A stretch of DNA of 45,527 nucleotides. Source: Candidatus Nanopelagicales bacterium (GTDB lineage Bacteria > Actinomycetota > Actinomycetes > S36-B12 > UBA5976). The notes under the pieces were generated by a model. That model worked only from the letters and a program-made list of their open reading frames with translations. It was not told the DNA's origin and did no database searches. Both the position numbers and the translations under genes were made by a program. The stretch is from NCBI GenBank assembly GCA_023260395.1, contig JALQVI010000006.1, positions 1-45,527 on the forward strand. The letters are read 5' to 3'. Positions 1-45,527 of this stretch are shown piece by piece. How positions within the stretch are numbered: position 1 is the first letter of the stretch; every line of letters starts with the position of its first letter.

Positions 1-806
1 AGAATGCGAACTGGAAGCAATGGGTGACTTGAGCGCGATTCGATGATGACGAACGCCACCAACATGACTACCGCGATACCAAAGAACGACAACGTTTCAG
101 TTGCAGACCATCCGAGTTGGCCGGCACGTGTGATGCCATACACCAAGCTCACCAAACCAAGGGTCGATGTTAGAGCACCTGGGAGGTCGTAACGAGTATC
201 ACCTGATGCGCGACTTTCCTTGATGTTGGCAAGGCCTAGTGCGAAGGCGATGGCAGCAATTGGAACGTTTACACCAAGGCACCAGCGCCATGATGCATAT
301 TCAGTTAGCAGGCCGCCGAGAATCAAACCAATTGCAGCGCCACCGGCTGAAAGACCACCGTAAACACCGAATGCTTTTGCGCGTTCCTTTGAATCAGTGA
401 AGGTCACGGTAATCAATGACAGTGCGGCTGGCGCGAGAAGTGCAGCGAATACACCCTGTAATGCGCGCGAAGCGAAGAGCATGTCTTGGTTAGCAGAGAC
501 ACCGCCGATAGCTGATGCACCGGCGAAACCCACGAGGCCGATAAGGAATGCACGCTTGCGGCCGCCGTAGTCAGCGATACGTCCACCGAGTAACAAAAGT
601 CCGCCGAATGCCAAGGTGTATGCCGTAACAACCCATTGGCGGTTGGCATCGGTGATACCCAAATCTTTTTGCAATGCAGGCAAAGCAATGTTCACGATTG
701 ATGCATCGAGCACAACCATGAGCTGGGCAATTGCGATTACAACAAGCGCTTTCCAACGCTTGGGATCAAGACCAGTGGCCTCATGTGATTCTGCAACGGC
801 AGACAT
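1..806 (-). CDS. MFS drug exporter, DHA2/EmrB-QacA type (3' truncated)
   Basis: Predicted proton-driven multidrug exporter of the major facilitator superfamily in the cytoplasmic membrane. The frame is open from the start at 806 to the window edge, so the C-terminal half is missing. Visible marks are the early motif LDASIVNIALPALQ (about residues 33-46) typical of DHA2 exporters, the loop motif GGRIADYGGRKR (about 78-89), and repeated hydrophobic helices, one with GGLLTEYASWRW. The start is fixed by GGAG five bases before the ATG. It is divergent from a TetR-family gene, the usual arrangement of a repressor-controlled efflux pump. The substrate cannot be read from sequence. Confidence 0.9.
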   Translation of the reverse strand, partial: MSAVAESHEATGLDPKRWKALVVIAIAQLMVVLDASIVNIALPALQKDLGITDANRQWVVTAYTLAFGGLLLLGGRIADYGGRKRAFLIGLVGFAGASAIGGVSANQDMLFASRALQGVFAALLAPAALSLITVTFTDSKERAKAFGVYGGLSAGGAAIGLILGGLLTEYASWRWCLGVNVPIAAIAFALGLANIKESRASGDTRYDLPGALTSTLGLVSLVYGITRAGQLGWSATETLSFFGIAVVMLVAFVIIESRSSHPLLPVRI

Positions 807-823
807 AGTTCTCCTATAGATAA

Positions 824-843
824 GAAACGCTTTCGTTCCCTAT
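824..843. promoter_or_regulatory. Operator-like repeat, copy 1 (exporter side)
   Basis: An imperfect palindrome, GAAACGCTTTCGTTCC (824-839), lies 18 nt before the exporter start. The stretch 827-843 matches 869-885 at 13 of 17 positions, the best block being CGTTCC followed by TAT. Likely binding site of the adjacent TetR protein; this is inference. Confidence 0.45.
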
Positions 844-866
844 TTAACCACAAATCGTGCAATAAT

Positions 867-885
867 GAACACCTACGTTCCTTAT
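867..885. promoter_or_regulatory. Operator-like repeat, copy 2 (tetR side)
   Basis: Second copy of the repeat in the same orientation, 42 bp from copy 1, which is four DNA turns and so the same helix face. Its core GAACACCTACGTTC is also a dyad (GAAC...GTTC). It ends 19 nt before the tetR start, where bound repressor could block autogenous transcription. Confidence 0.45.
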
Positions 886-904
886 GCATGAAATGGAGGC
901 TGCA

Positions 905-1507
905 ATGACAATGCTTAAATGTCAGCGCAAACGCGGCGATGACCTCGTTGCCGCCATACATGCTGCGGTTTTCCAAGAATTAGTGACCAATGGAATCGAA
1001 CGTTTTAGTTTTGAAAGCGTCGCGCATCGCGCTGGTACCGGAAAAGCGTCAATCTATCGCCGCTGGTCATCGCGCGAAGATCTCATCATTAGTGCATTTC
1101 AAGCCAGATCACAGGCAATCACGCAGGCCCAGAGCCCCGTATTCACCTCGCTTCGCGACGAGCTACTCTTCATGTTTAGCAACACCGCAGTTCAACTCAA
1201 CACTGACTTTGGCATTGCCGTTCGTGAAATTGTCGCTGAACTTCATCGCCATGCCGGTTTTGCCGAACTGGTACGCGACTACATCATCAAAGACCGCAAT
1301 CAACGCATCTCGAACGCCATCCAGAATGCCGTCACGCGTGGGGAAATTCCACAGACTGAAATCACTTTGGCTCAAATCGAGCTCGGTCCTGCACTGATCA
1401 CTCACCACTTCTTCATTTATGGCACAGCCCCAGATGCGACTTATATCGAGCACATCGTGGACGACCTGCTTCTTCCAACGTTTCTAAGCCAAAAGACCAC
1501 CGTTTAG
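905..1507 (+). CDS. TetR/AcrR-family transcriptional regulator
   Basis: One-component repressor of about 200 residues. The N-terminal 60 residues carry the TetR helix-turn-helix, seen in FSFESVAHRAGTGKASIYRRW; the rest is the helical ligand-binding and dimer domain. ATG 905 is preferred over ATG 884 or 893 because GGAGG (895-899) stands five bases before it. It is divergent from the exporter at 1-806, and the 98-bp gap holds two similar dyads that could be its operators. By family precedent it should repress the exporter and itself until a toxic ligand binds. The ligand is unknown. Confidence 0.9.
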   Translation: MTMLKCQRKRGDDLVAAIHAAVFQELVTNGIERFSFESVAHRAGTGKASIYRRWSSREDLIISAFQARSQAITQAQSPVFTSLRDELLFMFSNTAVQLNTDFGIAVREIVAELHRHAGFAELVRDYIIKDRNQRISNAIQNAVTRGEIPQTEITLAQIELGPALITHHFFIYGTAPDATYIEHIVDDLLLPTFLSQKTTV

Positions 1508-1528
1508 TAATTGCTGTCCGCAATTGTA

Positions 1529-1559
1529 GGTAAGCCTTGTTAAGGTATCTTTACTTACC
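1529..1559. promoter_or_regulatory. Nested inverted repeat upstream of the DUF6325 gene
   Basis: GGTAAG (1529-1534) and CTTACC (1554-1559) form an outer dyad around an inner CCTTGTTAAGG. A further AATTGC/GCAATT hairpin lies at 1509-1525 just after the tetR stop. No T-run follows either one, so the outer dyad looks more like an operator or promoter-associated element than a terminator. Its function is not known. Confidence 0.3.
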
Positions 1560-1590
1560 ATTTACTTATCTAACAATTCACGGAGGAAAC

Positions 1591-2010
1591 ATGGGACTAG
1601 GGCCTGTCGACGTTGTCATTATTGACTTCCCAGGAAACAAGTTCAATGGTCAGATTGCACCTGCAATCGTTGACCTCGTCGCTAACGGCACTATTCGCCT
1701 AATTGACTTGCTCTTCGTGAGCAAAGATGCCGATGGCGTTGTTACCACTCTTGCCATCGAAGATCTCGATCCAGCAACGGGTCCGAGCTTCTTGTCACTA
1801 GACATTTCGTTCCCTGGCGCGCTTGATGCTGAGGACGCTGAAGAAATCAGCGAAGATCTAGCACCAAACAGCTCGGCACTTCTTGTTGCATTTGAAAATA
1901 CTTGGGCAGCAAAGTTCACTGACGCAATTCGCGCATCCGAAGCCGTTGTTGTCGATCAAATCCGCATTCCAGCCGAAGTCGTTAACGGCTTCCTCGAACT
2001 AAATAAGTAA
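1591..2010 (+). CDS. DUF6325 family protein
   Basis: Soluble acidic protein of about 139 residues resembling the actinobacterial DUF6325 family: an opening strand VDVVIIDFPGNKFNG, then alternating strands and helices, with an acidic DAEDAEEISEDLAP stretch and no signal peptide. The start at ATG 1591 is chosen because GGAGG stands just before it; the frame is open further upstream but without a ribosome site. It is followed after 10 nt by a SHOCT-domain gene, a pairing common for this family. The molecular function is unknown; a role in stress or membrane homeostasis would be speculation. Confidence 0.7.
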   Translation: MGLGPVDVVIIDFPGNKFNGQIAPAIVDLVANGTIRLIDLLFVSKDADGVVTTLAIEDLDPATGPSFLSLDISFPGALDAEDAEEISEDLAPNSSALLVAFENTWAAKFTDAIRASEAVVVDQIRIPAEVVNGFLELNK

Positions 2011-2020
2011 GGAACTCATC

Positions 2021-2278
2021 ATGGGTCTTGTACGAGTAGCAGCACGCACTGCAGTTATTTCTGGAACAGCAACCGCAGTTTCAGGCCGAGTCGCACGTCG
2101 CCAAATGGGAATGGCCGCTCAAGAAGCAGCCGCCTACCAAGCCGCAGCTCCAGCTGCAGCCGCACCTGCGCAAGATGATTCGCTAGTAAAGGTCCAAGAG
2201 CTCGCTGCATTGCACGCTCAAGGCATTCTTTCGGACGAAGAATTTGCTGCAGCAAAAGCAAAGGCACTTGGAATCTAA
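2021..2278 (+). CDS. SHOCT-domain small protein
   Basis: 85-residue protein with two parts. The N-terminal half is basic and alanine-rich, with an Ala/Pro/Gln linker (about residues 33-52). The C-terminal 30 residues are a SHOCT (short C-terminal) domain, seen as VQELAALHAQGILSDEEFAAAKAKALG. SHOCT domains are short helical oligomerisation modules. The gene follows the DUF6325 gene by 10 nt with GGA just upstream of the ATG, and a strong terminator follows, so the two form a two-gene operon and probably partners. Function unknown. Confidence 0.8.
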   Translation: MGLVRVAARTAVISGTATAVSGRVARRQMGMAAQEAAAYQAAAPAAAAPAQDDSLVKVQELAALHAQGILSDEEFAAAKAKALGI

Positions 2279-2284
2279 GTTTCC

Positions 2285-2332
2285 AATTAAGTAAAGGCTC
2301 CTGTCCAAGCGGATGGGAGCCTTTACTTAATT
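2285..2332. terminator. Bidirectional intrinsic terminator, perfect 17-bp stem
   Basis: A 17-base arm (2285-2301, containing AAGTAAAGGCTCC) is perfectly complementary to 2316-2332 around a 14-nt loop. The A/T-rich outer ends give a U-rich tail on either strand. It lies between the convergent SHOCT gene and clc gene and can serve both. Confidence 0.9.
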
Positions 2333-2339
2333 CCAAGAG

Positions 2340-3464
2340 CTAATGCGCTCCCCCGTGATCAACTGACTGCTTTGGCATGAGCGTTGATGCGATGCCCATG
2401 CTGATTGCCATGGCAAGCCATGTGGATGCTGGGAACAAGAACATAAAAATAATCAGAACCAAAATTGGCTTACGCAAACTCACGACACACGCAGCCACGT
2501 AGCCCGATGCAGCCAACGCCATCGTCGAAGGCGAGTCAACGATCTGTCCAAATGCCAAAGCGATCGCAGCACCCGCAAAAGCTAATGGGAAAATTTGCCC
2601 ACCGAACCAACCACCGGCCAAACACACAATGACGAGTCCGACTTTAAGGAATGACAAGCCGATCAACTCAGCGGTTGAACGCCCTCCATCGAGAAGTCCT
2701 TGTGTTTCATGATGACCCGAGAACAAAATTAATGGCGTCACCAATGCGCTTGCGCCAAGCACAGCGCCGCTTGCAACACCCAAAGCGATGGGTCCGCCTG
2801 GAATACGCGACGTGGCAAATGCGCGGACTTTAGGGATAAGGAGGTCACTCATTCGACCGACACCAGCCGCAAGCACTGCCGCGACAGCACACCACAACAA
2901 ATTGATAGTCAGTCCAGGATCAATTGAATCTGGTGCAACAAATGGATGCGAATCTGATTCGGGTAGCAACTTAATAAAAACAACAAAGGCGACAACAGCA
3001 GCAATGATTTCTGGTCCCATTGCACGAGCGCGATCTAACGACGAACCTTTACTTTGCGCGATTTCACCTTCGACCGCTACTGCAACTAACGGTGAAGCGA
3101 ACAACGCCCCAAATGCACCAGCCATCGAAATTTTTACTGCCTGTTCACGAGTAATACGTAGCACTCCAGCCAGGCGAGAACTTAATTGCGTCGACAGTGC
3201 AATCAGCGGCGCTTCTGGGCCAAGTGGGGCACCGAAACCAAGCGATGCGATACCAAGAGCCGCGCGACCGGCAATGACACGCGACGCCGGTGGCGCAGTA
3301 ACTTCTGCCTGCATCGCATCAGCAAATGCTTCAGTTAAATCATGAGCTTCTGCGCGATGACGTTCGGCAACATTGTTGATGACACCAACCAGCAGTCCCC
3401 CAACAACACACGCCGCAAATATAAGAGGCTTATTTTCCGCGTGGCCGTGCTGTGGCCAGATCAA
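2340..3464 (-). CDS. ClC-family chloride channel/antiporter (5' end probably frameshifted)
   Basis: Polytopic membrane protein of the voltage-gated chloride channel family, which moves Cl- through the membrane, often in exchange for protons. Family signatures are GAPLGPEAPLIALS (the G-x-E-x-P loop with the gating glutamate), AGAFGALFASPLVAVAVEGEI, and GGWFGGQIFPLAFAGAAIALAFG (equivalent of GxFxPxLxxGA). Given here from a TTG at 3464, but the same frame stays open upstream and encodes another clear membrane helix (LFPIAAALGAGVGVIAS) with no start codon. An ATG at 3578-3580 is in another frame and would join this one if the five-base A/T run at 3543-3547 had one more base. So either the real start is 3580 with a frameshift, or the gene is damaged at its 5' end. 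Divergent from a potassium channel gene. Confidence 0.8.
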   Translation of the reverse strand: MIWPQHGHAENKPLIFAACVVGGLLVGVINNVAERHRAEAHDLTEAFADAMQAEVTAPPASRVIAGRAALGIASLGFGAPLGPEAPLIALSTQLSSRLAGVLRITREQAVKISMAGAFGALFASPLVAVAVEGEIAQSKGSSLDRARAMGPEIIAAVVAFVVFIKLLPESDSHPFVAPDSIDPGLTINLLWCAVAAVLAAGVGRMSDLLIPKVRAFATSRIPGGPIALGVASGAVLGASALVTPLILFSGHHETQGLLDGGRSTAELIGLSFLKVGLVIVCLAGGWFGGQIFPLAFAGAAIALAFGQIVDSPSTMALAASGYVAACVVSLRKPILVLIIFMFLFPASTWLAMAISMGIASTLMPKQSVDHGGAH

Positions 3465-3586
3465 GTCTTTAATGTGAATAACAAGCCATAAGAACGTCGA
3501 AGCAATTACCCCTACGCCAGCACCAAGCGCCGCTGCAATAGGAAAAAGCTTCGCGGTTCTGGCTTGAGTGTCGGTTCCATAGTGAA

Positions 3587-3592
3587 TAGTTT
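3587..3592 (+). promoter_or_regulatory. -10 hexamer of a leaderless promoter (ion channel gene)
   Basis: TAGTTT is followed by exactly six bases and then the ATG at 3599, the spacing expected if transcription begins at the A of the start codon. No ribosome binding site is visible. Confidence 0.5.
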
Positions 3593-3598
3593 GGATGC

Positions 3599-4333
3599 AT
3601 GTTGGACAAATACCAAGCCAAAACAGCTGGCGCGCTTTCCGTGTTGGGTTTTGTATTCCTTGTCGCTTTCAGCACACCCATCATTTTCCCAAGCATTAGC
3701 TCATCACTTCATGACCTTTGCATAGCGACCCAAATCATCATTTGGATATTGTTCTTGGCGCACTACATAACGTGCATTGCCCTTGCTCAGGATCGACGCG
3801 CATACATCAGGGCCAACATCTTTGGCTTGGCTTGTGTCCTACTCCCGGTACTCGAACCTTTCCGAGCACTTCGCGCACTTGCCGTTGTTATTGTTGCGGC
3901 CAAAAAGCGCGGTTCGAATAAACGTCGCAGCCTCATCATGACAACCAGCACTGTTGCACTAGCCACCTGGTTCTTTGCCGGTCTTGCCATTACCGAAGCG
4001 GAACGCAATGCGGCCGAGCGCACTATCCACAACGTTGGCGATGGTTGGTGGTGGGCAATCACCACGATGGCAACAGTCGGCTATGGCGATACCTACCCGG
4101 TCACAACCGGTGGTCGTATCGTCGGCGGCATCTTGATGGTCATCAGTATCGCGCTAATCGGAACAATGACCGCAACTATCGCTTCTTACTTCACAGAAAT
4201 ATTTGGCATCGGGTTAACCCCAGAAAATAACGATGCCCCCGTCGAAAACGACACTGAAGCAGTACTGCGCGCACAAATCCTCGAACTCAATGCACGCATT
4301 GATCAACTGACGAACCCCCCGCACGAGAACTAA
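3599..4333 (+). CDS. Voltage-gated-like potassium channel
   Basis: Integral membrane potassium channel subunit of 244 residues. It has four N-terminal hydrophobic helices, including an S4-like segment (FRALRALAVVIVAAKKR), then the pore module: outer helix, pore helix GWWWAITTMATVGYGDTYP with the K+ selectivity filter TVGYGD at residues 159-164, and an inner helix. The charged C-terminal tail (AVLRAQILELNARIDQL) looks like a short coiled coil, suiting tetramer assembly. The start lacks a ribosome site but follows a -10-like TAGTTT, so the mRNA is probably leaderless. It is divergent from the ClC gene, 18 nt from that gene's likely original ATG, suggesting a shared role in ion or potential balance. 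Confidence 0.9.
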   Translation: MLDKYQAKTAGALSVLGFVFLVAFSTPIIFPSISSSLHDLCIATQIIIWILFLAHYITCIALAQDRRAYIRANIFGLACVLLPVLEPFRALRALAVVIVAAKKRGSNKRRSLIMTTSTVALATWFFAGLAITEAERNAAERTIHNVGDGWWWAITTMATVGYGDTYPVTTGGRIVGGILMVISIALIGTMTATIASYFTEIFGIGLTPENNDAPVENDTEAVLRAQILELNARIDQLTNPPHEN

Positions 4334-4371
4334 AAAATCTCCTAGAGCGCACGTTTGTAAGGCTGCTCGCC

Positions 4372-4377
4372 TAGTAT
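4372..4377 (+). promoter_or_regulatory. -10 hexamer of a leaderless promoter (pcs)
   Basis: TAGTAT ends six bases before the GTG start at 4384, and no Shine-Dalgarno sequence is present, indicating leaderless transcription of the phosphatidylcholine synthase gene. Confidence 0.6.
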
Positions 4378-4383
4378 CAAACT

Positions 4384-5133
4384 GTGTCTTTAACTCCGTC
4401 GCCGCGCCTTTCCCGAAACGCGGGCTATGCCTTGCACGTCATGACTGCCAGCGGCGCAGTGGTTGGAATGCTCGCATTGCAAGCTATTTTTAATGACGAT
4501 GTTCGTTCAGCGTTGATCTGGCTAGTGATTTCACAGATTCTTGATGGCCTCGATGGTCCAATTGCTCGCAAATTTGATGTCCCCATTCACGCTCCGCGCG
4601 TTGATGGCCACATCCTGGACCTTGTGGTGGATTACGTCACGTGCGTCGTAGTCCCGATTGCATTTATGAGTCACTTCGCCATGCTTCCAGCACACTACGA
4701 AACGCTCGTGGCTGGTTCTATTTTCCTTTTTTCAGCGTTGTGGTTTGCACGTACTGACTTGGAAACTGACGATCACTGGTTTAATGGCTTTCCTGCCGCG
4801 TGGAATTTAGTAGTACCTACGATGTTGCTAGCCCACGCTACGACAACTCAAGTTGCTGTCATTTCGTCGATACTGTGCATCACTCAGTTAACTAATTTCA
4901 AGATGCCTCACATAGTTCGATCACCACAATTTCGAAAAATCACGTTGCCTTTTGGAACGATTTATTTGATTAACTTGACCTACTTATCGGTTTCATTTTC
5001 AGATTCCGCATCTGAGCAGCTCAATTGGCTCACAGGTGGAATTTTGTTTGGTTTTGCCGCTTATGTGATGACAATTTCGGTATGGCGAACATTCATCTTT
5101 AAGCCAGCCAATAGTCTTCAAACCACTGCTTAA
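4384..5133 (+). CDS. pcs: Phosphatidylcholine synthase (CDP-alcohol phosphatidyltransferase)
   Basis: Integral membrane enzyme expected to condense CDP-diacylglycerol with choline to give phosphatidylcholine and CMP (EC 2.7.8.24). The CDP-alcohol phosphatidyltransferase signature is present as DGLDGPIAR ... GHILDLVVD, with the catalytic D-G-x2-A-R-x(n)-G-x3-D-x3-D spacing. Features more specific to Pcs than to PgsA or PssA are the HVMTASG opening, VDYVTCVVVPIAF after the signature, and TDDHWFNGFPAAWN. Length (249) suits Pcs. The start is GTG with a -10-like element immediately upstream. It follows the potassium channel by 50 nt as an independent unit. Other alcohol acceptors cannot be excluded. 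Confidence 0.82.
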   Translation: MSLTPSPRLSRNAGYALHVMTASGAVVGMLALQAIFNDDVRSALIWLVISQILDGLDGPIARKFDVPIHAPRVDGHILDLVVDYVTCVVVPIAFMSHFAMLPAHYETLVAGSIFLFSALWFARTDLETDDHWFNGFPAAWNLVVPTMLLAHATTTQVAVISSILCITQLTNFKMPHIVRSPQFRKITLPFGTIYLINLTYLSVSFSDSASEQLNWLTGGILFGFAAYVMTISVWRTFIFKPANSLQTTA

Positions 5134-5137
5134 AGTT

Positions 5138-5149
5138 AGTGCTAGCACT
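5138..5149. promoter_or_regulatory. Palindromic operator candidate upstream of the LuxR-type gene
   Basis: AGTGCTAGCACT is a perfect 12-bp palindrome. It lies where the -35 element would fall for the TAGAAT (-10-like, 5161-5166) upstream of the regulator. The ten bases GCTAGCACTC (5141-5150) recur in a longer palindrome before cydA. Confidence 0.45.
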
Positions 5150-5197
5150 CATCGACTAGGTAGAATTAGGGCATTCCCTAGTGATTGGCGCCGGACT

Positions 5198-5512
5198 TTG
5201 ACTGAACTTCCGCTTCTGGTTCGCGAACTCACACCTTTTGAACATTCGGTATTACTGCTGTTGTGTGAAGGAAAAACCAACGCAGCTATCGCACGCGAAA
5301 CGTCACACTCAGAAAAAGTTATAGAAAATACTGTGAGTCGAGCTGCACACGCATTTAATCTGCATTCCTCGCCAGAAACAAACGTCCGAGTTTTATTAGC
5401 ACTTGCCTACCGATCACATTTTGGCGATAAGGCCTTTGAACGATTTGGTGTGGACTGCCAATATGCCGAGGTTTCAAGCACCGGCCAACGTATGTGCAAC
5501 CGCCATCTTTAG
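5198..5512 (+). CDS. Stand-alone LuxR/GerE-type helix-turn-helix regulator
   Basis: Small DNA-binding protein of 104 residues. Residues about 11-75 form a LuxR-type HTH: LTPFEHSVLLLLCEGKTNAAIA, then SEKVIENTVSRAAHAFNL, matching the four-helix pattern of GerE and NarL output domains. There is no receiver or ligand-binding domain, and only a short cysteine-containing tail (two Cys). The start is the rare TTG at 5198, the only in-frame candidate; it overlaps the stop of a seven-codon GTG reading frame (5181-5201), so translation may be coupled. It precedes cydABDC in the same direction, and related palindromes lie before both, making it the leading candidate for regulator of the bd oxidase operon (inference). 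Confidence 0.75.
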   Translation: MTELPLLVRELTPFEHSVLLLLCEGKTNAAIARETSHSEKVIENTVSRAAHAFNLHSSPETNVRVLLALAYRSHFGDKAFERFGVDCQYAEVSSTGQRMCNRHL

Positions 5513-5532
5513 GTGACTGCTTTCACATACGC

Positions 5533-5550
5533 GTGAGGGCTAGCACTCAC
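5533..5550. promoter_or_regulatory. Palindromic operator candidate upstream of cydA
   Basis: GTGAGGGCTAGCACTCAC is an 18-bp palindrome with one mismatched pair, centred 82 bases before the cydA start. It shares the core GCTAGCACTC with the palindrome before the LuxR-type regulator gene. Probable site for a dimeric regulator. Confidence 0.5.
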
Positions 5551-5584
5551 AACTTTTGCGTTATCGGTTCGTTACCGAAAATAG

Positions 5585-5615
5585 CCTTGAGGGGTAAGAC
5601 AAATACCTCTCAAGG
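5585..5615 (+). promoter_or_regulatory. Hairpin enclosing the cydA ribosome binding site
   Basis: CCTTGAGGGGTA (5585-5596) pairs with TACCTCTCAAGG (5604-5615) over 12 positions, one being a G-U pair in RNA, with a 7-nt loop. The right arm holds most of the AAGGAG ribosome site (5612-5617) of cydA, so folding would hide it. It could equally be a DNA operator if transcription starts inside it. Confidence 0.5.
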
Positions 5616-5623
5616 AGAATCCC

Positions 5624-7024
5624 ATGGATGCCCTAGATCTTGCTAGATGGCAGTTCGGCATTACGACTGTTTACCACTTTCTATTCGTCCCTATCACGAT
5701 TGGTCTGGGCTTTCTGGTCGCAGGACTTCAGACCGCTTGGTATCGCACCGGTAAGGACGTGTACCTTCGTGCGACAAAGTTTTACGGAAAGCTTTTCCTG
5801 ATTAACTTCGCCATGGGTGTTGTCACTGGAATCGTGCAGGAATTTCAGTTCGGCATGAACTGGTCCACCTATTCACGATTCGTAGGTGACATCTTCGGAG
5901 CTCCCCTAGCTATCGAAGGCCTCTTGGCGTTCTTCCTTGAATCAACATTCTTAGGCGCTTGGATCTTCGGTTGGGATCGTCTGCCAAAGAAAATGCACTT
6001 GGCAACGATTTGGCTCGCATCCTTCGGTACGTTGCTATCTGCGTATTTCATTTTGGCTGCGAACTCATTCATGCAACATCCAACGGGTTACGTGTACAAC
6101 GCTACAACTGGTCGCGCAGAGCTCGTTGATTTTGCCGCAGTGCTAACCCAGAACACCACCATCACAGCATTCCTTCACACTGTGACGTCAGCATTCCTCG
6201 AAGCAGGCGCGCTAGTCGCGGGAATCTCGGCATGGTTACTTGTGAAGAACAAGGCTGCAGATGTTGCACGTCCAACAATGAAGATGGGTCTCATCACCAC
6301 CTTGGTTGCTAGCGTTTTAGTATTCATCTCCGGTGACATGCAGGCACGAGTCATGACCGAACAACAGCCAATGAAGATGGCTGCAGCTGAAGCACAGTTC
6401 GACACCACTGACCATGCCTCATTCAGTATCTTGACCATTGGCTCACTTGATGGATCAAAGGCACTCTTCCAAATTCGTATTCCAAATGTGTTGTCCTTGA
6501 TGTCAACAGGCAGTGCCAGCGGCACTGTCGAAGGCATAAACGACATTCAAGCCCAGTACGAAGAAAAGTACGGCGCAGATTCTTACAAGCCAGTTATTCC
6601 GGTGGCGTACTGGACTTTCCGATTCATGATCGGATTTGGTGCACTTGCTGGATTGTTTGCTCTCTATGCCCTCTTTGCAACTCGCAAGGGACGCACCCCC
6701 CAAAGTAAATGGTTCTCTCGCTTTGCGCTGGCAATGCCGTTCTTGCCACTAGCAGGTATCGCCTTTGGCTGGATGTTCACCGAAATGGCTCGCCAACCAT
6801 GGATTGTGTTTGGCCTCATGCGAACTGCCGATGGCGTTTCTGCAGCCGCTAGTAGCACTGAAGTGTTGATTTCTTTGGTGACCCTGACTTTGCTCTACGC
6901 GGTACTAGCCGTCATTGAATTCGGATTGATTACGAAAGCAATCAAGATCGGTCCACCAGAAAACGTCACCGTTCATGATGACGCCAGTCCAGAGAATGAA
7001 CGTGTCCTCACGTTCTCTTACTAG
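5624..7024 (+). CDS. cydA: Cytochrome bd quinol oxidase subunit I
   Basis: Catalytic subunit of the membrane terminal oxidase that reduces O2 to water with quinol, without pumping protons but with high oxygen affinity. Haem ligands can be placed by family precedent: His18 (TTVYHFLFVP), His185 (TAFLHTVTSAF) and Met388 (MFTEMARQPW). The quinol loop residues Lys251 and Glu256 are in QQPMKMAAAE. At 466 residues it has the short Q-loop form. AAGGAG precedes the ATG, but inside a hairpin. First gene of the cydABDC cluster, followed by cydB after 19 nt. A membrane enzyme used under low oxygen or respiratory stress. Confidence 0.97.
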   Translation: MDALDLARWQFGITTVYHFLFVPITIGLGFLVAGLQTAWYRTGKDVYLRATKFYGKLFLINFAMGVVTGIVQEFQFGMNWSTYSRFVGDIFGAPLAIEGLLAFFLESTFLGAWIFGWDRLPKKMHLATIWLASFGTLLSAYFILAANSFMQHPTGYVYNATTGRAELVDFAAVLTQNTTITAFLHTVTSAFLEAGALVAGISAWLLVKNKAADVARPTMKMGLITTLVASVLVFISGDMQARVMTEQQPMKMAAAEAQFDTTDHASFSILTIGSLDGSKALFQIRIPNVLSLMSTGSASGTVEGINDIQAQYEEKYGADSYKPVIPVAYWTFRFMIGFGALAGLFALYALFATRKGRTPQSKWFSRFALAMPFLPLAGIAFGWMFTEMARQPWIVFGLMRTADGVSAAASSTEVLISLVTLTLLYAVLAVIEFGLITKAIKIGPPENVTVHDDASPENERVLTFSY

Positions 7025-7043
7025 GAATTAGGTACGGAAAACC

Positions 7044-8093
7044 ATGGAACTACAAACCGTTTGGTTCGCACTCATCGCCGTTCTCTGGATCGGCTACTTT
7101 GTCCTGGAAGGTTTCGACTTCGGTGTTGGAATGCTTCTGAAAATTGTCGGTAAGACCGAAGCTGAACGTCGCGCCATCATCACAACTCTCGGGCCGTTGT
7201 GGGATGGAAATGAAGTTTGGGTACTTGTAGCTGGTGGCGCAACTTTTGCCGCGTTCCCAGAGTGGTACGCCACGTTGTTTAGCGGCTTCTACTTGCCACT
7301 ACTTCTCATCCTGGTTGCACTCATCATTCGTGGTGTTGCGTTTGAATACCGCAGCAAGCATGCCGACTTGGCATGGCGCGCACGTTGGGATTGGGCAATC
7401 GGTATTGGGTCATTCGTGCCGGCATTGCTGTGGGGTGTTGCATTCGCAAACATTGTTCGCGGTGTTCCACTGGAACAGAACGCTCAAGGCAACATCGAAT
7501 ACGTAGGTGGCTTCTTCAATTTGTTGAACCCTTACGCGCTCCTCGGCGGACTTGTCACGATGACACTGTTCTTAACTCACGGTGCAATCTTCTTGACACT
7601 CAAGATGTCTGGCGACATTCGTGATCGTGCACATGCACTAGCTACCAAAATTGGTCTCGTAGCTGCCGTTCTCGCAGTTGCATTCTTGGTATGGACTCAG
7701 CTTGCTTACAGTGAAAAGAGTTGGACATGGATTACGATCGTTGCAGCCGCAGTGTGCTGGCTTGCCGGGCTTGCAATGAATTTCAAGCGTCGCGAAGGTT
7801 GGGCGTTTATTTTCAGTGCACTTACTCTTGCGCTTGCTGTCGTGACTTTGTTTGGCGTGCTCTACCCCAACGTGATGCCAAACATTGATCGCGCACTTGT
7901 TGGACTAGACATTCATAATGCTTCGTCAACGCAATACACGCTCAAAATCATGACGATTGTTGCTGCGGTATTTACTCCTATCGTCTTGGCTTACCAAGCC
8001 TGGACTTACTGGATTTTCCGCAAGCGCATGTCAGCCGAACAGATTCCAACTCCAGAGGCTGGCACACTTGGAGAACTCACTAAATCTCAGTAA
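7044..8093 (+). CDS. cydB: Cytochrome bd quinol oxidase subunit II
   Basis: Second structural subunit of the bd oxidase, 349 residues, with about eight to nine membrane helices. Recognised by the opening WFALIAVLWIGYFVLEGFDF, which is highly conserved in CydB, and by GPLWDGNEVWVLVAGGATFA. It stabilises CydA and its haems. It lies 19 nt after cydA and 9 nt before cydD, so the four genes are almost certainly co-transcribed. No separate small CydX-like frame was recognised after it; cydD follows at once. Confidence 0.97.
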   Translation: MELQTVWFALIAVLWIGYFVLEGFDFGVGMLLKIVGKTEAERRAIITTLGPLWDGNEVWVLVAGGATFAAFPEWYATLFSGFYLPLLLILVALIIRGVAFEYRSKHADLAWRARWDWAIGIGSFVPALLWGVAFANIVRGVPLEQNAQGNIEYVGGFFNLLNPYALLGGLVTMTLFLTHGAIFLTLKMSGDIRDRAHALATKIGLVAAVLAVAFLVWTQLAYSEKSWTWITIVAAAVCWLAGLAMNFKRREGWAFIFSALTLALAVVTLFGVLYPNVMPNIDRALVGLDIHNASSTQYTLKIMTIVAAVFTPIVLAYQAWTYWIFRKRMSAEQIPTPEAGTLGELTKSQ

Positions 8094-8102
8094 AGGAGCA
8101 AT

Positions 8103-9752
8103 GTGAAGCCGCTAGACCCGCGACTTATCAAGCACGCAACTGCGGTTCGCACGTTTCTCACTTTCGCAGTCGTTAACGGAACAGTTACCGCTGCAGCAGT
8201 CATCGCCCAAGCAGTTGTCTTGGGCGATCTGCTTTCCGGGATTTTTGCTGGCAGTAAGTCAAGCGCAGACATCACTCGCGCGCTTGGCTTGTTGCTGAGT
8301 ATTTATGCCATTCGTGCATTGACGTCATGGATTGGTGACTGGGCGGCGCACAAGACAAGCGCTACAGCCAAAAGAGAATTGCGCTCATCCCTTGCCCGCA
8401 AAATTTTCGACCTTGGACCGATGTGGGTTGGGCAACATCGCAGCAGTGAATTAGTGACGACAGCAATGCGAGGCCTTGACTCACTCGATGTGTATTTCTC
8501 GAAATACCTGCCACAGCTAGTCCTTGCAGCAATCATTCCACTTGCCGTTGGCACCACGATTTTGACCAATGATGTTTTATCGGCAGTTATCGTGGCACTG
8601 ACAATTCCACTCATCCCTTTCTTTATGGCACTGGTTGGCTGGTTTACTCAAGCCCAAGTCGACAAACAATGGCAGAGTTTGCAACGCCTTGCCGGCCACT
8701 TCCTCGACTTAATTACGGGACTGCCAACACTCAAGGCCTTCAATCGTTCTCAATCCCAAGAAGCAGGATTGAGAAAAGTTGGCGATGACTATCGCACCAA
8801 CACAATGTCAGTACTCAAAATTTCATTTTTGTCATCTTTTGTCCTGGAGCTCATTTCAACAATCTCAGTGGCTCTTGTTGCAGTTTCGATTGGTTTACGT
8901 CTCGTTAATGGCGACATGAACTTGCGCGATGGACTCATCATTTTGATTCTCGTTCCTGAGGCTTACCTTCCGCTACGCGCTCTTGGCACACAGTTCCATG
9001 CAATGACCGAAGGCCTTGAGGCAGCTGATCGCGTATTCACAATCTTGGAGACAGAAAGTGTTGAGAATCAAGGTCACCTCGAATTGACCACCATCGGAGA
9101 AATCAACTTCGCCAATGTTTCGGTCACATATCCCGACTCAACAGAGCCTGCGCTCTCACAATTCAACGCAACTTTTCGCCAAGGTGAACTATCGGTCATT
9201 TCTGGAGTCAGTGGCTCAGGCAAGACAACAGCAATTGCCACGCTTCTAAAATTTGCTACCGGCTACGAAGGTGACATCACCGTTAGTGGCATTTCACTTC
9301 GCGATATTTCAACTCAATCTCTTCGTCAACACATCGCATACTTGCCGCAACAACCGTGGCTCCCCCACGGCTCACTTCGACAGTCGCTTTCTTTGGCTGG
9401 CACATTCATAGATAGCGAGTTAATCGCTGCATGCCAACGTGTGGGCCTTGACATTCACGACGAGGCGCAATTCCCCAGCGGCTTGGACACTGTGTTGAGT
9501 AGTCAGAGTGGACTGTCTTCAGGTCAGCGTCGTCGCGTAGCCCTTGCCCGGGTACTGCTCCAAAACCGACCAGTTCTTATCCTTGACGAACCCACCGCTG
9601 CAGTGGATGCACAAACCGAAGAACTCATCACGACGATCATCCAAGAACTTGTTGCCGCAGGCTCGACCGTCATTGCCGTCGCGCATCGCCCATCCCTCAT
9701 CGTCCTAGCGGACTCAGTTACGAAAATTCGCCAACTTGAGGTCACTTCATGA
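8103..9752 (+). CDS. cydD: CydD: heterodimeric ABC exporter subunit for bd oxidase assembly
   Basis: ABC exporter half with an N-terminal six-helix membrane domain (residues about 15-310) and a C-terminal ATPase. Walker A is GVSGSGKT at about 368-375, the signature is LSSGQRRR, and Walker B is VLILDEPTA. CydDC exports reductants (cysteine, glutathione or related thiols) and binds haem; it is required to mature cytochrome bd. The start is GTG 8103, not the overlapping ATG at 8101, which reads straight into a stop; GGAG lies just upstream. Coupled to cydC by an ATGA overlap. Assigned as CydD by gene order. Confidence 0.92.
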   Translation: MKPLDPRLIKHATAVRTFLTFAVVNGTVTAAAVIAQAVVLGDLLSGIFAGSKSSADITRALGLLLSIYAIRALTSWIGDWAAHKTSATAKRELRSSLARKIFDLGPMWVGQHRSSELVTTAMRGLDSLDVYFSKYLPQLVLAAIIPLAVGTTILTNDVLSAVIVALTIPLIPFFMALVGWFTQAQVDKQWQSLQRLAGHFLDLITGLPTLKAFNRSQSQEAGLRKVGDDYRTNTMSVLKISFLSSFVLELISTISVALVAVSIGLRLVNGDMNLRDGLIILILVPEAYLPLRALGTQFHAMTEGLEAADRVFTILETESVENQGHLELTTIGEINFANVSVTYPDSTEPALSQFNATFRQGELSVISGVSGSGKTTAIATLLKFATGYEGDITVSGISLRDISTQSLRQHIAYLPQQPWLPHGSLRQSLSLAGTFIDSELIAACQRVGLDIHDEAQFPSGLDTVLSSQSGLSSGQRRRVALARVLLQNRPVLILDEPTAAVDAQTEELITTIIQELVAAGSTVIAVAHRPSLIVLADSVTKIRQLEVTS

Positions 9753-11491
9753 ATTCGACAAGAACAATGTGGGCGAATTTCACTCAAGTTAAGTGGCAAC
9801 TTCGTGGCGCCGCCATGCTCGCTGCTCTAACAACTATCAGCACTGTTTCACTCTTGGCCACTAGCGGCTGGCTAATTGCGCGAGCCGCTCAAATGCCAGC
9901 GATTTTAGATCTCAGTATTGCCATTGTTGGTGTGCGAACTTTCGCATTATTGCGCAGCGTTACTCGATATTCAGAACGTCTCATTTCACATAACGCAACG
10001 TTCCAATCATTGCCCAGTATTCGGATTGCGATGTATCGCAAGCTCGAACAATTAACACCATCGGGCTTGGCACAATTTCATCGTGGCGACCTCATGTCTC
10101 GAGTCGTCGCCGATGTTGATGACATTCAAGACTTGCCCCTGCGCGTTTACCTGCCCATCGCATCAAGCATCATTTCGTCGGTGTTTTGTATCGGTCTAGT
10201 GACGTGGATCTTGCCACTCGCTGGAGCGCTATTCGGCACCTGCCTTGTCGTGGCAGCACTTTGCGTCCCAATGATTTCGGCACGAACTGGAGCTGCTCAT
10301 CAGCAGGCGTTAGCTCAATCCCGAAGCACCCTAAGTGAATCGCTCTTGGACTTCCATGAAGGCTTAACTGACATCGCAATGCTCGATGCCGGCGAGCAGG
10401 TCCTTCGCAGCATCGACGAAGCTAATGACGCCGTATCGCGAATTGATCGTTCATTTGCCACACGTACCGGAATCGCCTCTGCAGCGATCGTCATTCTCCA
10501 AGGCGTCGCGCTGTGTGCCACGGTGTGGGCTTCGGTACGTTCACTCGACAACACAGGTATCAACCCAGTCCAGATCGTCGTGCTTGGCTTGATTCCGCTT
10601 GCCGCATTCGAGTCCGTAACTGGTCTACCAAATGCACTATTGACGCTTAATCGCACACGCGGTGCTGCAAATCGTCTCGTAGAGATTCTTGAAACACCAA
10701 TTTCTCAAACTGACACAGGCAGTGAGGACATTTCCTCCTACGGCTTTGAACTCACCAACATTTCAGCACGCTGGCCGGGGTCTCATCGACTGGCACTTTC
10801 GAACATTGACTGCTCAATACCGGAAACGACTTCCTCTTTCCTAATCGGCCAAAGCGGATCAGGCAAATCTTCATTGATTGCTATTTTGACCAAACTTCTC
10901 GAAGCCGAGAGCGGCACTGTCAACGTTGGCGACAAGGACATCTCAGATATTTCTGGAACACACCTTCGTCAGCACGTGATTGCAACTGGGCATGATGCTC
11001 ACATCTTTGCCACATCGATTGCCGAAAATCTTCGACTCGCTAGCTCGATCGAAGTTACCGATGCGCACGTAACGAGCGCCTTGGAACACGTCGAACTTTC
11101 CGAATGGGTCGCTTCCCTACCCCACGGCATTCACACAGTGCTGGGAGACAATGGCACACAAATGTCAGGTGGCCAACGACAACGCCTATTACTTGCCCGA
11201 CTTTTCATCGCACGGTCCGATGTGTGGATCATTGATGAGCCAAGCGAACATCTCGATTCGCTATTGGCTGATGTTGTTTTGGCTAACATTCGAGCCGCAA
11301 CAAAAGACCGCACATTAATTGTTGCAACACATCGACTAAGCGACTCCATTGGCAGCGATAGCATCACAGTTCTGGCAAATGGCGAAGTCATCGAAAGCGG
11401 CCAGCAATCTTGTTTAGCGTCCGAGCACGGATACTTTGCAAGCACTCTGCGCAACGAGCAGCTTGCGCAAGCCAGACTGGCCCTCGACTAG
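9749..11491 (+). CDS. cydC: CydC: partner subunit of the CydDC exporter
   Basis: Second half of the heterodimeric ABC exporter, 580 residues, overlapping cydD by four bases (ATGA). Membrane domain about residues 15-310, with LLATSGWLIARAAQMPAI as a typical CydC opening; ATPase with Walker A GQSGSGKS (about 367-374), signature MSGGQRQR and Walker B VWIIDEPSEHLD. The usual DEPT is DEPS here, as in many CydC proteins. Works with CydD in thiol and redox balance on the outer side of the membrane. Last gene of the cyd cluster; no clear terminator follows before the next gene 36 nt on. Confidence 0.93.
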   Translation: MNSTRTMWANFTQVKWQLRGAAMLAALTTISTVSLLATSGWLIARAAQMPAILDLSIAIVGVRTFALLRSVTRYSERLISHNATFQSLPSIRIAMYRKLEQLTPSGLAQFHRGDLMSRVVADVDDIQDLPLRVYLPIASSIISSVFCIGLVTWILPLAGALFGTCLVVAALCVPMISARTGAAHQQALAQSRSTLSESLLDFHEGLTDIAMLDAGEQVLRSIDEANDAVSRIDRSFATRTGIASAAIVILQGVALCATVWASVRSLDNTGINPVQIVVLGLIPLAAFESVTGLPNALLTLNRTRGAANRLVEILETPISQTDTGSEDISSYGFELTNISARWPGSHRLALSNIDCSIPETTSSFLIGQSGSGKSSLIAILTKLLEAESGTVNVGDKDISDISGTHLRQHVIATGHDAHIFATSIAENLRLASSIEVTDAHVTSALEHVELSEWVASLPHGIHTVLGDNGTQMSGGQRQRLLLARLFIARSDVWIIDEPSEHLDSLLADVVLANIRAATKDRTLIVATHRLSDSIGSDSITVLANGEVIESGQQSCLASEHGYFASTLRNEQLAQARLALD

Positions 11492-11527
11492 TAAGTTTGA
11501 AGCACAAAGAATCTTCAACGAAGCGAG

Positions 11528-12127
11528 ATGCAAATGAAAAACCGTATGGCACTGGTTATGGCTTCGAGTCGCATTTATTTATTTGCCGCTTGGGCGGTAG
11601 CCATCGCATCAGTCCCGAGCTTTCGTTCTTATCAAGACCAACTCGATGCTGGCACTGACCCTAAACAAATTGTCACCGTTTACAGCAGCATCAAAATTAT
11701 GATTTTTATTTCCTCACTTGGCGCGTGGATTTACACCAGCGCCTGGCTCAAGGCAGCTGTTACCGATGCCAATGCTGCACAACCTGGAAGCGTTCGCCTA
11801 CAACGCGGCTGGGCGCTGTGGGGTTGGGTCGTACCGATTGTGTCCTACTGGTTCCCACGAATGATCATCAAAGACTTACTGAAGACCAAGCCAGTTGAGC
11901 AGGTGGATAAATCCATCAATCTCAACACTTGGTGGCTGACCTGGTTGATGTACGCACTCATTCAATCGTCCGCCGAAGCTACGCAAATCATCAATGATTA
12001 CCTCGGCAACAAACCGGTGAATCCCATTCATCCTGAAATGGAAATTGCAGGCGCGTGTCTACTGACTGCCTCCTATTTCGTGTGGCAAAAAATCGTGGCA
12101 GCTATTGGCGAGCCAGTCGCACGATAA
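11528..12127 (+). CDS. DUF4328 family membrane protein
   Basis: Four-helix membrane protein of about 199 residues. Recognisable DUF4328 features are the middle segment GWALWGWVVPIVSYWFPRMIIKDL and the following NTWWLTWLMYALI, common in actinobacterial proteins of this family. Several in-frame ATG codons crowd the start (11528, 11534, 11546); GAAGCGAG just before 11528 makes either of the first two likely. It may be the tail of the cyd transcript, since only 36 nt separate them, and it nearly abuts the acetyltransferase gene. Function unknown. Confidence 0.75.
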   Translation: MQMKNRMALVMASSRIYLFAAWAVAIASVPSFRSYQDQLDAGTDPKQIVTVYSSIKIMIFISSLGAWIYTSAWLKAAVTDANAAQPGSVRLQRGWALWGWVVPIVSYWFPRMIIKDLLKTKPVEQVDKSINLNTWWLTWLMYALIQSSAEATQIINDYLGNKPVNPIHPEMEIAGACLLTASYFVWQKIVAAIGEPVAR

Positions 12128-12131
12128 CTAC

Positions 12132-12698
12132 ATGGATTTACACACCGCTCGACTCGAGCTTTTACTCATCACTGCCGAAGAGTTATTTGGCCTTGCGAAC
12201 ACTCCAACTTCTGACGACGTCTTTCACGGTCGTGCATTTACTAACCCGTTCGGCATCATGACCCACGAGCGAATTCCTCATGCCAATCGAATCGCTGATG
12301 TGCGCGAACATCCAGAAAACATCCAGTGGTACTACCGCTTGATTGTTCACCGCAGCAGCAACGAACTCATCGGCAGTATCAGCTTTCATGCTGCGCCAGA
12401 TGAGCAAGGAATGCTTGAAGTTGGCCTGGGAATTACCGAAAGTGCGCGCGGACATGGTTACGCCTCAGAGGCCCTCGACGCGCTGTGGCGCTGGGCTATT
12501 GAACAACCAAACGTTGCGTCCTTGCGCTACACCGTTAGTCCCGACAACACTGCTTCGCAGGCAATGATTGCGCACTACCCGGCCGACTATTTGGGTCAAC
12601 AAATTGACGATGAAGATGGACCTGAAGATATTTATCAAATTTCGACAGACACATTGCGTGAACACTTTGCCACTGTGGATGGCAAGGCAATCACTTAA
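12132..12698 (+). CDS. GNAT-family N-acetyltransferase
   Basis: Cytoplasmic acetyl-CoA-dependent acyltransferase of 188 residues, RimJ/RimL-like. The N-terminal half opens with HTARLELLLITAEEL; the acetyl-CoA loop is SARGHGYASEALDALWRW (motif A), followed by ASLRYTVSPDNTASQAMIA (motif B, with the usual N-x-x-S). ATG 12132 is preferred over an upstream TTG because it sits four bases after the preceding stop, implying coupling with the DUF4328 gene. Its 3' end overlaps that of the convergent amidohydrolase by two bases (TTAA). The substrate cannot be predicted. Confidence 0.85.
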   Translation: MDLHTARLELLLITAEELFGLANTPTSDDVFHGRAFTNPFGIMTHERIPHANRIADVREHPENIQWYYRLIVHRSSNELIGSISFHAAPDEQGMLEVGLGITESARGHGYASEALDALWRWAIEQPNVASLRYTVSPDNTASQAMIAHYPADYLGQQIDDEDGPEDIYQISTDTLREHFATVDGKAIT

Positions 12699-14296
12699 GC
12701 CTGATGGACGACGCGGCCGGCCGACACGGTCTGCACAATCGGCATATCAATGATGTCCTCGGGAGCTACCTCGACTGGATCATCCTGCCAAGTAACCAAA
12801 TCAGCAGCCATACCGACTTTGACCATTCCACGATCCTGCGAGGCGCCAACCGCCATCGCAGCGTTCACGGTGTATCCAGCCAAAGTCTGTTCGCCCGTTA
12901 GCGCCCGCGTTGTGCCAACAGGACCAGGATTGGTTACATCGTGAGCACGACGTCGCTGGGCTGCAAAGAATCCCATTCGTGGGTCATAGGGCGCGACAGG
13001 CCAATCTGAGCCAAGGACAACGAGAGCGCCGCTTGCAAAGAGATCGCCGCTACGCCATGCGTGCGCACATCGATTCGCATCAAGCCGCTGTGACCATGGG
13101 TCACTCAAATCGTGAGCAACCCATCGCACATGAATCGGCTGCATCGAAGCCGTCACTCGTTCAGGAGCAAATCGTGCAACTGTGGAATCCGGCGAAGTTT
13201 CAATGTGTTCGATTCGGTGACGACCTTGCGAACCACCAGGTAGCGAGTCATAGAAATCAAGTACTTCACGAACTGCGCGATCACCAATCGCATGCGTCGC
13301 AATCCGAAAACCCTTATCGTGAAACGCACGAGCTCGCGCGAAATATAGATCGATGTCAGGCCACATGGATTCGGTACCTTCGCCGTGTGAATCTGGTTCT
13401 TCGAGCCAAGCCGTGCCAGTATCAATAACGCCATCCAACATGAACTTCACACCGTCGGCTTGCCACAAGCGTCCTCGCGTCGAATGCGTTTGCAATAGTT
13501 CAGCGACTTCCTCATCTGGTGTGTATGGATAGATGAAGTGATGCTGCAAAACTCGCATACCTAAATCGCCGCGATCTTCGAGTTCACGTAAGGCTGCAAT
13601 GCTCGAAAAATCACCGTCCATCATATGAATTTCCGTAATACCTAGGGCATTTTGATCCGCAATTGTTTTTGCGTACCAATCCAGTTTTTGGTCATGCGTT
13701 GGTTGCGGAACGTTTTTCAGTACCGTTTGCATTGCTGCCATTTCCAGCAACTCGCCTGTTGGTCGATCGGCTTCGTCGACAACAACGATTGATGCATCTT
13801 CGAGTTGCATCGGCCCAGTAACGCCAGAAATTTCGAGCGCACGAGCGTTCACAAATCCCGTATGCACATCCAAGGCGTAGAGAAACATAGGCCCTTGGCC
13901 GGCTGCATCATTAAGTAATTCATGATGATATTTCGCACCTTCGAAGGCCGCGTACTCAAGGGCAAATCCGAGCAGCCATACATCAGGTCCGATACGACGT
14001 CGCTCGGCTGCGATTTTTTCGCGCAGATCTGTCAGCGAGTTAACTCGATCCAAGTTAAGGCCTTGCGCAAATATTGCTCCTTGTAAAAGATGCTGATGCC
14101 CATCGGTAAGACCCGGAGTTACGGTGGCGCCTTTCGCATCGTTAATCACAGTGGTTGCATCGCAATACTCACGGACTTCAGAGTCTGTACCAACAGCCAC
14201 AATTCGACCATCGGACCAAGCAACCGCAGATGCCGTAGGTTGCGCTGGATTCATCGTGCGGATGTGAGCGTTGACTATCGCAAATTGGGCTGCCAT
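12695..14296 (-). CDS. YtcJ-type metal-dependent amidohydrolase
   Basis: Member of the amidohydrolase superfamily (Amidohydro_3), 533 residues. The first metal motif is DGHQHL (His67, His69), with later ligand regions THAIGDRAV and GRHRIEHIE and the conserved GSDWPVAP near the C-terminal third. Members hydrolyse amide, imide or ester bonds of small molecules using one or two metal ions; the substrate is usually unknown. AAGGAG precedes the ATG at 14296. It is divergent from deoD with a 53-bp gap and converges on the acetyltransferase gene. A link to nucleoside or nitrogen salvage is possible from the deoD neighbour but is inference. Confidence 0.88.
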   Translation of the reverse strand: MAAQFAIVNAHIRTMNPAQPTASAVAWSDGRIVAVGTDSEVREYCDATTVINDAKGATVTPGLTDGHQHLLQGAIFAQGLNLDRVNSLTDLREKIAAERRRIGPDVWLLGFALEYAAFEGAKYHHELLNDAAGQGPMFLYALDVHTGFVNARALEISGVTGPMQLEDASIVVVDEADRPTGELLEMAAMQTVLKNVPQPTHDQKLDWYAKTIADQNALGITEIHMMDGDFSSIAALRELEDRGDLGMRVLQHHFIYPYTPDEEVAELLQTHSTRGRLWQADGVKFMLDGVIDTGTAWLEEPDSHGEGTESMWPDIDLYFARARAFHDKGFRIATHAIGDRAVREVLDFYDSLPGGSQGRHRIEHIETSPDSTVARFAPERVTASMQPIHVRWVAHDLSDPWSQRLDANRCAHAWRSGDLFASGALVVLGSDWPVAPYDPRMGFFAAQRRRAHDVTNPGPVGTTRALTGEQTLAGYTVNAAMAVGASQDRGMVKVGMAADLVTWQDDPVEVAPEDIIDMPIVQTVSAGRVVHQA

Positions 14297-14349
14297 TTTG
14301 GTACTCCTTTATCGCCTATCGTTCACCTTAGACCGATACATTGGGTTTT

Positions 14350-15048
14350 ATGAGTATTCACATTGCTGCCAAGCCAGGAGATATTGCTGACACCATTTTG
14401 CTTCCCGGTGATCCACTGCGAGCACAATGGATTGCTGAAAATTTCTTCGAAAACCCTGTTCGCTACAACACTGTGCGCAACATGTTTGGCTTCACTGGAA
14501 CTTACAAGGGCCACCGAGTTTCAGCTCAAGGAACTGGCATGGGTGTCCCATCGCTTTCGATTTATGTGAACGAATTATTTAGCGAGTACGACGTGCAAAC
14601 TGCCATTCGTGTTGGAACCTGTGGCGGCATTGGAAAGACTCAACTGCGCGATGTCGTTATCGCTATGGCTGCCTCGACGGACTCGGGAACAAATCGCCGC
14701 GCAACCGGCGGCTTGGACTACTCGCCAATCGCTAATTACGAACTGCTCGAAAAGGCTGTGGCCTCAGCACGTGAACACAATGCCAACTTCCACGTCGGTG
14801 GCATTGCGACTATGGATCTGTTCTATGACGATTCCAACGCTGTTGATGTTTTGGAAAAACTTGGCGTACTCGCCTTGGAAATGGAAACCACAGGGCTTTA
14901 CACGTTGGCTGCCAAATACCAGCGCCGCGCATTGACTATCTGCACTGTCAGCGACATGGTGCGAACTCACGAAGCAACAAGCTCTGAGGAACGCGAAACT
15001 GGCTTCCGTGCGATGGTCGAAATCGCACTTGACGCCGCATTTTCCTAG
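14350..15048 (+). CDS. deoD: Purine nucleoside phosphorylase, DeoD type
   Basis: Cytosolic hexameric PNP that splits purine (deoxy)nucleosides with phosphate to give the base and (deoxy)ribose-1-phosphate. About 232 residues, matching the family. Signatures: [17 protein letters not shown] (phosphate site), [22 protein letters not shown] (Met and Glu of the nucleoside site) and TVSDM with the catalytic aspartate. The start is ATG 14350, not the in-frame TTG 14341. No ribosome site is seen; TACATT lies seven bases before the ATG, so the mRNA may be leaderless. The octamer ATTGGGTT before the start also occurs before dnaG and lepA. Confidence 0.95.
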
Positions 15049-15121
15049 TATTTGCAGGTTCTAAAAAGTGTCGGAGTGAACTTGTAGCCTAAATGCAACG
15101 GGTCCACTCCAGGGAGACACA

Positions 15122-17689
15122 ATGCAATCGGTAATACAGGGTGACAATCGACGCTTCTCATTTTTCGTAGGTCTTTTCGCAATGGCCGTGAGTGTTGTGA
15201 TGACTGCTTTCGCGCCGCCAGCTGCAGCTGCTTCGTGGAGCGACTACGCGATTAGCAATGCTGGTGTTGTCTCCGTGCAGCCCGATCAACAACAGCTGTA
15301 CATTGTCTCTCCAATGTGCGCTCCACGACTAATAATGACTAATACAAATGGCACAACAACCATTCAAAACCTCAATACTTACCTCAATGTTTACCCAACA
15401 TTAGGCGTCTCGGCATGCGTGACGGTAGTGACTTTTCCACCCAACACTTTGCAAAACGTTGCTACATATTCGTGGTGGACACCTAATGGCGACGTCCCCG
15501 CCGAATTAATGCTGCCCGTTACGCTGACAAATATTCATACAACTCCAGCAAACAAAGCAATCGACATCACTTGGGATCAACCTGCATTAGCCAAGTGGGT
15601 CGATCACTACGATTTCTACGCATGGCGAACAAGTGATTCTCGCTCCCTTTACAGCGCTGTTGGCGTTCGATCACTGTCGTCATTTCGCATGTCAGTACCA
15701 ATCAACTCTGACGATTGGAATGTCCGCATTGTCCCGGTAAACATCTTTGGCCAAGGCGCCCGTACAGAGTTTGCGGCATCAGCAAATGTCACTCCAAAGG
15801 CTCCAGCCCGCGTAAGCCTATTCCCTGGTGACCATCAACTCCGTGTCCTTTTTGCTCCCACAACGCCAGATGAAGCCGCAATTTCGACGTACAACCTAAC
15901 GATTAATCCGGGCAACATTTCGATGCAGCTTGGTGCACATCAAACGGACGTCACGCTATCTGAAGGCATCGTAAACAATGTCACCTATCAGGCATCAGTA
16001 ACTGCCACGAATTCCGCTGGAACGAGCAATCCCGCTGATAGCAATTTGGCAACTACTCGCGCATTGCCAACTCCTGTGAAAAATGTCCACGCATTTGCAA
16101 GTGGACCTCGTGGTGCCATGGTCAATTGGGATGTCACTTCTCAAATCGTCACCAAATACATCGTTACAACGTCGACCGGTTTACGCACCGAAGTTTCAGC
16201 GAATCATAATTCGGCAACGTTTAGCGATGTTTTATCGAGTACTACGCAAGGGCGCACCATTGACTTTAGCGTTCTGCCTGTTAATGACTATCTCATTGGT
16301 GCGGCTTCGACTACGTCAACCACACTCACGCCTAACTCTCCAGAATCAGTGAACTTGTCATCAGGCTTTAAAGCCGTGACTGCGAATTGGTCAACACCAA
16401 TCAATCTGGACACTCCTGCGCTTTCCTATGATGTCGAACTTATTGGCCCAAATAATGCAGTTGTTGCTTATGCTTCGACTTCTGGAGCCGAAACAGAATT
16501 GACATTTGGCGGTCTTGTATCTGGCCAAAGATTGCGCGCCCAAGTGCGTATTAATACTGCTTGGGGATCGAGCGCTTATAGCCCGCTTAGCGCAACAGCA
16601 CTTGTCGAGGACGTACCCAACTCACCCGAGGCAGCCCTTGTCACCCAGCTCAAAGAATCAACGCCCACAGCGCTAGTTACTTTAGGCACGGTAAATTCCC
16701 GCGGTTGCGCACTAACTACGTGGAACGTCGTTGCATCGTGGACCGATTCCCTTGGTGCGTTGCAACACGCTGAAGCCACGACTTCCGCTCACAATGCGAC
16801 GCAAGCCATTACTGGGTTCAATTTCGGCGATGATGTAACTTTCATGATTACCGCAACGAACTGTTGGGGCGACAGTGCCGCGGCTCGATTCACGCTTCAC
16901 ATCACAGCTCCACCACAACCTGTAACAAACGCCTCGGCATCTTTAAACTCCCAAGGTCAAGTCGTAGTCACGTGGACACCAAGCGAGTCACAGTCAGTCA
17001 CAAGTGTGGCAGTAACACTGGCGCCAATTGGAAAAGTTGTGACAGTCAGCAACACCACTCGACGCGTCGTTTTTGCATCGGCAGCATTGGGCCAAACATA
17101 CAGCGCAACTCTGGTTGCTAAAAACAGTTTTGGCGGCTCGCAAAGTGTCACCACAAACTCGGTATTTAGCGCAGTGCTACCTTCGGCCGTTGATAACCTC
17201 TTGGCTTCTATTGACGCCTCGAACGCGAGTGCCACGATTGATTGGCAAGAACCGGCTTTCACGGGTTATCCGATTGATGGTTACCTCGTGACAGTGGATG
17301 ATCACAGCCCTGAAACTATCACGCAAACATCGGTGACAATCACTGGCTTATTGCCTGGCGAAAGTCACATCATTTCCGTTCAGGCCATCAATGCCATGGG
17401 AATAGGACCTGCGTCATCGACAACATTTGGCCTGCCAGCCACTCCTATCGCCACACCCGACCCAACTGGAACCGTCATCGTCTGGGATCTGAACTCAACT
17501 GTCACCACAAACTCAGTTGTGCAAATTCAACAACGCATTTCTAAGAGTGCGCCGTGGCGAACGATCGCAACAGTTCGAGCAGGATCCAAGAAGTTAGTAC
17601 TCAAGAAACCGGCGAAGAGTGCCCAGTACCGCGTAATTACTCGAACAAGAGGCAGAACGGTAGTAGTCAAAAGCCGCAAGCAGAAGTGA
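15122..17689 (+). CDS. Secreted protein with multiple fibronectin type III repeats
   Basis: Exported protein of 855 residues. The N-terminus has a basic region, then a hydrophobic core (FFVGLFAMAVSVVMTAFA) and cleavage-like AAAA at about residue 37. The rest is a chain of about seven FN3-like beta modules, starting near residues 133, 226, 316, 405, 497, 596 and 686, each with a W or aromatic on an early strand and a tail like YQASVTATNSAGTSNPA. The last 70 residues are lysine/arginine-rich and might bind the wall or membrane. GGGAG precedes the ATG. No catalytic domain is visible, so an adhesion or scaffold role is likely. Its stop directly abuts that of the convergent lysozyme gene. Confidence 0.85.
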   Translation: MQSVIQGDNRRFSFFVGLFAMAVSVVMTAFAPPAAAASWSDYAISNAGVVSVQPDQQQLYIVSPMCAPRLIMTNTNGTTTIQNLNTYLNVYPTLGVSACVTVVTFPPNTLQNVATYSWWTPNGDVPAELMLPVTLTNIHTTPANKAIDITWDQPALAKWVDHYDFYAWRTSDSRSLYSAVGVRSLSSFRMSVPINSDDWNVRIVPVNIFGQGARTEFAASANVTPKAPARVSLFPGDHQLRVLFAPTTPDEAAISTYNLTINPGNISMQLGAHQTDVTLSEGIVNNVTYQASVTATNSAGTSNPADSNLATTRALPTPVKNVHAFASGPRGAMVNWDVTSQIVTKYIVTTSTGLRTEVSANHNSATFSDVLSSTTQGRTIDFSVLPVNDYLIGAASTTSTTLTPNSPESVNLSSGFKAVTANWSTPINLDTPALSYDVELIGPNNAVVAYASTSGAETELTFGGLVSGQRLRAQVRINTAWGSSAYSPLSATALVEDVPNSPEAALVTQLKESTPTALVTLGTVNSRGCALTTWNVVASWTDSLGALQHAEATTSAHNATQAITGFNFGDDVTFMITATNCWGDSAAARFTLHITAPPQPVTNASASLNSQGQVVVTWTPSESQSVTSVAVTLAPIGKVVTVSNTTRRVVFASAALGQTYSATLVAKNSFGGSQSVTTNSVFSAVLPSAVDNLLASIDASNASATIDWQEPAFTGYPIDGYLVTVDDHSPETITQTSVTITGLLPGESHIISVQAINAMGIGPASSTTFGLPATPIATPDPTGTVIVWDLNSTVTTNSVVQIQQRISKSAPWRTIATVRAGSKKLVLKKPAKSAQYRVITRTRGRTVVVKSRKQK

Positions 17690-18676
17690 TTAATGCGTAG
17701 TTAACGCTCGCAATTGGGTCAAGGATCCGTTGAACACATCCAAGTCAGTGTGCGCCGTGGGCACTGCAGGATTTGATCGCGAATCTTTCAAAGCCCCGTC
17801 GCTTGTGAACTGCCAAAAAGTCCAGGCACTTCCCCACGTCGGAACTGTCATTGGGGATTGGGCTTTCTTGCGACTCCAATTTGCCAGCCACAACGGGTAC
17901 TGTGAGAAATCGTAATTCTTCGCTGGATTGGACAGATCCTTAACCGGAAATGCTGAAAGTTTGTTTACAAAATATCCATTGGCGTAAATCATTGGCGTGC
18001 GACCGCTCACGCGCTTGGCTTCCTCGAGAAAATCTCGAGTCCAAGCCGAGACGTTAGTCCAACTCCACCCGCATGGACGTTCTTCAAAATCAAGGGTGAG
18101 CGGTAAATCACCCAGCGGGGTCTTTTGGGCATTTGCATATGCCTGTCGTGCCTGAATCTTTGCATCATTCAATCGATTTACTCGAGCCGTTGCGAGCAGT
18201 GCCTGGTAATTCGATCGATTCTTATAGGACTTTGGAACAATCATCATTCCCGGTCCAGTTTGGCCAGGAACTGCATAATGATAAGCACCAACTATCAGCC
18301 CCTGGCTTCGAGCAACTCGACTGTCTCTAGCAAACCAAGAAACAGATTTGCCACTATCGCGATTTCCCCCATCAGAGGCCTTGATAATGACAAATGAAAT
18401 CCCGTACGTGTTCTTAAGCTTGCTGAAGTTAATTGGCTTGTCCTGCGGGTGTTGCCACATGGAAACATCCACGCCTTTAACGAAACTGCTAAGACCTTTG
18501 GCATTCCAGGATTTAGCGTTTGGCTTTGGATTTGATGGCGGTCCTGGCGGGGCTGGCGGGTAACTGCAGGACTTGTATTTAGTCCCAATTGATACCGCCT
18601 GCGATGGTGCCACCATCGCACCTGCAAAAGCGCAGAACGCGGCACATGAAGCCAATAAAACCCGAATCGTGAACAC
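17690..18676 (-). CDS. Secreted GH25 family lysozyme
   Basis: Predicted exported N-acetylmuramidase of 328 residues, cutting peptidoglycan glycan strands. A signal peptide (VLLASCAAFCAFAGAMVAPSQA) is followed by a proline-rich linker (PPAPPGPPSNPKP, about residues 40-53). The GH25 barrel shows KGVDVSMWQ, FVIIKASDGG, GAYHYA, the catalytic D-x-E in LTLDFE, and the late HTDLDVFNG. No separate wall-binding repeat follows. The start is GTG 18676 with TACAAT six bases upstream and no ribosome site, so leaderless. Placed between two other large secreted proteins, consistent with wall remodelling or attack on competitors. Confidence 0.9.
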   Translation of the reverse strand: MFTIRVLLASCAAFCAFAGAMVAPSQAVSIGTKYKSCSYPPAPPGPPSNPKPNAKSWNAKGLSSFVKGVDVSMWQHPQDKPINFSKLKNTYGISFVIIKASDGGNRDSGKSVSWFARDSRVARSQGLIVGAYHYAVPGQTGPGMMIVPKSYKNRSNYQALLATARVNRLNDAKIQARQAYANAQKTPLGDLPLTLDFEERPCGWSWTNVSAWTRDFLEEAKRVSGRTPMIYANGYFVNKLSAFPVKDLSNPAKNYDFSQYPLWLANWSRKKAQSPMTVPTWGSAWTFWQFTSDGALKDSRSNPAVPTAHTDLDVFNGSLTQLRALTTH

Positions 18677-18682
18677 TTCATG

Positions 18683-18688
18683 ATTGTA
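18683..18688 (-). promoter_or_regulatory. -10 hexamer of a leaderless promoter (GH25 lysozyme)
   Basis: On the minus strand TACAAT is followed by exactly six bases and then the GTG start at 18676. It is near consensus for the main actinobacterial sigma factor and implies a transcript without a 5' leader. Confidence 0.6.
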
Positions 18689-18816
18689 GGCGTGAAATTA
18701 ACCGATAGGAAGGTGTGAAATGCCAAATAGCGGGGAAAGATTCCGGCAACCGGCGAAGTTTCTTGGTCGCAACGTAAGTTAATCTTGAGTGAACAGATAC
18801 GCCAGAAAGGATTGAA

Positions 18817-21654
18817 ATGCAACGACGCTTTCGCCACTGGCGCAATCTTGGAATCGCCCTTTTAGCTAGCCTCTTGGCCCTTCAAATTCTTGCCCCCGCC
18901 CAGGCAACCAATACTTCCCCATGCGCTTCTGGCACTGGCAATCTTTACGCTTACAAAAATACGACCGTCAATCTGACGGATTTTTTGAACTGCGCGGATA
19001 ACTCACTGCTGTCCACGGCCACAACTTTGTACTACCGGACCTATGTTTCATCTGCCAGCGCATCAACATCGGCTGTAAAAATTGGCACTTCACGCTCAGG
19101 GCTTGCGTTGCCCGTTGCAGCAGATGCCACAGCCGTCTCTAACCTGACTCCAGTCGCGTCTCCAAATGCCGTAACAGTGTTTCCAACTGCCGTCACAGCC
19201 GCTAATACGCCAACCACATTCTTTGTTTATGTCACTGATGGCGGTCCAAACTCCACCACGATCACGATTAATCTGTCAGTCGCGGATGCGCCATGTACCG
19301 CCAGCACAGTTGCGACGCACACCCTTAAAGGCCTTAAAGCCACAGCTCGAACCTTTGATCTCAAAACCCAATTGGGCTGCAAGACAAGTTCCACAATTAC
19401 GTATGCTGTTCAACTCGAACCTAATTCACCAACTGCACTTCGAATTTTTACGAGTTCAACTGCAAATCAACTTATTCCTGATGCGCTCTCGACTCCAGTG
19501 ACGTTGCCATCGATCTCGGCCTTCAAAATCATTGCCGACGAATACACATTGGCAAGCCCCTACTCGTTCACCATCACGGCTTCTGATTCAGCGTTGCCGC
19601 AACACAGCACAAAGATTTACCACTTTCAATACTTAGCGCCTTCTTCAGTTCCGGCAGCACCGACGTGTGTGCCACTTGTTGGATTCGCTACGGCCGGCAC
19701 TGCCTCACGGATTAATTTGGCCTACGATTCCACAACTGGCTTTGGCTGTAACGCATCAGCAAATAACGGTCCACTTACTTACACGTTCTCGAAAGCTAAC
19801 CACGGAACATTAAGTAGCCCAAATAAAACCACAGGCGCAGTTACTTTCACACCAACTCGTGGCTACTTAACCCCACAGGATTACAGCACTTTGCCAGGCG
19901 ATGAAGGGCAGCGCGCATTCTTCTTTGTCCAAGTAACTGATGAATACGGACAACAGTCTTCGTCTACTCGCATCTATGTACAGGTCGTCAAAGCAATTCC
20001 GTCTAAATGTGGAATCACTCGACCTAAGTCTGAAGTTCTGTTCAATGACCCAAGCGGCGCCAAGAGCGCGAAGTATCCCAGCGGTGGCAAAGCGGCACAG
20101 TTCGCAATTACAAACCGCATGCTTGGATACATTGACTGCGCTGAACACGGCGCCGTCATCACCATGTCGTGGTTCTCGCTAACAGATATGGACTTTGTTT
20201 ACCATCTCAATGCTGCAGTTAATCGTGGTGCAAACGTGCGCTTCCTGATTAATAGCCACGCAACGAAACCGTCATCAACGTCGTACTTTGCGTGGAACAA
20301 CTTAAAGAAAATTTTGGGAACGAACGCACCAAAAAATGTTCGTAACTCCACGACGTACATCGAAAATAGCGTAAACAAGAAAGCCGGTAGTTGGGCACTG
20401 TTCTGCGACCATGGTTGCCTCACTCCGACTTCAGCGATCAAGACTGGCAAGTTGTGGAAGAGCGAAGAATCCGAATACCCAGCACTTCACGCCAAGTTCT
20501 TCTTAATCACCAACATCACTCCCAAGTCCTCAAAGGTAACTAGCGTCAGTGGCGTCGCATCGAGCAATCCAACACGCGCCCAGGCAGTGCAAGGCTTTAA
20601 CAATGCCCAAATTTTCGTTGAAAAAGGCAAGTCGCTGAGTAAGAATCCGCTTTTCACGGCGTTCGATTCATACTTCCGAAAACTTTCTGCCCAAGGCAAA
20701 GTTGCCTTCACCGATAAAACACCTTCCAAAGCTGCCTCCTATACCCAGTTAGCCACGAAAGGCAACACCCAGTTCGTTACTTTCCCGCGAGTTGGCGGTA
20801 ACTCATCAACTGATGACATGACGGAACTTTTCAAAAACATCCAGTGCCGCTACACCGACGCCAACGGCAAGTGGCAGCGCACCAAGATTTACATGAATAT
20901 GTTCGTCTTTACCCGCAACTCTCCTGCTATCGCGCTTTGGCATCTGGCAAATAACCGTCCTATCGCCAATGGCGGCTGCGAAATCCACATTATTTACACC
21001 GACATGGACCAGGCGATCTTTGCCAACGGCAGCTACATCAAAGGCCCTGGCGGATACGTCTCGTGGGGTGTTGCCGATTGCCTATCGACATCACCAACTT
21101 TGAATGGCAAGTACAGCGGCGTTACAGTGCCAGAGCGCCGCAAGATGCTTGATAGCACCGGCAAGGTTGTGCGCACTGCGAAAGGCAAGATCCGCTATCA
21201 GACAATTTCGGTGTGTAAGCGCGGTGCCTTAATGGGAACCATGCCTACAATCAATCAAGGCGGCGGGTATTGCTGGATCAACACTCACAGCTCGCTCTCG
21301 GGCGGCTCGATTCGAGCATGTGTTTCCACTCCGCTCAAACTCACCAAGCAAGACCCCGCTGATGGTCGCGCGAAGCTTGAAGCATGGCCCGATGCCAACA
21401 ACCACGTTCGCTTTAGCCACCAAAAGTACGTTCTAGTCGATGGCAAAATCGGCAATGAAATCCAGCATGTGGTCTACTCCGGAACGCCGAACTTGACCTC
21501 TCCTGGCTTGCGCTACAACGACGAAGTCATGACCATCACAAGTGGTGATTCATTCTTTAAGGCATACAAGGCTAACTTCGACAGTATGTTGAAGTTCATC
21601 CACAATCGTCCTGGCCCATTGCCAGATGTGTGTCGTATCGATGGGTCTTGCTAG
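18817..21654 (+). CDS. Large secreted phospholipase-D-like protein
   Basis: Exported protein of 945 residues. A signal peptide (GIALLASLLALQILAPAQA, ending near residue 31) leads into about 370 residues of Ser/Thr-rich beta modules with regularly placed cysteines, resembling cadherin- or Ig-like folds. The C-terminal 560 residues look like a PLD catalytic unit: a first motif HAKFFLI at His558, followed by SGVASSNP, and a second HQKYVLVD at His868 with SGTPNLTSPGLRYNDE after it. The first motif has Thr where the HKD aspartate should be. PLD enzymes act on phospholipid or nucleic acid phosphodiesters; the target here is unknown. AGGA precedes the ATG. Divergent from the lysozyme gene. Confidence 0.78.
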   Translation: MQRRFRHWRNLGIALLASLLALQILAPAQATNTSPCASGTGNLYAYKNTTVNLTDFLNCADNSLLSTATTLYYRTYVSSASASTSAVKIGTSRSGLALPVAADATAVSNLTPVASPNAVTVFPTAVTAANTPTTFFVYVTDGGPNSTTITINLSVADAPCTASTVATHTLKGLKATARTFDLKTQLGCKTSSTITYAVQLEPNSPTALRIFTSSTANQLIPDALSTPVTLPSISAFKIIADEYTLASPYSFTITASDSALPQHSTKIYHFQYLAPSSVPAAPTCVPLVGFATAGTASRINLAYDSTTGFGCNASANNGPLTYTFSKANHGTLSSPNKTTGAVTFTPTRGYLTPQDYSTLPGDEGQRAFFFVQVTDEYGQQSSSTRIYVQVVKAIPSKCGITRPKSEVLFNDPSGAKSAKYPSGGKAAQFAITNRMLGYIDCAEHGAVITMSWFSLTDMDFVYHLNAAVNRGANVRFLINSHATKPSSTSYFAWNNLKKILGTNAPKNVRNSTTYIENSVNKKAGSWALFCDHGCLTPTSAIKTGKLWKSEESEYPALHAKFFLITNITPKSSKVTSVSGVASSNPTRAQAVQGFNNAQIFVEKGKSLSKNPLFTAFDSYFRKLSAQGKVAFTDKTPSKAASYTQLATKGNTQFVTFPRVGGNSSTDDMTELFKNIQCRYTDANGKWQRTKIYMNMFVFTRNSPAIALWHLANNRPIANGGCEIHIIYTDMDQAIFANGSYIKGPGGYVSWGVADCLSTSPTLNGKYSGVTVPERRKMLDSTGKVVRTAKGKIRYQTISVCKRGALMGTMPTINQGGGYCWINTHSSLSGGSIRACVSTPLKLTKQDPADGRAKLEAWPDANNHVRFSHQKYVLVDGKIGNEIQHVVYSGTPNLTSPGLRYNDEVMTITSGDSFFKAYKANFDSMLKFIHNRPGPLPDVCRIDGSC

Positions 21655-21673
21655 AACAGCAACCCGCTTCAGG

Positions 21674-21749
21674 TGGCTCCCCCGGTTGGACTCGAACCAA
21701 CAACCACTCGATTAACAGTCGAGTGCTCTGCCAATTGAGCTACAGGGGA
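21674..21749 (-). tRNA. tRNA-Asn (GTT)
   Basis: The minus strand folds as a full cloverleaf: acceptor TCCCCTG with CGGGGGA (one T-G pair), D-stem GCTC/GAGC, anticodon stem CTCGA/TCGAG around loop CTGTTAA (anticodon GTT, bases 21714-21716), five-base variable loop, and T-stem GTTGG/CCAAC with loop TTCGAGT. CCA is encoded at the 3' end. It lies downstream of the dnaG cluster on the same strand. Confidence 0.97.
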
Positions 21750-21800
21750 ATTGGCGAATCCCAGCATAACAGCGCGAGACACTCAAGTAAAAATTGCGGG

Positions 21801-22280
21801 TTAGATTCCAAATGTGGAGCGCAGGCTCTCTAATTCTGCTGCGATACTCGCCTTGCCAACAGCAGATTGTGCCCAATTGTCATCTTGTGCGATTGTGAGC
21901 CACTCAACGCCACTTTGGCTCTTGTGCGCGATAAATCGCACTTCGTAATCCTGGAATAGACGCACTCGGTCCACTATGACCGATGCCGTGACTCGATCGC
22001 GTACCGCAACGGGTAGCTGGCCAGGTTGATCAATGAGCCAGCCCAAATTTTGTAAATCAGGAGCGAGTGCGACAGTCAACAACGGGGCATCCCATTTGGC
22101 CGACAAAATATGCGTCCATGGAATGCGCTTTTCCTCATGCATATCCGTGCTTATGAGCCCAACGTTCGTCGCGGCAATCAGCCCACCTTGGTGTTTAGTC
22201 CAGGCCAAGATTCGCTCTTTACGCTCAAGCAAATTCAGCAACTCAGTCGGAACAGACTCAGCAGTTTTCCACCATGCCAC
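21801..22280 (-). CDS. Conserved actinobacterial hypothetical protein downstream of dnaG
   Basis: Soluble protein of 159 residues without a signal peptide. It begins MAWWKTAESVPTELLNLLERKERILAWTKH and has a strand-rich middle with IPWTHILSAKWDAPLLTVAL, which suggests a PH-like or beta-sandwich fold. Proteins with this pattern (ERxLAW ... ATxxGL ... PWxxIxxAxWD) occur beside dnaG in other Actinobacteria; that is recollection, not a search result. The start is GTG 22280, whose G is also the last base of the dnaG stop (TAGTG), so translation is probably coupled. No function is known. Confidence 0.75.
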   Translation of the reverse strand: MAWWKTAESVPTELLNLLERKERILAWTKHQGGLIAATNVGLISTDMHEEKRIPWTHILSAKWDAPLLTVALAPDLQNLGWLIDQPGQLPVAVRDRVTASVIVDRVRLFQDYEVRFIAHKSQSGVEWLTIAQDDNWAQSAVGKASIAAELESLRSTFGI

Positions 22281-24115
22281 TATTGATCACCTACTGAATA
22301 CTCACGCATATCTCGTCGGTACTGTTCCAGCGATAACAAGTCAGCCAAAATTTGATTTTGTTCTTGCTCATCGCCGGAAACCGCAGAGCGCTGCAAGACA
22401 GCTTTAAGTTCGTTAATACGGCGACTGGCATCCATTTCAAGTATGCGAGCAAGTACCGCTTGCACATATCGCTCGTCCGGTTGATCTACTGGCAATGGGT
22501 CCACTGCTAGTTCTCGAACCTTTGAGGCCACTTCATCATTTGGCGCAGCATCCAAAACTGCCTGTAACCACGCAGCAGGTGTGGCAAACGACAGCGGATC
22601 TCCGGCATTGAAACAGGCTGTAAATACTGCAGCTGCAGCTGGAATCGTAAAAAGCGATGCTTCCAATGACCCAAACCACTCGCCTACTTGGGCAGGTGCT
22701 TGCAGCACACATTTCAAAGCAGTGCGCTCTAAGGCCGCGGTTCCCGTGTCCACCGAACGCGCAGCTTGAGTTGGGGCTGAGACTGAAGTACGACCGCCTT
22801 TACTGACTTCAGTGCGCAAAGCAGCTTCGTCCATACCGAGCCAACCAGCGACAGTGCGAACGTACTCTGGACGCAGCACAGGGTCTTTAATTCCTGCGAG
22901 AACTGGCGTGACTGCACGCATAGCGCCAACACGACCTTCGGCAGTAGCCAAGTCGTATTCGGAAATCGTAGAGCGGATGACAAATTCAAAAAGTGGAACG
23001 CGGCTCTTAATTAATTCCCGTACGGCTTCTGGTCCTTGCTGCAGCCGCAGATCACACGGGTCGAGTCCATGACTTTCAACCGCAACAAAAGTGGAGGCAA
23101 CAAACTTTTGATCTTCGCCGAATGCTTTCAGCGCTGCTTTGCGTCCAGCTGCGTCACCATCAAAGGTGAAAACTACTTCGGCGTTATTGGTTTCGTCGTC
23201 CATCAGAATACGACGCAACACTTTGGTGTGTTCCCCACCGAATGCAGTGCCACACGTAGCAACGGCAGTCGTAATTCCCGACAAGTGGCATGCCATGACG
23301 TCGGTGTATCCCTCAACAATGACGGCTTGGTGATGCTTCGCCATTTCGCGTCGAGAAAGGTCCAACCCGTAAAGCACTTGCGACTTCTTGTAAATCGGTG
23401 TTTCTGGCGTATTGAGGTACTTCGGACCTTGATCAGCTTCGGTCAATTTACGTGCACCAAATCCGATGACGTCGCCGCCAGCATCGCGAATAGGCCACAT
23501 GAGGCGATCACGGAATCGGTCGTACGCACCTCGTTGACCTGCCACTGCCAAACCGCCAGTTATTAATTCCTCGGCTGTGTAGCCTTTGGACCTCAAATGA
23601 TTCGAGAGCGCATCCCAGCCACCTGGCGAATATCCAACGCCAAATGTTTGCCAAGAATCAGGTTCAAAGCCGCGCTGGAGCAAGAAGTCGCGCGCATGTT
23701 GGGCAGCAGGGTTAGCCAGTTGTTCCTGATAAAAAGCGGCCGCAATATTGTGAGCTTCCATGAGTCGAGTGCGCTGGCCTTTTTGTGGCGCATGCGCACC
23801 CCCAGATCCCTCTTCGTAGCGCAGCTGAATGCCATATTTGGCAGCTAACTTTTCAACAGCTTCAGTGAACGACAAGGCGTCAACTTTGCGCACAAACGTA
23901 ATGACGTCACCGCCTTCGCCACAGGAAAAACAGTGGTACAAGTTCTTGCTTGGTGTGACGTGAAAAGACGGTGTGCGTTCATCGTGGAATGGACACAGCC
24001 CCTTAAATGAACCGCCACCAGCGGCTTTGAGGGTTACGGTTTCGCGAACGACTTCGTCAATGCGGGCACGGTCCCGAACGGCATTGATGTCATCTTCGCG
24101 AATTCGGCCGGCCAC
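22280..24115 (-). CDS. dnaG: DNA primase
   Basis: Primase that makes RNA primers for chromosomal replication at the fork. 611 residues in three parts: a CHC2 zinc finger with Cys41, His44, Cys62 and Cys65; the RNA polymerase core with TOPRIM motif VIVEGYTDVMA and the acidic FTFDGDAAG; and a C-terminal helicase-interaction domain that is less conserved. The start is GTG 24115, nine bases after the dgt stop. There is no ribosome site, but TAACAT lies six bases upstream, overlapping the dgt stop, so dnaG may also have its own leaderless promoter within the glyS-dus-dgt run. Confidence 0.97.
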   Translation of the reverse strand: MAGRIREDDINAVRDRARIDEVVRETVTLKAAGGGSFKGLCPFHDERTPSFHVTPSKNLYHCFSCGEGGDVITFVRKVDALSFTEAVEKLAAKYGIQLRYEEGSGGAHAPQKGQRTRLMEAHNIAAAFYQEQLANPAAQHARDFLLQRGFEPDSWQTFGVGYSPGGWDALSNHLRSKGYTAEELITGGLAVAGQRGAYDRFRDRLMWPIRDAGGDVIGFGARKLTEADQGPKYLNTPETPIYKKSQVLYGLDLSRREMAKHHQAVIVEGYTDVMACHLSGITTAVATCGTAFGGEHTKVLRRILMDDETNNAEVVFTFDGDAAGRKAALKAFGEDQKFVASTFVAVESHGLDPCDLRLQQGPEAVRELIKSRVPLFEFVIRSTISEYDLATAEGRVGAMRAVTPVLAGIKDPVLRPEYVRTVAGWLGMDEAALRTEVSKGGRTSVSAPTQAARSVDTGTAALERTALKCVLQAPAQVGEWFGSLEASLFTIPAAAAVFTACFNAGDPLSFATPAAWLQAVLDAAPNDEVASKVRELAVDPLPVDQPDERYVQAVLARILEMDASRRINELKAVLQRSAVSGDEQEQNQILADLLSLEQYRRDMREYSVGDQ

Positions 24116-24121
24116 AACCCA

Positions 24122-24127
24122 ATGTTA
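24122..24127 (-). promoter_or_regulatory. -10-like hexamer of a leaderless promoter (dnaG)
   Basis: On the minus strand TAACAT, whose TAA is the dgt stop codon, is followed by TGGGTT and then the dnaG GTG. The six-base spacing matches the other leaderless genes in the window. No -35 element was recognised. Confidence 0.4.
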
Positions 24128-25372
24128 CGGGCAAAGTGTGGCGTGCCACTGCGTCAGGCTGACATCTGTGAGTGCAGCGATCTGGTCCACAACCACACGT
24201 TCTTTGCCACTTTCAGCATTGAGCCACAGGTCCGCATACAACGGCTCTAAATGACGCTGGGGGTCGCTTGCCAAGACAGCATGTAATTCCATGATCATGT
24301 GTCGTTGGGCCGCGTAAAAGGCTGTAGCGCCTTCGCGATTCATGACAAAGCGTGCCGCTAATGCCTTAAGCGCGGTTACTTCGTACCGAGCATCGTCTGG
24401 TACGACTAAATCCGCACCATAACGTGTCAACACAGCCTGCGAATAGTGTTCGCGCGTAGCGTGGGATGCTGCCAGGCAGAAACGACCAATCAACGTACTA
24501 GTCAGATTTTTGAGCGCGGCCATTGACCGCAGCGTTCCATCAAAAGTTGCAGGCCAACTTGCAAGCGCCGAAATTCGTACCAAAGCATCGTCGAGACCTT
24601 GGGCTTGAAAACTACTGCCGTACCACTGTTGCGCTATCTCAACGACTTCGGATCGACCAGTGTGCGATTCCAAAATGCCAACGTCAATGTGACCAGCGTG
24701 AACCGCGTCTTCGATGTCGTGAACACTGTAGGCAACATCGTCAGCCCAGTCCATGACTTGCGCCTCGAAGCAGGTTCGCTCGTCACTTCGACCGTTGCGC
24801 ACCCATTCGAATACATCGAGGTCGTCGTCATAAACACCAAACTTATTTGACCCAGGTTTCTTGGCCCATGGGTACTTTGAGGCCGCATCCAATGTTGCAC
24901 GTGTCAGATTCAGGCCTAATGAATTTCCTTCACGCGGTCCGCCAACAGGTCCAAATGCTTTTGGCTCAAGGCGCGTCAACAAGCGAAACGATTGCGCGTT
25001 ACCTTCAAAGCCACCGAAATTTTGAGCAATGTCATTAAGTGCTGTTTCGCCATTGTGCCCAAAGGGTGGATGACCAAGGTCATGGGACAAACATGCAGCG
25101 TCAACTAAGTCAGCGTCACATCCCAGGGCCGCACCAAGTTCACGGCCAATCTGTGCGCACTCGAGGGAATGCGTCAAACGCGTTCGAGGAAAGTCATCCA
25201 GACCAGCTTGCATGACCTGAGTTTTCACACCTAACCGTCGCAACGCTGAACTGTGCATTACGCGCGCGCGATCGCGGGCAAATTCCGTGCGATCAACACT
25301 TTTGTTCGGCTCAAGTAGCCAGCGTTGTGTATCTGAGTTTTCGTAACCCAAATCCAGCGCGTCTCTACTCAT
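24125..25372 (-). CDS. dgt: dGTPase-like deoxynucleoside triphosphate triphosphohydrolase
   Basis: HD-superfamily phosphohydrolase of 415 residues that cuts dNTPs to deoxynucleoside and triphosphate, controlling nucleotide pools. Metal ligands are His68 (RLTHSLECAQ), His97-Asp98 (CLSHDLGHPPFGHNGE) and a later aspartate in QVMDWADDVAYSVHDIED. Length and motifs match the dGTPase type 2 family widespread in Actinobacteria beside dnaG. It starts at ATG 25372, 12 nt after the dus stop, and ends nine bases before dnaG. Neighbours show it is part of a replication and translation operon. Confidence 0.93.
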   Translation of the reverse strand: MSRDALDLGYENSDTQRWLLEPNKSVDRTEFARDRARVMHSSALRRLGVKTQVMQAGLDDFPRTRLTHSLECAQIGRELGAALGCDADLVDAACLSHDLGHPPFGHNGETALNDIAQNFGGFEGNAQSFRLLTRLEPKAFGPVGGPREGNSLGLNLTRATLDAASKYPWAKKPGSNKFGVYDDDLDVFEWVRNGRSDERTCFEAQVMDWADDVAYSVHDIEDAVHAGHIDVGILESHTGRSEVVEIAQQWYGSSFQAQGLDDALVRISALASWPATFDGTLRSMAALKNLTSTLIGRFCLAASHATREHYSQAVLTRYGADLVVPDDARYEVTALKALAARFVMNREGATAFYAAQRHMIMELHAVLASDPQRHLEPLYADLWLNAESGKERVVVDQIAALTDVSLTQWHATLCP

Positions 25373-25384
25373 GCTGCAACCTTA

Positions 25385-26551
25385 CTAACCGCCACTGACG
25401 CTCAATTCAGCCTCGCGAACTGTGGATTGCTCTGCGCTACTCATGCTCTGCGAATTGAGCCAGCCATCTGGCAGATTTACTTTTTTCGTCGGCGTAGTTC
25501 GGCCTCGTGGCGAATGCGCAATGTCAATCGCTAGCTGTTGATCGCGATCAATTGGCGAAAGCAACTCATCGAGTTCTTGCAACGAATTGATGAGTCCAAG
25601 TTGCCCGCGAGTTTCGCTGCCCACAACGATGCCTTTGAGATACCAAGCCATGTGCTTACGCATTTCACGGCAGCCATGAAATTCATCGCCGCCCATCTCC
25701 ACCAGCAACTGTGCGTGGCGACGCATCAAGTCGAGAATCACGCCTGCGGTTGGCTCGTCTGGCACAGGCTGTCCAGAAATAGCCGAACGAATTTGCCCGA
25801 ATAGCCATGGTCGACCTAAACAACCACGACCTATGACAACTCCCCTCGCGCCAGTTTCGGCGAGCATGCGCTGGGCGTCATGAGCTGCCCAAATATCACC
25901 GTTGCCAAGCACTGGAGTGTTTGGAATGTGTTCGACTAGACGGGCAATGGTGGTCCAGTCAGCCTGGCCGCCGTAATACTGAGCAGCAGTGCGTCCATGT
26001 AACGCAACCCATGTCACGCCTGCCTCCGATGCAATCTTTCCGGCATCAAGATACGTGATGTGGTCATCATCGATACCAACGCGCATCTTGACCGTTACAG
26101 GAACTTTGCCCTTGGCATTGCGAACCGCCGAATTGACGATGTCGGAAAACAAATCACGCTTCCACGGCAACGCGCTTCCGCCACCTTTTCGCGTTACTTT
26201 TGGTACAGGGCAGCCAAAGTTCAAGTCGATGTGATCTGCGATGTCTTCTTCGACAACCATTGCTACGGCTCTGCCAACGACGTCAGCGTCCACACCATAC
26301 AACTGAATACTTCGCGGTGACTCGTCAGAATCAAACGTTACGAGTGACATCGTTTCGGGATGACGCATCAACAACGCCTGTGACGTTGTCATTTCAGCGA
26401 CATAAATAGTTTGATCGGCGTCTACTTGCCCAGCGCGTTCACGGATGCTCGAGGACGCCTCGCGGCACACTCGACGAAACGCCCGATTTGTTACTCCAGC
26501 CATCGGCGCAAGCTCGATGACTGGATTTTGGGCCAGCAGATCAGCGAACAC
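25385..26551 (-). CDS. dusB: tRNA-dihydrouridine synthase (DusB-like)
   Basis: Flavin-dependent enzyme that reduces specific uridines in the tRNA D-loop to dihydrouridine, using NADPH. The FMN-binding barrel begins IELAPMAGVTNRAFR; the catalytic cysteine is Cys114 in NFGCPVPKVTRKGGG; and GNGDIW and GVVIGRGCLGRPWLF mark the phosphate site. At 388 residues it has the longer C-terminal helical domain of the DusB class. The start is GTG 26551, directly after the glyS stop (TAAGTG), which implies coupled translation. The exact target position is not readable from sequence. Confidence 0.93.
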   Translation of the reverse strand: MFADLLAQNPVIELAPMAGVTNRAFRRVCREASSSIRERAGQVDADQTIYVAEMTTSQALLMRHPETMSLVTFDSDESPRSIQLYGVDADVVGRAVAMVVEEDIADHIDLNFGCPVPKVTRKGGGSALPWKRDLFSDIVNSAVRNAKGKVPVTVKMRVGIDDDHITYLDAGKIASEAGVTWVALHGRTAAQYYGGQADWTTIARLVEHIPNTPVLGNGDIWAAHDAQRMLAETGARGVVIGRGCLGRPWLFGQIRSAISGQPVPDEPTAGVILDLMRRHAQLLVEMGGDEFHGCREMRKHMAWYLKGIVVGSETRGQLGLINSLQELDELLSPIDRDQQLAIDIAHSPRGRTTPTKKVNLPDGWLNSQSMSSAEQSTVREAELSVSGG

Positions 26552-27928
26552 TTAGCAACCTGGAAGTTGTGCGCCTAGCCAACCCACAAGCGAATCAATG
26601 CCAATGCGCTCCTGCGACATTGTGTCGCGCTCGCGTACAGTCACTGCGTTATCGTCCAACGTTTCGAAGTCGATGGTGATACAGAATGGCGTGCCAATTT
26701 CGTCTTGGCGACGGTAGCGACGGCCAATAGCGCCGGCATCATCGAAATCGATGTTCCAGTGCTTGCGCAATTCAGCAGCAATGTCGCGTGCCTTTGGACT
26801 GAGTGCTTCGTTGCGGGACAACGGCAATACGGCAGCCTTGATTGGCGCCAATCGCTTGTCAAAGCGCATAACGACGCGGGTGTCCACACCACCCTTAGTG
26901 TTTGGAGCTTGATCTTCGTCATAGGCCTCGAGCATGAATGCAAGAACCGCGCGAGTGAGACCAGCTGCAGGTTCGATGACGTAAGGAACGTACTTTTCAC
27001 CTGATTCTTGATCAAAGTAGGACAGGTCTTTGCCGGAATGTTTCATGTGAGTCTTGAGGTCGTAATCGGTGCGATTAGCGATACCTTCGAGCTCGGCAAA
27101 TTCGCTGCCACCAAATTGGAATCGGTATTCGATGTCACTCGTGCGCTTTGAGTAATGCGACAGCTTTTCTTTTGGATGTTCAAAAATCCGTAGGTTATCT
27201 TCGGACAGGCCTAGATCGACGTACCAGTTCCAGCGCTCTTGCAGCCAGTACTCATGCCACTCTTCATCGGTTCCTGGTTCAACGAAGAATTCCATTTCCA
27301 TTTGTTCAAATTCACGCGTACGGAAGATGAAGTTTCCAGGTGTGATTTCGTTACGGAAAGACTTACCTGTTTGACCGATACCAAATGGTGGCTTCTTACG
27401 CGATGAAGCTGCGACGTTTGCGTAGTTAGTAAAAATGCCTTGGGCAGTTTCTGGACGAAGGTAATGCAACGAGTTTTCGTCAACGACTGGTCCAAGATTT
27501 GTCGACAATAGTCCGTTAAACATTTTGGGCTCGGTGAACTGTCCCTTGGCACCACAGTTGGGGCACGGTATGCCAGCTAGGCCACCCTCAGGCGCGCGAC
27601 CTTTGCGAGCTTCGAATTCTTCGAGCAAGTGATCTTCGCGGTATCGCTTGTGACACGCTACACATTCGGTAAGCGGATCAACGAATGCGTTGAGGTGTCC
27701 TGATGCCGCCCAAACTTGCGGGGAAAGAATGACCGACGAATCGATTCCAACGACGTCATCGCGTCCCTGAACCATTGTTTTCCACCATTGGCGGCGAACA
27801 TTTTCCTTTAATTCCACACCAAGCGGGCCGTAATCCCATGCAGATCGCGTTCCACCGTAAATCTCGCTACATGGATACACAAACCCACGACGTTTCGACA
27901 AATTCACTACTGCATCAACGCGGTCCAT
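26552..27928 (-). CDS. glyS: Glycyl-tRNA synthetase, dimeric class II type
   Basis: Cytosolic enzyme charging tRNA-Gly with glycine. This is the single-chain alpha2 form, not the bacterial alpha2beta2 GlyQ/GlyS pair: 458 residues with [29 protein letters not shown] at the N-terminus (class II motif 1 region), a zinc-like insert with CVACHKRY and [28 protein letters not shown] (motif 2), and the anticodon-binding C-terminal domain. ATG 27928 has TAGGCT seven bases upstream and no ribosome site, so it may be leaderless. First gene of glyS-dusB-dgt-dnaG. Confidence 0.96.
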
Positions 27929-28003
27929 GTGGTCAAGCCTACCGTTAGCGAGGTTTAGTTCCCTATTAGGCGGTTACCATGGAATGAAAGAAAGTAGTGG
28001 TCC

Positions 28004-28606
28004 ATGAAGATTCGTAGCGCCCTGGTGATAGTCACGGTGACGTTGTTCGTCAGCGCTTGTGGTGGCTCTAAAGTTGCGGCAACCAAATCTCCCACGATTA
28101 CCCCATCCGAAGTTCCTTCGCAATCAGCATCTCCCAATGATGTCTCTCCAACAGCCGCCAAGGCCTATCGCAAAGCGCTCGAACTTTCTTTGGCATCCGC
28201 ACAATCCACCGGACTTACCGAACTGTGGCGTGACTCATCTGGTTCCTTGGTGACTGTTGTCGCGCAAGCCGCACATGATGGAATCTGCGCACAAGCCGAC
28301 CTCGTCACCAAAGACACCCAAGTAATAGACAGTGCGGGAATGATGCCAAGCGTTTTACTCGACGAACTTGCAGGACTGGAAAACAACAGCGGAACAGATA
28401 CCGGATCAGTCACTGTTCCCAAAGCTGGAACATTTGTTGTCAAGAACTTTGTCGAAGACATTCACTACGTCACGGTGTACACCACAGACTCAGAAGGGCG
28501 AATCGCCACCGCAGCGCAACAAACTGAAGGTGATGCTTCGGCAACAGCTACGTTTACTTATTCCCTTACAGCCGAAGGCAAGAAAGCAATTTCAGACGTT
28601 AAGTAA
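28004..28606 (+). CDS. Putative lipoprotein
   Basis: Exported protein of 200 residues with a type II signal peptide: MKIRSALVIVTVTLFVSAC, the lipobox VSAC placing the lipidated cysteine at residue 19. After a Ser/Thr/Pro-rich linker (about residues 25-48) comes a compact domain rich in beta strands, with repeats such as TGLTELWRDSSGSLVTVVAQ and HYVTVYTTDSEGRIATAAQQ. It resembles small actinobacterial LppX/LprG-like or DUF lipoproteins only in layout, and no family could be named. Divergent from glyS. Role unknown. Confidence 0.75.
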   Translation: MKIRSALVIVTVTLFVSACGGSKVAATKSPTITPSEVPSQSASPNDVSPTAAKAYRKALELSLASAQSTGLTELWRDSSGSLVTVVAQAAHDGICAQADLVTKDTQVIDSAGMMPSVLLDELAGLENNSGTDTGSVTVPKAGTFVVKNFVEDIHYVTVYTTDSEGRIATAAQQTEGDASATATFTYSLTAEGKKAISDVK

Positions 28607-28650
28607 AACTCAACGATTTGGTTCGAAACCAACGGCTAACTCAAACGTCG

Positions 28651-28995
28651 CTAAGAATTGTCTTCGGCACCCAGACTGGACTCAAATCGAGTGATGGAAT
28701 TTCCGTCCGCAGCAATTAAACATTCAAATGCACTTGGGCGATCAATCATGTTGGCTAAGAACGGCCAGACCACCATTTTTGCATCCGTGGAACCCAGCGC
28801 CCGTCGGTATGAACCGACGTCAGTCCATGTGCAATGCACTGCGTATCGCTGTGATTCGTCAGGGCTGCGCATGACGTGGCCTGCAACGAATCCATCGCGT
28901 TGTTGCAAGGTCTGAAGAACAGATGGCACTGCTTCGAGCAATGACGTTGCATCGACAACGTCAAATTCCCACAGGGAATAAAACGGACCATGCAT
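28651..28995 (-). CDS. ABM-fold (dimeric alpha-beta barrel) protein
   Basis: Small cytosolic protein of 114 residues with the antibiotic biosynthesis monooxygenase (ABM) pattern: a first strand YSLWEFDVVD, a helix LLEAVPSVLQTLQQRDGFVAGHVMRSPDE, then YAVHCTWTDVGSYRRALGS. Such dimeric alpha-beta barrels include haem-degrading and quinone-oxidising enzymes as well as non-enzymatic proteins. No haem- or flavin-specific residue set could be confirmed. AAAGGGC lies just before the ATG. Divergent from the ZIP transporter gene and convergent with the lipoprotein gene, with a 44-nt gap. Confidence 0.7.
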   Translation of the reverse strand: MHGPFYSLWEFDVVDATSLLEAVPSVLQTLQQRDGFVAGHVMRSPDESQRYAVHCTWTDVGSYRRALGSTDAKMVVWPFLANMIDRPSAFECLIAADGNSITRFESSLGAEDNS

Positions 28996-29113
28996 GACGT
29001 GCCCTTTCGATAATTTCCATCGTGGAATTAAGCACTAGTCAAGCACGATGCATCCTGTGTTGACACAGCGGTAACCTGCAAAGTCATTGCATTAGTCGAA
29101 TACTTACCCCCGA

Positions 29114-29119
29114 TACGAT
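29114..29119 (+). promoter_or_regulatory. -10 hexamer of a leaderless promoter (ZIP transporter)
   Basis: TACGAT is followed by exactly six bases and then ATG 29126, with no ribosome site. A perfect TTGACA (29060-29065) lies too far upstream to be its -35 and may belong to nothing. Confidence 0.5.
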
Positions 29120-29125
29120 TACTGC

Positions 29126-29860
29126 ATGGCTGTACTCATTGCCCTCGTCACCGTGTGTTCCACTGCGCTCGGTGGCGTATTGGCGTTGCGTTCAAAGGAC
29201 TCCATGCATCTCTTGCTGGGGCTTTCAGGAGGATTACTCCTGGGACTCGTTTCATTTGATCTATTGCCTGAAGTTTTCACACTCAATACTTCTCACTTTG
29301 GTTCTGTACCCAGCGTCATGGTGTTTTTCGTCTTGGGCTTTCTTCTCCTGCACATTATTGAAGGATTTTCCGGCGCCCACGAACCTGCCGAATCGGAATA
29401 CACGGATCACCACGAGCACAGCCACGGCATAACAACAGGCATCATTGGCGCCTCGGCGATGGTGGTCCATGTGTTTCTTGATGGCGTTGCGCTCGGATTG
29501 TCATTTCATGTTTCGAAGGCATTGGGATTCGCCGTAGCCATCGCAGTTATCTCACATGCATTCACAGATGGCCTCAACACAGTTGCACTTTTGATGAACT
29601 CAGGCAACTGGAAGAAATCGTCTGTCTACCTTCTAGGTCTAGACGGCGTTGCTCGTATTAGTGGCGCTGCGGCCGGAACTTATTTAGCGATTAGCGATCA
29701 ATTTCTCGCCGGCTACCTCGCACTATTTGCCGGAATGCTGATATACCTATCGACTTCGCACATTTTGCCGGAAGCGCACAGTACACACCCATCACGCTTA
29801 ACTCTTGTGATGACTGCACTTGGCGTTGCCGCCATGTATTGCATCGTTAATTTGGGCTAA
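29126..29860 (+). CDS. ZIP family metal transporter
   Basis: Predicted importer of zinc or another divalent metal, 244 residues, eight membrane helices. After the third helix there is a histidine-rich cytoplasmic loop (TDHHEHSHG, about residues 92-100). The metal path residues are in helices IV and V: HVFLDGVALGLSF and SHAFTDGLNTVALL, the latter with the H-x3-D-G pattern. The direction of transport and metal specificity are not certain from sequence. It converges on uppS with seven bases between the stops; the A/T palindrome there might act as a weak shared terminator. Confidence 0.88.
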   Translation: MAVLIALVTVCSTALGGVLALRSKDSMHLLLGLSGGLLLGLVSFDLLPEVFTLNTSHFGSVPSVMVFFVLGFLLLHIIEGFSGAHEPAESEYTDHHEHSHGITTGIIGASAMVVHVFLDGVALGLSFHVSKALGFAVAIAVISHAFTDGLNTVALLMNSGNWKKSSVYLLGLDGVARISGAAAGTYLAISDQFLAGYLALFAGMLIYLSTSHILPEAHSTHPSRLTLVMTALGVAAMYCIVNLG

Positions 29861-29867
29861 AAAATAA

Positions 29868-30647
29868 TTATTTGACGGGTAATTCGTTTGGCACCGCACC
29901 ACCGTAACGGCGATCACGTGCTGCATAAATCTCGCAGGCATGCCATAAATGCCGGCGGTCAAAATCTGGCCACAGAGTTGGCAAGAAAACCATTTCGGCA
30001 TATGCGCTCTGCCACAGCAAGAAATTACTGAAACGTTGTTCACCGCTGGATCGAACAAATAGATCAACATCAGGCATGTCAGTCTCGTCGAGATAGCGAG
30101 CAATTGTCTTTTCATTGATTTTGTTTGGATCTAGTCGACCTGCTGCAACTTCACGCGCAATCGCAGATGTTGCATCCACAATTTCGGCCCGGCCGCCATA
30201 GTTCACGCACATCGTGAGCGTCAGCTTCGTGTTTTTGGCCGTTAGCCGTTCGCACTCTTCGAGTGATTCGATGACAGACTTCCACAGCTTTGGTCGGCGT
30301 CCTGCCCATCGAATTCGCACACCCAAGTCATTCATCTCATCCTTACGACGATTAATGACGTCTTTATTGAATTGCATAAGGAATCGAACTTCTTCAGGCG
30401 AGCGACGCCAGTTCTCTGTGGAGAATGCGTATGCAGAAAGCCATCCCACGCCAAGTTCTAAAGAGCCATAAACACAATCCATCAATGATGCTTCGCCAGC
30501 TTCGTGGCCAGCCGTGCGCGGCAAGCCGCGTTCTTTCGCCCATCGCCCATTGCCATCCATCACTACAGCAACGTGCTTGGGAATGAAATCTTTGCCTAAT
30601 GTCGGCGCGACGGCGCCACTGGGATGCGCAGGTGGCAGATTAACCAT
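29868..30647 (-). CDS. uppS: Isoprenyl transferase (undecaprenyl diphosphate synthase family)
   Basis: Cis-prenyltransferase that extends allylic diphosphates with isopentenyl diphosphate to make the polyprenyl carrier for cell wall synthesis. 259 residues. The catalytic aspartate is in [24 protein letters not shown]; other marks are [29 protein letters not shown] and [24 protein letters not shown]. Product chain length (C50 or C55) cannot be read. It overlaps the 3' end of recO by eight bases, a pairing seen throughout Actinobacteria. Membrane-associated cytosolic enzyme. Confidence 0.95.
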
Positions 30648-31389
30648 TGTTTAATCCTGTCATGGATCGATCCACGTGCGGCAATGACCGCAACGCGCGC
30701 TCTAAATGCCACTGAACATAAGCAGAAATAATTCCTGAAACTTCTCGTTGAGATCCAACTGCCGCGCTATCGGCGTACGGCCAATCACCAACCAACAGAG
30801 CCTTGAGTAAATCGAAAGTCTCTGCCTTTGGCGCCACACTTCCCGGCGCACGATGGTCAACGCACATGGCGCCACCTGCACCCACACTAAAGAACGGAGC
30901 TTGGGCATCCCCACAAACCACACAAGCATCCAGGGATGGCGAATAACCAGCCAACGATAGCGAGCGCAGCAAATATGAATCGAGGACTAACGTCGAATCG
31001 TGCTCGGCACTCGTTAACGTCCGCAACGCGGCAGCGAGTAACACGTACTGCGATTCGGATGACACGGACTCTTCGGTCGTTAATCGGTCTGCAGTTTCAA
31101 CCATGGTTTGTCCCGCAGTCCACATGCCGTAATCAATCGTCATTGCTTGTCCATAGGGAGTTATAAGTTCCGCCTGTTGAACTATATCCAGGCTCTTACC
31201 TTCGTGAACCAGCACGTCAACGCGACTAAATGGCTCAAGTCGCGCACCGAATCGGCTCTTGGTGCGCCGTACACCTTTGGCAACGGCCCGAATTTTCCCG
31301 CGATCTTTGGTCAACATAGTGATGATGCGATCGGCTTCGCCTAATTTATGAGTACGAAGCACGATGGCTTCGGTGCGGTAACTAGGCAT
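30640..31389 (-). CDS. recO: DNA repair protein RecO
   Basis: Recombination mediator that helps RecA load on single-stranded DNA at gaps and anneals strands, working with RecR and RecF. About 249 residues. The N-terminal OB fold starts [30 protein letters not shown], followed by a helical domain with a zinc-type CVVCGD ... CVDH cluster. ATG 31389 is chosen over the upstream frame extension to 31452, which would run across the promoter and start of the divergent permease. Co-transcribed with uppS. Confidence 0.92.
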
Positions 31390-31425
31390 AGACACTATGT
31401 TTGCACGGATTTCAATGGAATCAGG

Positions 31426-31431
31426 TAGCGT
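31426..31431 (+). promoter_or_regulatory. -10-like hexamer, leaderless promoter (AI-2E permease)
   Basis: TAGCGT is followed by six bases and the ATG at 31438. A possible AAGG ribosome site lies only one base before the ATG, too close to be ideal, so leaderless initiation is favoured. Confidence 0.35.
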
Positions 31432-31437
31432 CAAGGT

Positions 31438-32550
31438 ATGCGCGACGAACAAATTGACCCAACGAAACGTACATTGTCATTTGACCAAGGAAACCTTCGT
31501 GAGTCACTTCGCACGATCACTTTGTGGCTTGCCATTGTCAGTGTCTCGCTGTGGATTTTGCGAAATAACGGCCATTTTATATTTCTTCTGATTGTCGCCT
31601 GGCTGCTAGCTATTGGCATGGATCCGGCTGTTCGCAATCTCGTCAACCGAGGACTTAAGCGTGGCGTAGCAACGGGTGTCGTCATGCTGGGACTCGTTGT
31701 AATAACTGCGCTTTTCATTGCCCTATTCGGTAGCGTGTTCTTCGCTCAAGCATCGGGCTTCATCACATCTATTCCCAACATCATTGCCAGCCAAGTGGAC
31801 TGGCTCAACCGCATGTTTCACTTGACCATTGACCCTGCCACGGTCATTGACAAATTAAACGTTTCACCAGGTCAACTTGCTGGATGGGCAAGTAACTTTG
31901 CCGGCGGTGTTGTCGGCATTACTTCGGCAATTGTCGGAGGCCTATTTCAGCTGATGACATTGTTTTTATTTGCTTTTTACTTTGCCGCCGAAGGCCCCCG
32001 AATGCGACAACTGATCGGTTCATGGATGTCACCATCTGCCCAAAGAGTTTTTGTTACCTCGTGGGATGTGACAATTGAAAAAACTGGCGGCTTTGTTGTC
32101 TCTAAATTGATTTTGGCTGCGCTCTCGGCAACGGCCCATTCGATTTTCTTCGCCATCATCGGACTTCCCTACTGGCTACCGATGGGCATCATCACAGGAA
32201 TCACCAGTCAGTTCATTCCAACTGTTGGAACATACATCGGAATCTTGATTCCGGTCCTCGTGGCGGCCTTTGATCAGCCCCGCGATGTCATCTTCATCAT
32301 TATTTTTGCCACGGTGTATCAGCAAGTCGAAAACTACTTATTGTCACCACGCATTAGTCGCATGACAATGAACATTCATCCCGCGATTGCCTTTGGTTCC
32401 GTCATAGTCTTTGCCAATTTGTTTGGTGCTATCGGCGCGCTGCTCGCTATCCCGCTCGCAGCCGCAATCATTTCGATTGTGGACACATACGGTCGTCGAT
32501 ACGAACTCATTCCAGAATTGAAGTCCCTGGAAGGAACATCAATCGACTAG
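31438..32550 (+). CDS. AI-2E family transporter (UPF0118)
   Basis: Polytopic membrane protein of 370 residues with about seven to eight helices. Family marks are the N-terminal helix pair with LRNNGHFIFLLIVAWLLAIGMDPAV, the amphipathic middle region, and the conserved C-terminal IGLPYWLPMGIITGITSQFIPTVGTYIG and VYQQVENYLLSPRIS (the P-x-x-x-x-R signature). Members have been proposed to export autoinducer-2 or act as Na+/H+ exchangers; the substrate is unknown here. Divergent from recO with 48 bp between starts. Its stop shares CTAG with the convergent era gene. Confidence 0.9.
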   Translation: MRDEQIDPTKRTLSFDQGNLRESLRTITLWLAIVSVSLWILRNNGHFIFLLIVAWLLAIGMDPAVRNLVNRGLKRGVATGVVMLGLVVITALFIALFGSVFFAQASGFITSIPNIIASQVDWLNRMFHLTIDPATVIDKLNVSPGQLAGWASNFAGGVVGITSAIVGGLFQLMTLFLFAFYFAAEGPRMRQLIGSWMSPSAQRVFVTSWDVTIEKTGGFVVSKLILAALSATAHSIFFAIIGLPYWLPMGIITGITSQFIPTVGTYIGILIPVLVAAFDQPRDVIFIIIFATVYQQVENYLLSPRISRMTMNIHPAIAFGSVIVFANLFGAIGALLAIPLAAAIISIVDTYGRRYELIPELKSLEGTSID

Positions 32551-33455
32551 AAGCCAAGGCGATCTAGCTGCTTTGGATCGCGTTGCCAATCTTTAGCGAT
32601 TTTCACCCGTAAATCTAAGTGCACCGGAACGCCTAAGAGTTCGCTTATGGCCTTTCGCGCGTCAGTTCCAACTTCACGCAGGCGACTTCCACCCTTGCCA
32701 ATCACAATGTGCTTTTGGCTTTCACGCTCGACATAAACAACGGCATAAATATCCATTAATGGTCGGTCTGCTGGGCGATCTGGACGAAGGGCCATCTCAT
32801 CAAGCACAACTGCAATTGAGTGCGGCAATTCATCGCGAACACCTTCGAGCGCAGCTTCTCGAATGAGCTCGGCAATCATGATGTCTTCGGGCTCATCCGT
32901 AACATCACCCTCGGGATAAAACGCAGGACCTTCGGGAAGTTGATCAATCAGCAAGTCTGCAAGCAAATCAACTTGATCATTAGCGACTGCTGACACTGGA
33001 ACAATTTCAGCCCAATCGATTCCAAGTTCGACACCCAATTGCGAGACGGCAATGAGCTGATCACCAATGTCGCTTCGTGCTGCAGCATCAGTCTTGGTGA
33101 CAACTGCGACTTTCTTAGCCTTTGGAACCGCTGCGATTTCTTGGGCAATGAATCGATCGCCAGGTCCAATAGCTTCATCTGCTGGGAAACACATGACAAT
33201 GACATCAACATCGGCATAGGTTTCAGCAACTAACGCATTGAGTCGCTCACCGAGCAAAGTTCGTGGGCGGTGTACGCCAGGGGTGTCAATCAGAACCAAC
33301 TGGCCCTTTTCCTTATGAACAATGCCGCGGATAACGTGACGGGTTGTTTGCGGACGGCTTGAAGTGATGGCAACTTTTTGACCAACAAGCGCGTTTGTCA
33401 GCGTGGATTTACCCACATTCGGGCGTCCGACGATGCAGACAAATCCACTACGCAT
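32547..33455 (-). CDS. era: GTPase Era
   Basis: Essential GTPase in 30S ribosome assembly that binds the 3' end of 16S rRNA. 302 residues. The GTPase domain has G1 GRPNVGKS (10-17), SSRPQTTRH (G2), DTPGVHRP (G3) and TKTD (G4); the C-terminal KH domain has VIGKGGSRLREVGTDAR. The ATG shares a base with the stop of the upstream DMT transporter (TAATG). Last gene of the long minus-strand run beginning at lepA, and its 3' end overlaps the convergent permease by four bases. Confidence 0.97.
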   Translation of the reverse strand: MRSGFVCIVGRPNVGKSTLTNALVGQKVAITSSRPQTTRHVIRGIVHKEKGQLVLIDTPGVHRPRTLLGERLNALVAETYADVDVIVMCFPADEAIGPGDRFIAQEIAAVPKAKKVAVVTKTDAAARSDIGDQLIAVSQLGVELGIDWAEIVPVSAVANDQVDLLADLLIDQLPEGPAFYPEGDVTDEPEDIMIAELIREAALEGVRDELPHSIAVVLDEMALRPDRPADRPLMDIYAVVYVERESQKHIVIGKGGSRLREVGTDARKAISELLGVPVHLDLRVKIAKDWQRDPKQLDRLGF

Positions 33456-34360
33456 TAACTGACACTCCGTTTCGATTGAGATTCAAAGTATCCCAGAAGT
33501 CCAAGCGCACAAATAATCACAAGGCAGCCAATCCAGCCTTGCAGATTCATAGCCTCACCGAGGACGAAAACGCCAAGAGTCGTTGACATGACTGGTTCAA
33601 ACAGTGTGAGTGTTGAAACCGTTCCAGCAGGTAAGTGTGAAATACCGATGCCAAACAGTGCATATGCCAACGTGGTTGCAAAAGGACCTAGCCACACAAT
33701 CAACATCACCGATTTGGGCGCTGCAATCCAGTCACTTGTCAGCAGGACGACAGGAAGCGCGAATATCGCTCCAATGCTGAACGCCACAGCCAACACTTCC
33801 CCACCCGAGACGCCCAGGTCACGAACGGTGCGTACCCCAAACACGGTCATTGCGGCGTAAGACCATCCTGAAATAGTCACCCACAACACACCTACGAGGT
33901 CAGGTGTTGCGCTTCCCGAAGTGAGTAACGCAAGGCCCAAGACTGCTACTGCGGTACAGATAGCCCATTGCCTCGTTGGCTTACCCATGCCCACTTTCCA
34001 ACTCAGGAGTCCGGCAAGCAGCGGTGCTAGGCCAAGTGCAACCAAGGTGCCCATTGCCACGCCAATTCGAGCTGCTCCGATAAAGAACGTGCCCTGGTAG
34101 GCCAAAACCGAAATACCCATGAACCACAGAACTGGTTGGCGAAAAAGTAACTTGACGCCAGCTGAACCGTATCGATAACGGGCATAAACCAAAAGCCCTA
34201 ATCCACCGAGCAGTACTCGCCAAGCAGCAACAGACATTGCAGTTCCGGGAAAATCTGCAAATGCACGCGAAGCGCCTCCCGTTGCAAAAAGTGTGGCAGC
34301 TGCTAAAACGCTAACAATGGCGCCAATGTGATGCTCAGACTGTTTGTGAGTCAACGACAT
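33455..34360 (-). CDS. DMT superfamily transporter (EamA family)
   Basis: Ten-helix membrane protein of 301 residues, with two EamA repeats: one with FATGGASRAFADFPGTAMSVAAWRVLLGGLGL and one with SYAAMTVFGVRTVRDL, closing with LTLFEPVMSTTLGVFVLGEAMNLQGWIGCLVI, typical of metabolite exporters such as RhaT/RarD-like proteins. Substrate unknown. It overlaps the deaminase-like gene by 26 bases and era by one, so it is part of the run although its function is unrelated. In the actinobacterial genomes I recall, era usually follows the deaminase-like gene directly, so this looks like an insertion of an extra gene. Confidence 0.9.
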   Translation of the reverse strand: MSLTHKQSEHHIGAIVSVLAAATLFATGGASRAFADFPGTAMSVAAWRVLLGGLGLLVYARYRYGSAGVKLLFRQPVLWFMGISVLAYQGTFFIGAARIGVAMGTLVALGLAPLLAGLLSWKVGMGKPTRQWAICTAVAVLGLALLTSGSATPDLVGVLWVTISGWSYAAMTVFGVRTVRDLGVSGGEVLAVAFSIGAIFALPVVLLTSDWIAAPKSVMLIVWLGPFATTLAYALFGIGISHLPAGTVSTLTLFEPVMSTTLGVFVLGEAMNLQGWIGCLVIICALGLLGYFESQSKRSVS

Positions 34361-34670
34361 CCCCAGCCAACGAAATTATGTATGCCGGGATTCCGCTCGA
34401 TACTGATGTGATTGCGAGTAGATCAGCTTCGCTGTAGCCAGCGTCCGCGCTCAGCACACACGCTTCTAGGCCTTTAGCGCCGGATGCGACCGCTTGAGCT
34501 ACTGACAGCACGACAGCAGACAACTCAACATCACCCAAGACAACATTGGCACTTGCGTATGTGCGGCCGGTTTCATCACGCACAGCAGCGCCTTGAGCAG
34601 CATTTACTCGCGAGCGAGCGGCACGCGCCAATGTCACGAGCTTGGCATCTTCAGTCGATAGTTCACTCAC
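34335..34670 (-). CDS. Cytidine deaminase-like protein, catalytic residues lost
   Basis: Small protein of 111 residues matching the actinobacterial deaminase-like protein found between corC and era. It keeps the opening LVTLARAARSRVNAAQGAAVRDETGRTYASANV and the AVASGA helix, but not the zinc motifs of cytidine deaminases: no H/C-A-E in the first motif (VELSAVVLS instead) and no P-C-x-x-C in the second. It is therefore probably not a working deaminase. The start is GTG 34670 with AGGAG eight bases upstream; it overlaps the CNNM gene stop by eight bases. Role unknown, perhaps structural or RNA-related. Confidence 0.75.
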   Translation of the reverse strand: MSELSTEDAKLVTLARAARSRVNAAQGAAVRDETGRTYASANVVLGDVELSAVVLSVAQAVASGAKGLEACVLSADAGYSEADLLAITSVSSGIPAYIISLAGDVVDSQTV

Positions 34671-35952
34671 TGTCGCTCTCCTGCTCCACAAAAATATCTC
34701 GCTCTACTACGACCGTACCAATGCGATTGCGACGCCCAGCTGCAGACTCTGCGGTGAGAAGCCAATCTTCGATTCGAACTTGTGCGCCCGGAATTGGCAC
34801 GATGCCTAAACGCTTTGCCATTAAGCCACCGACAGTATCGACGTCTTCGTCATCAATCGTGATGCCGATTAACTGACCTAGGTCATCAACGTTGAGTCGC
34901 GAATGCACACGGAATCGGTGGGCGCTGAGTTCCTCGACTTCTGGCGCTGAAAAATCAAATTCGTCGCTAATTTCACCAACGATTTCTTCGATGACATCTT
35001 CGATCGTGACCAGACCAGCTGTGCCACCGTATTCATCCACTAGTACGGCAAGGTGCGTTCGAGCACTTTGCATGTCCCGAAGCAATTCATCTACTGACCG
35101 ACTGTCGGGCACCATAAACGCAGGACGCATAAGTTCTTCGACACGCTCTGTGGTTTCCGCTTCGTGATGTTCAAATACGCGGCGTGCAATGTCTTTGACG
35201 TATATAACTCCAACGATGTCATCGACTCCTTCACCAACGACTGGGATGCGCGAATATCCCGATCGCAGACCCAATGACATAGCTTGGCGCAGTGTTTTGG
35301 TTCGCTCAATCCACACCATTTCGGTACGAGGTACCATCACTTCTCGAGCAACCGTGTCACCCAACTCAAAAACAGAATGAATCATTTGGCGTTCATCGTC
35401 TTCGATAACTGAATCAGCGCCTGCCATGTCTACGAGCTCACGCAATTCAGCTTGGGTAGAAAATGGCCCTTCGCGAAATCCTTTACCAGGCGTAATCGCA
35501 TTTCCGATAGCAATAAACAATCGCGAAAACGGGCCAAGCAAAAACGTTACGAATCGAATCAGCGATCCAAGAGACAACGCGAACTCTTCTGAATGCTGGC
35601 GACCCAATGTTTGCGGTGCCACACCAAGCAATACGTAGCCCACAACAACCATCACGGCTGCTGCGATAAAGATGCCTACCGCATCGTTAGCAGCCGCGCC
35701 GATTGCACCAGCCGTAACACAGACTACTGCGAGTGTTGAGAGGGACAGGTGCGCAAAAAGTAAAGCATTGACGTATTTGGCTCGATCATCAAGCATGTCC
35801 AACAACGCACTGGCCCTACGATTGCCATCTTTTTTCAGTTGCTCGACCGTCACTCGACTTACTCGCGTCAATGCAGTTTCAGCACCAACTAAAACTCCTG
35901 CCAGAATGACAAAAATTGCAGCAAGCACAAAGAGCATCGTTGACGAACTCAT
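34663..35952 (-). CDS. CNNM/CorC-type transporter-associated protein (hemolysin family)
   Basis: Membrane protein of 429 residues with a DUF21/CNNM transmembrane domain (about residues 1-190), two CBS domains (MVPRTEMVWIERTKTLRQAM and LMRPAFMVPDSRSVDELL) and a C-terminal CorC_HlyC domain ending RIGTVVVERD. Family members are linked to magnesium or cobalt efflux and resistance; some are named hemolysins without haemolytic activity. The acidic VDEYGGTAGLVTIEDVIEEIVGEI stretch is diagnostic. It overlaps ybeY by four bases (ATGA). Confidence 0.93.
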   Translation of the reverse strand: MSSSTMLFVLAAIFVILAGVLVGAETALTRVSRVTVEQLKKDGNRRASALLDMLDDRAKYVNALLFAHLSLSTLAVVCVTAGAIGAAANDAVGIFIAAAVMVVVGYVLLGVAPQTLGRQHSEEFALSLGSLIRFVTFLLGPFSRLFIAIGNAITPGKGFREGPFSTQAELRELVDMAGADSVIEDDERQMIHSVFELGDTVAREVMVPRTEMVWIERTKTLRQAMSLGLRSGYSRIPVVGEGVDDIVGVIYVKDIARRVFEHHEAETTERVEELMRPAFMVPDSRSVDELLRDMQSARTHLAVLVDEYGGTAGLVTIEDVIEEIVGEISDEFDFSAPEVEELSAHRFRVHSRLNVDDLGQLIGITIDDEDVDTVGGLMAKRLGIVPIPGAQVRIEDWLLTAESAAGRRNRIGTVVVERDIFVEQESDSE

Positions 35953-36419
35953 GCATTACTCCGGCGGTTGCGTTCGCCTTCCCACTCTGCAAGCAACTGG
36001 GCTTGCAATCCAAACATCACGCGATGTTCTTCAGGTTCAGCATGGTCGTGACCTAATAGATGCAGCACGCCATGCGTGAGCAATAAGCGCATCTCAACCT
36101 CAGTTGAATGGCCAGCGGTTTCGCCTTGACGCTGTGCCACCGTGGGACAAATGACGATATCGCCAAGTACACCTTCAGCGCTTAGTTCTTCTTCGGTACC
36201 TGCGCGAAGTTCATCCATAGGAAAGCTCAGAACATCGGTTGGACCAGGTTCGTCCATGAACTCTTCGTGCAAGGTCGTCATGGCAACTTCGTCGACCAAC
36301 ATAATGGACAGTTCACTGGCCGGATTGATGTGCAACCGTCGCAATAGAAATGTCGCTTGCGCAATCATGTCAGCTTCGTCAACGTCGAAGCCCGACTCAT
36401 TATTGAGGTCAATCGACAT
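35949..36419 (-). CDS. ybeY: Endoribonuclease YbeY
   Basis: Metal-dependent endoribonuclease acting in 16S rRNA 3'-end maturation and 70S quality control. 156 residues. The zinc site is the H-x3-H-x5-H motif HGVLHLLGHDH, giving His116, His120 and His126. The middle part contains PTDVLSFPMDE, typical of the family. It overlaps the phoH stop by one base (TAATG), and phoH-ybeY-corC is a recurrent order in bacteria. Cytosolic; likely acts together with Era, encoded three genes on. Confidence 0.96.
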   Translation of the reverse strand: MSIDLNNESGFDVDEADMIAQATFLLRRLHINPASELSIMLVDEVAMTTLHEEFMDEPGPTDVLSFPMDELRAGTEEELSAEGVLGDIVICPTVAQRQGETAGHSTEVEMRLLLTHGVLHLLGHDHAEPEEHRVMFGLQAQLLAEWEGERNRRSNA

Positions 36420-37402
36420 TATTTTCGCCCCTGCTGCTTTGCTTCGTCATAGCGTCCATACGCATCAACAATTTGTCCAACGAGTCGATGACGAACAACA
36501 TCGCCAGAAGTTAACTCCACGAAGGCCACCTCATCGATGTCAGTCAAAATATCGCGCACAGTTCGCAACCCGCTCGTTGTTCCGCTGGGCAGATCCACTT
36601 GGGTCACATCTCCAGTGATGACCATGGTGGAACCAAAACCGAGGCGCGTTAAAAACATTTTCATCTGCTCTGCAGATGTATTTTGCGCCTCATCCAAAAT
36701 AATGAACGCATCGTTCAATGTACGACCGCGCATGTACGCGAGCGGCGCAACCTCAATCGTTCCGCTGGTCATCAGCCGTGGAATTGAATCCGGGTCAATC
36801 ATGTCGTGCAAAGCGTCGTAGAGCGGACGCAAGTATGGATCAATTTTTTCATTCAAGGTGCCAGGCAAAAAGCCAAGGCGCTCTCCTGCTTCCACTGCGG
36901 GACGCGTCAAGATGATGCGACTAACTTTCTTGCTCTGTAGTGCCTGGACTGCTTTAGCTACCGCGAGGTAGGTTTTGCCGGTACCAGCAGGTCCGATACC
37001 AAAAACAACCGTGTTGGCATCAATAGCATCAACGTAATTCTTTTGATTAACCGTCTTGGCCCGAATGGACTTGCCACGGTTCGACAAAATATTTGCAGTG
37101 AGGACACCAGCCGGACTCACATTGGATTTCAACATTGCGATGGAGCGTTCAACCGATTCAGGTGTGAGTCCTTGGCCAGTTCGAACGACAATAATCATCT
37201 CGCTAATGAGGGACTGAATTGTTGTAACGCTAGCCGGAGGTCCATCCAAAGTAATTTCATTTCCGCGCACCAAAATCACGACGTCGGGAAACGCCACTTC
37301 GATGGTTTTAATGAGTTCGTCACGCGCGCCAATTATGGTCACCATGGGTGTGGATGTTGGCACAACCACTACGGCGTGGGCAGGTGCAGGAGTAAGAGTC
37401 AT
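36419..37402 (-). CDS. phoH: PhoH-like ATPase (YbeZ type)
   Basis: Cytosolic ATPase of 327 residues related to the ribosome-linked partner YbeZ/PhoH. Walker A is GPAGTGKT (137-144), Walker B is AFIILDEAQNTS, with LTRLGFGSTMVITGDVTQVDLP following. The N-terminal 75 residues carry the KH-like segment common to this family. It is placed directly before ybeY. A TACAAT (37415-37420, minus strand) lies 12 nt before the ATG and might give an internal promoter. The precise role, possibly an RNA helicase assisting YbeY, is inferred from other species. Confidence 0.95.
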   Translation of the reverse strand: MTLTPAPAHAVVVVPTSTPMVTIIGARDELIKTIEVAFPDVVILVRGNEITLDGPPASVTTIQSLISEMIIVVRTGQGLTPESVERSIAMLKSNVSPAGVLTANILSNRGKSIRAKTVNQKNYVDAIDANTVVFGIGPAGTGKTYLAVAKAVQALQSKKVSRIILTRPAVEAGERLGFLPGTLNEKIDPYLRPLYDALHDMIDPDSIPRLMTSGTIEVAPLAYMRGRTLNDAFIILDEAQNTSAEQMKMFLTRLGFGSTMVITGDVTQVDLPSGTTSGLRTVRDILTDIDEVAFVELTSGDVVRHRLVGQIVDAYGRYDEAKQQGRK

Positions 37403-37423
37403 AATCTATTAAGAATTGTAGGT

Positions 37424-37765
37424 CTAGCCCGGAGGCCAAGTGAGTCCGCGTCCACCCAGTACGTGGAAGTGCACATGACGCACAGATTGTCCACCATCGC
37501 TACCCGTGTTGGTAACCACACGATATCCGTGATCAAGCATTTCTAATTGAGCGACTTCTGCAGTAGCGCCTAACACGCGTGCAGCCAAAGCCTGATCTTC
37601 GCGAGTGAGATCAGCCACGTTGTCGAAGTGCTTGCGCGGAATTACTAGAACATGCGTCGGGGCTTGTGGGTCGATATCGCGAAAGGCAACGACATCGTCA
37701 GTTTCCAAAACAATGTCAGCTGGGATGTCGCCAGCCGCTACCTTGCAAAAAAGACAATCGCTCAT
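37424..37765 (-). CDS. HIT family protein (HINT-like nucleotide hydrolase)
   Basis: Small cytosolic purine nucleotide phosphoramidase or hydrolase of 113 residues. The histidine triad is HVHFHVLGGR (His97, His99, His101), and CLFCKVAAGDIPADIV at the N-terminus matches the HINT group. Members cleave AMP from lysine or other amines. It lies four bases after rsmE, and the rsmE-HIT-phoH order is common in Actinobacteria. A physiological substrate is not known. Confidence 0.94.
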   Translation of the reverse strand: MSDCLFCKVAAGDIPADIVLETDDVVAFRDIDPQAPTHVLVIPRKHFDNVADLTREDQALAARVLGATAEVAQLEMLDHGYRVVTNTGSDGGQSVRHVHFHVLGGRGLTWPPG

Positions 37766-37769
37766 GGTT

Positions 37770-38510
37770 CTATTCTTTCACTTCACTGGGTTGCCAACGG
37801 GAAGTTTTGGCGCAAAGTACAGCCAGCGCTGCACCTCCCGCAGTTGACGTTCGCATCACCGTTGTACCCATACGAAGAATGTGCGCACCTGCCGCTTTTA
37901 GCTGTGCAATTTCGTCATGTGAAATACCACCTTCGGGTCCAATCACAATGGCCACTTCACCTAGCGATGGTAATTCGACGTTAGCCAGCGACTCGTCTGC
38001 AGTTTCGTGCAGCACGATCAGTGAATCAAATTGGCTCACAACATCCGTGAGGTTTGAAGTCAATTCACTAATCTCGGGAACCCAAGCGCGGCGTGACTGC
38101 TTGCTCGCTTCCCGAACAACACGCTGCCATTTGGCAAGACTCTTTCCGGAGTCATCCCACTTCGCAACACTGTGTTGGGACTGCCACGGAATGATTCGAT
38201 CAATGCCAATTTCAGTCAACAATTCAAGCGCTAGATCAGCACGATCACCTTTTGCAATGGCTTGAATGGCTGTGAATTGAACTGGGTGCTGATCTTCAAA
38301 GGATCGCTGGTCAATCCTCAATTCAACCCAGTCACGCCCAACTGACGTAGCGAGTCCGGAGGCACGATTGCCCACACCATCGCACACATCAAGGCGCTCG
38401 CCTACTCGCATACGTTTCACAGTTGCGGCGTGACGACCTTCATCACCATCAATCCGACACGTATCCGAGAAAAGCTGTTCGCTTTGCACGAGGAAAACTG
38501 GTGCTGTCAT
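37770..38510 (-). CDS. rsmE: 16S rRNA (uracil-1498-N3)-methyltransferase
   Basis: SPOUT-class methyltransferase that adds a methyl group to U1498 of 16S rRNA using S-adenosylmethionine. 246 residues with an N-terminal PUA-like domain ([19 protein letters not shown]), a central helix [26 protein letters not shown], and the trefoil knot cofactor site [15 protein letters not shown] followed by [14 protein letters not shown]. It overlaps dnaJ by four bases and precedes the HIT gene by four, so it is fully within the run. Confidence 0.95.
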
Positions 38511-39622
38511 CGTCCTGAGAATGCATCTTTCAAACGACCAAACAAACCAGAACCGTGTTCATCGAATGCCGCTGCTGGTTTTTCTTCACCGCGCATTTCA
38601 GCAAAGTTGCGCAATAGATTCTCTTGCTCGGAAGTGAGATTGGAAGGTGTCACCACATCGAGGTGAACGATGAGGTCACCTCGACCCGAAGCCCGCAAAC
38701 GTGGCATGCCGTGATTCTTCATTGTCACAGTCGAACCGGATTGCGTGCCTGGCTTGATCACTACTGGAACTACACCATCAAGAGTTTCGAGATCTAACGT
38801 CGCACCAAGTGCGGCTGCGGTCATCGGCAACGTGAGCGTGGCATGTAATTGATCACCGCGGCGCTGGAAAATTGCATGGTCTTGCTCAATGATTTCAATG
38901 TACAAATCACCGGCTGGTCCACCGCCAGGACCAACTTCGCCTTGACCAGTCATCTGAATGCGGGCGCCGCCTTCGATACCTTCGGGAATGTTGATGGTGA
39001 TGGTCTTGCGGGTACGCACGCGACCTTCACCGGAACATTCGGGGCACGGATGTGGGTTGAGATTGCCAAAACCTGAACACTGCGGACACTGACGAGTCGT
39101 CATAACTTGGCCGAGGAACGACTTTTGCACGGACTGAATTTCGCCACGTCCGCGGCACATCGAACATTCAACAATTTGTGAGTTAGCGGTGGTTCCCGTG
39201 GCATCGCAGGTCTCACATGCAATTGCAGTGTCTACTTGGATGTCGCGAGATGCCCCAAAAGCTGCTTCTTCGAGTGTGACCTGAAGTCGAATGAGTGCAT
39301 CTTGACCACGGCGCACGCGACTGCGAGGGCCACGTTGGCCACCGCCGCCAAAGAATGCATCGACGATATCGCCAAATCCAAAGCCGGCCGCAGAGTTAAA
39401 TCCACCCTGCGAAAACGGGTCTCCGCCCAAGTCGTACATTTCGCGCTTTTGTGGGTCAGACAAAACGTCGTAGGCAGCAGTAACTTCTTTGAAGCGCACT
39501 GCTGCTTCTTCGCCAGGGTTCACATCAGGATGCAACTCACGTGCAAGTTTGCGGTAAGCACGCTTGAGTTCTTCGGGCGTTGCATCGCTGTTAACGCCGA
39601 GTACGGAATAGTGATCAGCCAC
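38507..39622 (-). CDS. dnaJ: Chaperone protein DnaJ
   Basis: Hsp40 co-chaperone that delivers substrates to DnaK and stimulates its ATPase. 371 residues: J domain with the HPD tripeptide (ELHPDVNPG), a G/F-rich region ([26 protein letters not shown]), four CxxCxGxG-type zinc repeats ([32 protein letters not shown]), then the C-terminal substrate domain. It starts two bases after the hrcA stop, so hrcA-dnaJ is one unit under the CIRCE site. This is the DnaJ2-type context; a dnaK-linked copy would be elsewhere. Confidence 0.97.
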
Positions 39623-39624
39623 TG

Positions 39625-40641
39625 TTATTGCTCCATCAAGATATGTCCGACATAACGTGCAACTGCACGCACTGCCGCCATTGAATTCGCATAATCCATG
39701 CGAGTAGGACCTAAGACACCAAGTTGTGCGATTGCTTGATCTCCAACACCGTAACCGGCACTGACAACCGAAGCGCCACGTAGTTCTTCAACCTGGTTTT
39801 CCGAACCAATGCGCACTGTCAAAGCATCGGTTGCAGACGCTTCACCAAACAGGCGCAACAGGACGACATGCTCTTCAAGAGCTTCGAGTACTGGGCCTGC
39901 GGTTACTGAAAAATCTTCGCCAACGCGAGCTAGGTTGGCGGTACCTCCGACAACAACGCGCTCTTCGTTCTGCGTGACAACTGATTCCATCAAGGTAGCG
40001 ACAACCGCAGTTACTGCTGGTCGCGCGTCAGGTGCAAACTCTTCGACTAATCCGCCAAGACGAACCGGCACATCAGCAAGAAGTTGCCCATCTAGCTGTT
40101 CATTAAGCCGTGTGCGCAGTGTTGCGACATCTACCTCGGTAAACGTGCCACTAATTTCAACTGTGCGTTGTTCGATGCGACCAGTGTCCGCAATCAAAAT
40201 AACGAGCAACCGTGTAGTCGAGACTGAAACGAGTTCGATATGACGAACACTGGATCGCCCTAGAGATGGATACTGCACGAGCGCAACTTGCTTTGTGAGT
40301 TGCGACAACAAGCGCACCGTTCGAGACATCACATCATCGAGGTCAACGGCACTATCAAGGAATGTGTGAATAGCTTTACGTTCCGCGCTCGACAGCGGCT
40401 TAACGGCGCTGATCTTGTCGACGAAAAGTCGATAGCCCTTGTCCGTTGGAATTCGGCCTGCGCTCGTGTGTGGCGCACTGATGAGGCCCTCTTCTTCGAG
40501 CGTTGCCATGTCATTGCGAATAGTGGCCGATGACACACCTAGCCCATGACGGTCAGCAAGCGCCTTGGAACCCACAGGCTCTTTGGTCTGGACATAGTCG
40601 TCGACAATGGCGCGCAATACCGCTAATTTACGGTCGTCCAC
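39625..40641 (-). CDS. hrcA: Heat-inducible transcription repressor HrcA
   Basis: Repressor of class I heat shock genes through CIRCE. 338 residues: an N-terminal winged helix ([47 protein letters not shown]), then the GAF-like and dimer domains. The start is GTG 40641 with GGAGG six bases upstream. The CIRCE site at 40651-40677 just before it shows autoregulation, and GroEL normally helps HrcA fold. Followed at once by dnaJ. Confidence 0.96.
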
Positions 40642-40650
40642 AATCGCCTC

Positions 40651-40677
40651 CTAGCACTCACAGGTATCGAGTGCCAG
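40651..40677. promoter_or_regulatory. CIRCE operator of hrcA-dnaJ
   Basis: CTAGCACTC, nine bases, then GAGTGCCAG: the 9-9-9 layout of CIRCE (consensus TTAGCACTC-N9-GAGTGCTAA) with two departures in each outer end. It lies 10 bases before the hrcA start, so HrcA binding would block initiation of hrcA and dnaJ. Confidence 0.92.
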
Positions 40678-40688
40678 TCTAAAGCAGG

Positions 40689-41828
40689 TTAGTCCCAGAG
40701 GCGCGCGACTAATCCGTCAGCGAGCAAACGGCCTTTATTCGTCAGGACTACGCGGTCGTCAACCTGCTCGAGCAAACCTTCGATGACTGCCTCGACAGCC
40801 TTGCTCCACCCCGCCTCGGTCAAGTAATCCAGCGGCAAACCTTCGCGCAATCGCAGGCGCAGCATGATGTGTTCCCGGCGTTGTTCATCAAGGGTCAAAA
40901 CTTCATGATCGGCCATTGGAGATTCGGTCTGGTCAATTGCTGCCGCCCACTTGGCAGGATGCTTGTGGTTCCACATTCGCGTGCCACATTCGTGGGCGTG
41001 CGCTCCTGGCCCAATGCCTAACCAATCTTGATTACGCCAATAGCCGAGATTGTGTTGGCACTCCCCACCTGGCTTGGCCCAGTTACTGACTTCATACCAA
41101 TCAAAGCCATTACTGCGAAGCGTGCTATCAATCATCGGATAGCGCGAAGCCGCAACATCATCACTGGCCGGTGGAACTTCGCCACGATCTACCTTGGCCG
41201 CCATGCGTGTGCCCGGCTCAACGATGAGTGAATACGCACTGACGTGATCGATGTCAGCTGAAACAACGTCATTGAGCGTTGACATTAAATCTTCGTCAGT
41301 TTCGGCCTGGCTGCCATAGATAAGGTCCACGCTGATATGTTCAAAGCCAGCTGCGCGCGCCCACTCAACTGCTTCCCATGTTCGACCAGCCGTGTGAGTT
41401 CGCTCCAATAGTTGAAGAACGTGCGAAGCGCTGCTTTGATGACCAAACGAAACTCGCGTGAATCCGCCATCTCGAAGCTCTTGGAGATACTCAGCCGTGA
41501 CTGAATCAGGATTGGCCTCGGTTGTCACTTCTGCGTTTGGTGCAAAGCCATACTCATTTCGAAGCGAGACCAAGATACGCACGAGTTCACCAGCAGGCAT
41601 CAGCGTCGGAGTGCCACCGCCAAAAAAAACTGTTTCAATTGCGCGAGCATCGGGAGTTGCTTTATGGCCTTGCGCAATTTGCGAGATAACGCGATCGGCA
41701 TACGTTGCTACCGACACGGTTGTTCCATCGCGCTGCAATTCAGCAGCCGTATAGGTATTGAAATCGCAGTATCCGCATCGGGATGCGCAGAACGGCACAT
41801 GCACGTATGCGCCAAGAGTTCGAGGCAT
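40689..41828 (-). CDS. hemW: Radical SAM haem chaperone HemW
   Basis: Radical SAM protein, formerly annotated as oxygen-independent coproporphyrinogen oxidase, now regarded as a haem trafficking chaperone. 379 residues. The 4Fe-4S cluster cysteines are 14, 18 and 21 in CASRCGYCDFNTY, and FFGGGTPTLMP and SFGHQSSASHVLQLLERTHT follow. It lacks the extra cysteine pattern of true HemN. The ATG shares a base with the MOSC gene stop (TAATG). Its presence beside hrcA is the normal actinobacterial arrangement; it may support haem supply to the bd oxidase, which is inference. Confidence 0.95.
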   Translation of the reverse strand: MPRTLGAYVHVPFCASRCGYCDFNTYTAAELQRDGTTVSVATYADRVISQIAQGHKATPDARAIETVFFGGGTPTLMPAGELVRILVSLRNEYGFAPNAEVTTEANPDSVTAEYLQELRDGGFTRVSFGHQSSASHVLQLLERTHTAGRTWEAVEWARAAGFEHISVDLIYGSQAETDEDLMSTLNDVVSADIDHVSAYSLIVEPGTRMAAKVDRGEVPPASDDVAASRYPMIDSTLRSNGFDWYEVSNWAKPGGECQHNLGYWRNQDWLGIGPGAHAHECGTRMWNHKHPAKWAAAIDQTESPMADHEVLTLDEQRREHIMLRLRLREGLPLDYLTEAGWSKAVEAVIEGLLEQVDDRVVLTNKGRLLADGLVARLWD

Positions 41829-42466
41829 TAGAGATTCGCTAAAGCAGTTTCAGCCTTGATACGAGTGTCTTCTGGCGTATCGATGCATGCGGCCACGCGC
41901 TTGAGCTGTTCTTCGACTCGTGCACCGGTGTACACCCGAGCGATATCCGTAATCGAGACATCGTGGTTTGGATGTGATTCGAAAATAATTTCGTCGCCGG
42001 TCCCTAATTCACCTGGCTCGAGGACACGTAAGTAAGTACCCCAACGACCAGCTTCGTTAAAGCGCTTAACCCACTGGTCTTCACCAAGCCAGCGCTGGAA
42101 TGAACCACAAGGAATACGTGGCGTCGATACTTGAAGTACAGCTGTTCCGATTCGCACAACAGTGCCGACTTGAATGGCGTTCCAATCGACACCCACGGTG
42201 GATAGATTTTCGCCGAAAACACCGGCGTTTAGTTCGCGACCGAGTTGTTCGGACCACCATTCGTAATCTTCAACGCCGTATGCATAAACGGCGTGGTCAG
42301 TATGGCCATGATGCTTCATGTCTGAACGCTGATCGCCGGCTACTCCATCAGTTGTAACTTCGCGGCGATCTGCTACTGGCCGTTTGTCGATTGACGTCAC
42401 ACCAATTGACCCGCCGACATCAGGAATCTCGGCATGAACAACATTGAGCGAGATAACTGAAGCCAT
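41828..42466 (-). CDS. MOSC-domain protein (YiiM-like)
   Basis: Sulfur-carrier type protein of 212 residues. The MOSC domain features are VAGDQRSDMKHHGHTDHAVYAY near the N-terminus, the GENLSTVGV segment, and the conserved cysteine in PRIPCGSFQRWL, which may bind or deliver sulfur to a molybdenum or other cofactor enzyme. YiiM relatives reduce hydroxylated N compounds using molybdenum cofactor. It lies two bases after lepA and overlaps hemW by one. A lysine/aspartate-rich C-terminal tail looks helical. Confidence 0.88.
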   Translation of the reverse strand: MASVISLNVVHAEIPDVGGSIGVTSIDKRPVADRREVTTDGVAGDQRSDMKHHGHTDHAVYAYGVEDYEWWSEQLGRELNAGVFGENLSTVGVDWNAIQVGTVVRIGTAVLQVSTPRIPCGSFQRWLGEDQWVKRFNEAGRWGTYLRVLEPGELGTGDEIIFESHPNHDVSITDIARVYTGARVEEQLKRVAACIDTPEDTRIKAETALANL

Positions 42467-42468
42467 GG

Positions 42469-44322
42469 TTACTTGCCTTTCGCCTTTGCTGCAGCATTGT
42501 CATCAGTAGACAACGCCGCAATGAATGCTTCCTGCGGAACTTCGACGCGACCGACCATCTTCATACGCTTCTTGCCTTCCTTCTGCTTTTCCAGAAGTTT
42601 GCGCTTACGAGAGATGTCACCGCCGTAACACTTAGCCAACACGTCTTTGCGCATCGCGCGAATTGTTTCGCGGGCGATGATTCGAGCACCAATAGCAGCC
42701 TGAATTGGCACTTCGAATTGCTGACGCGGAATCAGTTCCTTGAGCTTGGCAGCCATCATGACTCCGTACGAATACGCCTTGTCGCGGTGCACAATTGCGC
42801 TGAACGCATCCACTGGATCGCCATGCAACAAAATGTCGACCTTGACGAGGTCAGCCATTTGTTCGCCAGTGGTTTCGTAATCCAACGATGCGTAGCCACG
42901 GGTACGTGATTTGAGTTGGTCAAAGAAGTCAAAAACAATTTCAGCCAATGGCAACGTGTAACGCATTTCGACACGGTCTTCGGACAAGTAGTCCATGCCA
43001 TGCAAAGTGCCACGTCGTTGTTGGCACAATTCCATGATTGTTCCAACGAATTCATTTGGCGTCAGAATTGTGGCGCGCACAATTGGTTCGTGAACTTCAG
43101 CAATCTTGCCGTCTGGGAATTCACTTGGGTTCGTAACGATGTGCTCACTACCGTCATCCATGCCAACGCGGTAAATAACGTTTGGCGCGGTTGAGATGAG
43201 ATCAAGGTCGAATTCACGCTCGAGACGTTCACGAACAATTTCCAGGTGCAAGAGCCCAAGGAAGCCACAACGGAAACCAAAGCCCAGCGCAACCGATGAC
43301 TCTGGTTCGTAGACCAAAGCCGCATCGTTGAGCTTGAGTTTGTCGAGAGCATCGCGAAGTAACGGGAAGTCAGAACCATCGAGTGGATACAGACCCGAGA
43401 AAACCATCGGACGTGGATCGCGGTAGCCACCCAGTGATTCGGCAGCCGGCTTAGCCGCAAGCGTGATGGTGTCACCAACGCGAGACTGTCGAACGTCCTT
43501 CACGCCGGTAATGAGGTAACCCACTTCACCTACACCGATAGCCTTTGATGGCTTTGGCTCTGGTGAGATCACGCCAACTTCAAGAATTTCATGCACTTCG
43601 TTAGTGCTCATCATCTTGATTTTTTCGCGTTCAGAAATCTTGCCGTCGACAACACGCACGTATGTGACAACGCCGCGGTATGTGTCATAGACCGAATCAA
43701 AGATCAATGCGCGCGCAGGAGCATCCGCGTCACCTACTGGTGATGGGATCTGTTTGACGGCTTCGTTGAGAAGTTCAGTGATGCCTACACCGGTCTTGGC
43801 GCTGACCTTGAGGACATCATCTGGTGAGCAACCAATGATGTGCGCAAGTTCGGCTGCGTACTTTTCTGGTTGCGCTGCCGGCAAGTCAATTTTGTTGAGC
43901 ACCGGAATGATTGTCAGATCATTTTCAAGAGCGAGATAAAGGTTGGCCAAGGTTTGCGCTTCGATGCCTTGGGCTGCATCCACGAGAAGGATGGCGCCTT
44001 CACAAGCAGCAAGACTGCGACTGACTTCGTAGGTGAAGTCAACGTGTCCGGGTGTGTCAATCAAGTTCAAGACGTAATCGATTCCGTCATCAGCCTTGAA
44101 TGGCAGACGCACTGCCTGACTCTTGATGGTGATGCCACGTTCGCGCTCGATATCCATGCGATCGAGGTATTGAGCACGCATGTGACGTGGATCCACGACC
44201 CCAGTGATCTGCAACATGCGGTCTGCCAGCGTCGACTTGCCATGGTCGATATGGGCAATAATGCAGAAATTGCGGATAATTTCCGGGTTCGTGGCGCCTG
44301 GTTGAGGAGTGTTGGCAGCCAT
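42469..44322 (-). CDS. lepA: Elongation factor 4 (LepA)
   Basis: Translational GTPase, 617 residues, that acts during ribosome biogenesis and initiation or under ionic stress. G motifs: AHIDHGKST (G1), RGITIKSQ (G2), DTPGHVDF (G3), NKIDLP (G4), and SAKTGVG (G5). The LepA-specific C-terminal domain ends [27 protein letters not shown] 44322 is preceded by ATTGGGTTT, with an AACTAT at seven bases before the start, so initiation may be leaderless. Divergent from rpsT and first of the 13-gene run. Confidence 0.97.
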
Positions 44323-44352
44323 AAACCCAATAGTTCCATACGTTTACCCAAT

Positions 44353-44382
44353 TTGAGCAAATGGGTCGGACACAGGTACTCT
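44353..44382 (+). promoter_or_regulatory. Promoter of rpsT
   Basis: TTGAGC (44353-44358) and TACTCT (44377-44382) are separated by 18 bases, a good match to a main sigma factor promoter. It would give a leader of about 32 bases carrying the GAGG ribosome site of rpsT. Confidence 0.5.
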
Positions 44383-44420
44383 TTGTTAGTCAAGAAATAC
44401 CGATTAAGAAGAGGCAAACC

Positions 44421-44678
44421 GTGGCCAACATTAAGTCCCAGAAGAAGCGCATTCTGCAGAACAACGCTGCACACGAGCGCAACAAGGCTGTTCGCAGTGC
44501 TCTGAAGACTAAGGTCCGTCGTTTCCGCGAAGCTCTCGCAGCTGGCGATGAAGCCAAGACAACCGCCGCCCTCGTTGATGCACACCGTGCACTCGACAAG
44601 GCAGTCTCAAAGGGTGTCATTCACAAGAACCAGGCAGCTAACCGCAAGTCAGCTCTTGCACAGGCAGCTAACAAGTAG
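44421..44678 (+). CDS. rpsT: 30S ribosomal protein S20
   Basis: Small subunit protein of 85 residues binding 16S rRNA in the 5' domain. Family pattern: [29 protein letters not shown], then a lysine-rich helical bundle ending [12 protein letters not shown]. The start is GTG 44421, not the upstream frame extension; GAGG stands before it, and S20 proteins begin with ANIKS after the Met. It sits between lepA and holA in the usual order. High expression is suggested by its own promoter and terminator. Confidence 0.97.
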
Positions 44679-44696
44679 TTCACAACTTACTTTTAA

Positions 44697-45527
44697 TTAA
44701 TCTCTTGGCGGTCTAACCGCCAAGAGATTTTTTTCTATCTCATACATACTCTGGGCTGACTCGAGACTGACTCCCCCATTGACGGACGGGTCGTACATCG
44801 TGCCCTTGCTTGCGCGATCTGCAAGTGCCAATAATTTAGTTGCCATCGCAAGTTGATCTGGATTCCACTTTGCTTTTTGCGCACGCAAGTACTTAATGCG
44901 CCATGGCGGCACACCAAGCATGGATGCCATGTCGCCTTCGGACATACCTGCAGGAGCGCCGGCGTACTTCAGCAACGTTCGCAAACCGCTGGCCATTGCC
45001 ATCACCATCGGAACTGCTGCCGAATTATCTTGGTGAACAGCCCAACGGAATTGTTCGAGTACCTCGATGGGCTTGGCATTCCACAACGCATCGCTGACGT
45101 TCCAGCCTTTAACGTCGGCAACGCCTTCGTAAAACGACGCTACAATCTGACCGTCAATGATGTCGGCCTCGGAATCAGCACACAGCTGTGAAATTGCTGC
45201 GAGCAATTCGCTCAAGCTTGTGCCAATCGCCTGCTGGAGTTGAGTGACAGCATCCGCCGTGGCTTTCTTGCCATGTTTACGGAATTCAGCCGTTAATGCT
45301 GCTTCGAGGTCTTTATTTTTAAGTTCTGCGCAATTCGCTTCAAGTGCGCCGGTCTTGCGAATGCCATCGAGCAACTTCTTACCTTTGACGCCACCAGGGT
45401 GAAGCAACACCAGACGAACATGCTCCGGTGGGTTTGTGCTGGCATCCAGAAGCATCGGATTTAGGTCGTCAGTTGTGGAATCGATGCCTGAAATAACAAC
45501 CACATTGGTTTCGCCAAATAGCGACGG
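44697..45527 (-). CDS. holA: DNA polymerase III delta subunit (5' truncated)
   Basis: Clamp-loader subunit that opens the beta sliding clamp. The frame runs beyond the window edge, so the N-terminal residues are missing; the visible part begins PSLFGETNVVVISGID. Features: VRLVLLHPGGVKGKKLLDGIRK in the AAA+-like domain, and the C-terminal collar domain with MGLAVGA-like GLRTLLKYAGAPAGMSEGDMASMLGVPPWRIKYLRAQ. The final nine residues, LLAVRPPRD, are encoded by the hairpin that also ends rpsT transcripts. Convergent with rpsT. Confidence 0.92.
   Translation of the reverse strand, partial: PSLFGETNVVVISGIDSTTDDLNPMLLDASTNPPEHVRLVLLHPGGVKGKKLLDGIRKTGALEANCAELKNKDLEAALTAEFRKHGKKATADAVTQLQQAIGTSLSELLAAISQLCADSEADIIDGQIVASFYEGVADVKGWNVSDALWNAKPIEVLEQFRWAVHQDNSAAVPMVMAMASGLRTLLKYAGAPAGMSEGDMASMLGVPPWRIKYLRAQKAKWNPDQLAMATKLLALADRASKGTMYDPSVNGGVSLESAQSMYEIEKNLLAVRPPRD
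44699..44734 (+). terminator. Intrinsic terminator of rpsT, inside holA codons
   Basis: AATCTCTTGGCGGT (44699-44712) pairs perfectly with 44716-44729 around a three-base loop, 14 bp in all, and seven T residues follow (44728-44734). It ends rpsT. On the other strand the same bases encode the C-terminus of holA. Confidence 0.95.

Follow-up and report, generated by a model that had tools for sequence, protein, structure and literature searches.

The window analysed here, a 45,527-nucleotide stretch of DNA from a Candidatus Nanopelagicales bacterium (contig JALQVI010000006.1), contains a small gene for a stand-alone LuxR/GerE-type protein just 5' of the cytochrome bd oxidase gene cydA, with a palindrome before each of these two genes. 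This arrangement raises the question of whether the protein, the palindromes and the oxidase genes make up one control unit, as proposed in an earlier note on this DNA, and whether such a unit would serve the cyd genes only. The features concerned are listed in Table 1.

Table 1. Features of the regulator-cyd region, with their positions in the window
Feature	Position	Strand	Remarks
Box 1, TAGTGCTAGCACTC	5137-5150	.	Includes the perfect palindrome 5138-5149; over the -35 position of the putative regulator promoter
Putative -10 of regulator promoter, TAGAAT	5161-5166	+	Read from the sequence
Stand-alone GerE/LuxR-type regulator, 104 aa, TTG start	5198-5512	+	Pfam GerE, E = 1e-5
Box 2, GAGGGCTAGCACTC	5535-5548	.	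About 75 bp 5' of the cydA start codon; inside the 18-bp palindrome 5533-5550
Leader hairpin, CCTTGAGGGGTA-N7-TACCTCTCAAGG	5585-5615	+	Pairs part of the cydA ribosome-binding site
cydA, cytochrome bd subunit I	5624-7024	+	Pfam Cyt_bd_oxida_I, E = 5e-160
cydB, cytochrome bd subunit II	7044-8093	+	Pfam Cyt_bd_oxida_II, E = 1e-111; NCBIfam cydB
Two ABC-transporter ORFs (8103-9752 and 9749-11491)	8103-11491	+	In cydD/cydC position; ORFs and position only

Palindromic boxes and regulator protein in the window

The first palindrome (AGTGCTAGCACT, 5138-5149) extends over 12 bp with no mismatch. The second (GTGAGGGCTAGCACTCAC, 5533-5550) is palindromic at 16 of its 18 positions and is, hence, not perfect, having one mismatched pair. 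The core GCTAGCACTC is common to both (5141-5150 and 5539-5548), and the presence of a -10-like TAGAAT downstream from the first palindrome places box 1 over the -35 position of the regulator promoter. The earlier note had thus correctly described the first palindrome as perfect and as located at this -35 position, and the 10-base core as shared; it had also located the 18-bp palindrome correctly, but without its mismatched pair. A single 12-bp palindrome is unremarkable, because the window contains 15 perfect ones. The pattern GAGTGCTAGCACTC with up to one mismatch occurs at only two places in the 1.70-Mb genome, both of them the window boxes, for an expected number of 0.27. With two mismatches, the same pattern is found at six places, about the number expected by chance (five within ORFs and one in CIRCE DNA 5' of groEL), and no wider regulon was found in this genome by the 1.70-Mb scan. 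A search for the box 5' of the genome's own main ctaA and long fused CtaG gene found none. These genome scans were pattern searches and the assembly is 78% complete, so further box sites may be missing.

The cyd boxes and CIRCE, the heat-shock control site of HrcA (half-sites TTAGCACTC and GAGTGCTAA), have the half-site TAGCACTC in common, and sites of the TTAGCACTC type precede groEL in the window genome, as would be expected if both palindromes were HrcA/CIRCE control sites. However, CIRCE elements are ordered TTAGCACTC-N9-GAGTGCTAA, whereas the halves of the cyd boxes are reversed in order and abut, with no spacer, and the boxes track the GerE regulator rather than chaperone genes across genomes. 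This identity is, therefore, extremely improbable, and it was rejected on the basis of the difference in half-site geometry. The groEL gene of the window genome is preceded by two canonical CIRCE elements with 9-bp spacers (L010:1060-1140, G000:C131).

The cydA-proximal palindrome might also be a mere terminator or RNA hairpin, resembling box 1 by chance or through duplication, given that it sits between two co-directional genes and that some exact boxes in relatives form part of longer hairpins (L184, L327). Nevertheless, it is not followed by a T run, the cydA leader is filled by a separate, stronger hairpin at 5585-5615, and relatives also have the box in promoter regions shared by divergent genes (CtaG/cox; regulator/cytochrome b), a place where a terminator would hardly be expected; this explanation thus seems very improbable. 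The leader hairpin itself (fold of 5579-5640: -20.9 kcal/mol, z -2.7) may constitute a second, independent layer of control on cydA, at the RNA level. Similar hairpins, with a different stem sequence, are found 5' of cydA in G002, G003 and G010, including genomes without the regulator. A phosphatidylcholine-synthase-like CDP-alcohol phosphatidyltransferase is encoded directly 5' of the regulator gene in the window (4384-5133), and likewise in G002.

GerE is the sole Pfam domain above the cut-off in the 104-aa regulator (25.5 bits, against a cut-off of 23.5), and its helix-turn-helix (HTH) domain starts near residue 10. Only this HTH was found with Pfam and NCBIfam, with no N-terminal receiver domain bearing a phosphoacceptor, and Pfam detected no autoinducer-binding domain of the kind present in quorum-sensing LuxR proteins. 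A search of the PDB with a profile built from 55 relatives gave matches to the DNA-binding domains of DosR, NarL and GerE, the closest solved structures being those of DosR (1zlj, 1zlk), and the HTH fold in the AlphaFold2 model (mean pLDDT 81.7) matches those of LiaR, NarL, DosR and GerE. In this model, the HTH gives way to a short helix and then to a beta-hairpin, which is modelled with less confidence (pLDDT about 52-70) and has C87 and C100 at its borders. These two residues belong to a tail, C87-x-Y...C100-x2-H103, at the C-terminus of the window protein; both are invariant in the 55 aligned relatives, and a C-terminal tail of the form C-x-[HY]...C-x2-[H/D/E] is present in 80 of 83 regulator relatives. 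The first tail His is replaced by Tyr in five rows (the window, G002, G020 and the two G024 copies), and diverged relatives without the full tail are found in G005, G008 and G019. Judging from its conservation, the Cys/His tail is probably a metal site or thiol switch through which the protein would sense redox, metal or heme status. The earlier description of the protein as LuxR/GerE-type, with no sensor domain, holds for the GerE HTH, but 'no sensor domain' is too strong for a protein with a conserved candidate metal or thiol site, which is not a bare HTH.

The regulator could, alternatively, control its genes as a constitutive, signal-less repressor or activator with a purely structural tail. 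The searches revealed no ligand or receiver domain, the existence of relatives lacking the full tail is compatible with this possibility, and the stand-alone GerE of Bacillus provides a signal-less precedent. However, the invariance of C87 and C100 and the fixed pattern in 80 of 83 proteins are more than a dispensable tail would retain, making this alternative rather unlikely.

Regulator and box in related genomes

In G002, an orthologue 84% identical to the window regulator lies directly 5' of cydA, and G024, which belongs to another genus, has two regulator-cydA copies on one contig. The G024 copies emerged when cydA was mapped in the same genomes, the first list of orthologues alone having made the linkage look weak. 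The box 5' of cydA reads GAGGGCTAGCACTC in the window, GAGGGCTAGCCCTC in G002, and GAGTGGTAGCCCCA and GAGTGCCAGCCCCA in G024. The G002 box has no mismatch to GAGKGCYRGCMCTC, the pair mismatched in the window being matched there; the G024 boxes are weak, with three and two mismatches. The regulator promoter of G002 has likewise retained its box (GAGTGCTGCCACTC), and the spacing between this box and a -10-like TAAGAT is that seen in the window. No cydA box was found in the congeners G003 and G010, which have cydA but lack the regulator, the best matches having five and six mismatches. The cydA-proximal boxes are known from only four loci in three genomes. According to the earlier note, loss of the palindromes in relatives retaining the gene pair would argue against its proposal; in both G002 and G024, the boxes are kept, and the proposal is not refuted. 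The two G024 copies (L080 and L098, G024:C56) are about 10 kb apart and have diverged flanks, with a box GATGAGTG...AGCCCCA kept 5' of each cydA.

A scan of public genomes yielded 199 relatives of the regulator, and 80 loci were kept, nearly all of them from freshwater actinobacteria and many titled Planktophila or Nanopelagicaceae. Among 395 genomes drawn from across the class, the regulator family was present in 30, all belonging to a single family, and in two more from the genus of the window. Its genes adjoin cydA, a divergent cytochrome b operon, or an enoyl-CoA hydratase/SDR on one side and a gene referred to here as the cluster 2 gene on the other, or they are unlinked. The acI-type loci L097, L103 and L108 come from MAG records, probably mislabelled, that bear the title Bifidobacterium breve or Streptomyces griseus. 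The cluster 2 gene encodes a membrane protein of about 190 aa with no Pfam match (L148:6475-7050, L181:2132-2725), with the box 5' of it in acI, G020 and G036. The cytochrome b module, which is uncharacterised, consists of a cytochrome b6-like gene and, after it, a gene whose product (313-324 aa) matches no Pfam family; a small membrane protein is often encoded there as well (L138:4108-5693, L182:2364-4161). The module adjoins the regulator or its box.

Of 83 regions 5' of the regulator gene, 15 contain the box with up to two mismatches (0.13 in shuffles). These boxes belong to the cyd- and cytochrome-b-linked clades, and the start codon mostly follows at a distance of 55-61 bp. The main acI clade has its box in the interval separating the regulator from the cluster 2 gene: all 54 such intervals contain one with up to four mismatches (shuffles 4.5), and 41 of the 54 contain one with up to three (shuffles 0.5); many acI genomes have only degenerate boxes, with no exact one. 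Perfect or near-perfect boxes also occur at loci unlinked to the regulator: 5' of the cytochrome b operon (G020), the cluster 2 gene (G020, G036), an accessory heme A synthase gene, ctaA (G169, G170, G179), and a fatty-acid desaturase gene (G293, G540), and at a divergent CtaG/COX2/COX1 locus (G175-G179, G475). In G172 and G174, the box falls within the 5' end of ctaG. In 49 genomes with the regulator (two of which, G174 and G387, look like the same assembly), exact GAGKGCYRGCMCTC was counted 21 times, versus once for a reversed-pattern control; in 11 genomes without the regulator, the pattern and the control were each counted once. Some exact boxes are not promoter sites, being located within ORFs or in hairpins that resemble terminators.

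The boxes may, in principle, be bound by another GerE-type protein, such as the full-length response regulator G000:C145, with the stand-alone protein serving as a modulator or acting elsewhere. The window genome does encode NarL-type response regulators with an HTH 34-40% identical to that of the stand-alone protein, and other families of the order make use of DosR-like boxes 5' of cydA (8 of 21 cydA genes, near variants counted). However, no such box precedes cydA in G003 and G010, both of which encode response regulators, the exact box is at the control level in the 11 genomes without the stand-alone gene, and the box is found at the stand-alone regulator's own promoter in several clades. 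Binding by another GerE-type protein is, thus, improbable. DosR-like boxes (e.g. GGGACTTTGGTCCC) were observed 5' of cydA at L055-L059, L065, L068 and L069, and some of the cydA upstream DNA containing such a box also resembles the start of a divergent response-regulator gene.

The regulator-operator pair, as read from these genomes, is real and conserved. The gene and the palindromes behave as a unit in relatives, as the earlier note had proposed, but this unit is not specific to cyd: other respiratory genes carry the box as well in genomes with the regulator, the regulator is widespread in freshwater actinobacteria, and the cyd linkage is a variant in the window's own family.

Comparison with known regulators

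ArcA, Fnr, Rex, CRP-type regulators and SigC control cydAB according to oxygen, redox or respiratory status; their protein families and sites are unrelated to the window regulator, and none of them is the small protein encoded in the window. HrrA is a member of the LuxR/NarL-type family. It resembles the window regulator in being actinobacterial, with a LuxR/NarL-type HTH, a palindromic motif and respiratory targets. In Corynebacterium glutamicum, HrrA recognizes a palindromic motif and binds 5' of cydABDC, ctaC and other respiratory genes, and SigC and OxyR are also cyd regulators in this species (PMC7337898). HrrA is, however, a full response regulator operating with a heme-sensing kinase (HrrSA), whereas the window protein has no receiver, carries a Cys/His tail and has a different box. 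DosR/DevR of Mycobacterium tuberculosis, with the closest solved DNA-binding domain by profile, likewise differs in being a response regulator of two domains and in its box. The DosR-like boxes and the predicted regulator box are of equal length (14 bp), but the DosR-like box GGGACT...AGTCCC is absent 5' of the window's cydA.

The GerE protein of Bacillus subtilis is a stand-alone GerE-domain regulator with the same HTH fold and with no receiver or ligand domain. This signal-less protein (about 74 aa) controls spore-coat genes. It is not known to have a conserved Cys/His tail or respiratory targets of the kind predicted for the window regulator family.

Searches of the literature for a LuxR-type single-domain cyd regulator yielded HrrSA as the only relevant precedent, and a search for the box itself found no paper. 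The presence of a LuxR/NarL-type HTH at cyd promoters is already known as an idea, given HrrA and the DosR-like cydA boxes. The earlier view that no cyd regulator of this form has been described must, therefore, be narrowed (PMC7337898): it continues to apply to the stand-alone form with its Cys/His tail, box and distribution, none of which was found in the literature searched.

Predicted control circuit and its significance

A regulator dimer would bind the 14-bp inverted repeat GAG(T/G)GCYRGC(A/C)CTC. Binding to box 1, over the regulator's own -35 position, would lead to autoregulation, probably repression, and binding to box 2 would activate cydABDC from upstream of the promoter, both signs being guessed from the position of the box. 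The family probably tunes alternative respiratory enzymes, because the box also precedes cytochrome b, CtaG/cox, heme A synthase and membrane-protein genes. The nature of the predicted targets (terminal oxidases, heme A synthesis, cytochrome b and an oxygen-requiring desaturase) suggests that oxygen, redox, metal or heme status may be the signal. This explanation as a whole, with a stand-alone GerE regulator and its 14-bp box, autoregulation, cydABDC activation, a family tuning alternative respiratory enzymes and a Cys/His signal, is considered likely. A more specific reading is possible but tentative. The protein may be a one-component sensor of redox or metal status of a kind not described before, in which the Cys/His hairpin of a GerE protein lacking a receiver does the sensing. 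Such sensors would be common among freshwater acI actinobacteria and would act through one shared operator on the alternative terminal oxidases (bd and accessory cox), on cytochrome b and on the synthesis of heme A.

As a conserved protein-box pair recurring 5' of respiration genes, this system looks like an undescribed respiration control circuit. Actinobacteria of the acI lineage and their relatives are among the most abundant lake bacteria, and no regulator of the acI respiratory chain was found in the literature searched. With this circuit, the control of cyd in actinobacteria would extend beyond the two-component, sigma-factor and CRP-type forms to a small, one-component one, and a 104-aa regulator with a defined box would make the respiratory regulon predictable from sequence in genomes that are mostly uncultured.
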